Shown here one piece after another: positions 1-64,000 of a stretch of DNA of 64,000 nucleotides. Numbering within the stretch: position 1 is the first letter of the stretch; the number at the start of each line of letters is the position of its first letter. A program made the translations under genes and the position numbers. The notes under the pieces were generated by a model that saw nothing but the letters and a program-made list of their open reading frames with translations, ran no database searches and had not been told where the DNA came from. Source of the DNA: Mycolicibacterium insubricum (GTDB lineage: Bacteria; Actinomycetota; Actinomycetes; Mycobacteriales; Mycobacteriaceae); the NCBI RefSeq assembly GCF_010731615.1, contig NZ_AP022618.1:992001-1056000 (forward strand). The letters run 5' to 3'.

Positions 1-1020
1 TCCCACCCGATCTCCGGTCACCAGAATGGCCGCCGGTACCAGGATCAGCGACGCTACGGCGGCAAGCAGGACGACGGGTACGCCACCGTAGGCGAATGAC
101 CGCAACAGGTACATCGGGAAGACGGCCATGGTGGCCAGGCTCAGGGCGACGGTGACCGCGGAGAACACCACGGTGCGCCCGGCGGTGTGCAGCATGCGTC
201 GGATCGCGAGGCCACGCTCGGTACCGTCGGCGACCTCCTCGCGGTACCGGTTCACCAGCAGCAGCGAATAGTCGATCGCCAGGGCGAAACCCAGGGCGGT
301 GGCGAGGTTCAGCGCGAAGATCGAGACGTCGGTGATCTCGGCCAAACCCCGCAGCACCGCCATGGTGCCCATAACTGCGAAACCGCCGACGGCCAGCGGG
401 ATCAGCGCCGCGACGACGCCGCCGAAAACCCAGATCAGCGCGAGGAATGTCAGGGGCAGAGCAATGGCCTCGCTGACCGCGAGATCTCGCCGGCTCTGCT
501 CGTTGATCTGCTCGGCGATCGGTCCCGGACCGCCTGCGGACACGGTGATGCCCTCGGGGAGGGGCAGTGTCGCAAGTTTCGCCAGGAGTTCGGCGGATCT
601 CGCCAGGCCCGAGTCCTCATCGCGGCCGACGGCGGCGGTGACCAAAGCGGCGTGTCCGTCCCGGCTCAGGGCCCCGGCAGCGACGGGGTCCGGGAGGTCC
701 CACGGCGAGCGCACCTGTGCCACGTCGGGGTTTTCTCCAAGTGTGGTGACCAGTTGCGCGACGGCAGCTTTCCCGCTCGGTCCGGTGAGGGCGGAATCCG
801 ATCGGACCAGCAGGTACAACGGCACGGCGCCTTGACCGAAGCTCTCGACCAGGGTTCGCGCGGATACGTTGGATTCGGCGTTCGGATCGGTGTAGCCGCC
901 ACTGGAGAGCATGGTGGCCGCCGGTGCGCCGAGTGCGCCGCACAGCGCCATCAGCAACCCGGCGATCAGCAGGACGCGCTTCGGGCCGGCCAACGCCCAG
1001 TGCGCGACGGCGTCAAGCAC
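1..1020 (-). CDS. MMPL/RND-family membrane transporter (partial)
   Basis: Reading the minus strand from a GTG at 1020 gives 340 codons that stay open to the window edge, so only the N-terminal part is present. An N-terminal membrane segment (residues about 14-35, rich in Leu, Ala and Gly) is followed by a periplasmic porter-like domain with the family phrase 'GGPGPIAEQINEQS'. Several membrane spans follow, including the MMPL/SSD hallmark 'ALGFALAIDYSLLLVNRYRE' at about residues 255-275. MMPL proteins are inner-membrane proton-driven exporters of lipids or small molecules. The GTG overlaps the stop of the upstream acyltransferase gene by 8 bases, so the two are probably translationally coupled and may act on the same lipid. 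Which MmpL subgroup it belongs to cannot be told from this fragment. Confidence 0.85.
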   Translation of the reverse strand, partial: MLDAVAHWALAGPKRVLLIAGLLMALCGALGAPAATMLSSGGYTDPNAESNVSARTLVESFGQGAVPLYLLVRSDSALTGPSGKAAVAQLVTTLGENPDVAQVRSPWDLPDPVAAGALSRDGHAALVTAAVGRDEDSGLARSAELLAKLATLPLPEGITVSAGGPGPIAEQINEQSRRDLAVSEAIALPLTFLALIWVFGGVVAALIPLAVGGFAVMGTMAVLRGLAEITDVSIFALNLATALGFALAIDYSLLLVNRYREEVADGTERGLAIRRMLHTAGRTVVFSAVTVALSLATMAVFPMYLLRSFAYGGVPVVLLAAVASLILVPAAILVTGDRVG

Positions 1021-2440
1021 CGCGCTCCCGTATCTGTAGTTCCCGGGTGGCGGTAAGCAGTTCGGTGAACTGCTGGTCGATCCGTTCGGTGATCAGATCG
1101 GCGTGCCGGACGTGTTTGCGGTCCGCGGTCACGGCAATGCAGAACTCGCCGTTCCAGTTGAGTGCGAAGATGCTGGGGCCCATGCCGTGGTACAGCGGAC
1201 CGGCGCCAAAGCATTGCCGTGCGGGGAGATTCGCGTATACCACGCCGTCGAGTGTCATACCGCTGGCATTGGAAACGATTGCGTTGCAGGGCCAATCGAT
1301 GTTCTCGGCCAGCCCGAAGCGTTCGATCATCCGGAACAAAGTGCTGACCGCCTTGCCGGGTATGTACTCGTTCCACTGCCGGAACAGGTTGACTCCGCGG
1401 CGTTCCTGAGCCTCCTTGGCCTTCCGGGCTTGTACCGCTATGGCGGTGAGACGCTCGACTGGATCGGCGATGTCGTCGCACATGCCGATCCGCAGAATCG
1501 TGGTACTGCCGACACCTTCGGTGATGTAGTCGGATTGGTCGGCGTCGCGCATGGCGAACGGCACCGCCGCCACCAACGGCCGGTCCACGGACCGACCGTC
1601 CTCCTGCAGAGTCATGCGCAGGGCACGGCCCACACAGGACAGCAGCACGTGGTTGACGGTGACGTCCTGGGCATGGGCGACTTCGACCATGCTGTCGAAG
1701 GGCAGCACCGTCAGTGCGACCGTCGACTCCCCGGACAGCGTGCAGTTCAACGCGGTTCGTGGGGTCGTCGGACTGTGGCGCCGGTGCGCGCGGTCGATGC
1801 GTCGGGTTCGCAGCGTCGTTCGGAGCAGGCTGGGGAGTCGACGCAGCCGGGTGGCTTTGCGTCGGAACCCGTCGGCGACGACGGAACGGAGTCGCGGTTC
1901 GAACGTGCTGTCCGGATCGACGGGTCGAGCCGGTGTCCCCGAGACGTCGCCGGGGATGAACAGCGCACCCACCACGTCCATGGCGGCATCGCCGTCGACC
2001 AGGAGGTGATGCACCAGCGACACCAGATAGCAGAGATTCGAGCCCGCTTCCTCGATGACGTAGGTGTGCCACAGCGGTTCGGATCGGTCCAGGTGTCTGC
2101 CGCGGATATCGGCGAAGGCCTTGGCCGCACCGGCCAGCCCGCCGGGATCGGGCATGGCCAGGCGGGTGATATGCCGGCGTAGATCCACGTCCGTGGTGGG
2201 CACCAGCATGGAGCGGTCGATGTTGTACCAGGGGTCGAACAACACCTTGGTGTAGACCGGGAGCAGGTGCAGCCGATCGCCGACCTCGCGGATCAGGTGC
2301 TCGCACACGTCGCCGTCCACCGAGCTGCGATCCAACACCATCAAGCAGACCCCGTTGCCCACCTGCAGGTCGGTTTCCTGGTACAGCTGCCAGGCATCCA
2401 TGCCGCTGATTCGTTCGGCGCGCGGACCCAGGTTCGACAT
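1013..2440 (-). CDS. WS/DGAT-type acyltransferase (wax ester/triacylglycerol synthase family)
   Basis: The 475-residue product has the family start 'ERISGMDAWQLYQETD' and the acyltransferase catalytic motif HHxxxDG ('HHLLVDG', about residues 144-150). The C-terminal DUF1298-like half ends in the phrase 'GPSIFALNWNGEFCIAVTAD'. Enzymes of this family acylate diacylglycerol or long-chain alcohols with acyl-CoA for storage or envelope lipids; the substrate here is unknown. The ATG at 2440 is preferred over an in-frame ATG at 2464. It begins just before the conserved N-terminus, and a TAGATT -10 element lies exactly 7 bases upstream, as in a leaderless transcript. It overlaps the downstream MMPL gene and is divergent from the Rieske oxygenase gene. 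Confidence 0.9.
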   Translation of the reverse strand: MSNLGPRAERISGMDAWQLYQETDLQVGNGVCLMVLDRSSVDGDVCEHLIREVGDRLHLLPVYTKVLFDPWYNIDRSMLVPTTDVDLRRHITRLAMPDPGGLAGAAKAFADIRGRHLDRSEPLWHTYVIEEAGSNLCYLVSLVHHLLVDGDAAMDVVGALFIPGDVSGTPARPVDPDSTFEPRLRSVVADGFRRKATRLRRLPSLLRTTLRTRRIDRAHRRHSPTTPRTALNCTLSGESTVALTVLPFDSMVEVAHAQDVTVNHVLLSCVGRALRMTLQEDGRSVDRPLVAAVPFAMRDADQSDYITEGVGSTTILRIGMCDDIADPVERLTAIAVQARKAKEAQERRGVNLFRQWNEYIPGKAVSTLFRMIERFGLAENIDWPCNAIVSNASGMTLDGVVYANLPARQCFGAGPLYHGMGPSIFALNWNGEFCIAVTADRKHVRHADLITERIDQQFTELLTATRELQIRERGA

Positions 2441-2447
2441 CGCTGGG

Positions 2448-2453
2448 AATCTA
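2448..2453 (-). promoter_or_regulatory. Leaderless-type -10 element of the acyltransferase gene
   Basis: On the minus strand TAGATT is followed by exactly seven bases and then the ATG at 2440, with no Shine-Dalgarno sequence. This is the usual mycobacterial leaderless arrangement, with transcription starting at the start codon. The position is seen directly; promoter activity is inferred. Confidence 0.55.
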
Positions 2454-2544
2454 TCGGACTTCATCCAATTGAACCTCTAGTTCGGTGAACTCGCCGGCAA
2501 AGCACAGGTCCATCGGGTTTAGATGGTCCGAATGCGGTTCTGCA

Positions 2545-2559
2545 GTTCAAAATTAGAAC
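2545..2559. promoter_or_regulatory. Candidate operator in the acyltransferase/Rieske divergent gap
   Basis: GTTCAAAATTAGAAC is an inverted repeat with six of seven pairs matching, in an AT-rich stretch of the 166-base divergent intergenic region. A second inverted repeat, AGTTC-GGT-GAACT, lies at 2479-2491. The size and position fit a TetR- or MarR-type site controlling both genes, but no cognate regulator is encoded next to it. Confidence 0.35.
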
Positions 2560-2606
2560 GTGTGTCATCATCTCAGATGGGTCAGGATTTGTAACGACGA
2601 TCAGGG

Positions 2607-3617
2607 ATGTGGACTCAGGTGGCGACGCAGCAGAAAACCAACCTCGACGTGATCGGCGACGACTTTCCGCCCATCCCGTACAGCTGGTACGCGGTGGCCT
2701 TCGAATCGGAGCTCCGCCCCGGAACGGTGCTCACCCGAAACTTCGTCGACAGTGAGATCGTGGTGTTCCGCGGCGACTCGGGCCGGATCGCCGCAGTGGG
2801 ACCCTACTGCCCGCATCTGGGTGCGCACCTCGGCAAACGCAGCCGGGTAGTCGGCGATTGCATCGAGTGCCCGTTTCACGAATTCCGGTTCGACACCACC
2901 GGCCGGTGCGTGGATACGCCGTACGATGCGCCGGCGCCGAACCTTGAACTCAACATGCTTCCGGTGCGCAACGTGCTGGGCATGGTGATGGTCTATTACG
3001 GTCCCGCGGACGAGCCGCCCGCGTTCGAGCTCGACCTGCCGGACAGCGACCCCGACTGGCACCGCATCCAGACCAACCGGCTGCACTTCCGGGCACATCC
3101 GCAGGACGTCAACGAGAACGGCTTGGACTACGGCCACTTCCAGACGGTGCACAAGTTCACCGACTTCACCATTGGCGAGCCGATGCGGATCGAAGGGCCG
3201 CGGATCCACACGGCCTACGGCGGCACCCGGCCCCTTCCCCTGGTGCACGGGGTCCGGTTCGACTTCACCTCGGTGCTGATCGGCCTGGGATTCTCGCTGG
3301 TGGAGATCGCGATTCAGGGCGGGTGGACGGTGCGCCAGATGGTGTTGCCGACACCTGTCGGGCCACGCGAGACCGACATCTACATCGGGATCAGCGCCCG
3401 TCGCCGCGCCAAGAGCCGCCTCGGCAGATTACTGATGGCGCCGATCGAGAAGATCATGGCGCGGATCGTTCTGGCCGTCGTGTCCTACGAGGTGCAGCGC
3501 GATCAGGTGATCTGGGACGAGAAGACCTATCTGGAGCATCCCAAGCTGACCCGCTCCGACGGTCCCATCGGCAAGTACCGCAGCTGGGCCCGGCAGTTCT
3601 ATCGGGCGGCCGGCTAG
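2607..3617 (+). CDS. Rieske-type mononuclear iron oxygenase (KshA / cholesterol 7-desaturase-like)
   Basis: The protein has 336 residues. A Rieske [2Fe-2S] domain is shown by C68-P-H70 and C88-P-F-H91. A catalytic domain follows with 'NENGLDYGHFQTVH', the D-x2-H-x4-H iron-site pattern (D174, H177, H182). No reductase domain is fused, so it must receive electrons from a separate ferredoxin reductase. It is shorter than 3-ketosteroid 9-alpha-hydroxylase KshA (about 385 residues). The 'ENGLDYGHF' context resembles the sterol-acting Rieske oxygenases of the Neverland/DAF-36 type, so a steroid or other lipid substrate is plausible but unproven. The ATG at 2607 is only weakly supported by an upstream AGGG. 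The nearest neighbours are divergent lipid genes. Confidence 0.8.
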   Translation: MWTQVATQQKTNLDVIGDDFPPIPYSWYAVAFESELRPGTVLTRNFVDSEIVVFRGDSGRIAAVGPYCPHLGAHLGKRSRVVGDCIECPFHEFRFDTTGRCVDTPYDAPAPNLELNMLPVRNVLGMVMVYYGPADEPPAFELDLPDSDPDWHRIQTNRLHFRAHPQDVNENGLDYGHFQTVHKFTDFTIGEPMRIEGPRIHTAYGGTRPLPLVHGVRFDFTSVLIGLGFSLVEIAIQGGWTVRQMVLPTPVGPRETDIYIGISARRRAKSRLGRLLMAPIEKIMARIVLAVVSYEVQRDQVIWDEKTYLEHPKLTRSDGPIGKYRSWARQFYRAAG

Positions 3618-3650
3618 CGACTCCGCGTCGCCCCCGCGGACTCGTTGATC

Positions 3651-3697
3651 CAGAATCTGTACTGGGGCAGCATGCCGGATCGCCTGCGTAGATTCTG
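3651..3697. repeat. Inverted repeat between convergent genes
   Basis: CAGAATCT (3651-3658) and AGATTCTG (3690-3697) are perfect 8-base arms separated by 31 bases. They lie between the convergent Rieske and YibE/F genes. No T-run follows, so a terminator role is possible but weak. Nearby, GGGCCCGCGG occurs twice (about 3712-3741). Confidence 0.35.
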
Positions 3698-3761
3698 TCT
3701 CGATGCGGGGCGGGCCCGCGGCGGACAGGGTGGGCCCGCGGACGACGGCGGCTGGGGGCGA

Positions 3762-4994
3762 TCAGGGGTGGGCGTGCCGTGGGGTGGCCAGGACGGCGGC
3801 GATGGCGGTCGTCAACGGCACCGACAATGCCAGCGCAATCCCGCCCACCGCAGATCGGGTGATCTCGATCGCCACCGACTCCGAGGTCAGCACATCCGAC
3901 AGTGACCGCCCGGCCACGCTGAACAACAGCAACAAAGGCAGCGCGCTACCGGCATAGGCCAGCACCAGCGTGTAGACCGTCGAGGCGATGTGGTCGCTGC
4001 CGACGCGCATGGCGGAGCCGAAAATCGTCCGCCGCGAACGGTCTCCGCCGACGGCGGCCAACTCGAACACCGCCGACGCCTGGGTGATCGTCACGTCGTT
4101 GAGCACACCGAGGGAGCCGATGATGAAACCGGCCAGCAGCAGTCCGGTGATCGATACGTGCCCCATGTACTGGGCGACCTCGTTGTTCTGATCCTCCGAC
4201 AATCCGGTCAGATGCACGAATTTGATAGCGGCCCAGGACAACCCGGCCGACAGCAACAGTGCTGTCAACGTTCCCAACAACGCCGCGCTGGTGCGCAGGC
4301 TCACCCCGTGCGCCAGGTAGATGACGGCGAACAGGATCGCCGCCGACGCCACCAGCGCCACCGGAATCGCCGGCGCCCCGTCGCGCAGGGCAGGCAGCAG
4401 AAACACCACCAGCACCGCGAACGCCACCAATATGCCGACCAGCGCACGGAATCCGCGCCAGCGGGCCACCGCGACGATCACCACCGCGAACACCAGGGCC
4501 AGCAGCGCCAGCGGCAACCCGCGCTCGTAGTCGTAGAAGCCGTAGCTGGTCGCGCCCCCGTCGTCAACGGCCCGGATAACCCGAATATGTTCCCCGGCAG
4601 CAAGATTTGGCTGGCCCGGGCCCGGGGTGAATTCCAGCATGGTCTCCGCGCCCTGGTTCGGGCCCGAGGTCAGCGACACGACGGCCTGCACGCACTGCCC
4701 GCTGCCGGGCTGCCCGGGCCGCGGCGTGCCGGTGATCACCCGCCCGCCAGACGGACTGCCGCAATCGGCCATGCGCGTCGACGACACCGTCGCGGCCTCG
4801 GTGCTCACCGCGCCGCCGGAACCGTTCTGGAACGGCAGCGGGATGTCGACCTTGGCGCCGGTGGGCCACAGCACGACGGCCCCGATCACCACGGCCAGCC
4901 CGATCGCCGCCAACAGCCCCACCACGATCCGCGCGGCCAGCGGCCCCAGCGGCGACGGCCCGTCCAACGAGTGGGAGTGGGAGTGGTGGCTCAC
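3762..4994 (-). CDS. YibE/F-family multi-pass membrane protein
   Basis: The 410-residue protein has a short His/Ser-rich N-terminus ('VSHHSHSHS'), one membrane segment, and an extracytoplasmic part of about 120 residues containing two cysteines. About seven further membrane segments make up the YibE/F-like domain, with the phrases 'GSLGVLNDVTITQASAVFEL' and 'AYAGSALPLLLLF'. The function of the family is not established. The start is the GTG at 4994 rather than a TTG two codons upstream, because TACCCT lies exactly 7 bases before it (leaderless pattern). It is convergent with the Rieske gene and lies 20 bases downstream of the aminotransferase gene on the same strand. Confidence 0.85.
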   Translation of the reverse strand: MSHHSHSHSLDGPSPLGPLAARIVVGLLAAIGLAVVIGAVVLWPTGAKVDIPLPFQNGSGGAVSTEAATVSSTRMADCGSPSGGRVITGTPRPGQPGSGQCVQAVVSLTSGPNQGAETMLEFTPGPGQPNLAAGEHIRVIRAVDDGGATSYGFYDYERGLPLALLALVFAVVIVAVARWRGFRALVGILVAFAVLVVFLLPALRDGAPAIPVALVASAAILFAVIYLAHGVSLRTSAALLGTLTALLLSAGLSWAAIKFVHLTGLSEDQNNEVAQYMGHVSITGLLLAGFIIGSLGVLNDVTITQASAVFELAAVGGDRSRRTIFGSAMRVGSDHIASTVYTLVLAYAGSALPLLLLFSVAGRSLSDVLTSESVAIEITRSAVGGIALALSVPLTTAIAAVLATPRHAHP

Positions 4995-5014
4995 GGGCAA
5001 CAGGGTAGCGGTGG

Positions 5015-6301
5015 TTACTGCTGGTAGTTCACAAGGAAGTTGCCCAGCCGCTCGATCGCCGCCGACAGGTCCCGTGCCCAGGGCAGCGTCACGATCCGCA
5101 GGTGGTCGGTGGCCGGCCAGTTGAAACCGGTGCCCTGGGTGACCAGGATCTTCTCCTGCAGCAGCAGATCCAGCACCAGCTGCTCGTCGCTCTGGATCTC
5201 ATACACCTCGGGGTCCAGGCGCGGGAAGGCGTACAGCGCACCGCGCGGCGCGACGCAGGAAACACCCGGAATCGCGTTGAGCGCCGCGGTCGCGACGTCG
5301 CGCTGTTCCAGCAGCCGTCCGCCGGGTAGCACCAGGTCGTCGATGCTCTGATGCCCGCCGAGGGCAACCTGAATGGCATGCTGCGCAGGCACATTCGGGC
5401 ACAGGCGCATATTGGCCAGCAGGCTCAGGCCTTCGATGAAGCTCGACGCGTGCTCCTTGGGCCCGGTGATGGCCAGCCAGCCCGACCGGTAACCGGCCAC
5501 CCGATAGGCCTTGGACAGACCGTTGAAGGTCAGCGTCAGCACGTCGTGGGCGAGGCTCGCCATCGAGACGTGCTGGGCGTCGTCGTAGAGGATCTTGTCG
5601 TAGATCTCGTCGGCCAGGATCATCAGCTGGTGCCGCCGCGCCAGGTCGGCGATCTCGCTGAGCACCTCGCGGGTGTACACCGCGCCGGTCGGGTTGTTCG
5701 GGTTGATCACCACGACGGCCTTGGTGCGGTCGGTGATCTTGGACTCCAGGTCGGCGATGTCGGGCTGCCAGCCCTGGGTCTCGTCGCACAGGTAGTGCAC
5801 GGGGGTGCCGCCGGCCAGCGCCGTCGTCGCCGTCCACAGCGGGTAGTCCGGCGCCGGGATCAGCACCTCGTCGCCGTTGTTGAGCAGGGCCTGCATGGTC
5901 ATGGTGATGAGCTCGGACACCCCGTTGCCGAGGAACACGTCGTCGACGTCGAAGCGGGGGAACTCGTCGATCAGTTCGTAGCGGGTGACGACGGCACGGC
6001 GCGCGCTCAGGATGCCCTTGGAGTCGGAGTAGCCCTGGGCGTAGGGGAGGGCCTGGATCATGTCGCGCATGATGACGTCGGGCGCCTCGAACCCGAACGG
6101 CGCGGGGTTGCCGATGTTCAGCTTGAGGATGCGGTGACCTTCGGCCTCCAGCCGGGCAGCGTGGTCGTGGATCGGTCCGCGGATCTCATAGAGCACGTTC
6201 TGCAACTTGGTGGACTGCATGAACTCGCGCTGCCGCTGATGGGTATGCGGCGAGGGCAGCTGATGGGTGGTCACGCGTTCGATTCTCCCACGGGTGTCCA
6301 T
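5015..6301 (-). CDS. aspC: Pyridoxal-phosphate aminotransferase (AspC/AlaA type)
   Basis: The 428-residue protein belongs to the class I aminotransferases. It carries the PLP-binding 'NPNNPTG' (about residues 200-206), 'ADEIYDKILYDD' and the Schiff-base lysine K264 in 'FNGLSKAYRVAGYRSGW'. It matches what is remembered of M. tuberculosis AspC (Rv0337c) almost throughout. Close relatives in E. coli (AlaA) make alanine from pyruvate and glutamate, so the aspartate label is historical. The ATG at 6301 reproduces the Rv0337c N-terminus. As in M. tuberculosis it sits near the large Fe-S protein gene; here a small secreted-protein gene intervenes. Confidence 0.92.
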   Translation of the reverse strand: MDTRGRIERVTTHQLPSPHTHQRQREFMQSTKLQNVLYEIRGPIHDHAARLEAEGHRILKLNIGNPAPFGFEAPDVIMRDMIQALPYAQGYSDSKGILSARRAVVTRYELIDEFPRFDVDDVFLGNGVSELITMTMQALLNNGDEVLIPAPDYPLWTATTALAGGTPVHYLCDETQGWQPDIADLESKITDRTKAVVVINPNNPTGAVYTREVLSEIADLARRHQLMILADEIYDKILYDDAQHVSMASLAHDVLTLTFNGLSKAYRVAGYRSGWLAITGPKEHASSFIEGLSLLANMRLCPNVPAQHAIQVALGGHQSIDDLVLPGGRLLEQRDVATAALNAIPGVSCVAPRGALYAFPRLDPEVYEIQSDEQLVLDLLLQEKILVTQGTGFNWPATDHLRIVTLPWARDLSAAIERLGNFLVNYQQ

Positions 6302-6423
6302 CGGGTTTTCCGAGGTTGCGGTGGGCAGCGTTCCGGGTTCGATTCGGTGACAACCTGGCCACAACATCGTCGACGGGCCCGTTGAGCAGCGGTTTCGCCC
6401 GTTTCGGGCGCTATCTTCGCGAG

Positions 6424-6861
6424 GTGGACATCTCCTCTGCTTTCCGCGCGCGTACCCTCGGCCCGCGTGTGTTCGGCTGCCTGGCTGTGGCGGGTATCAC
6501 CGCGGTGATGGGCGCCGGTATCGCGCTGGCCGACGACGCGATCAACGGCGTCTTCGCGATGGACGGGGCCGACCTGTCCCAGGTGACGGTGAACACCACC
6601 TGCGGGCCCGACGGCTGCTCCGGCACCGCCCAGAGCAACGTCGGCTGGATTGCTCCGATCGCCCTCGACCACGGGGTCTGGCGCTTCCAGTACACCCGGC
6701 CCGACGCCTTCATCTGCCCGAACGGCAACTATGCGCCGGTGACGGTGTACTACGCGGTCAACCCGCAGACCAAGCAGGGCGTGATGTCGGCCGACTCCAA
6801 CGGTGAGTGCCCGGGCGGCGTCGTCCAGCAGACCATGTTCAGCTTCCATCAGGTGGCCTGA
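6424..6861 (+). CDS. Small secreted protein with signal peptide, unknown function
   Basis: The 145-residue precursor has a basic n-region (residues 1-15), a hydrophobic core and an AxA-type cleavage site ('GIALA-DDA', about residue 32). The mature part, about 110 residues, has four cysteines and ends in 'TMFSFHQVA'. No catalytic motif was recognised. The start is the GTG at 6424 because TATCTT lies six bases upstream (leaderless pattern) and the signal peptide begins there; longer in-frame extensions upstream lack a start context. It resembles small exported beta-rich mycobacterial proteins, but no specific family is claimed. Confidence 0.75.
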   Translation: MDISSAFRARTLGPRVFGCLAVAGITAVMGAGIALADDAINGVFAMDGADLSQVTVNTTCGPDGCSGTAQSNVGWIAPIALDHGVWRFQYTRPDAFICPNGNYAPVTVYYAVNPQTKQGVMSADSNGECPGGVVQQTMFSFHQVA

Positions 6862-6916
6862 ACCGCCCCCTCTCGTCGAACTTGGAGCGGAATCAACTCG
6901 TCCGGTGAGTTCGTCC

Positions 6917-6941
6917 GGTGAGTAAAGTGCCACGGTCGGCG
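6917..6941 (+). repeat. Copy of an intergenic repeat (GAGTAA...GCCACGGTCGGCG)
   Basis: This stretch contains GAGTAAAGTGCCACGGTCGGCG, which differs by one small insertion and a base change from the sequence at 47055-47075. The 13 bases GCCACGGTCGGCG are identical in both. This copy has no paired arm, so it looks like a half or decayed copy of the palindromic element described elsewhere in the window. Confidence 0.45.
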
Positions 6942-6993
6942 AGGGAGTGGTCGTTGACGACGGCGCCAAGCGGGCGAGAGCACCAAGAGCCAG

Positions 6994-7028
6994 AAAAAGG
7001 GCGGGACCGGTAAGGTCCCGCCCCTTTT
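6994..7028. terminator. Bidirectional intrinsic terminator
   Basis: A 10-bp perfect stem (GGGCGGGACC at 6999-7008 with GGTCCCGCCC at 7014-7023, loop GGTAA) is flanked by AAAA on the left and CTTTT on the right. It therefore has a U-tract in either direction. It lies between the convergent secreted-protein gene and etfD. Confidence 0.85.
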
Positions 7029-7042
7029 GTGGGCTGTTGCGG

Positions 7043-7680
7043 TTAGCGTTTGCCGGGCCGACGGGCGCCGGGGGCCAGACCGAGCCCGACGACGGGCTTG
7101 GCCGGCTCGGCGGGTGCGCTCGGCGCCGCGGGAGCGGCGGCCTCGGCGGGTTCAGCGGCCGGAGCCTCCGCGGGTGCCTCGGCCGGAGCTTCGGCCGGTG
7201 CCGCAGCGGGGGCGGCCGGAGCGGCGGGCTTCTTGGCTCCCGGACGACGGGCACCGGCGGCCATGCCGAGCCCCTTGACCGGCACCGCGTCCGCAGCCGG
7301 CTTCTCGGCGGCCGGAGCCTCCGAAGCAGCGGGAGCTTCCGGAGCAGCCGGAGCAGCAGCGGGAGCGGCGGCAGCCGGGGCAGCCTTCTTGGCACCCGGG
7401 CGCTTGGCCCCACCGGCCATTCCGAGGCCCTTGACGGGCGCGGACGGGGCGGCAGGCGCAGCGGCCTCAGCCGCAGGAGCGGCCTCGGCGGCCGGAGCTG
7501 CAGCAGCCGGGGCGGCCTTCTTGGCGCCCGGACGCTTGGCGGCACCGGCCATCCCCAGACCCTTGACCGGGGCAGCCGGCGCGGCAGCCTCGGCGGCCGG
7601 AGCTGCAGCGGCCGGGGCGGCCTTCTTGGCGCCCGGACGCTTGGCGGCACCGGCCATCCCCAGACCCTTGACCGGAGCGG
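7043..7680 (-). repeat. Repeat tail of EtfD: five GLGMAGAAKRPGAKK units
   Basis: The last ~210 residues of EtfD contain five copies of a VKGLGMAxxAxRPGAKK unit, starting near residues 803, 838, 882, 934 and 996. They are separated by Ala/Pro/Glu-rich spacers of 20-45 residues. The final copy is truncated to end 'GARRPGKR'. Units 1 and 2 are nearly identical in DNA, suggesting recent expansion. The tail is cytoplasmic by the predicted topology and strongly basic at each unit. Confidence 0.85.
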
Positions 7681-10081
7681 CGGCGGCCGGCGCGGCAGCC
7701 GGGGCGGCGGCCTCGGCCTTGACCGGCTCAGGTGCAGCCTCGGGCTCGGGCGCGGCCTCGGGTTCCGGCTTGGGCTTGGCGGCTTCGCGGGCAGCGGCCT
7801 CCTCCGCGGCGGTGCCCTTGGCCGGCAGCGTGACGCTGGACAGGTCCAGCGAGCTCAGCAGCAGCTGGGCCACGTCGAGCACCTCGACCTTATCCACCTC
7901 GCGGCTGGCGGCCACGTCGTCGACGCCGTCGCTCATCATCACGCGGCAGAACGGGCAGCCGGTGGCGATGGTCGTCGCACCGGTGTCCATGGCCTCTTCG
8001 GTGCGCTCGACGTTGACGCGCTTGCCGATGTGCTCTTCCATCCACATCCGGGCACCACCGGCACCACAGCACAGCGCGCGGTCGGCGTGCCGCGGCATCT
8101 CGGTCAGCTTCACGCCGGAGTCGTCGAGCAGCTCACGCGGCGCCTCGTACACCTTGTTGTGCCGGCCCAGGAAGCACGGGTCGTGGTAGGTGACGTCCTG
8201 GCCGACGGGGTTGACCGGGATCAGCTTCTTGTCGCGCACCAGCTTGTTGAGTAGCTGGGTGTGGTGCAGCACGGTGTAGTTGGCGCCGAGCTGACGGTAC
8301 TCGCGGCCGACGGTGTTGAAGCAGTGCGGGCAGGTGGTGACGATCTTGCGGTCGACGGTCTCCACGCCCTCGAACAGCTCGTTGATGGTCTCCACGTTCT
8401 GCGCGGCGAGCTGCTGGAACAGGAACTCGTTGCCCGAGCGCCGGGCCGAGTCGCCGGTACAGGTCTCGCCGGTGCCCAGGACCAGGAACTTCACGCCCGC
8501 GGCGGCCAGCAGCTCGGCCGTCGCCTTGGTGGTCTTCTTGGCCCGGTCCTCGTACGCGCCGGCGCAGCCCACCCAGAACAGGTACTCGAAGCCCTCGAAC
8601 GACTCGACGTCCTGGCCGTAGACGGGCACGTCGAAATCGACCTCGTCGATCCAGGTGGTGCGCTCCTTGGCGTTCTGGCCCCAGGGGTTGCCCTTGGTCT
8701 CCAAGTTCTTGAACAGCACGCCCAGCTCGGAGGGGAACTCCGACTCGACCATCACCTGGTAGCGGCGCATATCGACGATGTGGTCGATGTGCTCGATGTC
8801 CACCGGGCACTGCTCGACGCACGCGCCGCAGTTGGTGCAGCTCCACAGCACGTCGGGATCGATGACGCCACCCTGCTCGGCGGTGCCGACCAGCGGGCGC
8901 AGCGCCTGCCCGGGGCCCGATCCGGCGATCCGGATGAAGCCGTCCTCGGGGACGCCGTGGCCGTGCGGGAACTCGTCGTGCGCGAAGTCGACCGAGCCCT
9001 CCGGCGGCATCGGCTTGCCCTCGATGATGTAGGGAGCCTTGGCGAACAGGTGGTCGCGCAGGTTCATCATGAGCAGCTTCGGCGACAGCGGCTTGCCGGT
9101 GTTCCACGCCGGGCACTGCGACTGGCATCGCCCGCACTCGGTGCAGGTGGCCATGTCGAGGTTGCCCTTCCAGGTGAAGTCCTCGATCCGGCCGCGACCG
9201 AACACCGCATCCTCGGCGGGATCGTCGAAGTCGATCAGTGCGCCCTTGTACTCCATCGGCAGCAGCGGGCCCAGCGCGTTGGGCAGCCGCTTGAAGGTGA
9301 CGTTGACCGGGGCCAGGCCGATGTGCAGGTGCTTGGAGTGCAGCACGATCAGCAGGAACGCCAGCATGACGCCCAGGTGCGCCAGCAGCGCGATGGTTTC
9401 GATCCACACATTGGTGGTCACCGAGAAGTTGCCCAGCAGCTTGGCCATGAACTCCGAGGCGAAGGCGCCGCCGCGGCTGTAGGGGAAGTCCTCCTTGAGC
9501 ACGATCATCGACGCGCCGCGCAACGGGAGGTAGGTCGCGATGACGAAGAAGATCATGATGAGGATCTCCCACGCGCCGCCGTTGTGCGAGCCGTAGAACC
9601 GGGACTGGCGGCCGAGCTTCTCGGGGTTTTTCCGGATGCGGATGATCGCGAACACGATGATGCCGACCAGCACCGCGACGGCGAAGAAGTCCTGCAGGAA
9701 GCCCAGGATTGGTGAGCGGCCGATGAACGGGATGTGGAACTTGGGGTCGATCAGCACGCCGAAGGCCTCGAGGTACACCGTGGACAGGACGAAGAAGCCC
9801 CACATGGTGAAGAAATGCGCCAGGCCGGGGATCGACCACTTCAGCAGCTTCGTCTGAGCGAAGACCTCTTTGTTCTGGTTGATCATCCGCCGCACGAACT
9901 CGTTCTTGCGGCCCTTCTCGTCCTTGACGGTCTGACCGGAGCTGATCAGCTTGGTCAGCCACAGCACGCGCTTGACGGCGAAGTAACCGACGACGACTGC
10001 GGCAATCGCCGTGATGATCAACCGGCTGTGCTGAAGGGTTTCTTCGAGATGTTCGAGGTTCGATCCGTCTGCGAGGTACAC
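7043..10081 (-). CDS. etfD: Membrane-bound Fe-S oxidoreductase EtfD (ETF:menaquinone oxidoreductase type)
   Basis: The 1012-residue protein has an N-terminal membrane domain of about six spans (residues 20-250). Two 4Fe-4S ferredoxin motifs follow (CTECGRCQSQCP at 313, CTNCGACVEQCP at 415). Two cysteine-rich CCG-type domains of the heterodisulfide-reductase family come next (residues 540-715, with CPHC, DPCFLGRHN, CCGAGG and CPFC). This is the Rv0338c architecture. That protein was named EtfD and is thought to pass electrons from acyl-CoA dehydrogenases via EtfAB to the quinone pool during fatty-acid oxidation. The GTG at 10081 has GGAGG about 8 bases upstream. Residues 755-1012 are a low-complexity tail of basic repeats. 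Two matching 16-bp palindromes lie upstream. Confidence 0.9.
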   Translation of the reverse strand: MYLADGSNLEHLEETLQHSRLIITAIAAVVVGYFAVKRVLWLTKLISSGQTVKDEKGRKNEFVRRMINQNKEVFAQTKLLKWSIPGLAHFFTMWGFFVLSTVYLEAFGVLIDPKFHIPFIGRSPILGFLQDFFAVAVLVGIIVFAIIRIRKNPEKLGRQSRFYGSHNGGAWEILIMIFFVIATYLPLRGASMIVLKEDFPYSRGGAFASEFMAKLLGNFSVTTNVWIETIALLAHLGVMLAFLLIVLHSKHLHIGLAPVNVTFKRLPNALGPLLPMEYKGALIDFDDPAEDAVFGRGRIEDFTWKGNLDMATCTECGRCQSQCPAWNTGKPLSPKLLMMNLRDHLFAKAPYIIEGKPMPPEGSVDFAHDEFPHGHGVPEDGFIRIAGSGPGQALRPLVGTAEQGGVIDPDVLWSCTNCGACVEQCPVDIEHIDHIVDMRRYQVMVESEFPSELGVLFKNLETKGNPWGQNAKERTTWIDEVDFDVPVYGQDVESFEGFEYLFWVGCAGAYEDRAKKTTKATAELLAAAGVKFLVLGTGETCTGDSARRSGNEFLFQQLAAQNVETINELFEGVETVDRKIVTTCPHCFNTVGREYRQLGANYTVLHHTQLLNKLVRDKKLIPVNPVGQDVTYHDPCFLGRHNKVYEAPRELLDDSGVKLTEMPRHADRALCCGAGGARMWMEEHIGKRVNVERTEEAMDTGATTIATGCPFCRVMMSDGVDDVAASREVDKVEVLDVAQLLLSSLDLSSVTLPAKGTAAEEAAAREAAKPKPEPEAAPEPEAAPEPVKAEAAAPAAAPAAAAPVKGLGMAGAAKRPGAKKAAPAAAAPAAEAAAPAAPVKGLGMAGAAKRPGAKKAAPAAAAPAAEAAPAAEAAAPAAPSAPVKGLGMAGGAKRPGAKKAAPAAAAPAAAPAAPEAPAASEAPAAEKPAADAVPVKGLGMAAGARRPGAKKPAAPAAPAAAPAEAPAEAPAEAPAAEPAEAAAPAAPSAPAEPAKPVVGLGLAPGARRPGKR

Positions 10082-10100
10082 GAAACGCCTCCGTCCGCCT

Positions 10101-10141
10101 GTTACTCAAGGGTAACTTAGGCATGGTTACTCGCCGGTAAC
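10101..10141. promoter_or_regulatory. Two matching palindromic operators upstream of etfD
   Basis: GTTACTCAAGGGTAAC (10101-10116) and GTTACTCGCCGGTAAC (10126-10141) have the same geometry: GTTAC arms, six-base spacer, GTAAC. They are 25 bases apart, about two helical turns, just upstream of the etfD ribosome-binding site. On the coding strand both read TAAGTTACC-N3-GAGTAAC. This looks like a pair of sites for a TetR-type regulator of beta-oxidation genes. The regulator is not in the window. Confidence 0.6.
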
Positions 10142-10183
10142 TTAACTTCTATCAGCTCATACTGACATTTAGGAGATTCTTAG

Positions 10184-10213
10184 CGCTAGCTAGGATTGCC
10201 TAACTTGCTAGCG
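10184..10213. repeat. Inverted repeat between etfD and iniR
   Basis: CGCTAGC (10184-10190) pairs with GCTAGCG (10207-10213). Inside it TAGG (10191-10194) pairs with CCTA (10199-10202) around the loop ATTG. It lies in the gap between the iniR 3' end and the etfD promoter, so it could be a weak terminator for iniR or part of the etfD control region. No T-run follows on either side. Confidence 0.4.
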
Positions 10214-10247
10214 GCTGTGTCGCACCTCTCAGTGCAACAGGGGTCCC

Positions 10248-12557
10248 TCAGGCACCCAGCATTGCGCGCAGCATGGACAGCATTTCACTGCGCGATTCCG
10301 CGCCGAGCCGCCGCCGGATCCGCGCCACGTGGTGCTCGACAGTCTTCGCGGAGATGAACAACTGCGCCCCGATGTCGCGATACGGCATGCCCAACAGCAA
10401 GAGTTCGGCCACCTCCCGCTCCCGATCCGACAGGGCCGCCGGCCGCGCCGGCTCCGGGATTCCCGACGGGACCGTACCCGGCTCGGGGTCCTCCGCGGCG
10501 GGAGCGTCGAACTCGTCGGTGTTCTGTTTGAGGTCACGGGCCAGCGCCAGCATGGCCGTCGACACCCGCGGATCGTCGGTGCCCAGGGCGGCCTGGCCGG
10601 TCAGCCGGGTGGCATCCCAGGTCAGCCCGAACTGCGCCAGCCCCCGGGCCGCGGCGGCCACCTCCGCCGGGTCGACCTGACGGGCCAACACCCGCAGCCA
10701 GGCGCGTCCGGCCGCGGCCAGGGCGCGGGCGAAGTCACTGCCGGCCGAGGCGGCGGCCAGCGCCGCGGCGTGCGGGGCCATCGCGTCGGGATTGTTGGCC
10801 AGGATCGCCGCGTGCACCCCGGCCCAGTGCAGCGGCAGCGACCAGGCCGGGGGATCGCCGAGGGCGCCCAGCAGCCCGAACGCCGTCCGCAGCGGATGAC
10901 GCAGCCGGTCGGCCTGGCGCATCCGCACCCCGGCCACCCACAGCTCGCCCAGCGGCAGCAGCGTGAACACGTCCACCGAGTACTCGGCGAGCAGGTCGAC
11001 AGCGACCGAAAAATCCCGGTGCAGCGCCCCGGCGTCGCCGCTGCGCCGCGCGATCCCGGTCCGCAGCGCCGCCGCCCACAGCGCATCGCGCCGGTGCAGC
11101 CCGGTGTGCGGGGCCAGCGCCGCGGCGGCGACGAGGTTCCCGTCGACCAGCCAGGTCCAGGCCGTCAGTAACGCGTGGCGCGGCGCGAACAGTTCGGCCG
11201 GCGCGGCGTCGCGGGACAGCACCCCGCGGGCGCGCGCCGGATCGCCGGAGTGCAGCGCGGCCAGTGCGACGACGGCGGCCGGGTCGTCGGGCAGCGCCAC
11301 CGTCGGCGCCGCGCCGACCGACTGGCCGAACAGGGCCAGCGCGGCGTCGTATCCGGATTCCACGCTGGTGCGCAGCCCGGCCGCCAGGTTGCGCGCGGCC
11401 CGGGCGGCCGAGGTGGGCACCGTCGCCTCGGCGGGTGCCGCGGTGGCCCGCAGCGCGGGCAGGTTCCCGGCGGCCAGTGCGACGACGGCCGCCGCCGCGC
11501 CGACCTCGGGGTCGGTCGCGGTGCCCGGCTCGGTCCCGCGCAGCCAGTCGAACAGTTCGGCGGCCGCAGCAGTGTTCCCGTCGTGACAGGCCACCGCGGC
11601 GGCCACCCGGACGGCGTCGGCGCGGGTGCCCGGGTCGGCCAGCAGCCCGTCGGCCACCGCGGCGGCCGCCGTGCAGTCGCCGGTCAGGGCCAGCGAATCG
11701 GCGAAGACGACGGTCGGATCGCTGGTCCCGGCGGCCAGCGCGGCCCGGTACAACCCGGCGGCCTGCTCGGGATGACCGGCCGTGACGGCGGACGACGCGG
11801 CGGTGCTCAGCCGCTCGGCCAGCCGCGGGTCCCGACGGCCGTGATCGGCCAGGGTGCGGGCCAGCGGCACGCCGAGAGTGCCGTGCGCGAGTTGGGATTC
11901 CAGCAGCGCGCTCTCCACCGCGTGGTGGCGCACCGCGCCGATCACCCCGCTGACCGCCTCGTGCAGCGCCGCGGGTGCGCGCAGCAGCCCGGTGCCGTGC
12001 GCGCGGTCGACGAGCTCGCGCGCCACCGCCGGCTCCAGGTCCAGCGCCGCGGCGATATCGGCCGGGCCGAGGCGGTCGTCGAGGGACAGCAGCGCCAGCG
12101 CGTCGAGCAGCGGTTCGTCGAGGCGGCGCAGCCGGTCGGGGTCGGGTGCACCGCGGGTCGGCAACACCAGCGCGGTCTGCTCGTGTTCCAGCACGTCGGT
12201 GAGCCGGCGCAGCTCCGGGCGCTGGCCCAGCGGCTGGGTGGCGACCACCACGGTTCGGTACGGATCGGCGGCGACGGTCACCAGCGCCGCGAGGGCGCCG
12301 TCGTCGAGCCGGTCGGCGTCATCGATGACCAGCGCCGATCCGCACGGTTCAAATCCCACCTCGGGGCGTACCTGGGTGACGACGGGCACTCCCGCGGCTC
12401 GCAGGCCGTCGCGCACCGCCGCCAGCACGGCGCTCTTCCCACTGCCGATACCCCCGGTGACCAGCAACTTCGCCGGATCCTGCGGATCGCGGAGCAGCTC
12501 GGCCACCCGGTCGGCGGCCCGCGGCGGCAGCTCACCGACGGCCGGATCGGTGATCAC
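10248..12557 (-). CDS. iniR: P-loop ATPase/LuxR-type transcriptional regulator IniR
   Basis: The 769-residue protein has an N-terminal NTPase domain with Walker A 'GGIGSGKS' (residues 35-42) and Walker B 'ALVIDDAD' (about 75-82). A long helical, alanine-rich middle follows, then a C-terminal LuxR helix-turn-helix (about residues 705-769, 'LSDREREVAELLLLGMPYRD'). This is the layout of MalT/LAL regulators, which bind DNA on ATP and inducer binding. It corresponds in position and type to M. tuberculosis Rv0339c, reported as IniR, activator of iniBAC during cell-wall stress. Its GTG start overlaps the stop of the Hsp70-like gene by 3 bases, so the two are cotranscribed. CCCCTAA sites in front of the operon and of iniB are candidate targets. 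Confidence 0.88.
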   Translation of the reverse strand: MITDPAVGELPPRAADRVAELLRDPQDPAKLLVTGGIGSGKSAVLAAVRDGLRAAGVPVVTQVRPEVGFEPCGSALVIDDADRLDDGALAALVTVAADPYRTVVVATQPLGQRPELRRLTDVLEHEQTALVLPTRGAPDPDRLRRLDEPLLDALALLSLDDRLGPADIAAALDLEPAVARELVDRAHGTGLLRAPAALHEAVSGVIGAVRHHAVESALLESQLAHGTLGVPLARTLADHGRRDPRLAERLSTAASSAVTAGHPEQAAGLYRAALAAGTSDPTVVFADSLALTGDCTAAAAVADGLLADPGTRADAVRVAAAVACHDGNTAAAAELFDWLRGTEPGTATDPEVGAAAAVVALAAGNLPALRATAAPAEATVPTSAARAARNLAAGLRTSVESGYDAALALFGQSVGAAPTVALPDDPAAVVALAALHSGDPARARGVLSRDAAPAELFAPRHALLTAWTWLVDGNLVAAAALAPHTGLHRRDALWAAALRTGIARRSGDAGALHRDFSVAVDLLAEYSVDVFTLLPLGELWVAGVRMRQADRLRHPLRTAFGLLGALGDPPAWSLPLHWAGVHAAILANNPDAMAPHAAALAAASAGSDFARALAAAGRAWLRVLARQVDPAEVAAAARGLAQFGLTWDATRLTGQAALGTDDPRVSTAMLALARDLKQNTDEFDAPAAEDPEPGTVPSGIPEPARPAALSDREREVAELLLLGMPYRDIGAQLFISAKTVEHHVARIRRRLGAESRSEMLSMLRAMLGA

Positions 12558-14500
12558 GGGAACAGACGACGCCTGGTCGGCCCCGAAGCCGCACCCCCGG
12601 TATCCGCCGTGGTCTGCGCCGTCGTCGGCGCCGGCGCAGAGGTCGGGGGTGTCGTGGGCGGAGTGGTCGGCGGCGTCGTCGGTGGCGTGGTGGGTGGGGT
12701 CGTGGTCGGTTGGGTGGTGGTCGTCGGCTGCGTCGTGGTGGTCGTCGTAGTGGGCTGAGTTGTCGTCGTGGTCGTTGTCGTCGTCGACTCCGTGGTCGAT
12801 TCGGTGGTGGTGGTCGGCTCCGTCGTGGTGGGCTCGGGGCTGCTCGACGGCGGTGCGGTCGTCGTCGGTGGCGGCACCACCGAGCTGGCCACCGATCCGT
12901 TCTCGTCGGTGTAGGTCAGCGTCGCGCTCTCCTGCGGCTTCAGCGCCGTGGTGAGCACCGAGCCGTTGGGCAGCGTGATCGTCGTGGTGACCGGAGAGTT
13001 GTCCATCTCGCTGCCGGTCAGCGTGATGGCCAGACCCCCGGCCGAGGCCAGCGCGGCCGCCGCGGCGATCCCGAACAACACCGCCGGGCGCCGGTACCAG
13101 CGCAGCGGCGCGGCCGCCGGCTCCGGCTCCTCGGGCGGGGCGTCGAACTGCACCGGCGGGCGGGCACCCGTCGCGCCGACGGGGTAGTCCGGCCCGGAAT
13201 AGGGGACCGGATCCGCGGCGCCGTCGGCATCCTCGGACCAGGCCAGACCGCGCGACGTCGCATCCGGGGCGTCCTCGCCGCCGGCATGCGTCGCCCAGCT
13301 CGCCGGGGCCATCCCGGTGGGCACCTCACCGGCGGCCGGGGCCAGACCCGTCGGCGCGCCGGCCTCGGCGACGGCCTGCGACAACCCGGTCTCCGCGCTC
13401 GCCTCGGCCACCAGGGGAGACAGCCCCGTCGGCGCACCCGCGGCGGCGATCGACGGCCCGGCGCCGTCGATCAGCTGCGGGGGCACCCCGCGCTCGGCGA
13501 GCCACCCGGCCCCGGCAGCGGCGGCCGAACCCGGGTCCGGAGTCGTCACGATCGGTGCCCGCAGCTCCTGCGACAGCCGCTCGGTGACCAGCGGAATCGC
13601 CGCACCGCCGCCGACGGTCGCCACCGCCGACAGCCGATCCGCCGGAATCCTGTTGTCCTGCAGCGCATCTCCGATCTCGTCGAGCAGACCCGCCAGCGGC
13701 TCGGCCAGCAGCGCTTCCAACTCGGCGCGGGTGAACCGCACGTCGGCGGCGCCCTCGGCGGAGATGACCGCGGCGGTGTCGGCCGACAACCGCTCCTTGG
13801 CCGTCCGGCACGCGGCGCGCAGCCGGGTCAGCGCGCCGACGGCGGCAGTGCCCATCGGGTCGGCACCGGCGGCTTGGGACTGCCCGGCCAGCACGGCGCT
13901 GAGCACCCCCTGATCGATCAGGTCACCGGAGAGCGACGAGCGCAGCACCGGGCCGATCGGGCGCATCCCGGCTGCGGCATCGGCCAGGGTCACCGTGGTG
14001 CCGGTGCCGCCCAGGTCCACCAGCACCACCACTCCGCTGCCGGGCAGGCCCGGGGCGTTGCCCAGTGCGGTCAGCGCCGCCGCGTTGTCCCGCACGATCT
14101 CGGTCGGGGCCCCCGAGCCGGACAGTGCGGGCCGGGCCTGTACCTGGGCGCGCAACGCCGACACCGCGGCCGGCCGCCAGTGCGCCGGGACCGCGATCAC
14201 CATTCGCGGTGCGGGGCCGCCGGCGTCGCGGACCAGGGATTCCAGCGCGTCGGCCGCCAGCGTCGCGGCGTCGTGCGACGAGCCGTCGGGCGCGATCATC
14301 GGGACCCGGTCGCCGACCCGGTCGGTGAAACCCCACACCACCACGCCCGGTTCGCTCACCTTCGCGTTCTCCGTGGGCAGGCCCACCTCGGCGGGCCGGT
14401 GGCCGAACAGGGTGAGGACCGAACGCCGCCGCACGGGGGGACGACCGGTCCGGACGGCGACCATATTGGTGGCGCCGATCGACAGCCCGAGGGAATCCAT
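12554..14500 (-). CDS. Hsp70-like membrane protein with Thr/Pro-rich exterior tail
   Basis: The 648-residue product starts 'MDSLGLSIGATNMVAVRTG'. It has an actin/Hsp70-type ATPase fold: a phosphate-1 loop altered to SIGATN, phosphate-2 'VDLGGTGTTVTLAD' and adenosine motif 'VATVGGGAAIPLVTERL'. No Hsp70 substrate-binding domain follows. Instead there is a Pro/Ala-rich linker, one membrane span (about residues 480-500), a short globular part and a tail rich in Thr, Ser and Pro that ends 'TRRRLFP'. It resembles the Rv2264c type of protein in M. tuberculosis (from memory). The ATG at 14500 has GAGGT upstream; longer in-frame extension to 15079 runs through the promoter and another gene and is rejected. 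It is coupled to iniR, suggesting a membrane sensor for that regulator (inference). Confidence 0.8.
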   Translation of the reverse strand: MDSLGLSIGATNMVAVRTGRPPVRRRSVLTLFGHRPAEVGLPTENAKVSEPGVVVWGFTDRVGDRVPMIAPDGSSHDAATLAADALESLVRDAGGPAPRMVIAVPAHWRPAAVSALRAQVQARPALSGSGAPTEIVRDNAAALTALGNAPGLPGSGVVVLVDLGGTGTTVTLADAAAGMRPIGPVLRSSLSGDLIDQGVLSAVLAGQSQAAGADPMGTAAVGALTRLRAACRTAKERLSADTAAVISAEGAADVRFTRAELEALLAEPLAGLLDEIGDALQDNRIPADRLSAVATVGGGAAIPLVTERLSQELRAPIVTTPDPGSAAAAGAGWLAERGVPPQLIDGAGPSIAAAGAPTGLSPLVAEASAETGLSQAVAEAGAPTGLAPAAGEVPTGMAPASWATHAGGEDAPDATSRGLAWSEDADGAADPVPYSGPDYPVGATGARPPVQFDAPPEEPEPAAAPLRWYRRPAVLFGIAAAAALASAGGLAITLTGSEMDNSPVTTTITLPNGSVLTTALKPQESATLTYTDENGSVASSVVPPPTTTAPPSSSPEPTTTEPTTTTESTTESTTTTTTTTTQPTTTTTTTQPTTTTQPTTTPPTTPPTTPPTTPPTTPPTSAPAPTTAQTTADTGGAASGPTRRRLFP

Positions 14501-14548
14501 GGGTACCTCATCCGTTGGCGTTGCGCGGTTGCCGTCCACCCTAGACGT

Positions 14549-14593
14549 ACCCCTAAGGGTGGACAATCCCCTAACCGTACTTCCCCTAAGGGG
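14549..14593. promoter_or_regulatory. Triple CCCCTAA array in the divergent Hsp70-like/Rv0340-like promoter
   Basis: CCCCTAA occurs at 14550-14556, 14568-14574 and 14583-14589. Two copies extend to near-palindromes: ACCCCTAAGGGT (14549-14560) and CCCCTAAGGGG (14583-14593, perfect around one central base). The starts are 18 and 15 bases apart. A second triplet of the same heptamer stands before iniB at 15427-15465. The array is probably the binding site of the locus regulator, with IniR the obvious candidate. Confidence 0.65.
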
Positions 14594-14692
14594 TGCCACG
14601 GGGCGGCGGGGCGCAACCCGATCCCCTCGCAGCTTCCGGCGACCTAGGATTTCGGTGGTAACCCGCTGTGCATCGATTGAACGGAGTCCGTC

Positions 14693-15265
14693 ATGGCAAA
14701 TGAACTGCTGGACTTCGTCATGGGTCTGGTCCGCGACCCGGCCGCCGCCGCGAACTATCACGCCGACCCGGCCAAGGCCATCGCCGATGCGCATCTGACC
14801 GGGGTGACCAGTGCCGATGTCAACAACCTGATTCCCATGGTGTCCGATTCGGTGTCCATGGCGACGCCGGGATTTGGTCCGCCGGGGCTCGACAGCGTCC
14901 CGGTCGGGGGGTTGAACGCGGTGGACAGCAACGTCTGGTCCTCCGGCGCGGCGCACGCCGCCTTCGAGGCGTTCGACGCGCATGTGCCCGGCGTGGTGGC
15001 CGATCAGCTGCACACACCGGTCATCCAGGACCCGGGAGCGGTGTCCGGCGTGCTCGCGGCACCCGTCTCCGCGCTGCACGACGGCGGCGTGCAGCTGCCG
15101 TCGTTCGACTCATTCGACCAGGTGGGCGGCATCGGTACCGCGCTTCCGGACCCGGTGGACGCGCACCCGGCGGACCCGGTCTTCGAGGACTGGGCGCACC
15201 CGGCGCACGACGCCGGCCAGGTCGATCCCGGCCACGGCGGGTTCGACATCTTCGGTCACCAGTGA
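14693..15265 (+). CDS. IniB-N-terminal-domain protein (Rv0340-like)
   Basis: The 190-residue protein opens with a helical domain of about 60 residues ('MANELLDFVMGLVRDPAAAA'...'DVNNLIPMVSDSV') that matches the N-terminal domain of IniB encoded next to it. The rest is low-complexity, rich in Asp, Pro, His and Ala, ending 'GGFDIFGHQ'. It sits where Rv0340 lies in M. tuberculosis. There is no signal peptide and no catalytic motif. The ATG at 14693 has GGAG about 8 bases upstream. It is divergent from the Hsp70-like gene and followed by a strong terminator, so it is its own transcript. Its function is unknown; a structural role in the Ini envelope-stress response is inferred from context. Confidence 0.8.
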   Translation: MANELLDFVMGLVRDPAAAANYHADPAKAIADAHLTGVTSADVNNLIPMVSDSVSMATPGFGPPGLDSVPVGGLNAVDSNVWSSGAAHAAFEAFDAHVPGVVADQLHTPVIQDPGAVSGVLAAPVSALHDGGVQLPSFDSFDQVGGIGTALPDPVDAHPADPVFEDWAHPAHDAGQVDPGHGGFDIFGHQ

Positions 15266-15303
15266 TTCCCCTTGGGGGTGCCTGGGGATAGGCCCGCACA
15301 ACG

Positions 15304-15345
15304 ACGGCCCGACAGCGGAGTACCGCTGCCGGGCCGTCTCTTTTT
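15304..15345 (+). terminator. Intrinsic terminator after the Rv0340-like gene
   Basis: ACGGCCCG (15304-15311) pairs with CGGGCCGT (15330-15337), and CAGCGG (15313-15318) with CCGCTG (15323-15328), around loop AGTA with one mismatch. CTCTTTTT follows immediately. This isolates the gene from iniB. Confidence 0.9.
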
Positions 15346-15426
15346 GCTGCCTGGATACCTCTATTTACCTGCGGTTTCTCCCGTTCTCGGGGATTGTGCA
15401 GCCGGATTCGCAGTGCCCCCAATATG

Positions 15427-15470
15427 CCCCTAATCCCCTAACGTTTGGGCGTGGTACACCCCTAATGGGT
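15427..15470 (+). promoter_or_regulatory. Triple CCCCTAA array upstream of iniB
   Basis: The 307-base gap between the Rv0340-like gene and iniB holds the terminator at 15304 and then CCCCTAA at 15427-15433, 15435-15441 and 15459-15465. The last is within ACCCCTAATGGGT (15458-15470), an ACCC/GGGT inverted repeat. The array lies about 105-145 bases upstream of the iniB start. It mirrors the array at 14549-14593. No other gene is seen in this gap. Confidence 0.65.
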
Positions 15471-15572
15471 GGTGCGGGATGACGGGTGGTAACCCCGTTT
15501 CGACACCGGTTGCGCGGTCATAACGTGTATTTCACAAGCCGAACCCCGGCAAGAGACCCGAAAGGAACTCCC

Positions 15573-16898
15573 ATGAACGTCATCGACTGGATCCTGAACC
15601 TGTTCCGCGACCACAACGCCGCCAGCGCCTTCGTGATGGCCCCCGGCCAGGTCATGACCGACGCCGGTCTGGGCGGTATCTCCCCGGTTCAGCTGGCCTC
15701 GGTCGCCAGCACCGCGGTGCCCGGGCTGATGCTCGGCAGCGACCCGGTGGTCGGCCTGCAGCGCGCGGTGTCGAACTACCACGGCTTCGACAACGGCTAC
15801 GGCTACAACGGGTTCTCCAACGGCTACAGCTACGCACAGCCCGCCGGCTACGCGCCGACCTATGCGCCCAACGTCGCCTCGCCGACCTGGGCGCCGCAGA
15901 ACACCCTCGCCGCGCAGACCGACCTGGCCAGCCACAACTCCACCTCCTTCATGAGCCCGGACCAGTACGCCGGGGCCAACTCTCAGCAGGGCGGCTTCAA
16001 CCTGGGCTTCGGCGACATCACCCTGGGCTCGAAGACCACCGCCAGCAACGGCGCCGCGGTGATCAACGGCAACAACCGCGGTGACATCGTCAGCGGCGAC
16101 GGCGCGGTGCTGGGCAACGGCAACTCCGTCACCAACGGCGACACCTGGGCCGGCGCCGGCGCCAACGTCAACCAGGGCCACGGCGTCCTGCACTCCGTCG
16201 GCAACGACACCAACACCGGCAGCGGCTCGATGATCAAGGGCAACGACGGCCCGGTGCTGCAGAACGTCGACGCCAGCGGCGGCAACGGCGGCGCCGCGGG
16301 CGGCGGCAGTGGTAGCGGCGGCCTGCTGGGCGTCGGGATCGGCAACAGCAGCCACGGCGGCAACGCCGGCGGCGGCGGGATCACCTTCGTCAGCAAGGAC
16401 ACCGGAAACACCGTCGGCGGCGACCAATCACACGTCACCGGCGTCGGCAACTCGACCGCCAACCCGACGCACGTGGTGTCCCAGCCGCACAACACCGTGG
16501 TCAACGACTCCTACAACCCGTCGCACACCACGGCCGTCAGCTCGACCACCAACACCGGGTTCGACAACGGCAACCACGCGGTGCAGCCGACGCTGGGCAG
16601 CCTCGCCGGTCAGCCGGCGGTGGACCACTCCACCGTGCAGCCGGTGCTGGGCAACCACGCGGTCCAGCCGGTGATCGCCGCGCCGAGCCCCCTGCCGGTG
16701 CACAGCACTCAGCCGGTGCTGGGCACCAACCACGGGTACGACGCCAACGCCGGCTACCAGCCGCAGCCGAGCCACTCGGTGTACGACGGCGGGTCGAGCC
16801 ACTCGGTGTTCGGCGGTGCGCATGTCGCCACCCCGGTGGCCGACGCCGGTGGGCACGCCGGCTTGACCGGCAGCGAGCACCACGGTCTGGGTCTGTAG
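15573..16898 (+). CDS. iniB: Isoniazid-inducible protein IniB
   Basis: The 441-residue protein has the conserved N-terminal IniB domain ('MNVIDWILNLFRDHNAASAF', 'GLGGISPVQLASVASTAVPG', residues 1-60). A long Gly/Asn/Ser-rich region of GNG-type repeats follows (about residues 165-285), then a His/Gln/Pro-rich tail with repeated 'QPVLGNHAVQPV' phrases. IniB is made with IniA and IniC in response to cell-wall inhibitors such as isoniazid and ethambutol; its molecular role is unclear. The ATG at 15573 has AAAGGA about 8 bases upstream. The Gly/Asn-rich composition is typical of IniB and should not be read as a PE_PGRS protein. Confidence 0.93.
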   Translation: MNVIDWILNLFRDHNAASAFVMAPGQVMTDAGLGGISPVQLASVASTAVPGLMLGSDPVVGLQRAVSNYHGFDNGYGYNGFSNGYSYAQPAGYAPTYAPNVASPTWAPQNTLAAQTDLASHNSTSFMSPDQYAGANSQQGGFNLGFGDITLGSKTTASNGAAVINGNNRGDIVSGDGAVLGNGNSVTNGDTWAGAGANVNQGHGVLHSVGNDTNTGSGSMIKGNDGPVLQNVDASGGNGGAAGGGSGSGGLLGVGIGNSSHGGNAGGGGITFVSKDTGNTVGGDQSHVTGVGNSTANPTHVVSQPHNTVVNDSYNPSHTTAVSSTTNTGFDNGNHAVQPTLGSLAGQPAVDHSTVQPVLGNHAVQPVIAAPSPLPVHSTQPVLGTNHGYDANAGYQPQPSHSVYDGGSSHSVFGGAHVATPVADAGGHAGLTGSEHHGLGL

Positions 16899-17010
16899 CC
16901 GCCGGGCGGATCGGCGATGCTCGGTGGAGTGGTCGGGAGCGTAGCGAGTGCCCGCGGAGCCGAGGGGAAGCCGGGACCGACCGCGTCAAACCCAGCGATC
17001 AAACCCCGCG

Positions 17011-17040
17011 ACGGCGGGGAGCCTCCCGGCTCCCCGCCGT
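17011..17040 (+). terminator. Strong hairpin between iniB and iniA
   Basis: ACGGCGGGGAGCC (17011-17023) and GGCTCCCCGCCGT (17028-17040) form a perfect 13-bp stem with loop TCCC in the 184-base gap. There is no T-run. It may be an attenuator or 3'-end stabiliser that lets iniB accumulate more than iniA, rather than a full terminator (inference). Confidence 0.55.
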
Positions 17041-17082
17041 TGTCGCGCCTACCGTGAACCGTGAACAGAGAGGTTTAGTCCC

Positions 17083-18933
17083 GTGACCCAACCGCAGGAC
17101 CGGCGGCCCGTCGCGGTGATCGTCGAACTCATCGACCACACCGCCGCCATCGCCGCGCTGCACGACCGCCGCGACCTAGCCGAGCGGCTGGCCGCGGCCA
17201 AGGTCCGGATCAGCGACCCGCAGATCCGGGTGGTCATCGCCGGGCAGCTCAAACAGGGCAAGAGCCAGCTGCTCAACTCACTGCTGAACCTGCCGGTCGC
17301 CCGGGTCGGCGACGACGAGACCACCGCGCTGATCACCGTCGTCAGCTACGCCGACCAGCCGATCGCACGACTCGTCGTGGCACCCAGCCTGGGGGCGGCA
17401 CCCGGTGTCCCCGAACCCGGGGCACCCGAGTACATCGACATTCCCATCGACGCCATCCGTACCGACCTGCGCCGGGCCCCGATCGCCCGCGGCCGCGAGG
17501 TACTGCGAGTGGAGGTCGGCGTGCCCAGCCCGCTGCTGCGCGGCGGCCTCACCTTTATCGATACCCCCGGCGTCGGCGGGCACGGCCAGCCGCACCTGTC
17601 GGCGACCCTGGGGCTGCTGCCCGACGCCGACGCCATGCTGATGATCAGCGACACCAGCCAGGAGTTCACCGAACCGGAGATGCGGTTCCTGCGGCAAGGC
17701 CAGCAACTGTGCCCGGTGACCGCCGTCATTGCCACCAAGACCGACCTGTACCCGCACTGGCGGGCGATCGTCGCGGCCAACACCGCGCACCTGCAGCGCG
17801 CCGGTGTCGACGTGCCGCTGATCCCCGCGTCGTCGCTGCTGCGCAGCCACGCGGTGTCCACCAACGACGCCGAACTCAACACCGAATCCAACTTCCCGGC
17901 CATCGTGTCGTTCCTGTCCGAACGGGTGCTGTCCCGAGAAACCGACCGGGTGCGCGACGCGGTACTGGCCGAAATCGCTTCGACGGCAGAACATCTCACC
18001 CTGGCGGTGGATGCCGAGCTGGCCGCGCTCGACGACCCGGACAGTGTCCGCCGGATCACCGAGGACCTGGAGCGACGCCAACAGGACGCCTCCGACGCGC
18101 TGGCGCACACCGCACTGTGGCAGCAGGTGCTCAACGACGGCATCGCCGATCTCACCGGCGACGTCGACCATGACCTGCGTGCCCGGTTCCGGGAGATCGT
18201 CAGCGACGCCGAAGCGGTGATCGACAGCTGCGACCCGACTGTGCACTGGGCCGAAATCGGTGCGCAGGTGCAGGATTCGGTGGCCACCGCCGTCGGCGAC
18301 AACTTCGTCTTCGCCTACCGGCGCGCCGAGGCGCTGGCCGCCGAGGTCGCCCGCACCTTCACCGAGGTCGGGTTCGACGGCGTGGACATCCCCGAGGTCA
18401 ACGCACGGGACATGGGTGCGGAATTCACCGGGCTCAAGGCCATCACCCGGCTGGAATCCAAACCGATCGGCTTCGGGCACAAGGCCGTCACCGGCTTGCG
18501 CGGCTCCTACGGCGGTGTGCTGATGTTCGGCATGCTGAGCTCGGTGGTCGGCCTGGGCATGTTCAACCCGCTGTCGCTGGGCGCCGGTCTGCTGTTGGGC
18601 CGCAAGGCCTACCGGGAGGACATGGAGAACCGGATGATGCGGGTGCGCAGCGAGGCCAAGACCAACCTGCGCAAATTCGTCGACGACGTGTCGTTCGTGG
18701 TCGGCAAGGAGTCCCGGGACCGGCTCAAGACCATCCAGCGCCAGCTGCGCGACCACTACCGCGATATCGCCAACGAGACCGCCCGCTCACTCAACGAGTC
18801 ACTGCAGGCGACGCTGAACGCGGCCCGGCTGGAGGAGAACGAGCGCATCACCCGGGTCAACGAACTGTCCCGTCAGCGCAACATCCTCGGCCAGGTCAGC
18901 GACAACGTCGTCAACCTGCGGGCGCCACGGTAA
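17083..18933 (+). CDS. iniA: Dynamin-like GTPase IniA
   Basis: The 616-residue protein has a GTPase domain with P-loop 'GQLKQGKS' (54-61), the G2 threonines in 'DDETTALITVV', G3 'DTPG' (160-163) and G4 'TKTD' (218-221). Long helical regions flank a hydrophobic hairpin ('GGVLMFGMLSSVVGLGMFNP') that fits a membrane paddle. M. tuberculosis IniA (about 640 residues) is a bacterial dynamin-like protein that remodels membranes and contributes to drug tolerance. The GTG at 17083 has AGAGG about 10 bases upstream. The last 23 bases overlap the convergent gene on the minus strand. Confidence 0.93.
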   Translation: MTQPQDRRPVAVIVELIDHTAAIAALHDRRDLAERLAAAKVRISDPQIRVVIAGQLKQGKSQLLNSLLNLPVARVGDDETTALITVVSYADQPIARLVVAPSLGAAPGVPEPGAPEYIDIPIDAIRTDLRRAPIARGREVLRVEVGVPSPLLRGGLTFIDTPGVGGHGQPHLSATLGLLPDADAMLMISDTSQEFTEPEMRFLRQGQQLCPVTAVIATKTDLYPHWRAIVAANTAHLQRAGVDVPLIPASSLLRSHAVSTNDAELNTESNFPAIVSFLSERVLSRETDRVRDAVLAEIASTAEHLTLAVDAELAALDDPDSVRRITEDLERRQQDASDALAHTALWQQVLNDGIADLTGDVDHDLRARFREIVSDAEAVIDSCDPTVHWAEIGAQVQDSVATAVGDNFVFAYRRAEALAAEVARTFTEVGFDGVDIPEVNARDMGAEFTGLKAITRLESKPIGFGHKAVTGLRGSYGGVLMFGMLSSVVGLGMFNPLSLGAGLLLGRKAYREDMENRMMRVRSEAKTNLRKFVDDVSFVVGKESRDRLKTIQRQLRDHYRDIANETARSLNESLQATLNAARLEENERITRVNELSRQRNILGQVSDNVVNLRAPR

Positions 18934-19375
18934 GGCCACCCGGGGTCACGGTCCGGGTCAGGTTGATCCGCGGCCGTTGATGCGTGGTCTCGGAGCTGCT
19001 CGTCGTCGTGGTCGTGGTCGTGGTCGTGGTCGACGACGTTGTTGAGGTGGTGGTCTCGGACTCCGAGGTGGTCTCGGACTCCGACGATTCGGTGCTCGTC
19101 TCGTTGGGGGCGGCGACCTCGCTGGTGGAGATCGGCACGCTGGTGCTGTAAGTGGTGGTCTCCGGCGACGGGGTGATGAGCGACGGGGTGGTGGAGGAGA
19201 CCGTCGATGCGATCACCCGCTGCGGCGGGGGAGGCGGCGCGTCCCACTCGTCGGACATCCGCACGACCAGCGCGAACAGCGTCACCACGACGATCAGCGC
19301 CAGGCCGCCGGCGGCGAACACCGCGGTTTGGGTCTGGTACCAGGGGCCCTCGTCGTCGTCCACGGCTCTCGACAT
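18911..19375 (-). CDS. Thr/Ser-rich single-span membrane protein lying between iniA and iniC
   Basis: The 154-residue protein starts 'MSRAVDDDEGPWYQTQTAVF', has one membrane span (residues about 18-38) and then an exterior tail with long Thr/Ser runs. It ends in a short basic section ('HQRPRINLTRTVTPGG'). There is no lipobox and no enzymatic motif. The layout resembles the gene at 20992-21678 and the C-terminal part of the Hsp70-like protein. It is encoded antisense, overlaps the iniA 3' end by 23 bases, and its start is 94 bases from the divergent iniC start. An in-frame extension to 19477 would cover the iniC start and is rejected. Confidence 0.7.
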   Translation of the reverse strand: MSRAVDDDEGPWYQTQTAVFAAGGLALIVVVTLFALVVRMSDEWDAPPPPPQRVIASTVSSTTPSLITPSPETTTYSTSVPISTSEVAAPNETSTESSESETTSESETTTSTTSSTTTTTTTTTTSSSETTHQRPRINLTRTVTPGGLTVAPAG

Positions 19376-19469
19376 TAGTTGACCGGACCGAGGCCGACGG
19401 CGCGCACAGCGAAACCCAGGCTCGCACGCGCCGTCGACGCCGGGCCGACACCGTAAACTCGCAACCGCA

Positions 19470-20951
19470 ATGAGCACCAGCGATCAGGTGCGCGCCATCC
19501 TGGCCGCGACAACCCGTGCCTACCGGAGCGACCCGGCCTACCGGGGGCGTGACGGTCTGTTCGCCGAACTGGACCGGCTGTCCTGGCAGCTCAACCAGCC
19601 CATCCGCATCGCGCTGGCCGGCACCCTCAAGGCCGGCAAATCGACGCTGGTCAACGCGCTGGTCGGGGAGACGATCGCGCCGACCGACGCGACCGAGGCC
19701 ACCCGCATCGTTACTTGGTTCCGCCACGGGCCCACCCCGAAGGTCACCGCCGTCGGGTACGACGGGCGCCGCACCCACCTGCCGATCATCCGCGCCGACG
19801 GGCTCAGCTTCGACTTCGGTGCGCTCGACGCCGCGGCGGTCAGCGTCCTGGACGTCGAATGGCCGGCCACCGAGCTGATCGGCGCCAGCATCATCGACAC
19901 GCCGGGCACCTCGTCGCTGAACGCCGACGTCTCCCAGCGCACCCTGGCTCTGTTGGTACCCGACGACGGCGTGCCCCGGGTGGACGCGGTGGTGTTCCTG
20001 CTGCGCACCCTGAATGCCGCCGACATCGCGCTGCTGACCCAGATCGGTTCGTTGGTCGGCGGATCGGCCGGTGCGCTCGGCGTGATCGGGGTGGCCTCAC
20101 GCGCCGACGAGATCGGGTCCGGCCGCATCGACGCCATGCTCTCTGCCCGCGACGTCGCCGCGCGGTTCACCGCCGAGATGGACAAGACCGGGATCTGCCA
20201 GGCCGTCGTCCCGGTGTCCGGGCTGCTGGCGCTGACCGCGCGGACCCTGCGCCAGGGCGAGTTCATCGCCCTGGAGAAGCTGGCCGGCGTCGAGGCCACG
20301 GTGCTGAACAAGGCCATGCTGAGCGTGGATCGATTTGTCCGCGAAGATGATTCACTGCCGGTGGACCCCGAGACGCGGGCGGCGCTACTGGACCGGTTCG
20401 GCATGTTCGGTATCCGCATCGCCATCACACTGCTGCGCGCCGGGATCACCGACTCGGTGGCGCTGGCCGACGAACTGCTGGAACGCAGCGGACTGGTCGC
20501 GCTGCGCGACGTCATCGACCAGCAGTTCGCCCAGCGCTCCGAGCTGCTCAAGGCGCACACCGCGCTGCTCGCGCTGCGACGGCTGGTGTCGGACAACCCG
20601 TTTCACGCCACCGCCGCGGTGATTGCCGACATCGACCCGCTGCTGGCCGACACCCACGCCTTCGAGGAGCTGCGCCTGCTGTCCCAGTTGCGTTCGCGAT
20701 CAACCACATTGAACGACGACGAGGTGGCCTCGCTGCGGCGGATCATCGGCGGATCGGGCACCGACGCCGCCAGCCGGCTGGGTCTGACCCCCGACGTGCC
20801 CTACGACGGCCCGCGGGCCGCACTGGCCGCCGTCGGGCGCTGGCGCCGCCGCGCCGAGCATCCGCTCAACGATCCGTTCACCACCCGGGCGTGCCGGGCC
20901 GCAGTGCGCAGCGCCGAGGCACTGGTCGCCGACTACCGCGCGCGCGGTTAG
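19470..20951 (+). CDS. iniC: Dynamin-like GTPase IniC
   Basis: The 493-residue protein has the P-loop 'GTLKAGKS' (51-58), G3 'DTPG' (143-146) and a G4-like 'SRADE'. Helical regions follow without an obvious membrane hairpin. IniC is the partner of IniA in the isoniazid-inducible locus. In M. tuberculosis iniA and iniC are adjacent and cotranscribed. Here they are separated by an opposite-strand gene and a 94-base divergent gap, so iniC needs its own promoter. The ATG at 19470 has no clear ribosome-binding site. Confidence 0.92.
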   Translation: MSTSDQVRAILAATTRAYRSDPAYRGRDGLFAELDRLSWQLNQPIRIALAGTLKAGKSTLVNALVGETIAPTDATEATRIVTWFRHGPTPKVTAVGYDGRRTHLPIIRADGLSFDFGALDAAAVSVLDVEWPATELIGASIIDTPGTSSLNADVSQRTLALLVPDDGVPRVDAVVFLLRTLNAADIALLTQIGSLVGGSAGALGVIGVASRADEIGSGRIDAMLSARDVAARFTAEMDKTGICQAVVPVSGLLALTARTLRQGEFIALEKLAGVEATVLNKAMLSVDRFVREDDSLPVDPETRAALLDRFGMFGIRIAITLLRAGITDSVALADELLERSGLVALRDVIDQQFAQRSELLKAHTALLALRRLVSDNPFHATAAVIADIDPLLADTHAFEELRLLSQLRSRSTTLNDDEVASLRRIIGGSGTDAASRLGLTPDVPYDGPRAALAAVGRWRRRAEHPLNDPFTTRACRAAVRSAEALVADYRARG

Positions 20952-20991
20952 CGGCCGCGGGGTTGGCGTTGGCCGCGGTCAACGCTCGCGG

Positions 20992-21678
20992 TTAGCGCTC
21001 CCCGCGCGGGAACAGCGTCGGGAGGTGACGGCTGGAGGTGACCGTCTCGGTCACGGTGCTGGTGCTGGTCACCGTCGACGGGGCCTCGGTCGTCGTGGTG
21101 GTGGCGGGCGGTTCCGTCGTCGTGGTCGGCGCCTCCGTCGTGGTCTGCGCCGGGGCCTCGGTGGTGGTTGGTGCCTCCGTGGCGGGTGCTTCGGTCGCCG
21201 GTGCTTCGGTGGCCGGTGCTTCGGTGGCGGGCGCTTCGGTGGCCGTGTTTGCCGGTGACTCCGCGGGCGCCTCGGTGCTGACCGGGGCCGACGTCGTGGC
21301 CGGGGCGTTCGACGGGTGCTGGTGATCCTTCTTGTCCGACGAGCCGGTCAGCGACACGATGCCGTAGATCGCCAGGGCCAGGATCAACGCGGCGACCGCG
21401 CCGATCGCCACCAACGCGGCGGGTTTGCGGAACCACGGCTGGGACTCGGGTGCTGGGTTGGCCTCGGTGGGAGCGCCGTAGTCGGCGCCATAACCCGAGT
21501 CGTAGCCGGCGTCGTAGCCGGCCGTGTTGGGTTCGGTGTACTCGCTGTAGGCCTGTCCGCCGGCGCCGTAGTCGGCGGCCTGAGTGGCATCGCCGTAGCT
21601 GGCGGCCTGCGTCGGCTCGCTGTAGCTGCCGTACTGGGTCGGCGCATTGTCAGGGTCGTCGGGGTATCCGTTGGCCAC
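20992..21678 (-). CDS. Tyr/Gly-rich, Thr/Pro-tailed single-span membrane protein
   Basis: The 228-residue protein has a cytoplasmic N-terminus of about 80 residues with repeated Tyr/Gly/Asp motifs ('AGYDAGYDSGYGADYGAP'). One membrane span follows ('AALVAIGAVAALILALAIYG'), then an exterior tail with EAPAT repeats and Thr runs ending 'HLPTLFPRGER'. The tail ending LFP-R recalls the 'RRRLFP' end of the Hsp70-like protein. The GTG start at 21678 is supported by TACTAT eight bases upstream. It is convergent with iniC across a 40-base gap. Its function is unknown; a cell-envelope role is inferred. Confidence 0.75.
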   Translation of the reverse strand: MANGYPDDPDNAPTQYGSYSEPTQAASYGDATQAADYGAGGQAYSEYTEPNTAGYDAGYDSGYGADYGAPTEANPAPESQPWFRKPAALVAIGAVAALILALAIYGIVSLTGSSDKKDHQHPSNAPATTSAPVSTEAPAESPANTATEAPATEAPATEAPATEAPATEAPTTTEAPAQTTTEAPTTTTEPPATTTTTEAPSTVTSTSTVTETVTSSRHLPTLFPRGER

Positions 21679-21768
21679 GGGAGCCGATAGTAACCGCCAC
21701 AGCTGTGCCCTCCGGTGGCCGCAACCAAGCTGTGACGGGTCTGCGACCTTGGTTTCGGAGAGCCGTCG

Positions 21769-22947
21769 TCACCGGAGGCGGTCGAGCCAGGCCAGGCCGA
21801 AGCGAACGGCCAGGCCGAGGTTTCCGATCTGGCAGTGGTTGCCGGCATCTTCGTCGGCGGTGAAGACCCGCGTCGTCACCGATCGGGCACCGACCAGGTT
21901 CTCGGCCTGTCGAGACAGCTGGTGCAGCGGGACGTAATGGTCGTCCGCGCCGGCCAGCAGAAGAACGTCGCCGGTGACTCGATCCGAAATATCGCGGGTA
22001 CTCGTCCCGCGCGCCGCCGTCAGGAAGTCGTATGCCGAGGCGGTTCCGGTGATGTGCATGCCCTGCTGGAGCCCCCAGGCCGAGACGGGCTTGTGCGCCG
22101 CGGCCACGCGTGCGGCGGCGTTGACCAGAGCCCGGGCGCGCAAGGCCAGCAACACCCGGACCCCGACAGCAGCTCCCCGGCCGATCTGGCGCGCAACCAC
22201 CTCGAGTTCGTCGTCGAGGATGTCGAACGCGATGACCCGCTTCAGCCGCGGTTCGAACGCCGCAGCCCGCACGACCAGGCCGCCGCCGAGTGACACGCCG
22301 ATGGCGGTGACGCCGTGGTCGATGCCGAAGTGATCCAGCACCGCGGCCACCGGCCGTTCCCACTCGGGCGTCATCGGGAGGCCGTGGTCCTCCAGCGCGC
22401 CGCCCTGGCCGGGGCCGTCGAAGGCGATCACCCGGTAGCCGGCGGCGGCCAGACCGGTGATCATCGGCAGGAACTCCTCGACGTAGCTGTCGAACCCGCC
22501 GAAGATCAGGACGGTGTCGTCGGGGGTTCCGGCCGGCCCGAGGTCATAGGCGGGAAGGGCGCCTCCCTGATAGGCGACGTCGGTGGGCTGCACCTGATAC
22601 AGGCCACGCATGTCGGTGAGGAACCGGGCGCGGAAGCCGGGCCGTCGCGGATCGGTTGGGGCCATGAAGAATTCGGCCGCGCGCAGGAAGTACGCGGCGG
22701 CCAGGGTCCGCTGTTGGTCCCGGGCCTGCTCGGAAAGCGCCAGGAAACCGTCGATCCATTCGGGGTAGCCGTCGGCGCGCGCCGCGAGGGCGGCCACGCC
22801 GGGAATGGCCTCCGGGCCGATCCACTGCACCCACCGGTTGCACTGGAAGTTCAGGCTCGTATCCGGGTGGAAGGCGTGGTAGCCGATGACCGGCGCATCC
22901 GCTCTCCAGTCGAGGGCGCGTGCCTGCGGGTTGTCGGAGGGCGTCAT
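21769..22947 (-). CDS. Alpha/beta-hydrolase (dipeptidyl-peptidase/FrsA-like fold)
   Basis: The 392-residue protein has an N-terminal helical part (1-140) and an alpha/beta-hydrolase core. The nucleophile elbow is 'IGVSLGG', an oxyanion-type 'FGGFDSYVEE' lies upstream, the acid is in 'LLAGADDHYVP', and the histidine is in 'EDAGNHCQIGNLG'. Relatives act on small esters, amides or acyl groups; the substrate is unknown. There is no signal peptide. The ATG at 22947 follows TAAGGT by exactly seven bases (leaderless). It is divergent from a TetR gene, and both promoters overlap a perfect 22-bp palindrome, so it is very likely the TetR target. Confidence 0.85.
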   Translation of the reverse strand: MTPSDNPQARALDWRADAPVIGYHAFHPDTSLNFQCNRWVQWIGPEAIPGVAALAARADGYPEWIDGFLALSEQARDQQRTLAAAYFLRAAEFFMAPTDPRRPGFRARFLTDMRGLYQVQPTDVAYQGGALPAYDLGPAGTPDDTVLIFGGFDSYVEEFLPMITGLAAAGYRVIAFDGPGQGGALEDHGLPMTPEWERPVAAVLDHFGIDHGVTAIGVSLGGGLVVRAAAFEPRLKRVIAFDILDDELEVVARQIGRGAAVGVRVLLALRARALVNAAARVAAAHKPVSAWGLQQGMHITGTASAYDFLTAARGTSTRDISDRVTGDVLLLAGADDHYVPLHQLSRQAENLVGARSVTTRVFTADEDAGNHCQIGNLGLAVRFGLAWLDRLR

Positions 22948-22958
22948 GACCCCGACCT

Positions 22959-22980
22959 TATCGCAAGTTAACTTGCGATA
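22959..22980. promoter_or_regulatory. Perfect 22-bp palindromic TetR operator with two built-in -10 elements
   Basis: TATCGCAAGTT is followed directly by its exact reverse complement. The outer TA of each half is the first two bases of a -10 hexamer: TAAGGT on the minus strand, seven bases from the hydrolase ATG at 22947, and TAGTAT on the plus strand, seven bases from the TetR GTG at 22992. A dimer bound here would block both promoters. Confidence 0.85.
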
Positions 22981-22991
22981 GTATGGCGGTC

Positions 22992-23564
22992 GTGTCTGAG
23001 ATGCGTCGCCTCGGCCGGCGCGGGGAAGCCCTCCGTCGTGCAGTGCTCGACGCTGCCATCGACGAGATTGTGGCGGGCGGCGCCGATGCGGCGACGGTGC
23101 TGAACATCTCCCGGCGCGCCGGCGTCCACGAGACGTCCGTCTATCGACGGTGGCAGACCCGCGAGAACCTGATCCTGGAGGCGTTGCTCGAGCGCAGTGG
23201 TCTCGACATCCCCGCGCCGGATACCGGATCGCTGCGCGGCGACCTGGTGGCGATCGCCCGGTCGGTGAGCGTTTTCATTCAGTCACCGGTTGGCCAGGCG
23301 CTGCAGCGCGCCGGAGCCCGGTCCGCTCCCGTCGATGACGAGGGTCTTCGGGCCTTCTGGCGCGCCCGCCGGGTGGCACTCGAGAGCGTCATAGACCGGG
23401 CGAAGGCTCGCGGCGAGCTCGAACAGGATGCCGATGGATCCCTGCTCGTCGAGGCGCTTGTGGCGCCGCTGCACTTCCGCATTCTGCTGAGTCGGGAGCC
23501 GATCGAGGCGGATCTCCCCGAACGATTGGCCGATCTGGTTCTGCGTGGAGCGCAGCGCGGCTGA
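22992..23564 (+). CDS. TetR-family repressor
   Basis: The 190-residue protein has an N-terminal TetR helix-turn-helix ('AAIDEIVAGGADAATVLNIS' then 'GVHETSVYRRWQTRENLI', residues 15-60) and a helical ligand domain ending in a TetR_C-type segment. It is divergently transcribed from the hydrolase gene, and the shared palindrome argues for autoregulation plus control of the hydrolase. The GTG at 22992 is chosen because TAGTAT lies seven bases upstream. An in-frame ATG at 22983 would overlap the -10 element and leave no ribosome-binding site. Confidence 0.88.
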   Translation: MSEMRRLGRRGEALRRAVLDAAIDEIVAGGADAATVLNISRRAGVHETSVYRRWQTRENLILEALLERSGLDIPAPDTGSLRGDLVAIARSVSVFIQSPVGQALQRAGARSAPVDDEGLRAFWRARRVALESVIDRAKARGELEQDADGSLLVEALVAPLHFRILLSREPIEADLPERLADLVLRGAQRG

Positions 23565-23582
23565 GGGGCGGGTTCGCAGAAT

Positions 23583-24509
23583 TCAGCGGAGCTGGCGGAT
23601 GACCCCGTCGGCGAAGACCTCGAGGTGATCGAGGTCGGCCAGGTCCAGCACCTGCAGGTACACCCGCGCCACCCCGGCCTCGGCGAACGGGGTCAGCCGG
23701 TCGACGATCTCGTTCGGCGTGCCGACCAGCGGGGTGTTGGTGCGCAGCTCGTCGAGTTCACGCCCGATCGCGTCGGCGCGGCGGGTGACCTCGGCGTCGT
23801 CGCGGCCCGCGGCGACCACGAAGCAGGCCGAATACGTCATCGAGTCCGCGGCCCGTCCGGCCGCCGCGACGGCACCGGCCACCCGGTCGAACTGCGCGGC
23901 GATCACCTCGACCGTGCAGAACGGGACGTTGAACTCGTCGGCGAACCGGGCCGCCAGCCGCGGCGTGCGCGTGGGGCCCAGACCGCCGATGATGATCGGC
24001 GGGTGCGGGCGCTGCGCCGGTTTGGGCAGTGCGGGGGAGTCGGTGACGGTGTAGTGACGGCCGGCGTGGCTGAACGTTCCGGTCGCCGACCACAACCCGG
24101 TGAGGATCTCCAGCTGCTCCTCGAGGCGGTCGAAACGCTCACCCAGCGGCGGGAACGGAATGGCGTAGGCCTCGTGCTCCTTGGCGAACCAGCCCGCGCC
24201 GATACCGAAATCGACCCGGCCGTCGCTCATGTCGTCGACCTGGGCGACGGATATGGCCAGCGGCCCGGGGTGACGGAACGTCGCGGAGGTGACCATGGTG
24301 CCCAGCCGGATCCGACTGGTTTCGCGGGCCAGCGCGCCGAGGGTCACCCACGAGTCGGTCGGGCCGGGCAGCCCGTCGCCGCTCATCGCCACGTAGTGAT
24401 CGGAGCGGAAGAACGCCGAATACCCCAGCGCCTCGGCGGCTTGGGCGACGGCCAGCTGATCGGCGTAGGAGGCGCCCTGCTGCGGTTCGACGAATACCCG
24501 GAAGTCCAC
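23583..24509 (-). CDS. LLM-class F420-dependent oxidoreductase
   Basis: The 308-residue protein is a luciferase-like TIM barrel. It has 'FFRSDHYV' near residue 35, 'LGTMVTSATFRHPGPLA', 'GRVDFGIGAGWFAKEHEAYG'-type text and 'PPIIIGGLGPTRTPRLAA'. Mycobacterial members mostly use coenzyme F420 for hydride transfer; the substrate is unknown. The GTG at 24509 is supported by TACCCT exactly seven bases upstream (leaderless) and by the family N-terminus 'DFRVFVEPQQGAS'. A TTG at 24551 is rejected. It is convergent with the TetR gene (18-base gap) and divergent from the DUF488 gene. Confidence 0.87.
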   Translation of the reverse strand: MDFRVFVEPQQGASYADQLAVAQAAEALGYSAFFRSDHYVAMSGDGLPGPTDSWVTLGALARETSRIRLGTMVTSATFRHPGPLAISVAQVDDMSDGRVDFGIGAGWFAKEHEAYAIPFPPLGERFDRLEEQLEILTGLWSATGTFSHAGRHYTVTDSPALPKPAQRPHPPIIIGGLGPTRTPRLAARFADEFNVPFCTVEVIAAQFDRVAGAVAAAGRAADSMTYSACFVVAAGRDDAEVTRRADAIGRELDELRTNTPLVGTPNEIVDRLTPFAEAGVARVYLQVLDLADLDHLEVFADGVIRQLR

Positions 24510-24571
24510 GATTGCCAGGGTAGCCGGGGGATTCCGGCTCACCCGATGCAATGCGGGCGCAGAATCGGGGG

Positions 24572-24940
24572 ATGGGAAAGGTTGCCCCGAAAGTGCGGAT
24601 CAAACGGATCTACGACGACCCCGCTCCTGACGACGGAGCCCGGGTGCTGGTGGACCGGCTGTGGCCGCGCGGGATTTCCAAGGAGCGCGCCGAGCTGGAG
24701 GAATGGTGCAAACAGGTCGCGCCGTCCACCGAGCTGCGCAAGTGGTACAGCCACGACCCGGCCAAGTTCGCCGAGTTCGGCAAGCGCTACCGGGCGGAGC
24801 TGACCGATCCCGAGCACGCCGAGGCGCTGGCGCATCTAAGGGAGCTGGCCCGCGGTCCGCAGGGTCTGACGCTGCTGACCGCCAGCCGGGCGCTGGACAT
24901 CTCCGAAGCGGCCGTGCTGGCCGAGCTGCTCAACAAGTAG
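24572..24940 (+). CDS. DUF488-family protein
   Basis: The 122-residue protein carries the family signature 'VLVDRLWPRGISKERAELEEW', 'SHDPAKFAEFGKRYRAEL' and 'LTLLTASR'. The family's biochemical function is not known; a nucleic-acid or metal-related role has been suggested for relatives. The ATG at 24572 follows a run of G that may serve as ribosome-binding site. It is followed by a large palindrome at 24971-25049. Confidence 0.85.
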   Translation: MGKVAPKVRIKRIYDDPAPDDGARVLVDRLWPRGISKERAELEEWCKQVAPSTELRKWYSHDPAKFAEFGKRYRAELTDPEHAEALAHLRELARGPQGLTLLTASRALDISEAAVLAELLNK

Positions 24941-24970
24941 GAACCGGGGCCGCTCTAGTCAGACCGATGG

Positions 24971-25049
24971 CAGTACCAAATGCTGACCTGTGGGGCGCTT
25001 CATTTGGATAATCCACACGAAGGCGCTCACAGGTCAGCATTTGGTACTG
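24971..25049. repeat. Long palindromic element, 21-bp perfect arms
   Basis: The 21 bases 24971-24991 (beginning CAGTACCAAATGCTGACC) are exactly inverted at 25029-25049. Inner bases (GGGGCGCTTC against GAAGGCGCTC) partly pair too, leaving a loop of about 17 bases. It fills the gap between the convergent DUF488 and LpqJ-like genes. A 15-base piece, CAGGTCAGCAGTTGG at 33181-33195, is nearly the same as the right arm. It may act as a bidirectional terminator, but no T-run is present; a repeat family is equally likely. Confidence 0.8.
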
Positions 25050-25099
25050 AATTTTCGGCGCGGAGCAGAGGGGCGCCAGAGTGGGCGGGCCGGGGCCGG

Positions 25100-25669
25100 T
25101 CAGAACGCCTGAACACCCTGGGTGGCGACCTGCATGCCGTGACCGGTGGTGTCGTTGGTGAATCGGGTGCCGTCGGAGGTGGCGTCGATGGTCCAACCGT
25201 TGGCCGAATAGGTCTGGTAGTCCAGTTTGACCACCGGGATGTCACCCAGGTTGCCGACCACCCAGGTCAGGGTTCCGCTGCCGTTCACGCTGACCCCGTT
25301 GGCCTTGAATCCGTCTTTCATCGGGGCATTGGCGAAGTCGGACTCGCAGGCCACGGAGGCGGTGGTCAGCTGGCAGCGGGTCTTGCCGGACTTGGTCTCG
25401 ATGAACACCAGGCCCGATTCGTTGGCCGGCAGGGTCGTCGCCCCGGGTTTCGGCCCGGCGGTGGCCGTGGGGGGTGGGGCGGCACTTGGCGACGGCGCCG
25501 GTGTGGTCGGCGGATGTACCTCGGGCCGGGAGGTAGGGATCGTCGGTTCGGTCCCGGTGCCGCAACCCGGGCAGGTGGCGGTCCCGTCAACGACGGTGTT
25601 GCAGCCGGCCAGCGCTGCGGCGGCGATCGCGGCGCCGGCCACCGCCAGCCATACCTGCGTTGTGCGCAC
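25100..25669 (-). CDS. lpqJ: LpqJ-like lipoprotein
   Basis: The 189-residue precursor has a signal peptide ending in the lipobox 'LAGC' (cysteine at about residue 23), so it is anchored to the outer face of the cytoplasmic membrane. A Pro/Thr-rich linker follows, then a compact domain with 'VFIETKSGKTRCQL' and 'WVVGNLGDIPVVKLDYQTYS'. That domain matches what is remembered of M. tuberculosis LpqJ (Rv0344c), also found between iniC and dnaK. The GTG at 25669 has GAGGAG about 7 bases upstream. The function is unknown. Confidence 0.75.
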   Translation of the reverse strand: MRTTQVWLAVAGAAIAAAALAGCNTVVDGTATCPGCGTGTEPTIPTSRPEVHPPTTPAPSPSAAPPPTATAGPKPGATTLPANESGLVFIETKSGKTRCQLTTASVACESDFANAPMKDGFKANGVSVNGSGTLTWVVGNLGDIPVVKLDYQTYSANGWTIDATSDGTRFTNDTTGHGMQVATQGVQAF

Positions 25670-25826
25670 CCGCTGCTCCTCGAACTACTCCCGGCAACTG
25701 GCTACGACGCTACCGGCCCCCGCGTGGCCGGACCCGGTGCCGCGCCGGTGCCGGGAACACCCGATGTCTCCGCCCGATGTGCATTCCCACAGTTCGGGGC
25801 CGAAAAAACACGAATTCCGGGGGTCG

Positions 25827-25852
25827 GGAATGAATCGGCACCGGGGGTGGTT
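25827..25852 (+). promoter_or_regulatory. SigH/SigE-like promoter upstream of dnaK
   Basis: GGAAT (25827-25831), 18 bases, then GTT (25850-25852) fits the extracytoplasmic-sigma pattern GGAAYA-N16-CGTT without the optional bases. dnaK is a known SigH target in mycobacteria. It lies in the 304-base lpqJ-dnaK gap, which otherwise holds only the HspR boxes and a TTGACA hexamer. Confidence 0.4.
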
Positions 25853-25866
25853 GAGGATATCGATAA

Positions 25867-25887
25867 CATGAGTGCACTGGACTCAAC
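25867..25887. promoter_or_regulatory. HspR box (HAIR-like) 1 upstream of dnaK
   Basis: CATGAGT-N7-ACTCAAC differs from the HAIR consensus CTTGAGT-N7-ACTCAAG at one base per arm. A consensus -35 hexamer TTGACA follows at 25894-25899. HspR, encoded three genes downstream, represses this operon in actinobacteria. Confidence 0.75.
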
Positions 25888-25920
25888 TTTGCCTTGACAA
25901 CCCTATCGTCGGGAGGCAAG

Positions 25921-25941
25921 CTTGAGCGCAGCTCGCTCAGA
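25921..25941. promoter_or_regulatory. HspR box (HAIR-like) 2 upstream of dnaK
   Basis: CTTGAGC-N7-GCTCAGA is a second, less perfect HAIR-type site 54 bases after the first. It lies just upstream of the dnaK ribosome-binding site (GGAGG at 25961-25965). Confidence 0.6.
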
Positions 25942-25973
25942 TTTCAATTCTGCTATTTCAGGAGGCAACAACT

Positions 25974-27820
<1,847 letters not shown>

Positions 27821-27824
<4 letters not shown>

Positions 27825-28432
27825 GCGAGAACGATTCGCACGAGCCGGTGACTGTCACCGACAAACGGCGCATCGACCCGGAGACGGGTGAAGTTCGCGA
27901 GCACACCTCCGGGCCGGCCCCCAGTGGGCCGGCACCGGAGGTGCCCACCATCTCGGAGGAATCGCAGAACGAGGCCGCCGAGCTGATCGCCGACCTGCAG
28001 CGTGTGCAGGCCGATTTCGCGAACTACCGCAAGCGTTCGCTGCGCGACCAGCAGTTCGCCGTCGACCGGGCCAAGGCCTCGGTGGTGGCGCAGCTGCTGC
28101 CGGTGTTCGACGACCTGGATCGCGCCCGCGCGCACGGAGACCTGGAGTCCGGCCCGCTCAAGGCGGTTGCCGACAAGCTCGCCGCCACGCTGGAAAGCCT
28201 GGGGCTGGCCGCATTCGGTGACGAGGGCGACGCGTTCGACCCGGAGATCCACGAGGCCGTCCAGCATGAGGGCGACGGATCGAACCCGGTGCTGGGGACC
28301 GTGATGCGCAAGGGCTACCGGCTCGGTGATCAGGTGCTGCGGCATGCGATGGTCGCCGTCGTCGATGCCGTCGAGAACATCGCCGGTGACGACGACACCG
28401 GGCAGCGTCCCGATGCGCCCGCGAATTCATAG
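27821..28432 (+). CDS. grpE: Nucleotide exchange factor GrpE
   Basis: The 203-residue protein has a disordered N-terminus, a long helix ('[20 protein letters not shown]') and the C-terminal beta-wing ('[20 protein letters not shown]'). It releases ADP from DnaK. The GTG start overlaps the dnaK stop by four bases, so translation is coupled. Confidence 0.97.
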
Positions 28433-28479
28433 GCAAAGGACGAACATTCAGATGAAGACAGGCAAGGAGGTGACGCTCG

Positions 28480-29661
28480 ATGGCCCAGCGTGAATGGGTT
28501 GAGAAGGACTTCTACTCCGAACTGGGCGTCTCCTCCGACGCCACCCAGGACGAGATCAAGAAGGCCGCTCGCAAGATCCTGGCCGAGAACCACCCGGACC
28601 GCAATCCGGGCAACGCCGCGGCCGAGGAGAAGTACAAGGCCGCGTCCGAGGCCAAGGACGTGCTGTCGGATCCGGCCAAGCGCAAGGAGTACGACGAGAC
28701 CCGGCGGATGTTCGCCGGCGGCGGCTTCGGCAATCGGTTCCGCGGTGGCGGGGGCGGCGGCTTCAACGGATACGGTTCCGACGGAGCCGAATTCAACCTC
28801 GGAGACCTGTTCGACGCCGCCGGTGAGACCGGCGGCGCCAATATCGGTGACCTGTTCGGCGGCCTGTTCGGGCGCGGCGCGCAGCCGCGGCCCAGCCGGC
28901 CCCGACGCGGCAAGGACCTGGAAACCGAGACCGAGTTGGACTTCATGGAGGCCACCAAGGGCGTCGCGGTCCCGCTGCGGCTCACCAGTCCCGCGCCGTG
29001 CACCAACTGCCACGGCAGCGGTGCCCGGCCCGGCACCAGCCCGCGAGTCTGCGCGTCCTGCAACGGGTCCGGCGTCGTCAACCGCAACCAGGGTGCGTTC
29101 GGGTTCTCCGAACCCTGCTCTGAATGTCGCGGCAGCGGGTCGATCATCGAGCACCCGTGCGACGAGTGCCGGGGCAGCGGGGTCGCCACCCGCACCCGGA
29201 CCATCAACGTCCGGATTCCCCCGGGTGTCGAGGACGGCCAGCGGATTCGGCTGGCCGGGCAGGGCGAGGCGGGCCTGCGCGGCGCGCCCTCGGGTGACCT
29301 GTACGTCACCGTCCACGTCCGTCCGGACAAGGTGTTCAGCCGCGACGGCGACGACCTGACGCTCACCATCCCGGTCGGCTTCACCGAACTCGCCCTGGGC
29401 ACAACACTTTCGGTTCCCACGCTGGACGGCAAGGTCGGCGTCCGGGTGCCCAAGGGAACGGCCGACGGTCGGATCCTGCGGGTGCGCGGACGGGGCGTGC
29501 CCAAGCGCAGCGGCGGAGCCGGCGACCTGCTGGTCACCGTGAAGGTGGCCGTCCCGCCCAAACTGGAGGGTGAGGCACTGGAGGCGCTGGAGGCCTACGC
29601 GGCCGCCGAGCGGGCCAGCGGCTTCGATCCTCGCGCGGGGTGGGCCGGGAACAGGATGTGA
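28480..29661 (+). CDS. dnaJ: Co-chaperone DnaJ (class A)
   Basis: The 393-residue protein has a J domain with 'NHPDRNPG' (HPD at about 42), a Gly/Phe-rich region (80-130) and four zinc-finger CxxCxGxG motifs (CTNCHGSG, CASCNGSG, CSECRGSG, CDECRGSG). The C-terminal substrate-binding domains follow. It delivers substrates to DnaK and stimulates its ATPase. The ATG at 28480 has AAGGAGG upstream. This is the dnaJ1 type found in the HspR operon. Confidence 0.98.
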   Translation: MAQREWVEKDFYSELGVSSDATQDEIKKAARKILAENHPDRNPGNAAAEEKYKAASEAKDVLSDPAKRKEYDETRRMFAGGGFGNRFRGGGGGGFNGYGSDGAEFNLGDLFDAAGETGGANIGDLFGGLFGRGAQPRPSRPRRGKDLETETELDFMEATKGVAVPLRLTSPAPCTNCHGSGARPGTSPRVCASCNGSGVVNRNQGAFGFSEPCSECRGSGSIIEHPCDECRGSGVATRTRTINVRIPPGVEDGQRIRLAGQGEAGLRGAPSGDLYVTVHVRPDKVFSRDGDDLTLTIPVGFTELALGTTLSVPTLDGKVGVRVPKGTADGRILRVRGRGVPKRSGGAGDLLVTVKVAVPPKLEGEALEALEAYAAAERASGFDPRAGWAGNRM

Positions 29662-29667
29662 TCGGCG

Positions 29668-30036
29668 ATGAACGAGGCAGTGGGGAGTGAGGGATCGACC
29701 TTTCTGATCTCGGTCGCCGCCGAGTTGGCCGGCATGCACGTGCAGACCCTGCGCACCTACGACCGGCTCGGACTGGTCACCCCGCAGCGTAGTTCCGGTG
29801 GCGGACGCCGTTATTCGGAACGCGACGTCGAACTGCTGCGCGAGGTGCAGCGGCTGTCCCAGGAAGAAGGCGTCAACCTTGCCGGGATCAAACGGATCAT
29901 CGAGCTGACCAACAAGGTGGCGGCGCTGCAGGCCCGGGTCCGCGAACTGGGCGAAGAGGCCGATGCCGCGCGGTCCGGGCGCCGGCCGGGGACCGCCGTT
30001 GTCGTCTGGCAACCGCGGGGCCGCCGGCCGCAATAG
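29668..30036 (+). CDS. hspR: Heat-shock repressor HspR (MerR family)
   Basis: The 122-residue protein has a MerR winged helix ('LAGMHVQTLRTYDRLGLVTP' then 'RRYSERDVELLREVQRLSQE'), a coiled coil and a basic tail. It binds HAIR boxes and represses the dnaK operon and clpB, with DnaK acting as co-repressor in related bacteria. HAIR-like boxes are present at 25867, 25921 and 44257. It starts six bases after the dnaJ stop. Confidence 0.96.
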   Translation: MNEAVGSEGSTFLISVAAELAGMHVQTLRTYDRLGLVTPQRSSGGGRRYSERDVELLREVQRLSQEEGVNLAGIKRIIELTNKVAALQARVRELGEEADAARSGRRPGTAVVVWQPRGRRPQ

Positions 30037-30077
30037 GCGGTGACGGAACGGTCCGATCCAACCGGGAGAATGGCGTC

Positions 30078-31718
30078 ATGACCGCAACGCTGGTGGCCCG
30101 TGACGTCGCAGGCGGATTCGCCCACCGCACCCTGTTCGAGGACGTCGACCTGACCGTCGCCCCCGGCGACGTGATCGGCGTCGTCGGCGCCAACGGGGCA
30201 GGTAAGAGCACCCTGCTGCGGATATTGGCGGGTGATCTCGCCCCGCTGGCAGGCTCCGTCGGGCGTGCACCCACTGACGCCTTCGTCGGCTGGCTGCCCC
30301 AGGAGCATGAGCGGGTGGTGGGGGAGACCGTCGCCGGCTACCTCGCCCGGCGCACCGGATGCGCGGCGGCCACCCGAGCGATGGACGCCGCCGCGGAGGC
30401 GCTCGACGACGATCGCGGTGCCGACGAATACGCGGTGGCACTCGAACACTGGCTGGCCAGCGGCGCCGCCGACCTGGACGAACGGATCCCGGCGGTGCTG
30501 GCCGACCTGGGCCTGACAGATGCGCTGCAACCGGAATCGACGCCGATGACGGCACTGTCGGGCGGACAGGCCGCCCGGGTGGGCCTCGCGGCACTGCTGC
30601 TTTCGCGATTCGACGTGGTGTTACTCGACGAGCCCACCAACGACCTCGACCTGGACGGGCTTTCCCGACTGGAACGCTTCGTCGGTGATCTGCGCGCCGG
30701 CGTGGTGCTGGTCAGCCACGACCGGGAATTCTTGGCGCGCACCGTTACCCGGGTGCTCGAGCTGGATCTGGCCCAGCACACCACCACCGTCTACGGCGGC
30801 GGATACGAAAGCTACCTGGCCGAGCGCGAGGTCGCCCGCCGGCATCGACGCCAGGAATACGAGGAATTCGCCACGAAGAAGGCGGATCTGGTGGCACGTG
30901 CGCGCACTCAGCGTGAGTGGTCGAGCCAAGGTGTGCGCAACGCGATGCGCAAATCACCCGACAACGACAAGATCCGCCGTCGCGCCCAGTCGGAGTCCAG
31001 CGAGAAGCAGGCGCAGAAGGTGCGTCAGATGGAAAGCCGGATCGCCCGGCTGACCGAGGTCGAGGAGCCGCGCAAGGAATGGCAGCTGCAGTTCACCATC
31101 GGCGCTGCGCCGCGGTCGAGTTCGGTGGTCGCGACGCTGAACGACGCGGTCGTGCGCCGCGGCGATTTCACCCTCGGCCCGGTTTCGCTGCAGGTCGACG
31201 CCGGCGAGCGGATCGGCATCACCGGCCCCAACGGGTCCGGAAAGTCGACCTTGCTGCGGCTGTTGCTCGGACAGTGGGCGCCCGACGAGGGCCGCGCCGC
31301 ACTGGGCGCCAACGTCGCGATCGGTGAGATCGACCAGGCCCGAGCGGGTTTCACCGGTCCGGAGCGTCTGGTCGACCGTTTCGAGGCGGCGGTCCCCGGC
31401 TTCTCCACCGTCGAGGTGCGCACGCTGCTGGCGAAGTTCGGACTGGGCGCCGATCATGCCGAGCGCAGTGTCGACGAGCTTTCCCCCGGTGAGCGGACCC
31501 GCGCCGGGATGGCGCTGCTGCAGGCTGTCGGCACCAACGTCCTGGTGCTCGACGAGCCCACCAACCACCTGGACCTGCCGGCGATCGAACAGCTGGAGGC
31601 CGCGCTGGACAGCTACGACGGCGCGCTGCTGTTGGTGACCCACGACCGCCGGATGCTGGAGAACGTCCGACTTGACCGCCGCTGGCTGGTCCGCGATGGC
31701 CAGGTCAGCGAACTGTAG
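30078..31718 (+). CDS. ABC-F family ATP-binding protein
   Basis: The 546-residue protein has two ABC domains and no membrane spans. Domain 1 has 'GANGAGKSTLLR' and 'LDEPTNDLDLDGLSR'; domain 2 has 'GPNGSGKSTLLRLLLG', 'LSPGERTRAGMALLQ' and 'LDEPTNHLDLPAIEQ'. A basic, helical inter-domain linker lies around residues 240-310. ABC-F proteins act on ribosomes as translation factors or in antibiotic target protection. A resistance role is possible, but the linker is not diagnostic by eye. The ATG at 30078 has GGGAG about 8 bases upstream; it follows hspR by 41 bases and may be read through. Confidence 0.92.
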   Translation: MTATLVARDVAGGFAHRTLFEDVDLTVAPGDVIGVVGANGAGKSTLLRILAGDLAPLAGSVGRAPTDAFVGWLPQEHERVVGETVAGYLARRTGCAAATRAMDAAAEALDDDRGADEYAVALEHWLASGAADLDERIPAVLADLGLTDALQPESTPMTALSGGQAARVGLAALLLSRFDVVLLDEPTNDLDLDGLSRLERFVGDLRAGVVLVSHDREFLARTVTRVLELDLAQHTTTVYGGGYESYLAEREVARRHRRQEYEEFATKKADLVARARTQREWSSQGVRNAMRKSPDNDKIRRRAQSESSEKQAQKVRQMESRIARLTEVEEPRKEWQLQFTIGAAPRSSSVVATLNDAVVRRGDFTLGPVSLQVDAGERIGITGPNGSGKSTLLRLLLGQWAPDEGRAALGANVAIGEIDQARAGFTGPERLVDRFEAAVPGFSTVEVRTLLAKFGLGADHAERSVDELSPGERTRAGMALLQAVGTNVLVLDEPTNHLDLPAIEQLEAALDSYDGALLLVTHDRRMLENVRLDRRWLVRDGQVSEL

Positions 31719-31769
31719 CCGGAGCCGTTTGACGGAGGGGCGGCCTATGAGGCTCTCCTGCCGGATCTC

Positions 31770-31866
31770 TTCCTCGCAAGCTCGTCGAATCAGACGGGAC
31801 TGATGCGGTCTGATCGCTTCCTCGCTTCCTCGCTTCCTCGTTCCTCGCAAGCTCGTCGAATCAGAC
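31770..31866. repeat. 26-bp direct repeat with internal 8-bp tandem repeats
   Basis: The 26-base sequence beginning TTCCTCGCAAGCTCGTCGAA occurs at 31770-31795 and again at 31841-31866. Between them CGCTTCCT repeats three times (from about 31815). The second copy contains the stop codon of the flavohaemoprotein gene, so the repeat probably arose by duplication of that 3' end. The 142-base gap holds nothing else. Confidence 0.7.
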
Positions 31867-33018
31867 CGGGTCGCACTGGATCTGCTGGGGTGGGGCGCCC
31901 TTGTCGATCAGTGCTGCGCGGGTGGCGGCGATCATTGCGTGATTGCCGGCGATTAGGATCTGCCGATCCCCCCAACCGCCGTAGGAGGTGACCACCTCGG
32001 GCAGCAACCCGGTCTGGCGGACGTGCAGGCCGCGCGGCGGGGTCGGGTCGGGATAGTCGGCGGCCCACGGCGGATCGGATGCGAACATCGACACCGGCGT
32101 CACCGACAGCCACGGATTCTGCGCGGCCAGCTCCCACAGCGTTTGCAGGTCGTAGAGTTCGCACGGGTAGCGAGCCCCGAAAAACAGGTGCACGCGCGGG
32201 TTTTCGCCGTATCGGCACATGTCCATGATGATGGCGCGCAACGGTGCCAGCCCGGTGCTGCCGGCGACCATGAGGACGTCACCACCCTCGGGATCCACCT
32301 CCAGCGACCCGTGCGGGTTGGACAGCCGCCACCGGTCCCCGGCCCGTGTCTCATCGACGATGGCGTTGCTGACCATCCCGCCGGAGACGGCACGGACGTG
32401 AAACTCGATGCGGCCCTCGGGATTCGCCGGAATCGCCGGCGACAGGTAGCGCCAGCGCCGGGCAACCTGCGGCACCGACACATTGACGTACTGGCCGGAC
32501 AGGTAGTTCATCGGGCGATCCAGCATCAACCGCACGACGGCCAGGTCCCGGGACACCCGTGCGGTCTCCACGACGGTGCCCTCCCACCAGGCGGGGCCCG
32601 CGTCGGCGTCGGCCGCTCCGCTCATCACGCCGGCGATCAGGTTGATGGCCTCCCGTGCGGCGTCGTCGACGGCCGGGGTGAACCGATCACCCAGCTCGGC
32701 GGCCAGGGTGGCATAGATGGCGTGCGACATGGTCTCGTAATGCTGTTGTGTTGCAACGTATTTACGATGGTCGCGGCCGAGCTGGGCGAGGAAGGCCACC
32801 GGTGCCTCGGCGCGCTGGGCGACGAACTCGTCGAACAGCCAGCCGAGCACCCGGCCGAACACCTCGCGCTGGGCGGTCATGTCCGGCGGGAACAGATCGC
32901 GGACCTCGGGGTCCAGCGCGAACCAGCAGGTGAAGATCCGGCCGATCAGGTCGTCGGAGTCGCGGCCGGTGAGCGCAGCACGCAGCAGCGTCAGCGACGT
33001 GCGATCTTCCAGGCCCAC
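31861..33018 (-). CDS. Type II flavohaemoprotein (globin + FAD/NAD reductase)
   Basis: The 385-residue protein has an N-terminal globin domain (about 1-130, proximal-histidine region 'LGRDHRKYVATQQHY'). A ferredoxin-reductase-like module follows with FAD-contact 'RRWRYLSPAIP' and the NAD-site 'AGSTGLAPLRAII'. It corresponds to Rv0385, which lies beside clpB in M. tuberculosis and belongs to the mycobacterial type II flavohaemoglobins. Those differ from NO-dioxygenase Hmp in haem and FAD sites and have been linked to D-lactate oxidation. The GTG at 33018 has AGGA eight bases upstream; an extension to 33075 lacks support. Confidence 0.85.
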   Translation of the reverse strand: MGLEDRTSLTLLRAALTGRDSDDLIGRIFTCWFALDPEVRDLFPPDMTAQREVFGRVLGWLFDEFVAQRAEAPVAFLAQLGRDHRKYVATQQHYETMSHAIYATLAAELGDRFTPAVDDAAREAINLIAGVMSGAADADAGPAWWEGTVVETARVSRDLAVVRLMLDRPMNYLSGQYVNVSVPQVARRWRYLSPAIPANPEGRIEFHVRAVSGGMVSNAIVDETRAGDRWRLSNPHGSLEVDPEGGDVLMVAGSTGLAPLRAIIMDMCRYGENPRVHLFFGARYPCELYDLQTLWELAAQNPWLSVTPVSMFASDPPWAADYPDPTPPRGLHVRQTGLLPEVVTSYGGWGDRQILIAGNHAMIAATRAALIDKGAPPQQIQCDPV

Positions 33019-33101
33019 GCGGTCGATCCTAATCAGACCGAACGGAGCGGAGGCCGGGACCGCCTGCGATATCAATCAGGCGGTTCGGCGAGGCTCGTGC
33101 A

Positions 33102-33148
33102 CGTAAGTGGTACGCCGACCGTCATCGGCGGTTGAGATACCACTTACG
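33102..33148. repeat. Palindromic intergenic element (CGTAAGTGGTA arms) copy 1
   Basis: CGTAAGTGGTA (33102-33112) is exactly inverted at 33138-33148. Nested inside is CGCCGA (33113-33118) with TCGGCG (33125-33130). It is in the 320-base gap between the flavohaemoprotein and the pseudokinase gene, which otherwise contains only copy 2 and a fragment of the 25029 arm. Confidence 0.75.
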
Positions 33149-33180
33149 AACAGCCGCGACGCGTCTCACGGGTAAAACCC

Positions 33181-33195
33181 CAGGTCAGCAGTTGG
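33181..33195. repeat. Fragment matching an arm of the 24971-25049 palindrome
   Basis: CAGGTCAGCAGTTGG differs from CAGGTCAGCATTTGG at 25030-25044 by one base. It stands alone, without an inverted partner, between the two palindromic copies in this gap. This ties the two intergenic regions to one repeat family. Confidence 0.5.
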
Positions 33196-33208
33196 CCCGG
33201 CAAGCCCC

Positions 33209-33268
33209 CGTGCACATAAGTGGTACGTCGACTCTCACCGCCCCGTTGAGGAACCACTTACGTGCACG
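33209..33268. repeat. Palindromic intergenic element (GTGCAC-TAAGTGGT arms) copy 2
   Basis: CGTGCACATAAGTGGT (33209-33224) is inverted at 33253-33268 with one mismatch in 16. The arm shares GTGCACrTAAGTGGTAC with copy 1 (33098-33113), so the two are diverged copies of one element. Confidence 0.75.
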
Positions 33269-33338
33269 TCCTACGGCTCAACCGAGCGGCAGGACCGCAT
33301 TCTGCGACGTTGAGGACCCGGGCGTGGCGGCTGCGCTG

Positions 33339-35240
33339 CTACGGGAGTGGGGTCGCCTGCAGGATGCGGTCGTTGCCGTCGTCGACGATGTAGATGACGC
33401 CGCGCGCGTCCACCGCGATGCCGCTGGGCTCGGCCAGCCCGTCCAGCCCCAGGGTGCGCTGGGTTTGGTCCGCAGTCATCAGCACCACTCGGTTGTTCCC
33501 GCGGTCGGTGACGTAGACCGTTCGTGCCCGATCCACGGCAATGCTGTGGGGCGACTTCAGCCCGGTCAACGGCAACTCGACCGGCGCGGATGCCCCGGGC
33601 GACAGTTGGAGCACCCGGTTGTTCGCGGCGTCGGTGACGTAGACGGCGCCGGAGCCGTCGACCGCGACGTCCTGCGGGCCGACGAGACCCGGGAACGGCA
33701 GGGTGCGGGCATCGCGGCCGTCGGCGGTGACCGCCAGGACCCGGTCATTGCCCCAGTCGGCGATATAGATCCAACCGTGGGGGTCCGCGGCGATGCCCTG
33801 GGGATTGTCGAGGAGGGCAATCGGCAGGGCCTTGGCGCGGAAGGCCCGATCCTGTCGGACGACGACGCGGTTGTTGCCGCTGTCGGTGATGAACAGCGTC
33901 CCGTCGCCGAGCGCCACGCCTGCGGGTCCGTCGAGGCCGGGCACGCGCAGGGTTGTCGGGGCGGAGCCGGTGGCCACCGCGATGATCCGGTCATTGCCCC
34001 AGTCCGCGATGAAGACCGTGCCCGCGCCGTCGACCGCGACTCCTTCGGGCCGGCTCAGCCCGTGCACCCGCAGCGTGCGGTGCGCGCAGCGGACCTTCGT
34101 GCCGGCCACCGCCGGTACGGCGTACTGCGGCGGGGCGGCGGGCGGTGTGGCGTACTGGGGGTGCGGCGACGGCGGCAGGGCAGCGGCATCCACCGACGTG
34201 GGCCAGCCGTAGCTGACCGGCGGAGCGTCGGAGTCGTCGGGTTCGATCACGTGGTGCGCGGCAGCCGGGGCTGCCGGGTCGAACGACGTGACGGGCGGCT
34301 CGGGCTCGACCGCCACGAGCGCGTCGGGCGGGACCTGGTCGACGGGCACCGCGGCATCCGGCACGTCCGCGGGCCGGGCCAAGGCGACCTTGGCGGCGTC
34401 GACGCCCAGCCACGCGGCACTTGCGGGCTCGGTGGGAGCCGGCGCGGGTGGTGGCGGCGCTACGGGTTCCGGGGCGACCATCCCGGACAGCGCGGCCCGG
34501 GCGGCGTCGAGCAACGCACCGGCCGAGCCGAACCGGACCGCCGGGTCCTTGGCCAGCCCGGTCGCGATGACGGCGTCGAAGGCGGCGGGAACGCCGGTGT
34601 CCGACGGGCGGGGTGCCGGTTTGGCCAAATGCCCGGTGATCTGCTGCTCCAGGGTGTCCCCGGCATACGGCGTTCGCCCGGTGAGGCATTCGAACAGCAC
34701 GCACGCCAGCGCGTAGACGTCACCGGCAACCGTGGCGTCCCCGGCCTCGAACCGTTCCGGCGCCAGGTAGGCGAACCGGCCGACCGACGACGGGCCGCTG
34801 CCGTGAGCGAACCCGGTGAGCATCGCGAAGTCGCGTTTCCCGACGGTGATGTTGGCCGGCCGGATCTCGCCGTGCACCAGCCCGACGGCGTGCGCGGCAT
34901 CCACCGCGTCGCCGACCTGCTCCAGGACGGCCACCGCGCGCTGCGGACTCAGCAGCCCGTCCGCCATGAGCGACCGGCCGGCCACGGGGCGCGTAACGAA
35001 GTATTCGTCATCGATATCCAGGACGGCCGGTACGTGCGGATCGTCGAGGGAGGCCAGCAACCGCGCGCCATCGAAAAAGCGCTGCCGAGAAGCGTCGTCG
35101 ACCAGCCGCACCACGGTGACCTCGCGGTCGGTGACGGTGTCGTGGCCGCGGAACACCTGCGTCGACTCGTTGCGGTCGAGCTGTTCGACCAGGCGGTACC
35201 GGCCCAGCGCTGTCTCGGCCACCGGCCCCCCTGTCGTCAC
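33339..35240 (-). CDS. Predicted pseudokinase fused to a six-bladed NHL propeller
   Basis: The 633-residue protein has a Ser/Thr-kinase fold at residues 14-250, as in PknD, but the catalytic residues are lost. The Gly-rich loop reads 'LDRNEST', the beta-3 lysine is V44, the catalytic loop is H123-G-E-I-R-P-A-N instead of HRDxKPxN, and DFG is G143-F-A. 'LAPERF' and the C-lobe arginine remain. A Pro-rich linker (252-380, with 'PPVSYGWP' at 340-347) leads to six NHL repeats ('GVAVDGAGTVFIADWGNDR' type, 395-633). No membrane span is visible, unlike PknD. The GTG at 35240 has TACGGT six bases upstream. It is last in a minus-strand cluster. Confidence 0.85.
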   Translation of the reverse strand: MTTGGPVAETALGRYRLVEQLDRNESTQVFRGHDTVTDREVTVVRLVDDASRQRFFDGARLLASLDDPHVPAVLDIDDEYFVTRPVAGRSLMADGLLSPQRAVAVLEQVGDAVDAAHAVGLVHGEIRPANITVGKRDFAMLTGFAHGSGPSSVGRFAYLAPERFEAGDATVAGDVYALACVLFECLTGRTPYAGDTLEQQITGHLAKPAPRPSDTGVPAAFDAVIATGLAKDPAVRFGSAGALLDAARAALSGMVAPEPVAPPPPAPAPTEPASAAWLGVDAAKVALARPADVPDAAVPVDQVPPDALVAVEPEPPVTSFDPAAPAAAHHVIEPDDSDAPPVSYGWPTSVDAAALPPSPHPQYATPPAAPPQYAVPAVAGTKVRCAHRTLRVHGLSRPEGVAVDGAGTVFIADWGNDRIIAVATGSAPTTLRVPGLDGPAGVALGDGTLFITDSGNNRVVVRQDRAFRAKALPIALLDNPQGIAADPHGWIYIADWGNDRVLAVTADGRDARTLPFPGLVGPQDVAVDGSGAVYVTDAANNRVLQLSPGASAPVELPLTGLKSPHSIAVDRARTVYVTDRGNNRVVLMTADQTQRTLGLDGLAEPSGIAVDARGVIYIVDDGNDRILQATPLP

Positions 35241-35285
35241 GCCTTGACCGTAGCGGGCAGCGGAACCCCCGGCCAGGACAAGCCC

Positions 35286-35954
35286 CTACAGCCCGACGAT
35301 CCCGCGATGCAGCACCAATATCCCGATCACGATCAAGGTGATGGCGACCAGGGCGCCGCTGTGCCGCTGCAGCCAGCCGTTGAGCCGCAGCAGCGCCGGA
35401 TCCAGCCGCCCGGCGGAGGCGATATACCCCAGCACCGGCAGCGCGACCGACGAGGTGGACACCACCACGAAACCCGCCGCCGCGACCGGGGTCAGCGCGC
35501 CGAGCCCGGAGTTGGCGATCACCAGGCCCGCCGCCACGCACATGAACAGCACCTTGACGTTGACCACCGTCAGCAGCGCGCTGAGCCCGAACAGCTTGGC
35601 GGGGCGCGCCTCGGTGAGCTGACGCAGGCCGGGCAGTTGATGCGGGCGGCTGGCCCGGGTGAACCAGCGGAAGATCCCGAACACGATCAATGCGGCACCG
35701 ACGACGATGCGCACCCACGACGCCCAGGTCGGCGGCGGGCCGCTGTCGGCCTCCAGCAGACCGGGCAGGGCGGTGAACAGCGTTGTCAGCGCGGCGATCC
35801 CGAGCACCCAGCCCGCCAGGAACGCCAGCCCGGATTCGCGGGGACGGTCGCCCTGAAGCACCAGAACCGCGGGGATGATCGAGATCGGGGACAGCGCGAT
35901 CACCAGGGCCAGCGGCAGCACCTCGACGGCGGCCGATCCCAGACTCGCGCTCAT
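35286..35954 (-). CDS. GAP/SfLAP-family membrane protein (LysE-like fold)
   Basis: The 222-residue protein has about six membrane spans and the family start 'LPLALVIALSPISIIPAVLV', followed by 'GLAFLAGWVLGIAALTTLFT' and 'VNVKVLFMCVAAGLVIAN'. Relatives (sulfolipid-1-addressing protein family) are thought to move lipids or lipid precursors across the membrane. The ATG at 35954 has GAGGTG eight bases upstream; the GTG three codons earlier does not. It follows a paralog with a 21-base gap, and both precede the pseudokinase gene. Confidence 0.82.
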   Translation of the reverse strand: MSASLGSAAVEVLPLALVIALSPISIIPAVLVLQGDRPRESGLAFLAGWVLGIAALTTLFTALPGLLEADSGPPPTWASWVRIVVGAALIVFGIFRWFTRASRPHQLPGLRQLTEARPAKLFGLSALLTVVNVKVLFMCVAAGLVIANSGLGALTPVAAAGFVVVSTSSVALPVLGYIASAGRLDPALLRLNGWLQRHSGALVAITLIVIGILVLHRGIVGL

Positions 35955-35975
35955 CGACTGCACCTCGCCGTCGGG

Positions 35976-36644
35976 TCAGGCATCGAGGACGCCCTGTTGT
36001 AGCACCAGAACGCCGATGGCGATCAGGGTAACCGCGATCAGCGCCGGACTGTTTTTCTCCAGCCGGATCCGCATCCGCGTCAGGGTGGCGTCGAACCGGT
36101 CGCCGGTGAACAGGTAGCCGAGGATCGGGATCGCGACCGTCGAAGCCGCCGTCACCACGAACGTCGCCGCCGCGACCGGAGTCCATCGACCCAGGTGCGC
36201 GTTGCTGATCACCAGTCCCGCCGCCACGCAGATGAACAGCACCTTGAAGTTGACCATGGTGAGCACCAGCCGCAGACCGAACACCTTCACCGGGCTGGTA
36301 CCGGTCAGCCGGTCGACCCCGGGCAGTTGCGGTGACCGGTTTCCCCGCGTTGCCCACCGGTAGATCCCGACAGCGATCAGCGCGCCGCCGACCAGGATGC
36401 GGGTCCACGCCGACCATTCCGGGGTGTAGCTTTCGTCGGGATCCATGGCCTCGGGCAGCGCGGTGAACATCGCGATCAGCACAGTGATGCCGCACAGCCA
36501 ACCGGCCAGATATGCCAGCCCGGACGCGCGCGGCCGGTTGCCCTGCACGACGAGCACCGCCAGCACCACGGTGAACGGCGACAGCGCGATCACCAGGGCC
36601 AGGGGCAGCACCTCGGCGGAGGCGGAAAGCAGGTTGGTGTTCAT
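35976..36644 (-). CDS. GAP/SfLAP-family membrane protein, paralog
   Basis: The 222-residue protein is clearly paralogous to its downstream neighbour: 'LPLALVIALSPFTVVLAVLV', 'GLAYLAGWLCGITVLIAMFT', 'VNFKVLFICVAAGLVISN'. It also has six predicted spans. The tandem pair may form a heterodimeric transporter (inference). A third, more distant member is at 43516-44199. Confidence 0.82.
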   Translation of the reverse strand: MNTNLLSASAEVLPLALVIALSPFTVVLAVLVVQGNRPRASGLAYLAGWLCGITVLIAMFTALPEAMDPDESYTPEWSAWTRILVGGALIAVGIYRWATRGNRSPQLPGVDRLTGTSPVKVFGLRLVLTMVNFKVLFICVAAGLVISNAHLGRWTPVAAATFVVTAASTVAIPILGYLFTGDRFDATLTRMRIRLEKNSPALIAVTLIAIGVLVLQQGVLDA

Positions 36645-36749
36645 GGGTGTCGGCCGCCTGCGGTGTCGGCCACCGGTCCCCTCGTCTCGTGGTGTCGCAT
36701 CCTTACCGCGTCGACCGTACTGGCCCGGGCTTCGGGTGGTGCTGCGAGG

Positions 36750-37820
36750 TTACGGATCCGCTGCGGGCTCAGGGTCGGACGCGGTGTCGGTGGGGGCGCA
36801 GTCGGACTCGGTGTCGACGGCCGGTGGCTCGGGTGCCGCGGTGGCGGTGGCGACGACGGGCACCCGTCCGACGCTGATGGCGATGCCGAGCAACAGCAGC
36901 AGCACCATGGACACCAACCAGACTCCGAGTAGTGGCGCGCTGAGGTGGCGGACCAGGGATCGGCTCAGCCCCATGACCATTTGTGCCGCAAACAGTCCGT
37001 AGAGCAGCGTCAGACCCAGCGAGGTGATGCCGGCGCCGGTGCCGGTGATGGTCCCGAACAGCCGGAACGACGATCGGGCGCCGGCGCCGAACACGATCAC
37101 CGCGATCGACCAGGTCAACGCCGCGGCCGCGGCGAGCAGGAGGAAGACCACCTGCGCGTCATGGGTGTGGGTGAGGTTCAGCCCCACCCAGGGGACGACG
37201 GCGGGCGGCAAGGTGGCCAGCGCCGTCACCACCGCCCGGCCGACCAGCCCCTTGCCAGCGGGACGGGCGGCAACGGCGATGAGCCCGAACGCGAGGCCGA
37301 TCGCCAGCCACGCGACGCTGAACCCGGCCATTGGCGTCGACGCGTGGTAGGCGCGCGCCATTCTCACCGCGAAGGCCGGTGCGGTGAGGACGATCCCGAC
37401 GGCCGCGATGGCGACCAGGATCCCCGCGACGATGAATCCCGCGGGGTGGCGCATCGGTGGGGCCGGCGGACGCGGCGGGGGCATCGGGTAGCGCATCGGG
37501 CCGGGCGTCGGCATGGGCCCCGGGTAGCGGACCGGGTAGGGCTGCTGCTGGAGGTAGGACGATTGTGGCTGGGCGTAGGGCTGTTGCGGCTGCGCGTAGG
37601 AGATGGGCGGCGCCTCGTCATCGCCCGCCCGAGTAGCCGTGGTGGCGTCCGCGGCCAGCAGACCACCGACCAGGCCGCGCAGCTGGCCGTCGTCGTCGAG
37701 GTTCAGGTCGTGCTCGAAGGCCTGGCCGACGAGGGTGACGAGTTGTTCGCGGGTCAGCGTGCGACCGGTGACGGCGACGACGCGCTGCGACAGTGCGCTC
37801 AGCCGGTCGGGCTCGGTCAC
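36750..37820 (-). CDS. Cluster membrane protein, paralog 1
   Basis: The 356-residue protein has the N-terminal domain 'TEPDRLSALSQRVVAVTGRT'...'FEHDLNLDDDGQLRGLVGGL' (residues 2-55) shared with the next three genes. A Pro/Gln/Tyr-rich linker follows ('PPISYAQPQQPYAQP'), then 'MRHPAGFIVAGIL', about six membrane spans ending 'LLLGIAISVGRVPV', and an acidic tail. It is the most diverged of the four; its terminal helix lacks the cysteine of the others. The GTG at 37820 has AGGAG. No known family function was recognised. Confidence 0.82.
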   Translation of the reverse strand: MTEPDRLSALSQRVVAVTGRTLTREQLVTLVGQAFEHDLNLDDDGQLRGLVGGLLAADATTATRAGDDEAPPISYAQPQQPYAQPQSSYLQQQPYPVRYPGPMPTPGPMRYPMPPPRPPAPPMRHPAGFIVAGILVAIAAVGIVLTAPAFAVRMARAYHASTPMAGFSVAWLAIGLAFGLIAVAARPAGKGLVGRAVVTALATLPPAVVPWVGLNLTHTHDAQVVFLLLAAAAALTWSIAVIVFGAGARSSFRLFGTITGTGAGITSLGLTLLYGLFAAQMVMGLSRSLVRHLSAPLLGVWLVSMVLLLLLGIAISVGRVPVVATATAAPEPPAVDTESDCAPTDTASDPEPAADP

Positions 37821-37898
37821 CTGTTCTCCTGACGTCGGCGGTGTTCCTCGAGCGTAGGGCGGTTGGGGGCTGCGGAGCTGCGGAAGTTCGGTGGACGG

Positions 37899-38900
37899 TC
37901 AGGGGGCCGTGTCGGCCGCGGGCGTTCCGTCGGGAGTACCGGGTACCGGCCCGGAAGGAGGTTCGACGCCGACCAGTGGTGTTGCTTGGCTGACGGGCAC
38001 CTTTCCGCAGCTGACGGCAATGCCGAACAGCAGGAAGACCACCGGTTCCACCCGTGACGCCCACAAGTTGACTGAGTAGAGGGATGTGAACCCGCTGATG
38101 TAGATCACGGCGGTGAGGACACCGTCGGCGATGGCGGTCAACAGGCCGAACACCCCGAAGGACCGCAAGCCGGTGATTGCGGTGATCAGCATTGCAATGT
38201 TGAAGGTCACCGTCGGGCCCAGTAACAGCGCATTCGCGGATGTTTCCGGAATGGAGTGGTAGTCGAGGAATCCGAAGAAGATGATCCCCGTCAGCGCCGC
38301 CAGCGCCGCCGACGCGGCGGCGATGATGGCAAAAACCCGCGTCGCGCCGCGAGCGCCGACGGCGATCGCGGTAAAGCCCATCGCGACGATCAGCCAGCTG
38401 ACCCGGCTCGCCAGCATTGCGGGGGTCAGGTAGCCGAAGAGGTGGGTGTCCTCCAAGAAGTAGTCCCCCGCAAACGTGAGTACGCCCCAGACCAGAGCCG
38501 CCAGTGCGATCAGGATTCCCCCGACGATGAAGCCCACCGGGTGGCGGGTCGTTTGGGGTTGTCGAGGTGGCGGCATCATCGGGTAGCCCGGCGCCATCGC
38601 GGGGTTCATGCCGGGCCAGCTGGGCTGCGGGTACGCCTGCGGGTACCCGGGTTGAGGAGCGGGGTAGCTGGGTGCGGTGGGTTGACCGTAGGACATCGGG
38701 GGTCCGACGACCTGTTCGTCGGCCGGTCCGTCCGAGCTCATCCCGCCGACCAGTCCGCGCAACTGGCCATCGTCATCGAGGTTCAGATCGTGCTCAAAGG
38801 CCCGCCCGACGAGGCTGACGAGTTGTTCGCGGGTCAGCGTGCGACCGGTGACGGCGACGATGCGATCCGACAGTGCGCTCAGCCGGTCGGGCTCGGTCAC
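37899..38900 (-). CDS. Cluster membrane protein, paralog 2
   Basis: The 333-residue protein has the same plan: N-terminal 'TEPDRLSALSDRIVAVTGRT' domain, linker 'PPMSYGQPTAPSYPAPQP', 'TRHPVGFIVGGIL', about five to six spans, terminal 'LFGIAVSCGKVPV'. The DNA around the start (38881-38925) is almost identical to that of paralog 1 (37801-37845), and its C-terminal codons to those of paralog 3, showing recent duplication or gene conversion. The GTG at 38900 has AGGAG upstream; an in-frame extension to 39119 is rejected because it reads through paralog 3. Confidence 0.82.
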   Translation of the reverse strand: MTEPDRLSALSDRIVAVTGRTLTREQLVSLVGRAFEHDLNLDDDGQLRGLVGGMSSDGPADEQVVGPPMSYGQPTAPSYPAPQPGYPQAYPQPSWPGMNPAMAPGYPMMPPPRQPQTTRHPVGFIVGGILIALAALVWGVLTFAGDYFLEDTHLFGYLTPAMLASRVSWLIVAMGFTAIAVGARGATRVFAIIAAASAALAALTGIIFFGFLDYHSIPETSANALLLGPTVTFNIAMLITAITGLRSFGVFGLLTAIADGVLTAVIYISGFTSLYSVNLWASRVEPVVFLLFGIAVSCGKVPVSQATPLVGVEPPSGPVPGTPDGTPAADTAP

Positions 38901-38982
38901 CTGTTCTCCTGACGTCCGCGGTGTTTCCGGGGAAAGCCTATGGCAGCCCTGGATCGCGGGGCAGCGGCAATCCGGTGGACGG

Positions 38983-39984
38983 TCAGGGGGTGTCGGCCGC
39001 GGGCGTTCCGTCGGGAGTACCGGGCCGCACCGGCGCGGAGGGTGGTCCGAGGTCCGGATAGGACGGATACATCGGGCCCGGTGAAGCAGTGACGGGCACC
39101 TTTCCGCAGCTGACGGCAATGCCGAACAGCAGCAGGGATACCACGTCCAGCAGGGAAAGGATCCGTGTTGGCCACCCGATCCCGAAGAACGAGCTGAGAA
39201 TCATCAGGGTGCTGAAAACACCGTAGGCGACCCCCGCGACCAGGCCGAACGCCCCGAAGTACGTCCGACCGGTAGTGCCGGCGACGAGCAGTGCAACAGC
39301 GAACGCCAAACCAGTAGCCGTAAGCAGCAGCGCGATGAGCCCGTGGGCGAGTCCGGGAAGCAATACCTGGAAGACGATGGAGATCACGATCGTCAGTGCG
39401 GCGGCTGAGGCCGCGACGATCGCCGATACCCGTGTTGCCGCCCGGGTATTGGCCGCGACAAGGACGAACGCGACTGCGAGCAGCAGCCAGCCGGCCCGGC
39501 TCAACAGCAGCAACGGGCTCAAACCGTGGTGGTAGCCCGCGCGGTAGGTGTATCCCCCGAAGACGAGGAGCGGTGTGCCCAGGGCGATCAGGATCCCGCC
39601 GACGATGAATCCCGCGGGGTGTCGGGTGGGTGCCTTCGGTGCGCGCAGGGGTGGTGCAATCAGCGGGTAGCCGGGCGCCATCATGGGGTTCATGCCGGGC
39701 CAGCCGGGCTGTGGGTACGCCTGCGGGTAGCCCGGTTGCGGATAGGGATAGCTGGGTGCGGCGGGTTGTCCGTAGGACACCGGCGGTCCGCCGACCTGTC
39801 CGCCGGCGATTCCGCCCGAGGTGAGCCCGCCGAGCAGGGCCCGTAGCTGGCCGTCGTCGTCGAGGTCGATCTGGTGCTCGAAGGCGCGCCCGGCGACGGT
39901 CACCAGCTCCTCGCGGGTGAGGTTGCGCCCGGTGAGCGCGGTGATGCGCTCAGACAGTGCGCTCAGCCGATCGGGCTCGGTCAC
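38983..39984 (-). CDS. Cluster membrane protein, paralog 3
   Basis: The 333-residue protein has the N-terminal 'TEPDRLSALSERITALTGRN' domain, linker 'PPVSYGQPAAPSYPYPQP', 'TRHPAGFIVGGIL', several spans and the terminal 'LFGIAVSCGKVPV'. It is closest to paralog 2, including the C-terminal 'PGTPDGTPAADT'. The GTG at 39984 has AGGAG about 8 bases upstream. Confidence 0.82.
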   Translation of the reverse strand: MTEPDRLSALSERITALTGRNLTREELVTVAGRAFEHQIDLDDDGQLRALLGGLTSGGIAGGQVGGPPVSYGQPAAPSYPYPQPGYPQAYPQPGWPGMNPMMAPGYPLIAPPLRAPKAPTRHPAGFIVGGILIALGTPLLVFGGYTYRAGYHHGLSPLLLLSRAGWLLLAVAFVLVAANTRAATRVSAIVAASAAALTIVISIVFQVLLPGLAHGLIALLLTATGLAFAVALLVAGTTGRTYFGAFGLVAGVAYGVFSTLMILSSFFGIGWPTRILSLLDVVSLLLFGIAVSCGKVPVTASPGPMYPSYPDLGPPSAPVRPGTPDGTPAADTP

Positions 39985-40092
39985 CGGTTACTCCTGACGT
40001 CCGGGGTGCTCAGAGCAGCCTATGGCACCGCGGGTACTAGACGGCGCGGCAAAGCGGTCAGGTGCCGAGCGGATCCGCAGGACTGCGGGCGG

Positions 40093-41052
40093 TTAAGGGG
40101 TGGCCGCCACGGCTTTGACGGGTACGCGCCCGCAACTGACGGCGATCCCGAACAACACCAGGAACACGCTGGACAGCAGGGCGAGGATCAGCGTCGCCGC
40201 GTGGAGGCCGAAGAACGGCAGGAGAGACAGTAGAACGCTGAGGATGCTGTACCCGGCTCCGGTGACAACGCCGAAGGTGCCGAAGGAAGCCCGGCCCGTG
40301 ACGCCCGTGGCCAGTACCGAAACAGCAAACGCAACGGAAAGTCCGTTGATCAGCAATGGCGCGAGCCCGCTCGGCAGGACGATGAACCAGCCGACGGCGA
40401 GCGTGACTGCCGCACTTGCCAACGCCGATCCGGTGCCAACGGCAGCGGACGTTCTCGTCGCCGTCGCACCCGCATTGGAGGTGATCAGCGCAAACGCCAC
40501 CGCGAACAGCAACCAGACGACGATGACGCCGAATGATGTTGGGCCGACGCCACCGAAGTAGTGCCAGTAGTAGGTGCCGCCGTAGCGGTAGCCAATAGCC
40601 CAGCGGTGGACGAGCGAAACGATTGTGGTCAGCACGATCAGGATCCCGGCCACGATGAACGCCGCCGGGTGCCGGGTGAGTCTGTTCGGCGGAGGCGGCA
40701 TCACGGCGTGTCCGGGCACCATCGCGGGATTCATTCGGGCCGGCACGCCGGGTTGCGGGTACGCCTGGGGATAGCCGGGTTGGTAGCCGACGTGTGCGGG
40801 TTGTCCGTGGGACACCGGCGGCTCACCCTGTTGTCCCGTGGAGGCCGGCGCCGCGGGCCCGGTGGGTTCCGTACTGAGCCCGGTCGAGGAGAGTCCGCCT
40901 ACCAGCGCGCGCAGCTGCCCGTCGTCGTTCAGATCGATCTGGTGCTCGAACGCTCGTCCGACGACGATCACCAGTTCGTCGCGGGGCAGGGTGCGTCCGG
41001 TCAGTGCGTTCACCCGCTGCGACAGCGCGCTCAGCCGATCAGGCTGTGCCAT
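40093..41052 (-). CDS. Cluster membrane protein, paralog 4
   Basis: The 319-residue protein has the N-terminal 'AQPDRLSALSQRVNALTGRT' domain, linker with 'PPVSHGQPAHVGYQPG', 'TRHPAAFIVAGIL', about six spans and terminal 'LFGIAVSCGRVPVKAV'. The ATG at 41052 lies 11 bases after the stop of the upstream NHL gene. It has TAGGTT seven bases before it, so an internal leaderless promoter is possible. A TTG three codons earlier is less likely. Confidence 0.82.
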   Translation of the reverse strand: MAQPDRLSALSQRVNALTGRTLPRDELVIVVGRAFEHQIDLNDDGQLRALVGGLSSTGLSTEPTGPAAPASTGQQGEPPVSHGQPAHVGYQPGYPQAYPQPGVPARMNPAMVPGHAVMPPPPNRLTRHPAAFIVAGILIVLTTIVSLVHRWAIGYRYGGTYYWHYFGGVGPTSFGVIVVWLLFAVAFALITSNAGATATRTSAAVGTGSALASAAVTLAVGWFIVLPSGLAPLLINGLSVAFAVSVLATGVTGRASFGTFGVVTGAGYSILSVLLSLLPFFGLHAATLILALLSSVFLVLFGIAVSCGRVPVKAVAATP

Positions 41053-41062
41053 GCGGATCAAC

Positions 41063-42424
41063 CTAGCTCAGCGGATGTTCGAGCTTGATGACCCCGGAGT
41101 CGTCGCTGACATACACCGTGCCGTCGGGCGACACCGCCATGTCGTAGGGGTTGCTGAGCCCCTGGAACGGCAGGACCTTCTGGGTGCTCGACCCCGCCGG
41201 TAGTGCCAGCACTCGGTTGTTCTTGAAATCCAGTGCATAGACCGTGCCGCTGGCGTCCACCCCGACACCGTTGGCCTGCTGGATCCCGCTGAACGGCAGG
41301 GTTTGCTGCTTGCCGGTCGCCGGATCCAGCTTCACCACCTGGCCGGCATTGAGGTTGGCGACGTATACCCCGCCCGAGGAGTCCGCCGCGATCGCGACGG
41401 GCCGGCCGGTGGTGCCGAACGGAATTCGACGCGCGGAGGTCGCACCCGGCGCGAGCGCCTGGATCCAGTACTTGCCGTCGTCGTCGGCGGTGAAATCGGT
41501 GACATAGATGGTGCCGCCGGAATCGACGGCCACGTCGGCGTAGAGATTGCCGCCGGAGATCGGCAGCTTCTGCAGTGTGGTGGATCCGGCCGGCATCTTG
41601 AAGATCCCGTTCTGGTCTCCGGTGGTCATGTAGACCCCACCGGCACTGTCGGTGGACATCCGCACGAGCGACGCGGCTTCCCCGGTCAGCGGCACGGTGC
41701 TCGGCGCCGCGGCTCCGGGTGCCAGAACCAGCAGGCCGGGTTTGTTGTTGACGTAGACGGTGCCGTTGCGGTCGACGGTGAGGGCGCGGCGGGTCACGTT
41801 CAGCGGGAGCCGGGTCTGTACGGGTGTCACCGCGGGCGGCGAGTCCGGCGTCGGCGTGGGTTCTGAGGGCCCCGGCTCTGAGGGATTGGGCTCGGTCGGT
41901 GCGGGTTCGCCAGGAGAGGGTTCCGAGGGCGCGGGTCCGGCCGGTTCGGAGGGGGCGCCTTCCGACGGGGTCGGCTGCGGCGTCGTGCCGGACGCGTCGA
42001 CGGGCGTCGACGCTCCCGCTGACGGCGTGTCGGCGGGGGAGGACCCGGCCGGAATGCTGGGTGCCGGTCCGGCCTGCTGTTCGGCTGTGGGCCCGCTGGG
42101 CTTGACCACCAGCCAGATCGTCACGCCGACGGCGCTGACCACCGCCAGGACCGCGGCAACGATGGCCCAGCGCAACATGTTCCGGTTCCGCTTCGGCGGC
42201 TGGCCGGGTTGGCCGGGAGCGAACCAGGCCCCGCCGTTCTGGGCATCACCGGATGGCCACGTCTGACCGGGCAGCGGCGCCTGTTGAAAGGCATCACCGG
42301 ACTGCCAGGGCTGGCCGGGTGCCGGTGCCTGCTGATACGACGGGGGTACCTGCTGCGTCGGTGGTTCGAACCGGGAAACCGGCGGCTCGAACACCTCGGT
42401 GAACGGATCGGGTGGTTCTGTCAC
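41063..42424 (-). CDS. Membrane-anchored NHL-propeller protein
   Basis: The 453-residue protein has a Pro/Gln-rich cytoplasmic part (1-80), one membrane span (about 85-107, after 'KRNRN'), a Pro/Ser/Thr-rich stalk (110-195) and a C-terminal beta-propeller of NHL-type repeats ('GVGVDASGTVYALDFKNNRV', 'DMAVSPDGTVYVSDDSGVI'). This is the sensor half of PknD without a kinase. It heads the minus-strand cluster that ends with the kinase-like NHL protein. The GTG at 42424 has AGAGGGG upstream. Confidence 0.83.
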   Translation of the reverse strand: MTEPPDPFTEVFEPPVSRFEPPTQQVPPSYQQAPAPGQPWQSGDAFQQAPLPGQTWPSGDAQNGGAWFAPGQPGQPPKRNRNMLRWAIVAAVLAVVSAVGVTIWLVVKPSGPTAEQQAGPAPSIPAGSSPADTPSAGASTPVDASGTTPQPTPSEGAPSEPAGPAPSEPSPGEPAPTEPNPSEPGPSEPTPTPDSPPAVTPVQTRLPLNVTRRALTVDRNGTVYVNNKPGLLVLAPGAAAPSTVPLTGEAASLVRMSTDSAGGVYMTTGDQNGIFKMPAGSTTLQKLPISGGNLYADVAVDSGGTIYVTDFTADDDGKYWIQALAPGATSARRIPFGTTGRPVAIAADSSGGVYVANLNAGQVVKLDPATGKQQTLPFSGIQQANGVGVDASGTVYALDFKNNRVLALPAGSSTQKVLPFQGLSNPYDMAVSPDGTVYVSDDSGVIKLEHPLS

Positions 42425-42550
42425 AGCGCCCCTCTCGTAGTGACCCCTCGACGATAGGCCAGGCCTGCGCCGATCGTTGATCTGACCGCCCGCCCGGTGC
42501 GGCCGAGATTGGTGATCGGGGCGCCCGCCGCCGGGACTTAACGTTCAGGT

Positions 42551-43408
42551 GTGGGTAGTTGTGGGACGGTGTCGAGGCCAAGGCGACGGAGCGCGGTGGT
42601 GCTCGGGGGTGCGCTGGTCGCCGTGGCGATGCTGGCCGGGTGCGGTCCCGGGCAGCGGGACCCGGTCGCCACCACTGCTGCGACCGGCACGACGACGACC
42701 ACCGCCATCGCCAGCCCGACGGCGACCTCCACTCAGGACTGCGGCAAGGTCTACATCGACTACAAGCCCCCGCTGGCCGAGCAGCACATCCGCTGCACCC
42801 TGCAGCCGGCGGCGGGACTGACACTGGCGGTGTCCAGCGACCCGTCGTGGTCCTTCGAACTACAGCGTGCGGGCACCACCGTCCAGCGGTTCACCGAGAT
42901 CACCGACAAGATCGGCCAGAGCGGGGTGGCGCCGCTGCTGGCCGACCTCGACGGCACCGGCATCCCGTCGCTGTTGGTGGTGAACGGCCGCGGCGGTACC
43001 GGCGGCGAGCCCATGGCGGTGTGGAAGTTCAACCCAGAAGAGACCGAATTCGTCCGTGCCGGTGAGATTTTCGGGTTCCGGCACTATTACCGCAGCACTG
43101 AGGGGCTCTTCGGTCTCTATGCGCACTCCGGTGCCGGAGCCGGCGTCGTGACGCTCTACCGCTGGGACGGCGACAGCTTGGTGGCGGTGGTGCTGCTGGA
43201 TGTCCAGACTCCGGACTGGACCGTGCAGTCCACCGACAAGCGGGTGTGGCTGCGCAACAAGAACGTCATGTGCACTCTCAACAAGGACGACTACCCCGCC
43301 GGATCACTGGCCGCGTGGCGGGCCCAACTGACGGCGGCCGGGTTCGACCCGGCCACCGCCGCCGAGCATTTCTGCATGCAGCCGTGGGTGGGCACCCTCT
43401 ACCGCTGA
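42551..43408 (+). CDS. Lipoprotein of unknown function
   Basis: The 285-residue precursor has a basic n-region ('SRPRRRS'), a hydrophobic core and a lipobox 'MLAGC' (cysteine about residue 31). A Thr-rich linker precedes a beta-rich domain with 'LLADLDGTGIPSLLVVNGRG', reminiscent of VCBS/FG-GAP repeats. Four cysteines are present after the linker. The GTG at 42551 has TAACGT six bases upstream (leaderless pattern); a GTG at 42569 is an alternative. It is divergent from the NHL membrane-protein gene. Confidence 0.75.
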   Translation: MGSCGTVSRPRRRSAVVLGGALVAVAMLAGCGPGQRDPVATTAATGTTTTTAIASPTATSTQDCGKVYIDYKPPLAEQHIRCTLQPAAGLTLAVSSDPSWSFELQRAGTTVQRFTEITDKIGQSGVAPLLADLDGTGIPSLLVVNGRGGTGGEPMAVWKFNPEETEFVRAGEIFGFRHYYRSTEGLFGLYAHSGAGAGVVTLYRWDGDSLVAVVLLDVQTPDWTVQSTDKRVWLRNKNVMCTLNKDDYPAGSLAAWRAQLTAAGFDPATAAEHFCMQPWVGTLYR

Positions 43409-43459
43409 GCGGTCGGTCTCGGTCCTCACGATCGCCGGGTAGGGCCTACGCTGACGGAC

Positions 43460-43519
43460 ATGTCCGCCTCGACCACATCGGCGCCGACGCCGACCCTCGG
43501 GGTGACAAAACAACGATGA
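43460..43519 (+). CDS. Leader mini-ORF coupled to the GAP-family gene
   Basis: TACGCT followed by exactly seven bases precedes ATG 43460. The 19-codon ORF (MSASTTSAPTPTLGVTKQR) ends with TGA at 43517-43519, overlapping the ATG of the next gene in an ATGA. The promoter spacing suggests a leaderless leader peptide that couples translation to the membrane protein. It could instead be the remnant of a longer N-terminus in another frame. Confidence 0.5.
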   Translation: MSASTTSAPTPTLGVTKQR

Positions 43520-44199
43520 CGGCGTTTCTCCTGACGTTGACGGGTCTGGCTTTTCTCGACTCCCTCAACGTCCTGAACATCGGCGTGATCTCGGCCGTCA
43601 TCTACGGCAGCCGATTGAACCGTCAGTCCGTGCTGCCCGGCGGAGTCAGCTATATCGCCGGACTTCTCACGGTGACCATCACCTTCGGGCTGTGCGTGGT
43701 GCTCGGATTGGGGCTGCTCGCGGATCTGACCGACTTCCACCTGACCCCGGCGGTCAGGTATTGGGGCGAGCTTGTGCTGGGTGTGCTGCTGATCGGGCTG
43801 GCGTTCGTGCCGCTGGTCGCCCAGAGCACGACGCCGGGCTGGGCCCTGGGAGCCATGCGCGATCGCCCCTGGCTGCTCGGATTCCTCGGTGCGGCAGTCG
43901 GCCTCGGGCAGGCCCCCACCGCGGTTCCCTATCTGACGGCCTTGGCGATGATCGCGGCGCTGCACCCCCGCCCGGGGGGCTGGCCGCTGATGATCGTCGG
44001 GTACTGGATCGTCGCGATGCTGCCGTGCATGCTCATCCTCGGGCTCTCGACGCTCAAAAGCCGGCGAGCCGTCCGCGCGCAGCGCTGGCTGGTGCGCAAC
44101 GTCGCCAAGTACGGGCCGATCGGCGTGCGCCTGTTGTTCCTGGCCGTCGGTGTCGCGTTGGTCGCGGACGCGCTCGTCCACCGCAGTCGGTGGTGGTGA
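43516..44199 (+). CDS. GAP/LysE-like membrane protein
   Basis: The 227-residue protein has about six membrane spans. It opens 'LLTLTGLAFLDSLNVLNIGV' and contains 'GLGQAPTAVPYLTALAMIAA' and 'LPCMLILGLSTLKSRRAVRA'. The fold resembles the GAP/SfLAP proteins at 35286 and 35976, but identity is low. The ATG at 43516 overlaps the stop of a mini-ORF and has no ribosome-binding site of its own. The substrate is unknown. Confidence 0.78.
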   Translation: MTAFLLTLTGLAFLDSLNVLNIGVISAVIYGSRLNRQSVLPGGVSYIAGLLTVTITFGLCVVLGLGLLADLTDFHLTPAVRYWGELVLGVLLIGLAFVPLVAQSTTPGWALGAMRDRPWLLGFLGAAVGLGQAPTAVPYLTALAMIAALHPRPGGWPLMIVGYWIVAMLPCMLILGLSTLKSRRAVRAQRWLVRNVAKYGPIGVRLLFLAVGVALVADALVHRSRWW

Positions 44200-44256
44200 C
44201 TCGGGGAGCCTGGCGGAGGCGGGCCGGTTGTGACCACGGTCATAGCCCCCAGGAAA

Positions 44257-44277
44257 GTTGAGCGGAATAGGCTCAAC
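44257..44277. promoter_or_regulatory. HspR box (HAIR) upstream of clpB
   Basis: GTTGAGC-N7-GCTCAAC is a perfect inverted repeat with the 7-7-7 geometry of HAIR. It is immediately followed by a TTGACG -35-like hexamer (44279-44284), the same order as at dnaK. clpB is an HspR target in mycobacteria. Confidence 0.8.
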
Positions 44278-44354
44278 CTTGACGTGGTTGACCACTACGA
44301 CAAGCATTTGCCGGGCGACTACGTGTGTGCCCGTATCGAAGAAAGTGAGGTGTC

Positions 44355-46901
<2,547 letters not shown>

Positions 46902-46969
46902 CGACGAAGCGCCGAGGAACGAGGTGTGAGGAGTCGGCCCCGACACTCTGGGGTAGCTGGTGCGGCAGT

Positions 46970-47009
46970 GAAATCGCCCCCGGCTCTTTCGAGAGCCGGG
47001 GGCGATTTC
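46970..47009. terminator. 18-bp perfect stem with TTCG tetraloop after clpB
   Basis: GAAATCGCCCCCGGCTCT (46970-46987) pairs fully with 46992-47009 around the loop TTCG. The outer AAAT/ATTT gives a short U-containing tail on either strand. It lies between convergent clpB and lemA, so it is a bidirectional terminator. Confidence 0.85.
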
Positions 47010-47023
47010 GTGCCCGCACCCTA

Positions 47024-47073
47024 CCGACCGTGGGCGTCCACCAACCCGTCGTGCGAGTAAGCGCCACGGTCGG
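47024..47073. repeat. Palindromic intergenic element between clpB and lemA
   Basis: CCGACCGTGGGCG (47024-47036) is inverted at 47062-47073 with one extra G on the left. The right side reads GTGCGAGTAAGCGCCACGGTCGGCG. It is nearly the same as the half copy at 6917-6941 and resembles the GTGCACGTAAGTGGTAC arm at 33098. It is separate from the terminator hairpin just upstream. Confidence 0.7.
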
Positions 47074-47089
47074 CGGATCTTGGCCCGCG

Positions 47090-47662
47090 TTAGAACTGCA
47101 CCTGGGGCGGGGCCTGCTGGCCCTCGGGGGCCTTGTAGAACTCCCGCTTGCTCACCCCGGCGGGACCGGCGACGAACATCCACGGGATGGTGACGACCTT
47201 CTGGTTCAGCGTCGACACCGCGTCGTTGTAGTACTGCCGCGCGAATGCCAGCTGGTTCTCGGTGTCGGCCAACTGCTCCTGCAGTTGCAGGAAGTTCGCC
47301 GATGCCCTCAGATCGGGGTAGTTCTCGGCGACCACCATGACGTTGCCGATCGCCCGGTCCAGCCGGGCCTGCGCCTCGGCCTTCGCATCGACGTTGTCGG
47401 ACGCGGCGGCTGCCGCCACTCCGGTGCGTGCGGCGGTGACTTCCTCGAACACCGACTTCTCGTGCGCCGCATAACCTTTGACGGTGTTGACCAGGTTGGG
47501 CACCAGATCTGCCCGACGGGTCAGCTGCACGTCGATGCCGCCGAGCGCCTCCTGGGCGCTGACGTCGAGTCGCCGCAGCGAGTTGAATGCGATGATCCCG
47601 AAGGCGATCAGCGCGACGACGATCACCACGACCACGATGATCGCGATTCCCGTTCCACCCAT
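47090..47662 (-). CDS. LemA-family protein
   Basis: The 190-residue protein has an N-terminal membrane anchor (residues 5-26) and the LemA helical domain: 'RADLVPNLVNTVKGYAAHEK', 'VVAENYPDLRASANFLQLQE', 'YNDAVSTLNQKVVTIPWMFV'. The ATG at 47662 has GAGGAG about 8 bases upstream. It follows the DUF2207 gene's end in the opposite order of transcription: DUF2207 is upstream... on this strand lemA starts at 47662, 67 bases after the DUF2207 stop at 47730. LemA and DUF2207 genes are commonly paired; their role is unclear. Confidence 0.9.
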   Translation of the reverse strand: MGGTGIAIIVVVVIVVALIAFGIIAFNSLRRLDVSAQEALGGIDVQLTRRADLVPNLVNTVKGYAAHEKSVFEEVTAARTGVAAAAASDNVDAKAEAQARLDRAIGNVMVVAENYPDLRASANFLQLQEQLADTENQLAFARQYYNDAVSTLNQKVVTIPWMFVAGPAGVSKREFYKAPEGQQAPPQVQF

Positions 47663-47729
47663 GAGCTAGCTCCTCACTGTCGGTTTGTGTCCACTATGGC
47701 TGTTCGGCGCCACGTTCGCGCCCCCTTGG

Positions 47730-49598
47730 TCACCAGGTTCCCCCGCCGCCGCCACCGCCGCCGCCCCAACTGCCGCCCCCGCTGCTCCAGCCACCGCCGC
47801 CGGAGGACGAACTCGACGACGACTGCGACGCGGTGTAGGCGCTGATCGAACTGGACACGGCCGAGTTGAAACTGGCCAGGCCGTCGGAGAAATTGCCGGC
47901 GGAGTACAGGCCGGCCGACTGGCCGACGGGCACCGGGTACCACCACGGCACCGGTGGCTCGGTGTTGGTGGCGGCCCGGTACTTCGCCGCCCACTTGTCG
48001 GCCACCCCGAATGCGACGGCATACGGGATGTAGGCGATGTACAGGTCCTGGCGCGCGGCGTAGTCGAACCGGTCCTCGCTCGACGGGGTGGCCAAAAGAC
48101 GTCGGAAACCGGCTGCCCGTGACCATAATTCGCGTCCGGCCGGGGTGCGACGGGTGGTCGCCCCGGTGGCCAGCAGCCCGAACCCGCAGATGGTGAACGC
48201 CGCGAACGGCGCGCCCCACATGGTCGGGGCGAGAAAGCCGACGAACCCGATCACCGCCGCCACCGCGGACAACAGGAGCAGTACCCGGCCGATCAGCCCG
48301 GACCACGAGGTCTGCATCACCCCGGTGTCCTCGGACCAGGACCGGCAGGCATTTGCCACCGTCTTTCTGGCCCTGATCAGCGTCTGGCCCGTGGACACCG
48401 CGCCGTCGACGGCGAAGGCGGCACCGGGTGTGGTGACGCCCAGTGCGGTACCCAACGCCCGGCCGACCGGGTCGATGGCGGCCCACTGCTCGGGGGTGCC
48501 GATGCCGGTGACCGTCCAATGGCGGGAATCGGAGCGGTCGAGCCGGATGAGTTTGCGGTCGGCCAGGGACAGCAGCGTCGCGACCATCGCGTCGTCGCCC
48601 TCGGTCTCGTCGGCGATGTAGCGGGTCTGCGCCGGTCCGAGGCCCTGCGGCGGGACGTAGAGCACCGGGGTGCCCGGGGGGATCTCGCGTTGCATCCGGA
48701 ACAGCCAGAGCCCGGCGCCCGCGGCCAGCAGGGTCAATACGGCGACGAGAACCGTCATCGGTACCGAGTGGCCGAGGACGTAGTCGAATTCCACTGTCCA
48801 CCCCACGGTGGCGCGCGGCGGCGCCGGCACGGACAGATCGGCGCGCACCGTCACCGGGTTCTGCGCGGGCAGGTTCGCCGCGGCCACCGTCAGATGTGCG
48901 GTGCCGGCACCGTCGATCGTGCACGGGATCTCCCCGGAGGCCGACGCCACGCAGGCCACCTGCCCCGACGGGCCGGGCAGGTCGATGGTGGTGGTGGCGT
49001 GGACGATCGGCTGGGCCCAGAACCCGACGACGTCGTAGTAGAACGCCGACGCCGGCGCCGACGCGTTGGTCCCGGCCCGGGTGATGAACTGCCCCTCACC
49101 GGCCGACGGCGGGACCAGGCCGCCGTTGATGTTGTAGTCGATGACGTAGACGTGCGGGCCCGGCGCCACCGTCACGTTCGGATTGCCGATCCGGGCGACG
49201 TAGAAGGCACCGTTGTTGCGCCACTCGTAGCCGACCTCGCCCGGTTGACCGTCGACGGTGACCTTGGTGACCGTCGGGATGGTGCGGGCGTGCGGATCGG
49301 TGCGGTCGGCGATCGGGAAGAACCGGAAGATGCCGTGCTTACCGGCGGCCATGTCGATGGTGAGCTGCTCGGAGGCGTACATCCGGCCGTCGGCGTCGAC
49401 CCGGTAGTGCGCCGTGTAGTCGGTAATCACCGACTGGCGGTCGACATCGCCGGCGGAGGAGTCGAGATGGGCGAAGATCGCCGGCCACAGCAGCCCGATG
49501 GCCGAGAGCGCGCACAGCACCGTCGTCCAGATGATCCGGCGGATGCCCGAGTACGGAGTCACGAGCCAGCTCGGCGCAACCGAGGACGACGATGCCAC
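47730..49598 (-). CDS. DUF2207 membrane protein with Gly/Ser-rich tail
   Basis: The 622-residue protein has an N-terminal membrane segment, an exterior beta-rich domain of DUF2207 type ('GKHGIFRFFPIADRTD', 'HVYVIDYNINGGLV'), a central span, a cytoplasmic part, two further spans and a C-terminus of Ser runs followed by Gly/Trp repeats. The start is the GTG at 49598, just before the conserved part; the longer reading to 49880 begins with unrelated, basic sequence. It is the upstream partner of lemA. The Gly-rich end is typical of the family. Confidence 0.85.
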   Translation of the reverse strand: MASSSSVAPSWLVTPYSGIRRIIWTTVLCALSAIGLLWPAIFAHLDSSAGDVDRQSVITDYTAHYRVDADGRMYASEQLTIDMAAGKHGIFRFFPIADRTDPHARTIPTVTKVTVDGQPGEVGYEWRNNGAFYVARIGNPNVTVAPGPHVYVIDYNINGGLVPPSAGEGQFITRAGTNASAPASAFYYDVVGFWAQPIVHATTTIDLPGPSGQVACVASASGEIPCTIDGAGTAHLTVAAANLPAQNPVTVRADLSVPAPPRATVGWTVEFDYVLGHSVPMTVLVAVLTLLAAGAGLWLFRMQREIPPGTPVLYVPPQGLGPAQTRYIADETEGDDAMVATLLSLADRKLIRLDRSDSRHWTVTGIGTPEQWAAIDPVGRALGTALGVTTPGAAFAVDGAVSTGQTLIRARKTVANACRSWSEDTGVMQTSWSGLIGRVLLLLSAVAAVIGFVGFLAPTMWGAPFAAFTICGFGLLATGATTRRTPAGRELWSRAAGFRRLLATPSSEDRFDYAARQDLYIAYIPYAVAFGVADKWAAKYRAATNTEPPVPWWYPVPVGQSAGLYSAGNFSDGLASFNSAVSSSISAYTASQSSSSSSSGGGGWSSGGGSWGGGGGGGGGTW

Positions 49599-49921
49599 CT
49601 GACGATTGTGACAGCGCGACGGCGCAGCGGAACCCACGAATTTCCTGGAGAGGCCGGTTTGTCCCGGCCAGCGGAACCGGGTTGTCGGCCGCAGGTCGCT
49701 GGGCACTGAATGACGGGCCGACCAGCTACGAACACGAACTGTGGAGTGCGCTCGGTGAAACCGCAGGTCACGGCGCTGGGCTATCGGCGGTGAGGGAGGC
49801 TCGCCTACGCCGGCCGCACCGGGATCAACGCGCTTCGTCGCCGGCCGGGTAACCGCAGGTAACCAGGTTGTGACCTGCACGGGTTCTATAAAATTGCTAT
49901 ACCTCTACTACGCTGTTGGCG
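49599..49921. other. Divergent intergenic region of 323 bases
   Basis: No convincing gene is visible; the open frames on either strand lack family features. Near its right end GCAGGT (49855-49860) and ACCTGC (49873-49878) form an inverted repeat, followed by the AT-rich stretch CTATAAAATTGCTATACC. TACGCT at 49909-49914 lies exactly seven bases before the ATG at 49922, a leaderless -10. The part next to the DUF2207 start presumably holds its promoter, but none stands out. Confidence 0.55.
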
Positions 49922-50704
49922 ATGGTCCCGTTTTGGTTCACGCTGTCCGCACTCTGCTTTGTGGGTGCGGCGGTGCTGCTGTGGTTCGACTATGACCGGC
50001 GCCGCGGACACGGCCGCCGGCGTAAGTCGTGGGCGCGTTCCCACGGGTTCGACTACGAACCGGAATCCACCGAGATCCTGTCCAAGTGGAGCCGCGGCGT
50101 CATGTCGACCGTCGGCGACGTCACCGCCCGCAACGTCGTGCTGGGCCAGATCCGCGGGGAAGCCGTCTTCATCTTCGACCTTGACGACGTCGCGACGGTC
50201 ATCGCGCTGCACCGCAAGGTCGGCACGAATGTGGTCGTCGACCTGCGGCTCAAGGGTCTCAAGGAGCCCCGCGAGAACGACATCTGGCTGCTCGGCGCCA
50301 TCGGCCCCCGGATGGTCTACTCGACCAACCTCGATGCGGCCCGGCGCGCCTGCGACCGTCGGATGGTCACCTTCGCCCACACCGCGCCCGACAGCGCCGA
50401 GATCATGTGGAACGAGCAGCACTGGACGCTGATCTCCATGCCGATCAGCAGCGGTCGCTCCCAGTGGGACGACGGCCTGCGCACCGTCCGCCAGTTCAAC
50501 GACCTGCTGCGGGTACTGCCGCCGATCTCGGCCGAGCTGCCCGGCGCCACCCGTCGTCCCGACGCCGGCCGGCCGTTGGCTCCGTCCGCCCCGGCCCCGC
50601 CGGCCGAACTTCCGCCGGGTCGCAGCGGCCAGCCGTCCGGGCTGCGCACCGACGCCCCGCACGGGGTGCGGGTCCGCCGCGGATCCCGCACCGGCCGGCA
50701 GTGA
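49922..50704 (+). CDS. Conserved single-span membrane protein (Rv0383c-like)
   Basis: The 260-residue protein has an N-terminal membrane span ('WFTLSALCFVGAAVLLWFDY'), a basic RRR segment, a globular cytoplasmic domain ('HGFDYEPESTEILSKWSRGV', 'GEAVFIFDLDDVATVIALHR') and a Pro-rich basic tail. In gene order it matches Rv0383c, next to pyrE and clpB in M. tuberculosis. The function is unknown. The ATG at 49922 is preferred to a TTG at 49916 because TACGCT lies seven bases before the ATG. Its stop overlaps the pyrE start. Confidence 0.82.
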   Translation: MVPFWFTLSALCFVGAAVLLWFDYDRRRGHGRRRKSWARSHGFDYEPESTEILSKWSRGVMSTVGDVTARNVVLGQIRGEAVFIFDLDDVATVIALHRKVGTNVVVDLRLKGLKEPRENDIWLLGAIGPRMVYSTNLDAARRACDRRMVTFAHTAPDSAEIMWNEQHWTLISMPISSGRSQWDDGLRTVRQFNDLLRVLPPISAELPGATRRPDAGRPLAPSAPAPPAELPPGRSGQPSGLRTDAPHGVRVRRGSRTGRQ

Positions 50705-51261
50705 CCGCACCCCAGGTCGACGCCGCCGACCGCGCGGAGCTGGCCGAGCTGGTCCGCCGGTTGGCCGTCGTGCACGGACGCGTCACCCTGTCCTCGGGCC
50801 GGGAATCCGACTACTACGTCGACCTGCGCCGCGCCACCCTGCAGCACCGCGCCTCCCCGCTGATCGGGAAGCTGCTGCGCGAACTCACCGCGGACTGGGA
50901 CTACGCCGCCGCCGGCGGACTGACGCTGGGTGCCGACCCGGTCGCGACGGCGATCATGCACGCCCCGGGCCGGCCGATCGACGCGTTCGTCGTCCGCAAA
51001 TCCGCGAAAACCCATGGCATGCAACGACTCATCGAAGGCTTCGACGTCGCCGGGCAACGCGTCCTAGTGGTCGAGGACACCTCCACCACCGGCGCTTCCC
51101 CGCTGACGGCGGTCCGCGCGGTCCGCGAGGCCGGCGGCGAGGTCGTCGGGGTGGCGACCGTCGTCGACCGGGCCACCGGAGCTGCGGAGATCATCGAGGC
51201 CGAGGGCCTGCCCTATCGCAGCGTGCTGGGCCTGGCCGACCTGGGGCTGCCCGGGGCCTGA
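50701..51261 (+). CDS. pyrE: Orotate phosphoribosyltransferase
   Basis: The 186-residue enzyme converts orotate and PRPP to OMP in pyrimidine synthesis. The PRPP-binding motif 'VLVVEDTSTTGAS' lies at residues 121-133, with 'GRESDYYVDLRRATL', 'GGLTLGADPVATAI' and 'VVRKSAKTHG' also typical. The GTG at 50701 overlaps the upstream stop (GTGA). In M. tuberculosis the equivalent is Rv0382c with the same neighbours. Confidence 0.94.
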   Translation: MTAPQVDAADRAELAELVRRLAVVHGRVTLSSGRESDYYVDLRRATLQHRASPLIGKLLRELTADWDYAAAGGLTLGADPVATAIMHAPGRPIDAFVVRKSAKTHGMQRLIEGFDVAGQRVLVVEDTSTTGASPLTAVRAVREAGGEVVGVATVVDRATGAAEIIEAEGLPYRSVLGLADLGLPGA

Positions 51262-51282
51262 CCGGCTGGGGTAGGACCTGCG

Positions 51283-52185
51283 ATGACGAGGAAACCGGCC
51301 CGCGCGTTCCTGGCTGTTCTGCTGACCCTGACGGCTGTGCTGGCCGGCTGTGGCACCACCGGTGACCAGCGGGTTTTCGGGGCACAGAGCGTCCCTCTCG
51401 GCCAGTCGCTGGCCGTGCTGGGCTGGAACATCTCCGTCGCCAACCTGCGGTTCGCCGACGACAAGGTGCTGATCGACGTCGACGCAGCACCCAGTGACCC
51501 GTCGGCACCGCGCGCCGATGCCCGCGAGGTCCGGTTCGGCCTGTACGGCGCGCTGGCCCACCCCGTCGAGGCCACCGGCCTGGGCAGCTGCGACGCCGTC
51601 GTCGGCTCCGACGTCAACCCGCTGCGCACCTCCGCCGACGCGTTCAGCGGAACCGTGTGTCTGGGCCCGGTCTCAGATCAGGCGCAGGTCCGCGGGGTGT
51701 ACCTGTACTCCCCGCGCGACCGGATCGCCGGAAGCACCGTCGCCTACCCGGCGGCGTTCCCGCTCGGACTGCCGCGCACCCCGGTCAGCGATTCCGGCCT
51801 CGTGCTCTACAGCACCAGCGCCGAGGCCTGGCGCGCCGACGGGAACGTGCTGACCCCGGCGTCGCTCGGCGATCCGGTGGCCTTCACCGGCAAGGGCTAT
51901 CTGCTCCTCGGGTTGCGCGCCGAAGCCGTCGCCGAGCGCTACCGCGACGAGGCCGCCGAACGCGGCGGGCCGCTGATGATCGTGATCGCCCCGACGCTGC
52001 CCGCTCCCGGCCTCAACCCAGCGTGCCAGGCTTACGGGTCCTCGGTGCTGATCATGCCGGAGTCGTCGCTGGACGCGGTGGCGGTGAGCGCGTCGCTGTG
52101 CGCCCAGGGCGACGTCAACGAGGCCGTCCTGTACCCGACGGTGTCGATCATCGGCACCCACGCCGGTCTGTGGACCCGGACGTGA
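51283..52185 (+). CDS. Lipoprotein (Rv0381c-position)
   Basis: The 300-residue precursor has a signal peptide with lipobox 'VLAGC' (cysteine about residue 22). The mature part is globular, with four cysteines ('GSCDAVVGS', 'GTVCLGPVS', 'NPACQAYG', 'SASLCAQG'). No enzymatic motif is seen. It occupies the position of Rv0381c between pyrE and the RNA methylase, and its stop overlaps the next start. Confidence 0.8.
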   Translation: MTRKPARAFLAVLLTLTAVLAGCGTTGDQRVFGAQSVPLGQSLAVLGWNISVANLRFADDKVLIDVDAAPSDPSAPRADAREVRFGLYGALAHPVEATGLGSCDAVVGSDVNPLRTSADAFSGTVCLGPVSDQAQVRGVYLYSPRDRIAGSTVAYPAAFPLGLPRTPVSDSGLVLYSTSAEAWRADGNVLTPASLGDPVAFTGKGYLLLGLRAEAVAERYRDEAAERGGPLMIVIAPTLPAPGLNPACQAYGSSVLIMPESSLDAVAVSASLCAQGDVNEAVLYPTVSIIGTHAGLWTRT

Positions 52186-52835
52186 CCGATCCGGGCCCCA
52201 CCGAGTGGGGCGGTGGTCACGGTGTCGGCCCCTGGGCGGACGAGCACGACGGCCCGCCGCCGGAGGATCCCCGCTACGACCCGACGCTGCTGGCCGAAGG
52301 GGATACCCGCAACGTCGTCGACGCCTACCGGTACTGGACCCGCGAGGCGATCATCGCCGACATCGACACCCGTCGGCACCCGCTGCACGTGGCCATCGAG
52401 AACTTCGGCAACGACGCCAACATCGGCGGGGTGGTTCGCACGGCGAACGCGTTCGCCGTCGACACCGTGCACATCGTCGGACGACGACGGTGGAACCGCC
52501 GCGGCGCCATGGTCACCGACCGCTACCAGCGGCTGCGCCACCACGACAGCACCGCCGAACTGCTGGCCTATGCCCGCTCGGCGGGGCTGAAGGTCGTCGC
52601 CGTCGACAACGTGCCCGGCTCGGTGCGGCTGGAAACCGCTGAGCTGCCCCGCAATACGCTGATGATCTTCGGCTCCGAGGGACCCGGTATCAGCGGCGAG
52701 GCCCGTGCCGGCGCGGACCTGCTGGTGTCCATCGCCCAGTTCGGCTCGACCCGCAGCATCAACGCCTCGGTGGCCGCCGGGATCGCCATGCACGCGTGGA
52801 TCCGCCGCCACGGCGACCTCGACGCGGCCTGGTAG
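52182..52835 (+). CDS. SpoU/TrmH-family RNA 2'-O-methyltransferase
   Basis: The 217-residue protein has the SPOUT motifs: 'AIENFGNDANIGGVVRTANA', 'LMIFGSEGPGISGEARAGAD' and 'STRSINASVAAGIAMHAW', which bind S-adenosylmethionine in a trefoil knot. It methylates a ribose in tRNA or rRNA; the target is not known. It corresponds to Rv0380c. The GTG at 52182 overlaps the lipoprotein stop by four bases. Confidence 0.92.
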   Translation: MTDPGPTEWGGGHGVGPWADEHDGPPPEDPRYDPTLLAEGDTRNVVDAYRYWTREAIIADIDTRRHPLHVAIENFGNDANIGGVVRTANAFAVDTVHIVGRRRWNRRGAMVTDRYQRLRHHDSTAELLAYARSAGLKVVAVDNVPGSVRLETAELPRNTLMIFGSEGPGISGEARAGADLLVSIAQFGSTRSINASVAAGIAMHAWIRRHGDLDAAW

Positions 52836-52851
52836 GGCAGACTTGGCTCCC

Positions 52852-53949
52852 ATGGAACAGGTGTGGGCCAACCGGGCGGGTTCGGCGGAGACGGCGATTG
52901 CGACACGGCATTTCCAGCGGCTGTGGGGAATCCCCGGGACCCAACTCGGTGTCGTCGGCTGGCCCGCGGTGCGCCGCGAGCGGCTGTTCGGGGTGTGGCA
53001 CTACTGGTGGCAGGCGCACCTGTTGGACTGCCTGGTCGACGCCCAGCTGCGCGCCCCGAATGCCGATCGGCTGACCCGGATCACCCGGCAGATCCGCGGC
53101 CACTGGCTGCGCAACCCGGGGTGGACCAACAGCTACTACGACGACATGGCCTGGCTCGCGCTGGCCCTGCAGCGCGCCGGCGGCTACCTGGGCGTGGACA
53201 CCGCCCGCGCCACCGACACCCTGACCAAGCAGCTCGTCGGATCCTGGTCACCGGCTGACGGCGGCGGCATCCCGTGGCGCAAGTCCGACAAGTTCTTCAA
53301 CGCCCCCGCCAACGGCCCGGCCGGCATCTTCCTGGCCCGCCACGGCCGGGTGCACCGCGCCACCGAGATGGCCGACTGGATCGACGCCACCCTGATCGAC
53401 CCGGACTCGCACCTGGTGTTCGACGGGATCAAGGACGGGTCCCTGGTGCGCGCCCAGTACACCTACTGCCAGGGCGTGGTGCTCGGCCTGGAGACCGAAC
53501 TGGCCATGCGGACCGGCGAGCCGCGGCACCTCGCCCGGGTACGACGGCTGGTGGGCGCGGTAGCCACGGAGATGACCGACGGCAAGGTGCTCCACGGTGG
53601 CGGTGGCGGCGACGGCGGCCTGTTCAACGGGATCACCGCCCGCTACCTGGCGCTGGTCGCCACCTCGCTGCCCGGTGACACCGACGCCGACGCCGAGACG
53701 CGCGACACCGCGGCGGGGATCGTGCTGGCCTCGGCCGAAGCGGCATGGGAGAACCGGCAGAGCGTGGACGGCCTGCCGCTGTTCGGACCGGTGTGGGACC
53801 GCGTCGCGGTGATCCCAGAGCTACCCAAGACCGCCGCGGTCAAGATCGACGGCGGCGTCAACCCCTCGGAGGTCCCCGAGCACGACCTGTCGGTGCAGCT
53901 GGGCGGCTGGATGCTGATGGAAGCCGCGCACACGCTCAGCCACGCCTAA
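52852..53949 (+). CDS. Glycoside hydrolase family 76-like protein
   Basis: The 365-residue protein is an (alpha/alpha)6-type protein with the GH76 catalytic signature 'NSYYDDMAWLALAL' (YYDD about residues 95-98), 'GGIPWRKSDKFFNAPANGPA' and 'YTYCQGVVLGLE'. GH76 enzymes cut alpha-1,6-mannan, which is the backbone of mycobacterial lipomannan. There is no signal peptide, so it is cytoplasmic as predicted. The ATG at 52852 follows the methylase stop by 16 bases. It is convergent with scoB. Confidence 0.85.
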   Translation: MEQVWANRAGSAETAIATRHFQRLWGIPGTQLGVVGWPAVRRERLFGVWHYWWQAHLLDCLVDAQLRAPNADRLTRITRQIRGHWLRNPGWTNSYYDDMAWLALALQRAGGYLGVDTARATDTLTKQLVGSWSPADGGGIPWRKSDKFFNAPANGPAGIFLARHGRVHRATEMADWIDATLIDPDSHLVFDGIKDGSLVRAQYTYCQGVVLGLETELAMRTGEPRHLARVRRLVGAVATEMTDGKVLHGGGGGDGGLFNGITARYLALVATSLPGDTDADAETRDTAAGIVLASAEAAWENRQSVDGLPLFGPVWDRVAVIPELPKTAAVKIDGGVNPSEVPEHDLSVQLGGWMLMEAAHTLSHA

Positions 53950-53967
53950 GTCAGAACCGATTGAAGC

Positions 53968-54630
53968 TCAGCTCAATTCGACAGTGAGCTCAGCGCCGGT
54001 GGCCGCGATCACGTCGTCGACCCCGACGCCTGGGGCGAGTTCGCGCAGGATCAGCCGTCCGTCACCCGGTACGTCGATCACGCACAGATTGGTGATGATC
54101 CGGTCGACCACACCCTGACCGGTCAACGGCAACGTGCAGCGGTCCACGATCTTGGGATTGCCGGCCTTGTCGGTGTGCTCCATCAGCACGATGACGCGGC
54201 CCGCGCCGTGCACGAGATCCATTGCGCCACCCATGCCCTTGACCATCTTGCCGGGCACCATCCAGTTGGCCAGGTCGCCGTCGCGGGACACCTCCATGCC
54301 ACCCAGCACGGCGGCGTCGATGTGGCCGCCGCGGATCATCCCGAACGACAGCGCCGAATCGAAGTACGCTGCACCGGGATTGACGGTCACGGTCTCCTTA
54401 CCGGCGTTGATCAGGTCGGGGTCGACCTCGTCCTCGGTCGGATAGGGCCCGGTGCCCAGGATGCCGTTCTCCGAGTGCAGGATGACGTGTACGTCGCCGG
54501 TGAGATAGCCGGGGATCAGGGTGGGCAGGCCGATTCCGAGATTGACGTATTCGCCGTCGACCATCTCCTGGGCCGCCCGGGCAGCCATTTCGTTGCGGGA
54601 CCATCCGGTCGCGACGCTGGTGTCGGCCAT
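53968..54630 (-). CDS. scoB: 3-oxoacid CoA-transferase subunit B
   Basis: The 220-residue protein has the catalytic glutamate in 'LHSENGILG' (E54) and '[15 protein letters not shown]', '[18 protein letters not shown]', '[12 protein letters not shown]'. With ScoA it transfers CoA between succinyl-CoA and acetoacetate or a related 3-oxoacid. It starts one base after the scoA stop. Confidence 0.95.
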
Positions 54631-54631
54631 G

Positions 54632-55396
54632 TCAGTTCGCCTCCTGCGGCTCGCGCACGGTGCGCTTCTCGATCATCTTGTCCTGCGGTCCGGTGTGCAC
54701 GATGCGCTGGACGAATACGCCGGCCAAATGCACTGCGCCGGGGTCTATTTCGCCCGGTTCCACGAGCTCCTCGACCTGCGCGATGGTGATCCGGCCGGCC
54801 ATCGCCGCCAGCGGGTTGAAGTTCATGGCGGTCTTGTTGAACACCAGGTTCCCCAGGGTGTCGGCGCGTTTGGCGTGCACCAGGGCGAAGTCGGCGTTGA
54901 TCGACTCCTCCAGCACGTAGCGCTTGCCGTTGAACTCCCGGACCTCCTTGGGCGGGGAGGAGACGGCGACCGAGCCGTCGGCGCCGTACCGCCACGGCAG
55001 GCCGCCGTCGGACACCGGGCTGCCCACCCCGGCGGGGGTGTAGAACGCGGGAATGCCCGCACCGCCGGCGCGGAGCCGTTCGGCCAGCGTGCCCTGCGGG
55101 GTCAGCTCGACCTCCAGCTCCCCGGACAGGTACTGGCGGGCGAATTCCTTGTTCTCACCGACATAGGAGGCGGTGACGCGGCGGATCCGCCCCAGGTTCA
55201 GCAGCAGGCCCAGCCCCACGCCGTCGATCCCGCAGTTGTTGGAGAACACCTCGAGGTCTCGTGCCCCGGACTCGGCGACGGCGGCGATCAGTTGGTCGGG
55301 GATGCCGCACAGGCCGAAGCCGCCGACCGCGATGGTGGCGCCGTCGGCGATGCCGGCGACGGCCTCAGCCGTCGACGCGTAGACCTTGGATGCCAT
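54632..55396 (-). CDS. scoA: 3-oxoacid CoA-transferase subunit A
   Basis: The 254-residue protein has the CoA-binding glycine motif '[19 protein letters not shown]' and '[14 protein letters not shown]', '[19 protein letters not shown]'. It forms the alpha subunit with ScoB. The ATG at 55396 has GAAAGG upstream; the extension to 55447 is rejected. It is divergent from an IclR regulator, and part-palindromes near 55433 may be operators. Confidence 0.94.
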
Positions 55397-55565
55397 GGTC
55401 CGCCCTTTCAGATCGTGGGTGCCGGGTATCCAACGTTCACTGTGCAAACGGTGGGATAAACACGGGTTCGTTCTGGACGACTGAACAATATCCTGCGTGT
55501 GACGTGCAAGGGAAACGCGATCGGGGTCGGGAAACTGTTCGGTGAGTGGTCAATATCGTCGTGGA

Positions 55566-55582
55566 CGTTCATTCAATGAACG
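55566..55582. promoter_or_regulatory. Palindromic IclR-type operator
   Basis: CGTTCATTCAATGAACG is a perfect inverted repeat around one central base. It ends two bases before TAGGAT (55585-55590), the putative -10 of the IclR gene. A weaker relative, CGTTCACTGTGCAAACG, lies upstream of scoA at about 55433. Confidence 0.65.
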
Positions 55583-55598
55583 CCTAGGATTGGCGGCC

Positions 55599-56375
55599 GT
55601 GACGACTTCGGCGGACGGATCGGGCCCCGGCGTCAACGTGGTGGGGCGCGCCGCGGCGGTGCTGCGTGCGGTGGCCGCGGCCGAGCCGACCGGGATATCC
55701 ACCACCGACCTTGCGCGGTCGGCGGGACTGGCCCGGCCCACCGCACACCGGCTGCTGACCGCGCTGGCCGCCGAGGATCTGGTGGCCCGTGACAGATCCG
55801 GACTGTGGTCGTTGGGCTCGGAGCTGTACCTGCTGAGCGTGGGCGCCGCGGCCCGCTACGAGGTCACCGGCCGGGTACGCCCGGCGGTGGCGCGGCTGGC
55901 ACGGGAAACCGGCGAGAGCGCGTTCTTCTCCGCCCGCCGGGGTGACGAGACGGTGTGTGTGCTGGCGGAGGAGGGCAGCTTCCCGCTGCGCTCGCACGTC
56001 CTGCACGTGGGGATCAGGTTCCCCCTGGCCGTGGCCAGCGCCGGGCTGGCGATTCTGGCGCACCTGCCCGACGCCGATGTCGACGGCTACTTCGCCCGGG
56101 TGCGGCCCGAGGAGGGCTGGGGGCCGGCGCACGCCGAGCCGCAGATCCGCACACGTATCGCCGCCACACGGGAGACCGGATACGCGATCAATCCCGGGCT
56201 GATCGTCGAGGGCAGCTGGGGCATGGCCGCGGCGGTGTTCGACGGCAACGGCGCTCCGGCCTGGGCGTTGAGCCTGACCGGGGTGGAGACGCGGTTCAAA
56301 CCCGAGCGGCGCAGGGAACTCGGTGACCTGCTGCTGCACCAGGCCCATCTGCTGTCCGGGGCCCTGCAGACCTGA
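55599..56375 (+). CDS. IclR-family regulator
   Basis: The 258-residue protein has an N-terminal winged helix ('VVGRAAAVLRAVAAAEPTGI', 'DLARSAGLARPTAHRLLTAL') and the IclR effector domain ('RETGESAFFSARRGDETVCV', 'YAINPGLIVEGSWGMAAAVF'). It is divergent from scoAB and probably controls ketoacid or aromatic catabolism through that operon. The GTG at 55599 has TAGGAT eight bases upstream; the longer frame to 55542 would include the operator. Confidence 0.88.
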   Translation: MTTSADGSGPGVNVVGRAAAVLRAVAAAEPTGISTTDLARSAGLARPTAHRLLTALAAEDLVARDRSGLWSLGSELYLLSVGAAARYEVTGRVRPAVARLARETGESAFFSARRGDETVCVLAEEGSFPLRSHVLHVGIRFPLAVASAGLAILAHLPDADVDGYFARVRPEEGWGPAHAEPQIRTRIAATRETGYAINPGLIVEGSWGMAAAVFDGNGAPAWALSLTGVETRFKPERRRELGDLLLHQAHLLSGALQT

Positions 56376-56441
56376 GGTGACCGCGCGGGGTTCCGCAGGC
56401 GGATCTGGGTGCGGATCAGCCGAGCGAATAGCATCACCGGT

Positions 56442-56477
56442 ATGACCACGGCCGCCACCGCACAGCGCACCCGCTGA
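56442..56477 (+). other. Leaderless 11-codon ORF, probable original TetR N-terminus
   Basis: TAGCAT (56429-56434), seven bases, then ATG 56442 is a full leaderless start. The frame MTTAATAQRTR stops at TGA 56475-56477. One extra C in the CCC at 56470-56472 would join it to the downstream TetR frame as ...QRTPLSYALMARRHGW. This is either a frameshift (real or sequencing) or a leader peptide. Confidence 0.5.
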
Positions 56478-56488
56478 GCTACGCGCTG

Positions 56489-57100
56489 ATGGCACGCAGA
56501 CACGGCTGGGCGGGGGACCCGCCGGCTGACGACGAGGAGGCGGTGGCGCGGATCGTCGCCGCCGCGGTCGCCACCATCGACGAGACCGGCGCCGAGATCG
56601 GCATCGCCGAGGTGGCCCGCTCGCTCGGGGTGATCCGGCAGACCGTCTACCGGTACTTTCCCAACGCCGAGGCGCTGATGGCCGCGGCGGCCGTCGCGTC
56701 GGTCGGTTCCTTCCTCGACCGGATCGAGGAGCAGCTGGCCGGCATCACCGACCCGTCGGCCGCCGTCACTGAGGGGCTGGCCTTCGTGCTGGAGACGTTG
56801 CCGGTCACCCCGCACCTGGGATTGCTGCTGATGCCCGCGCACACCAACCGATTTCTGCCGGCGATCACCTCGGAGCAGGCGCGGCACTTCGGCCGGTCCA
56901 TGCTGGACCGCTTCGAAGTCGACTGGGCCGCCTACGGATACGACGACAGCGCCCTCGACGAGCTGGTCGAGTTCGTGCTGCGCACCGTGCAGTCGTTCGT
57001 CACCGATCCGGGACAGCCGCCGCGGGACGGCGCGGACCTGCGTCGCTACCTGGCCCGCTGGGTGGGTTCGGCGGTTGCCGCCCAACCGATTCAGCGATAG
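56489..57100 (+). CDS. TetR-family regulator (possible N-terminal frameshift)
   Basis: The 203 residues from ATG 56489 hold a complete TetR helix-turn-helix ('IVAAAVATIDETGAEIGIAE' then 'VIRQTVYRYFPNAEAL', residues 22-65) and an alpha-helical ligand domain. There is no ribosome-binding site before this ATG. The frame is open upstream without a start ('PLSYAL'), and the only good promoter points to ATG 56442 in another frame. Therefore the true protein may be about 16 residues longer with a one-base indel near 56470. It converges on the P450 gene with a 10-base overlap and may regulate it. Confidence 0.75.
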   Translation: MARRHGWAGDPPADDEEAVARIVAAAVATIDETGAEIGIAEVARSLGVIRQTVYRYFPNAEALMAAAAVASVGSFLDRIEEQLAGITDPSAAVTEGLAFVLETLPVTPHLGLLLMPAHTNRFLPAITSEQARHFGRSMLDRFEVDWAAYGYDDSALDELVEFVLRTVQSFVTDPGQPPRDGADLRRYLARWVGSAVAAQPIQR

Positions 57101-58338
57101 CGGACGTCGAAGCCCGTCACCCCGTTGAGCCACGCCGAGCGCAGCCGCTTGGGCTCGCCGAGCTTGGTGATGTCGGGCAGCACGTCGGCGATGGCGTTGA
57201 ACATCAGGTTGATCTCGGTGCGGGCCAGGTTGGCACCCAGGCAGAAGTGCGTGCCCTGCCCGCCGAACCCCAGATGCGGGTTGGGGTTGCGCAGCACGTT
57301 GAACTCGCTCGGGTTCTCGAACACGTCGTCGTCGAAATTGGCCGAGGCGTAGAACAATCCGACGCGCTGACCCGCGGAGATCTCGGCGCCACCGAGTTCG
57401 ACGTCGCGGGTGGCGGTGCGCTGGAAGGCATACACCGGGGTGCTCCACCGGACAATCTCGTCGGCCGCGGTGACCGGGCGCTCCCGGCGATAGAGGTCCC
57501 ACTGCTCGGGATTGTCGAGAAAAGCGTTGAGCCCGTGGGTGATCGCATTGCGGGTGGTCTCGTTGCCGGCGACGGCCAGCAGCACCACGAAGAAGCCGAA
57601 CTCTTCCTCGGTCATCCACTCGCCGTCGAGGTCGGCGTGCACCAGCTTGGTGACGATGTCATCGGCCGGGCAGCGGCGCCGCTCGTCGGCCATGCCGTAG
57701 GCGTAGGCCAGCAGTTGGGCGTTGGCGACGGCCGGGTCGTCCAGCCCGGCGTCGGGATCCTCCAGGTTGACCACCGAGTTCGCCCAGTGGAATACCTTCT
57801 CGTGGTCCTCGGCGGGCACACCGATCAGGTCGGCGATGGCCAGCAGCGGCAACCGCGAGGCGATATCGGCGACGAAGTCACCGGAGCCGGTGGCCGCGGC
57901 CTCCTCGACGATGCGCCTCGCCGCGGTGCGCAGTTTCTCCTCGAGCTCGGCGACCGCGCGCGGGGCGAACAGCCGGGACACGATGCGCCGCAGCCGGGTG
58001 TGTTCGGGCGGATCGTGGTTGATCAGCAGGGCCTTGGTGAGCTCGATCTTCTCCTCGTCCATCCCCTCGAAGAAGCTGATCACCACGCCCTTGCGGTTGG
58101 CGGAGAAGGTGTCCGGGTCGCGCGAGATGGCCTTGATGTCGGCGTGCCGGCTGACCACCCAGAACCCGCCGTCGGTGAAGCCCCCGGTGCCGGGCTCCTG
58201 CGCGTTCCACCACACCGGCGCGTTTTTGCGGAGTTCGGCGAACTCGCGCAGCGGGATGCCCTCGGCTAGCACATCGGGGTCGACGAAGTCGATGCCGTCG
58301 GGCCGGGGGCGAAATGGACAGCGCGCGGTGGAGGTCAT
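57091..58338 (-). CDS. Cytochrome P450, CYP125-like
   Basis: The 415-residue P450 has the I-helix 'AGNETTRN' (257-264), ExxR 'EIVR' (294-297) and the haem loop 'FGGQGTHFCLGANLAR' with C366. Text such as 'GGFTDGGFWVVSRHADIK' and 'LLINHDPPEHTRLRRIVSRL' is close to M. tuberculosis CYP125, which oxidises the cholesterol side chain. A sterol or fatty substrate is likely, but the exact CYP family needs alignment. The ATG at 58338 has GAAAGGA upstream. A large palindrome separates it from the divergent F420 enzyme gene. Confidence 0.9.
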   Translation of the reverse strand: MTSTARCPFRPRPDGIDFVDPDVLAEGIPLREFAELRKNAPVWWNAQEPGTGGFTDGGFWVVSRHADIKAISRDPDTFSANRKGVVISFFEGMDEEKIELTKALLINHDPPEHTRLRRIVSRLFAPRAVAELEEKLRTAARRIVEEAAATGSGDFVADIASRLPLLAIADLIGVPAEDHEKVFHWANSVVNLEDPDAGLDDPAVANAQLLAYAYGMADERRRCPADDIVTKLVHADLDGEWMTEEEFGFFVVLLAVAGNETTRNAITHGLNAFLDNPEQWDLYRRERPVTAADEIVRWSTPVYAFQRTATRDVELGGAEISAGQRVGLFYASANFDDDVFENPSEFNVLRNPNPHLGFGGQGTHFCLGANLARTEINLMFNAIADVLPDITKLGEPKRLRSAWLNGVTGFDVRYR

Positions 58339-58383
58339 CGGGTCCTTTCTCCGGCCGCGGTCGGGGACGCGGCGCAACGACCA

Positions 58384-58417
58384 TGACCATACACAAGATA
58401 TATGAACTGTATGGTCA
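58384..58417. promoter_or_regulatory. 34-bp operator candidate between the P450 and F420 oxidoreductase genes
   Basis: TGACCATACA (58384-58393) and TGTATGGTCA (58408-58417) are exact 10-base inverted arms around an AT-rich 14-base spacer. It lies 46 bases upstream of the P450 start and about 80 before the divergent GTG. It does not match the KstR cholesterol-regulon site. The TetR encoded downstream of the P450 is the nearest candidate regulator. Confidence 0.6.
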
Positions 58418-58496
58418 GTTGGGCTCGATGCACCCCACCCTGCGCTCTCCTGCCCTGGGCCCTCGCGGCCACCGGCCTCGGCCTACCATCGCTGAG

Positions 58497-59417
58497 GTGA
58501 CCACTTCTGAACGCACCCGCATCGACTTCGGCTCCCGGATCGGCGTGTGGTGGGCCAGTGACAGCTGGGCCATGCCCGAGGCGCAGCAGGTGGCCCGCGA
58601 GATCGAGGCGCTCGGTTTCGGGTCGCTGTTCCTGCCCGAGGCGTTCGGCAAGGAGTGCCTGACCCAGTCGGCGGCCTTCCTGGCGGCCACCGAATCGCTG
58701 GTGATCGGCACCGGCATTGCCAACATCCACGTCCGGGTGCCCGCGGCCGCCGAAGCCGGCGCCCGCACCCTCACCGCGCTGCACCCCGGACGCTTCGTGC
58801 TGGGACTCGGGGTCAGCCACGGCCCGCTGGTCGATGCGATGGGCGGGACCTACACCAAGCCGCTGGCCACCATGCGCAACTACCTCGACGGCATGGCCGC
58901 GGTCTCGGACCGGATCGAACCGGGCATCGGCCGGCCGTCCCGGCTGCTGGCGGCACTCGGTCCGAAGATGATCGAGCTCTCCGGCACCCACGCCGACGGC
59001 GCGCACCCGTACCTGGTCACCCCGGAGCACACCCGCGTCACCCGGGACATCCTCGGGCCGGACAAATGGGTGGTCTCCGAGCAGGCCGTCGTCGTCGGCG
59101 GTGACGACGCCCAGCAGCTGGCCTACGCGCATCAGCACCTGGACATGTACTCCATGCTGCCCAACTACCGGAACTCCTGGCTGCGTCAGGGTTTTGACGA
59201 ATCCGACCTGGTGCGCGGCGGCTCCGACCGGCTGGCCCGCGCGCTGGTGGGCATGGGTTCACTGGCCGACGCCGCGGCCTCGGTGACCGCGCATCTGGAC
59301 GCCGGGGCCGATCACGTCGTCATCCAGGTGCTCGGTGAGCGCCCGGGCATCGACCCGCGCCCGGCGCTGCGTGAGCTGGCCGCCGAGCTCGGGCTGGGGG
59401 CAACCGGGTTCCGGTGA
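58497..59417 (+). CDS. LLM-class F420-dependent oxidoreductase
   Basis: The 306-residue protein is a luciferase-like TIM barrel with 'IGVWWASDSWAMPEAQQVAR', 'LGFGSLFLPEAFGKECLTQS', 'GIANIHVRVPAAAEAGARTL' and 'HPGRFVLGLGVSHGPLV'. Text like this is common in mycobacterial TIGR03620-type F420 enzymes. The GTG at 58497 has TACCAT exactly seven bases upstream (leaderless); the longer frame starting at 58383 would include the operator. It is divergent from the P450 and may act in the same pathway. Confidence 0.86.
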   Translation: MTTSERTRIDFGSRIGVWWASDSWAMPEAQQVAREIEALGFGSLFLPEAFGKECLTQSAAFLAATESLVIGTGIANIHVRVPAAAEAGARTLTALHPGRFVLGLGVSHGPLVDAMGGTYTKPLATMRNYLDGMAAVSDRIEPGIGRPSRLLAALGPKMIELSGTHADGAHPYLVTPEHTRVTRDILGPDKWVVSEQAVVVGGDDAQQLAYAHQHLDMYSMLPNYRNSWLRQGFDESDLVRGGSDRLARALVGMGSLADAAASVTAHLDAGADHVVIQVLGERPGIDPRPALRELAAELGLGATGFR

Positions 59418-59499
59418 GTGGGACCGGTGCTGGCGGCGTGCACCGACGCGGGCTTCACTGATCCGAAACCGGCTTTCTCGGTATCGGAGGGGCAGTTAC

Positions 59500-60195
59500 A
59501 TGGCTGGATTACGCTCGGCAACAATGATTATCACGGTCGGCGGTGCGCTGATCGGGGGTTGGCTGGTGTCGGCCGGGACTGCCGTCGCCGACGACCCGCT
59601 GCAGGGAATCAAAGACTTGGTCGTCAGTCAACAGCTATCGTCCAAGTGCGCGCCGCTCAACTACAACACGGCACTGGAGCGCGACGCGCAGTATTACGCC
59701 CGCAACTTCCCATCCAAGGCGTCCGTGAGTGGATACGACGGCGAGATTCGGCAGAACATCGGCATCGCGGACCCCAAGGCCAAGGCATTGGAATTGTTGA
59801 CGTCCGGTGTACGTCAACAGGTTCAGGATTGCGGCTTCACCGAGTACGGAGTGGGCTTCTACCGTCTGGGCGAAACCGACTACGTCACGGTGGTGTTCGG
59901 CAAGCCGACCCCGGCACCGGACGCGACCCCGGAGAAGCCGAAGAAGGAAATCACCCTGGGCAAGCGCCCGTCGTCAACGGGGGGCACGGCGCCTCAGGTG
60001 ACGGTTACCTCCGATGTCGATGTCTACGATGCGCCCAACGGAACGGGTAAGAAGATCAACGGCATATTCCTACACCAGGGAAGCAAATACGATCTGATCG
60101 CGCCGTGCAGCGACAACTGGTGTCATCTGACGATTCCCGAGGTCCAGAGCGGGGCGGGCTGGGTCTACCAGGACGGATTTCTTTCGGTTCCTTAG
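59500..60195 (+). CDS. Secreted CAP-like protein with C-terminal SH3 domain
   Basis: The 231-residue precursor has a signal peptide ('IITVGGALIGGWLVSAGTAVA', cleavage about residue 28). It has a CAP/SCP-like domain ('LNYNTALERDAQYYARNF', 'DYVTVVFGKP', 30-140), a Pro/Lys linker and a bacterial SH3 domain ('DVDVYDAPNGTGKKINGIF', 'WCHLTIPEVQSGAGWVYQDG', 165-231). It is likely exported to the envelope, where SH3 domains bind wall or protein partners. GGAGGGG precedes the ATG at 59500 by 7 bases; the earlier frame to 59335 overlaps the upstream gene. Confidence 0.8.
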   Translation: MAGLRSATMIITVGGALIGGWLVSAGTAVADDPLQGIKDLVVSQQLSSKCAPLNYNTALERDAQYYARNFPSKASVSGYDGEIRQNIGIADPKAKALELLTSGVRQQVQDCGFTEYGVGFYRLGETDYVTVVFGKPTPAPDATPEKPKKEITLGKRPSSTGGTAPQVTVTSDVDVYDAPNGTGKKINGIFLHQGSKYDLIAPCSDNWCHLTIPEVQSGAGWVYQDGFLSVP

Positions 60196-60222
60196 CTGTT
60201 CTTGCCTGCCGAGGACCGGCAC

Positions 60223-60831
60223 TCAGGGGCCGGATACGGCACGAAGGCCGTAGAGGTAGGTCCTCAGGTACTCGTCGAGGAACGGCTCCCGGATCGGCTC
60301 GGGGATCGCGATGAGCAGCGCGTAGAGCCCGACCAGGAACGAGATGCCGTTGTGCATCACGTCGACGTCGGCCGGGATCTGACCGTCGTCGCGGGCCCGC
60401 GTCAGATCGTCGACGACGGCGACGATGAACGGGTGCGTCGCCCACTCGTCGGTGGGCGGCGCGGTCGATGAAAAATGCAGTCCGACAAAGTCTTTGAACA
60501 GATACCGGCCCAGGCGCACCTTGAGCTGCTCCAGCACGGCGATCGCCTCGGTCAGCGTCGCGCGCACGTCGTGCGGTGCGGCGAAGCGCCGGGTGAGCTC
60601 GGCGGCCATCCGCTCCTCCTCGCGGCGCTCCAGTTCGATGAGCACGTGTTCCTTGGTGGGGAAGTGGAAGTAGAAGGTGGCGTGCGCGACGCCGGCGGCG
60701 GCGACGATGGCGCCGGTGTCGGCGGCGGCCATGCCGGCGCGCCGGAACTCGGCGATCGCCGCGCCCAGCAGTCGCTCCCGGGTCTGCTGGCCCTTTCGGC
60801 CCCGCGTGGCGGTGTCGGTCGGCTTGGTCAC
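60223..60831 (-). CDS. TetR-family repressor of the adjacent membrane operon
   Basis: The 202-residue protein has the TetR DNA-binding domain ('ERLLGAAIAEFRRAGMAAAD', 'VAHATFYFHFPTKEHVL', residues 18-65) and a helical C-terminal domain. The GTG at 60831 has TAGACT six bases upstream (leaderless). Similar TGACTAAA-type palindromes lie before it and before the divergent operon at 60971, pointing to control of both. Confidence 0.87.
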   Translation of the reverse strand: MTKPTDTATRGRKGQQTRERLLGAAIAEFRRAGMAAADTGAIVAAAGVAHATFYFHFPTKEHVLIELERREEERMAAELTRRFAAPHDVRATLTEAIAVLEQLKVRLGRYLFKDFVGLHFSSTAPPTDEWATHPFIVAVVDDLTRARDDGQIPADVDVMHNGISFLVGLYALLIAIPEPIREPFLDEYLRTYLYGLRAVSGP

Positions 60832-60856
60832 CGGGCCAGTCTAGGGCAAAAATAAC

Positions 60857-60868
60857 TGACTAAACTCA
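60857..60868. promoter_or_regulatory. TetR operator candidate 1 (TGACTAAACTCA)
   Basis: TGACTAAACTCA is an imperfect version of the palindrome at 60946, positioned 26 bases from the TetR start. Confidence 0.5.
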
Positions 60869-60945
60869 GAAAACGCTTTTCTTATGGGCGCGCGAGCGCT
60901 AGCGTGCACCTGGGATTATTCCCGTCCTCACGGCCGGGGAAGATC

Positions 60946-60957
60946 TGACTAAAGTCA
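60946..60957. promoter_or_regulatory. TetR operator candidate 2 (TGACTAAAGTCA)
   Basis: TGACT-AA-AGTCA is a perfect palindrome that ends just before the AAAGGAGG ribosome-binding site of the 60971 operon. Together with the copy at 60857 it brackets the divergent gap. Confidence 0.6.
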
Positions 60958-60970
60958 CAAAGGAGGCGCG

Positions 60971-61717
60971 GTGCAGATTCTCGCCGAGGTTCAGGACCTG
61001 CCGAAGGCGGGCAACATCAGGGCGCAGTGGGTCTGCCTGTGGTCGGGCCCCGCGGTGGCGCTCGTGCTGCTCATCGCGGCCGTCGCGTTCCCCGGATTCC
61101 ACCCGCCGATGTCGCCCGAGATGTCCGCCGACGCGGTCGCGGCCTTCTACTCCGCGCACACCGCCGGCATCCGGTTCTCCCAGGTCACCTTCAACCTGTG
61201 CGGCATCCTGGTCGTGCCGTTCTTCATGGTGATCGTGGCGCAGATGAAGCGGATGGCCGGCCAAACCGACGTGTTCGCCTTCTGCTACCTCACCGCGGTG
61301 ATCAGCGGCGGCACCTTCTTCGCGCTGTCCAACATCTTCTTCCTGGTCGCGGCGTTTCGCCCGGACCGCAACCCCGACTTGATCCAGCTGCTCAACGACC
61401 TGGCCTGGATCGTGTTCATAGCGCCGATCGGGATGCTGGTCAGCCAGTTCGTCCTGCTGGCACTGGCCGTCCGGTTCGACGACGGGCCCGATCCGATCTT
61501 CCCGCGCTGGGTGGGCTGGTATTCGCTGGCCACCGCCGCGGCCATCGTCCCGTCGGCCGCCGCGGCGGTCTGCCGCACCGGCCCGCTGGCCTGGGACGGA
61601 CTGATCTCGTTCTGGCTGCGTAACGGTGCGCTGGCGGCGTTCGTGGTGGTGATGTTCTTCGTCCTGCGCCGTACCCTGGTGCGCCAGGCGGTGACCGACG
61701 GCGTGGTCGCCGCGTGA
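60971..61717 (+). CDS. Seven-span membrane protein of the COX3-like operon
   Basis: The 248-residue protein has about seven membrane spans, with 'MSADAVAAFYSAHTAGIRFS' after the first span, a central 'FFLVAAFRPDRNPDLIQLLN' and 'FPRWVGWYSLATAAAIVPSA'. The next gene encodes a paralog. No cofactor motif was recognised. The GTG at 60971 has GGAGG four bases upstream. The stop overlaps the next start (GTGA). Confidence 0.8.
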   Translation: MQILAEVQDLPKAGNIRAQWVCLWSGPAVALVLLIAAVAFPGFHPPMSPEMSADAVAAFYSAHTAGIRFSQVTFNLCGILVVPFFMVIVAQMKRMAGQTDVFAFCYLTAVISGGTFFALSNIFFLVAAFRPDRNPDLIQLLNDLAWIVFIAPIGMLVSQFVLLALAVRFDDGPDPIFPRWVGWYSLATAAAIVPSAAAAVCRTGPLAWDGLISFWLRNGALAAFVVVMFFVLRRTLVRQAVTDGVVAA

Positions 61718-62475
61718 GCGTGCTCAGCCCGTCGGGCTACGTCACCACCCCTGACGGCAAGCCCGCCGGCAATCGCGACGTCGTCCTGATGACGTGGTTC
61801 TTCCCGCTCTGGTACGGGCTTTTCGGCATCATCATCTGCCTGCTGGCCCGGGTCACCCCCCCGCCGCGCCCCGATGTGACGACGGCCGACAAGGTCGCCT
61901 TCTTCGTCCAGCACCACACCACCATCCAGTGGGGATTCGTTGGGCTGCTCATCCTGCTGGGCGGGGCGGCGATGACCAACGGCCTGGTCGGCTACCAGAT
62001 GAAGCGGATGTCGACCGGCCCGGTGCTGGCCTACGGCTACATCGGCGGCATGGGCGTGGGCGCGCTGCCCGGGTTCCTGCTCGTCTCGGTCTGCTTCCTG
62101 ACCGCGGCGTTTCGCCCCGACCGCGACCCAGAGCTCATCGGGCTGCTCTACGACCTGGGGATGCTGTCCTACAACGGATCGCTGGGCTGCTTCACCGCGG
62201 CGTACCTGGTGCTGGCGATCGCGGTGCTCTACGACAAGAACAACATCTTCCCGAAATGGTTTGCCTACATCTCGATCTGGCAGATCATCACCGAGGTCGT
62301 CGCCACCCAGATGTTCCTGTTCCCGTCCGGACCGTTCGCCTGGAACGGCTCGATCTCGTTCTGGGTCGCGGTCGCCGAATTCTCCGTGTGGCTCGGCGCG
62401 CTGATCGTCATCCTGCGCAAGGCCGCCGCGGCCGAACCGCCCGTCGGCGCTGCATTGGTGGGAGCTACCCGATGA
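61714..62475 (+). CDS. Seven-span membrane protein, paralog of the preceding gene
   Basis: The 253-residue protein shares with its neighbour the phrases 'CFLTAAFRPDRDPELIGLLY' and 'FPKWFAYISIWQIITEVVAT' and the seven-span plan. Both starts and stops are overlapped (GTGA at 61714, ATGA-type at 62472). The tandem paralogs probably form a complex with the following oxidase-like subunits (inference). Confidence 0.8.
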   Translation: MSVLSPSGYVTTPDGKPAGNRDVVLMTWFFPLWYGLFGIIICLLARVTPPPRPDVTTADKVAFFVQHHTTIQWGFVGLLILLGGAAMTNGLVGYQMKRMSTGPVLAYGYIGGMGVGALPGFLLVSVCFLTAAFRPDRDPELIGLLYDLGMLSYNGSLGCFTAAYLVLAIAVLYDKNNIFPKWFAYISIWQIITEVVATQMFLFPSGPFAWNGSISFWVAVAEFSVWLGALIVILRKAAAAEPPVGAALVGATR

Positions 62476-63071
62476 AGCAACAGGATTCCGTCGTAACCGA
62501 CCCCGCGCCGTCGGCAACCGACGACGGACCGCGGCTGCCCGGAGACATCAACATGTGGGTGATGGTGCTGGGCGACCTCATCATCTTCTCCGCGTACTTC
62601 ATCATCTACGCCATCTACCGGCACATGGACCCGACGGGATTCCTGGCCTCCCAGCAGCACCTGGACATCAACATCGGCTCGGTCAACACCGTCGTGCTGC
62701 TGACCAGCTCGTGGTTCATCGCCCGGGCGGTGCTGGCCGCACGCGCCGGTGACCACGTCCGAGCCACCCGGATGGTGTACTCCGCCGGCGCTTGCGGGGT
62801 CCTGTTCATGGTGCTCAAGAGCTACGAGTGGGCGGTTAAAGTCACTGCCGGGCACACCAATTCGGAGATGTTCTTCTCGTTCTACTACGTGATCACCGGC
62901 GTGCACCTGGTGCACATGCTGATCGGCCTGATCACCCTGGGCGTGGTGATCCGGGAACTGCGCAACCCCGCGCGACGGCGGACCTGGATGGTCGAAGCCG
63001 GCGCCACCTACTGGCACATGGTCGATCTGCTGTGGGTCATCATCTTCGGCCTGTTCTACGTGATGAGGTGA
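62472..63071 (+). CDS. Cytochrome c oxidase subunit III-like protein (NorE-like)
   Basis: The 199-residue protein has five spans of the COX3 family: 'MWVMVLGDLIIFSAYFIIYA', 'TGVHLVHMLIGLITLGVVIR' and the C-terminal 'EAGATYWHMVDLLWVIIFGL'. It lacks the first two helices of the seven-span form, as do short COX3/NorE proteins. No subunit I gene is in this window, so it may be an accessory of a separate haem-copper enzyme or serve another role. Confidence 0.88.
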   Translation: MKQQDSVVTDPAPSATDDGPRLPGDINMWVMVLGDLIIFSAYFIIYAIYRHMDPTGFLASQQHLDINIGSVNTVVLLTSSWFIARAVLAARAGDHVRATRMVYSAGACGVLFMVLKSYEWAVKVTAGHTNSEMFFSFYYVITGVHLVHMLIGLITLGVVIRELRNPARRRTWMVEAGATYWHMVDLLWVIIFGLFYVMR

Positions 63072-63072
63072 C

Positions 63073-63360
63073 ATGAGCGACACGGTTCCCCACACCAGCG
63101 TCCGCGCCCTGAACTGGGCGTGGATCGCGCTGGTGGCCATCACTATCGCCTTCTGGCGACTGGCGCCCGCGCATTTCACCGACACCGTGGTGCCCAGCGT
63201 CGGGGTCACCGCCCTGGTACTGGCGCTGACCTTCGTCAAGGCCCGGGTGATTTTGCGCTACTTCATGGAAATGCGCAGCGCCCCGCGCTGGCTGCGGACC
63301 GGGACCGACGTCTGGCTGGTGCTGCTGCTCGGCTCGGTCTTCGGGATCTACCTGCTCTGA
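63073..63360 (+). CDS. Cytochrome c oxidase subunit IV-like small membrane protein (NorF-like)
   Basis: The 95-residue protein has three membrane spans with the typical 'LALTFVKARVILRYFMEMRS' and 'VWLVLLLGSVFGIYLL'. It begins two bases after the COX3-like stop and completes the operon. It is convergent with the DedA gene. Confidence 0.85.
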   Translation: MSDTVPHTSVRALNWAWIALVAITIAFWRLAPAHFTDTVVPSVGVTALVLALTFVKARVILRYFMEMRSAPRWLRTGTDVWLVLLLGSVFGIYLL

Positions 63361-63363
63361 GCG

Positions 63364-64000
63364 CTATCCCCGCTCGGCGGCCGGTTCGGGGGTCTCGTCC
63401 CCGTCGGTGGTCCCCGCTGCTTTGGCGGCCTTCCGGCGGCGCCACCACTCGTAGACCATCGGCGCGATCGAGGCCAGCACGATCAGCAGGAAGATCGGCT
63501 CCAGCAGCTTCTGGATGATCGGGAACCCACCGAGCCAATAACCCAGCAGCGTCAGGCCGATGCCCCACACCGCCGCGCCGACGGCGTTGTAGAGGGAGAA
63601 CACCGCATAGTTCATCTTCGCGGCACCCGCGGTCAGCGGGGCCAGCGTCCGCACGATCGGCACGAACCGGGCGATCACAATGGCGATTGGGCCGCGCTGC
63701 TCGAAGAACGCGTGCGCCTCGTCGAGATAGCGTTGCTTGAGGAACCGGGCGTCGGGCTTGAACATCTCCAGGCCGATGAACCGGCCGATGAAGTAACCGA
63801 CCTGGCCGCCCAGGATGGCGGCGATGGGGATGAAGACCAGCAGCTGCCAAAGCTGGAAACTCGCCTGCGGTACTCCGTCGGCCGCCGCCGTCGCCGCACC
63901 GCTGGCAGCCAGCATGCCCGCCACGAACAGCAGCGAGTCGCCCGGCAGTACTGGGAACAACACCCCGGACTCGACGAAAATCACCAGCAGCAGCCCGGCC
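63364..64000 (-). CDS. DedA-family membrane protein (partial)
   Basis: The frame is open from the TAG at 63364-63366 to the window edge, so the N-terminus is missing. It encodes 'FVESGVLFPVLPGDSLLFVA', 'GYFIGRFIGLEMFKPDARFL', 'ARFVPIVRTLAPLTAGAAKM' and 'NAVGAAVWGIGLTLLGYWLG', the DedA/VTT signature of lipid (undecaprenyl-phosphate or phospholipid) flippases. A hydrophilic basic tail follows. It corresponds in type to mycobacterial DedA proteins but the subgroup is not resolved. Confidence 0.9.
   Translation of the reverse strand, partial: AGLLLVIFVESGVLFPVLPGDSLLFVAGMLAASGAATAAADGVPQASFQLWQLLVFIPIAAILGGQVGYFIGRFIGLEMFKPDARFLKQRYLDEAHAFFEQRGPIAIVIARFVPIVRTLAPLTAGAAKMNYAVFSLYNAVGAAVWGIGLTLLGYWLGGFPIIQKLLEPIFLLIVLASIAPMVYEWWRRRKAAKAAGTTDGDETPEPAAERG

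What the first reader, a model, noticed from the sequence alone, without database searches (positions are those of the whole stretch)
14549..15470. Matching CCCCTAA triplets in front of the Hsp70-like/iniR operon, the Rv0340-like gene and iniB
Seen: CCCCTAA occurs three times at 14550-14589 and three times at 15427-15465, with several copies inside near-palindromes (ACCCCTAAGGGT, CCCCTAAGGGG, ACCCCTAATGGGT). The first array lies in a divergent promoter. The heptamer is unlikely to cluster by chance in two short gaps. Inference: these are sites of one regulator, most likely IniR, which would then control its own operon as well as iniB.
Basis: partly seen in the sequence, partly recalled or inferred. 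Interest (0 to 1): 0.75.

Follow-up and report, generated by a model that had tools for sequence, protein, structure and literature searches.

The report
Operator boxes of the iniBAC regulon
Short repeated DNA words in front of two mycobacterial cell-wall-stress genes are very probably the landing sites of the regulator IniR; they keep a fixed layout in the related genomes examined, so the switch can now be tested directly.

Summary
In detail: six CCCCTAA, all on the + strand, three at 14550-14589 and three at 15427-15465. The genome has only 31 copies, and no other same-strand pair with a gap of up to 30 bp. In 53 Mycobacterium ini loci, exact boxes precede iniB* (Rv0340 family) in 52 and iniB in 50; in the 330 bp before these genes 208 copies are on the coding strand, 0 on the other. 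Of 28 loci from other genera 25 have one. The conserved box is asymmetric, ANCCCCTAAYG; the near-palindromes are incidental. Boxes stand at fixed offsets (-33/-34, -48, -58, -66) from a -35-like element that begins 28 bp before a TANNNT hexamer. All nine unlinked 8-bp-spaced pairs examined in Mycobacterium precede iniB-family genes. Best reading: MalT-like IniR boxes activating iniB*, iniB and iniB paralogues. That IniR binds them is inferred, supported by a published IniR ChIP peak before iniBAC. Control of the divergent Hsp70-like/iniR operon is possible but not shown; published RNA-seq in M. tuberculosis speaks against induction of iniR.

The parts
14550..14556 (+). box 1 of array 1, CCCCTAA (offset -67 from the -35-like element)
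14568..14574 (+). box 2 of array 1 (offset -49)
14583..14589 (+). box 3 of array 1 (offset -34)
14617..14624 (+). -35-like element CCCGATCC of the iniB* promoter (CACCGATC in 46 of 92 anchored promoters of the genus)
   Evidence: role inferred
14645..14650 (+). presumed -10 TAGGAT of iniB*, starting 28 bp after the first base of the -35-like element
   Evidence: role inferred; not found by the consensus scan
14538..14566 (-). presumed promoter of the Hsp70-like/iniR operon: TTGTCC (14566-14561), 17 bp, TAGGGT (14543-14538); box 1 lies in its spacer
   Evidence: read, inference; the consensus scan found no sigma-70 promoter
14693..15265 (+). iniB* (Rv0340 family, IniB N-terminal domain)
   Evidence: NF038176 174.1 bits (cut-off 100), NF038175 71.5 (40)
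15427..15433 (+). box 1 of array 2 (offset -66)
15435..15441 (+). box 2 of array 2 (offset -58), 8 bp after box 1
15459..15465 (+). box 3 of array 2 (offset -34; mostly degenerate in relatives)
15493..15500 (+). -35-like element CCCCGTTT of the iniB promoter
   Evidence: role inferred
15521..15526 (+). presumed -10 TAACGT of iniB (in conserved CATAACGT)
   Evidence: role inferred; not found by the consensus scan
15573..16898 (+). iniB
   Evidence: IniB_NTERM NF038175 60.1 bits (cut-off 40)
17083..18933 (+). iniA, dynamin-like; best PDB match is IniA 6j72
19470..20951 (+). iniC, dynamin-like
   Evidence: position
12554..14500 (-). Hsp70-like gene, first gene of the presumed iniR operon
   Evidence: PF00012
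10248..12557 (-). iniR, ATPase/LuxR-type regulator
   Evidence: NF038181 892.7 bits (cut-off 750); GerE PF00196

Best explanation
CCCCTAA (full form ANCCCCTAAYG) is the DNA box of IniR, the STAND ATPase with a LuxR-type HTH encoded next door. Two or three boxes stand in the same direction at fixed distances upstream of the core promoters of iniB* and of iniBAC (and of unlinked iniB paralogues and some Hsp70-like genes in relatives). On envelope stress, active IniR oligomers would bind the boxes cooperatively and recruit RNA polymerase at a weak promoter, as MalT does. Shown here: the boxes, their direction, register and conservation, and their link to iniB-family genes. Published: IniR ChIP peak upstream of iniBAC, loss of induction without IniR, IniR multimers. 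Inferred: that IniR binds these boxes, cooperative binding, and which positions contact polymerase.
For: Only 31 copies in the genome, six of them here. Array 1 in 52 and array 2 in 50 of 53 Mycobacterium ini loci; 208 coding-strand copies to 0. Box columns 96-97% identical against 53-54% for the rest of the gaps. Register: 88 of 103 gaps have a -35-like word with TANNNT starting exactly at +28; exact boxes at -33 (46), -48 (38), -66 (36), -58 (23) among 92 anchored promoters. All 9 unlinked 8-bp-spaced pairs examined in Mycobacterium precede iniB-family genes, 7 of 9 with the full -66/-58/0/+28 layout. Pair pattern in 142 of 146 genomes with IniR and 1 of 52 without. 25 of 28 loci of other genera carry a box; KTVEHH of the HTH is in 81 of 81 aligned IniR copies, SAKTVEHH in 77. 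Published ChIP peak, IniR dependence and multimers (PMC5760070). M. tuberculosis has two boxes in front of iniR.
Against: No binding data on the boxes themselves. The co-occurrence with IniR is confounded: none of the 52 genomes without IniR has IniA (the same query finds IniA in 5 of 5 IniR-positive genomes) or a match to an iniB-paralogue N-terminus. Published RNA-seq names iniBAC alone as IniR-dependent in M. tuberculosis and the text does not mention Rv0340, whereas boxes precede iniB*. Two other-genus loci with IniR (L066, L067) and one Mycobacterium locus (L138) have no exact box (L080 ends at a contig end). A consensus scan found no sigma-70 promoter in 14400-15700 on either strand, so the -35/-10 roles rest on conservation alone. 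The M. tuberculosis iniB promoter itself was not available here.
Confidence: 0.83

Rival explanations
1. The boxes belong to another regulator of iniBAC (MtrA, HpoR, InbR, Lsr2 or an unknown one).
For: Regulators reported to act on iniBAC: MtrA (EMSA; PMC2945938, passages), HpoR (EMSA; PMC13413693, passages), InbR (expression; PMC4564863, passages); Lsr2 was seen only as a reference title. The locus is lost as a block, so co-occurrence does not single out IniR.
Against: The published MtrA words (CACGCCG, CACGAGG, GTCACAGCG) and HpoR half-sites (CAGAC, TGTCTG) are absent from both gaps. InbR's peak lies downstream of iniBAC. IniR has a ChIP peak directly upstream and induction is lost on its deletion. 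In the own genome the paired boxes are confined to the ini locus, and 9 of 16 unlinked pairs fetched elsewhere in the genus, all those with 8-bp spacing, precede iniB-family genes. Lsr2 and InbR sites were not tested.
Confidence: 0.1
2. Array 1 is also (or mainly) an autoregulatory site that sets transcription of the divergent Hsp70-like/iniR operon.
For: Array 1 overlaps the presumed divergent promoter. A minus-strand -10-like word lies 67-70 bp from the last box in 36 of 52 Mycobacterium loci. In M. tuberculosis the boxes lie at -42 to -48 and -58 to -64 from the mapped iniR start site.
Against: Box direction is always towards iniB*. In L101 and L043 the first box is only about 19 and 23 bp from the estimated start codon of the divergent gene, which makes upstream activation of that gene unlikely there. 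EMB/INH did not raise iniR and only iniBAC changed in the mutant.
Confidence: 0.35
3. The TTAGGGG runs matter as G-quadruplex DNA, not as protein boxes.
For: The M. tuberculosis sequence in front of Rv0339c is printed as a putative G-quadruplex (PMC5515968).
Against: A G4 pattern with loops up to 15 occurs in 27 of 52 array-1 gaps and with loops up to 7 in 2 of 52, while the exact box is in all 52. A G4 does not explain the invariant TAA, the A/YG flanks, one direction and the register.
Confidence: 0.03
4. The two arrays are alike only because iniB* and iniB are paralogues that carried one ancestral promoter along.
For: Both proteins have the IniB N-terminal domain, and unlinked iniB paralogues carry the same promoter.
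Against: As an account of origin this may be true, but it does not explain 96-97% identity of the boxes in gaps that are otherwise 53-54% alike, nor boxes before Hsp70-like genes.
Confidence: 0.05

Closest known systems
MalT and MalT boxes of E. coli (STAND activator)
   Same: STAND ATPase with C-terminal DNA-binding domain; boxes upstream of target promoters; multimerisation allows cooperative binding (PMC4381067, passages)
   Different: MalT box is GGGGA(T/G)GAGG with its end at about -35 (PMC7567727, passages); here the box is ANCCCCTAAYG and the nearest exact one starts 33-34 bp upstream of the -35-like element
MalT of Actinoplanes
   Same: MalT-like regulator with a conserved promoter motif in an actinobacterium
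   Different: palindrome TCATCC-5-GGATGA overlapping -35 (PMC7567727, passages); here direct asymmetric boxes
IniR/iniBAC of M. tuberculosis and M. marinum
   Same: same locus order and regulator family; IniR binds in front of iniBAC (PMC5760070)
   Different: no DNA motif was found in that paper's text (term search: 'binding site' 0, 'motif' 1, in the reference list; its supplements were not seen) and its regulon was iniBAC alone; the boxes predict iniB* and iniB paralogues too

Membership tests
IniR (NF038181) | score above the curated cut-off of the IniR model | tested here: met
   892.7 bits against 750
IniR (NF038181) | C-terminal LuxR-type HTH | tested here: met
   PF00196 at residues 708-762, E 1.5e-14
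STAND/MalT-type regulator | N-terminal ATPase domain | tested here: inconclusive
   Pfam gave no ATPase hit; a Walker-A-like GGIGSGKS is visible in the translation
IniR operon layout | iniR separated from iniBAC by iniB* (Rv0340 family) | tested here: met
IniR operator | box bound by IniR | not testable with these tools
   needs footprint or ChIP summit; the published ChIP peak is upstream of iniBAC
MalT box | GGA(T/G)GA core at -35 | tested here: not met
   GGA[TG]GA occurs once in each gap, on opposite strands and at unrelated positions; so this is not a MalT box, though it may work like one
Palindromic LuxR/NarL-type operator | inverted repeat conserved | tested here: not met
   GGG arm in 37 of 167 boxes

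The most novel reading that the evidence does not exclude
IniR reads a strict directional promoter grammar. Boxes stand about three helical turns apart (0, -33, -66), and the -35-like element (CCCCGATG, CCCCGTTT or CACCGATC) is itself a variant IniR box, so that an IniR filament is built up from -35 outwards, as in MalT promoters. The regulon is the iniB family wherever it lies, plus Hsp70-like genes, not iniBAC alone.
Probability: 0.45. Interest if true: 0.68.

Novelty: new member of a known kind. Interest (0 to 1): 0.56.

Why it matters
iniBAC is a classic reporter of cell-wall stress in mycobacteria, and in the text of the paper on its regulator that was read here no DNA motif was found. 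A defined box and register make the switch testable base by base, allow targets to be predicted in Mycobacterium genomes, and suggest that IniR controls more (iniB*, iniB paralogues, Hsp70-like genes) than reported.

Tried and rejected
Palindromic operator: rejected, the right arm is not conserved. G-quadruplex: rejected as main function. MtrA, HpoR and MalT words: not found, or not placed consistently. A few were named by matching contig lengths (for example 5201667 bases, [Mycobacterium] wendilense; 6103712 bases, Mycolicibacterium litorale).

Pairs that do not fit: L086 and L144 are chance pairs in coding sequence (by reading); L147, L149 and L151 show no iniB-like gene. L091 (another genus) has an 8-bp pair without ini gene hits, and L092-L095 and L097-L099 gave no ini hit. 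G073 has five pairs without a full IniR and was not followed up. AspC was tried as a way to identify an M. tuberculosis genome and failed; no one-contig 4.4-Mb genome with IniR is among the listed rows of the 396 surveyed.

Not seen: Alland et al. 2000 on the iniBAC promoter (not held), so an earlier description of the motif there cannot be excluded. Searches for the motif or for IniR binding in print. The only relevant printed occurrence recognised is the G4 table. Of the 59 papers only 20 were listed, and of these none was opened; of the 27 only 12 were listed, and of these only PMC5515968 was opened. Papers seen as passages only and not otherwise used: PMC6435705, PMC5818527.

Full report
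Observation. The window holds six CCCCTAA, at 14550, 14568, 14583, 15427, 15435 and 15459, all on the + strand. None is found elsewhere in the 64 kb. The genome (one contig, 4,577,045 bases) has 31 copies in all against 290 of the reversed control word, and two copies on one strand with a gap of up to 30 bp occur only in these two places. From the density of the other 25 copies about 1e-7 same-strand triples within 40 bp would be expected per genome.

The locus. IniR (10248-12557, -) scores 892.7 bits with the NCBIfam IniR model (cut-off 750) and has a GerE HTH. The Hsp70-like gene (12554-14500, -) precedes it. On the + strand follow iniB* (14693-15265, Rv0340 family and IniB N-terminal domain), iniB (from 15573, IniB N-terminal domain) and the dynamin-like iniA and iniC. 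Relatives whose IniR bears an organism name are almost all called Mycobacterium or Mycolicibacterium, so the genus g1 of the genome surveys is taken to be Mycobacterium in the wide sense.

Conservation. Twelve same-genus IniR loci were fetched first and 40 more by hand from the 146 IniR-positive genomes. The choice was for contigs long enough, and three genomes without the pair pattern (G230, G280, G296) were included on purpose. With the window this makes 53 loci. Exact boxes stand before iniB* in 52 and before iniB in 50. The exceptions are L138 (rearranged, no iniB*, no box), L132 (only degenerate boxes before iniB) and L121 (it has a pair near the end of the fetched stretch, where no iniB hit was scored). 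In the 330 bp before iniB* and iniB the exact word occurs 208 times on the coding strand and never on the other. Box columns are 97.2% and 95.9% identical between species; the rest of the gaps is 54.0% and 52.9% identical. Of 28 loci from other genera and families (fetched from the better IniR matches), 25 have at least one box in the same direction between iniR and iniA; L066 and L067 have none and L080 ends at a contig end.

The box. Over 167 Mycobacterium boxes not followed by a second box at 8 bp, the flanks are A at -2 (75%), T or C at +7 (92%) and G at +8 (81%). The GGG arm that would make a palindrome follows 37 of 167. The box is therefore directional: ANCCCCTAAYG.

The promoter grammar. 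Downstream of the boxes lies a conserved element, CACCGATC before iniB*, CCCCGTTT before iniB, mostly CCCCGATG in other families. In 91 of 103 Mycobacterium gaps such a word was recognised, and in 88 of 103 a TANNNT hexamer starts exactly 28 bp after its first base. Among 92 anchored promoters exact boxes start at -33 (46), -48 (38), -66 (36), -58 (23) or -65 (16) from that element. In the window the offsets are -67/-49/-34 and -66/-58/-34, with TANNNT at +28 in both. Boxes thus lie upstream of the presumed core promoter, where an activator would stand. A plain sigma-70 consensus scan of 14400-15700 found no promoter on either strand; a weak, activator-dependent promoter would fit that, but the scan gives no support.

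Targets beyond the two gaps. From the listed part of the pattern searches (the list was cut), 16 pairs in Mycobacterium that by position are not at the ini locus were fetched. All nine with 8-bp spacing precede a gene with an IniB-type N-terminus (L081-L085, L141, L142, L148, L150), and seven of these nine show the full -66/-58/0/+28 layout; in L081 and L082 the -35-like element was not recognised. The other seven do not: L086 and L144 lie in coding sequence, L143, L145 and L146 lie before a response regulator with another geometry, and L147 and L149 show nothing. In G107, G132 and G030 a pair lies before a second Hsp70-like gene and points to it; in G140 a pair lies at the same place and was not examined further.

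Co-occurrence. Of 198 Mycobacterium genomes, the pair pattern is in 142 of 146 with IniR (E at most 1e-30) and in 1 of 52 without; the table was made by hand (Fisher p 2e-41). The four are G220 (IniR with a stop), G230, G280 and G296; the one is G243, whose pair (L151) has no iniB-like gene near it. This does not single out IniR: none of those 52 genomes has IniA (0 of 53 searched, the 53rd being G220; the same query finds IniA in 5 of 5 IniR-positive genomes) or a match to an iniB-paralogue N-terminus (0 of 52, with 3 of 3 positive controls found). It does show that regulator, boxes and iniB family are kept or lost together.

Regulator. Boot et al. 2017 (PMC5760070; abstract, sections 10, 11, 12, 16 and 17 and search passages seen; supplements not) report a strong IniR ChIP peak directly in front of iniBAC in M. 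tuberculosis, loss of iniBAC induction without IniR, and IniR multimers; the passages found no binding motif. KTVEHH of the HTH is in 81 of 81 aligned IniR copies and SAKTVEHH in 77 (L048, L075, L077 and L078 differ), inside and outside the genus, which fits one box across families. M. tuberculosis has the boxes too: a table of putative G-quadruplexes (PMC5515968; passages and section 6 seen) prints 60 bases ending at -14 from the Rv0339c start site, which hold two boxes, 16 bp apart, at -64 to -58 and -48 to -42 by my count.

Autoregulation. Array 1 overlaps the presumed divergent promoter of the Hsp70-like/iniR operon; a minus-strand -10-like word lies 67-70 bp from the last box in 36 of 52 loci, not in the window; and in M. 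tuberculosis the boxes lie at a regulatory distance from the iniR start. But the boxes point the other way, and EMB or INH did not raise iniR and only iniBAC changed in the mutant. I rate control of iniR itself as open (about one in three).

Mechanism. MalT, the nearest well-known STAND activator, multimerises and binds its boxes cooperatively (PMC4381067, passages); its box is GGGGA(T/G)GAGG at about -35 (PMC7567727, passages). IniR would work alike with another box and register. Whether the -35-like element is itself a variant box (CCCCGATG resembles CCCCTAATG) is a guess that a footprint would settle.

Verdict. Observation confirmed; one-regulator reading well supported with IniR the likeliest; palindromes incidental; autoregulation open. 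A new operator of a known regulator, of good use to the field.

Noticed in passing
L143, L145, L146 (about position 2000 in each): A conserved CACCCCTAAGGGGGGTG-N-ACACCCCTAAG element just before (ORF start 25 bp after the last word) a 222-aa response-regulator-like gene, unlinked to the ini locus; other geometry, perhaps that regulator's own operator.
   Followed up: partly
window 18911-19477: A Ser/Thr-rich ORF of 188 aa on the minus strand fills the gap between iniA and iniC; the gap is short in L041 but about 500 bp in L049, L051 and L052.
   Followed up: no
G073 (another genus): C2:170802, C5:72254, C12:442969, C41:56341, C42:289832: Five CCCCTAA pairs in a genome without a full IniR match.
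   Followed up: no
L087-L089, about position 920-1020: Second Hsp70-like gene downstream of iniR with its own box pair 14 bp apart, directed to it; L100 has a single box at that place.
   Followed up: partly
L066, L067: IniR orthologues whose loci have no exact box, only one CCCCTTA.
   Followed up: partly
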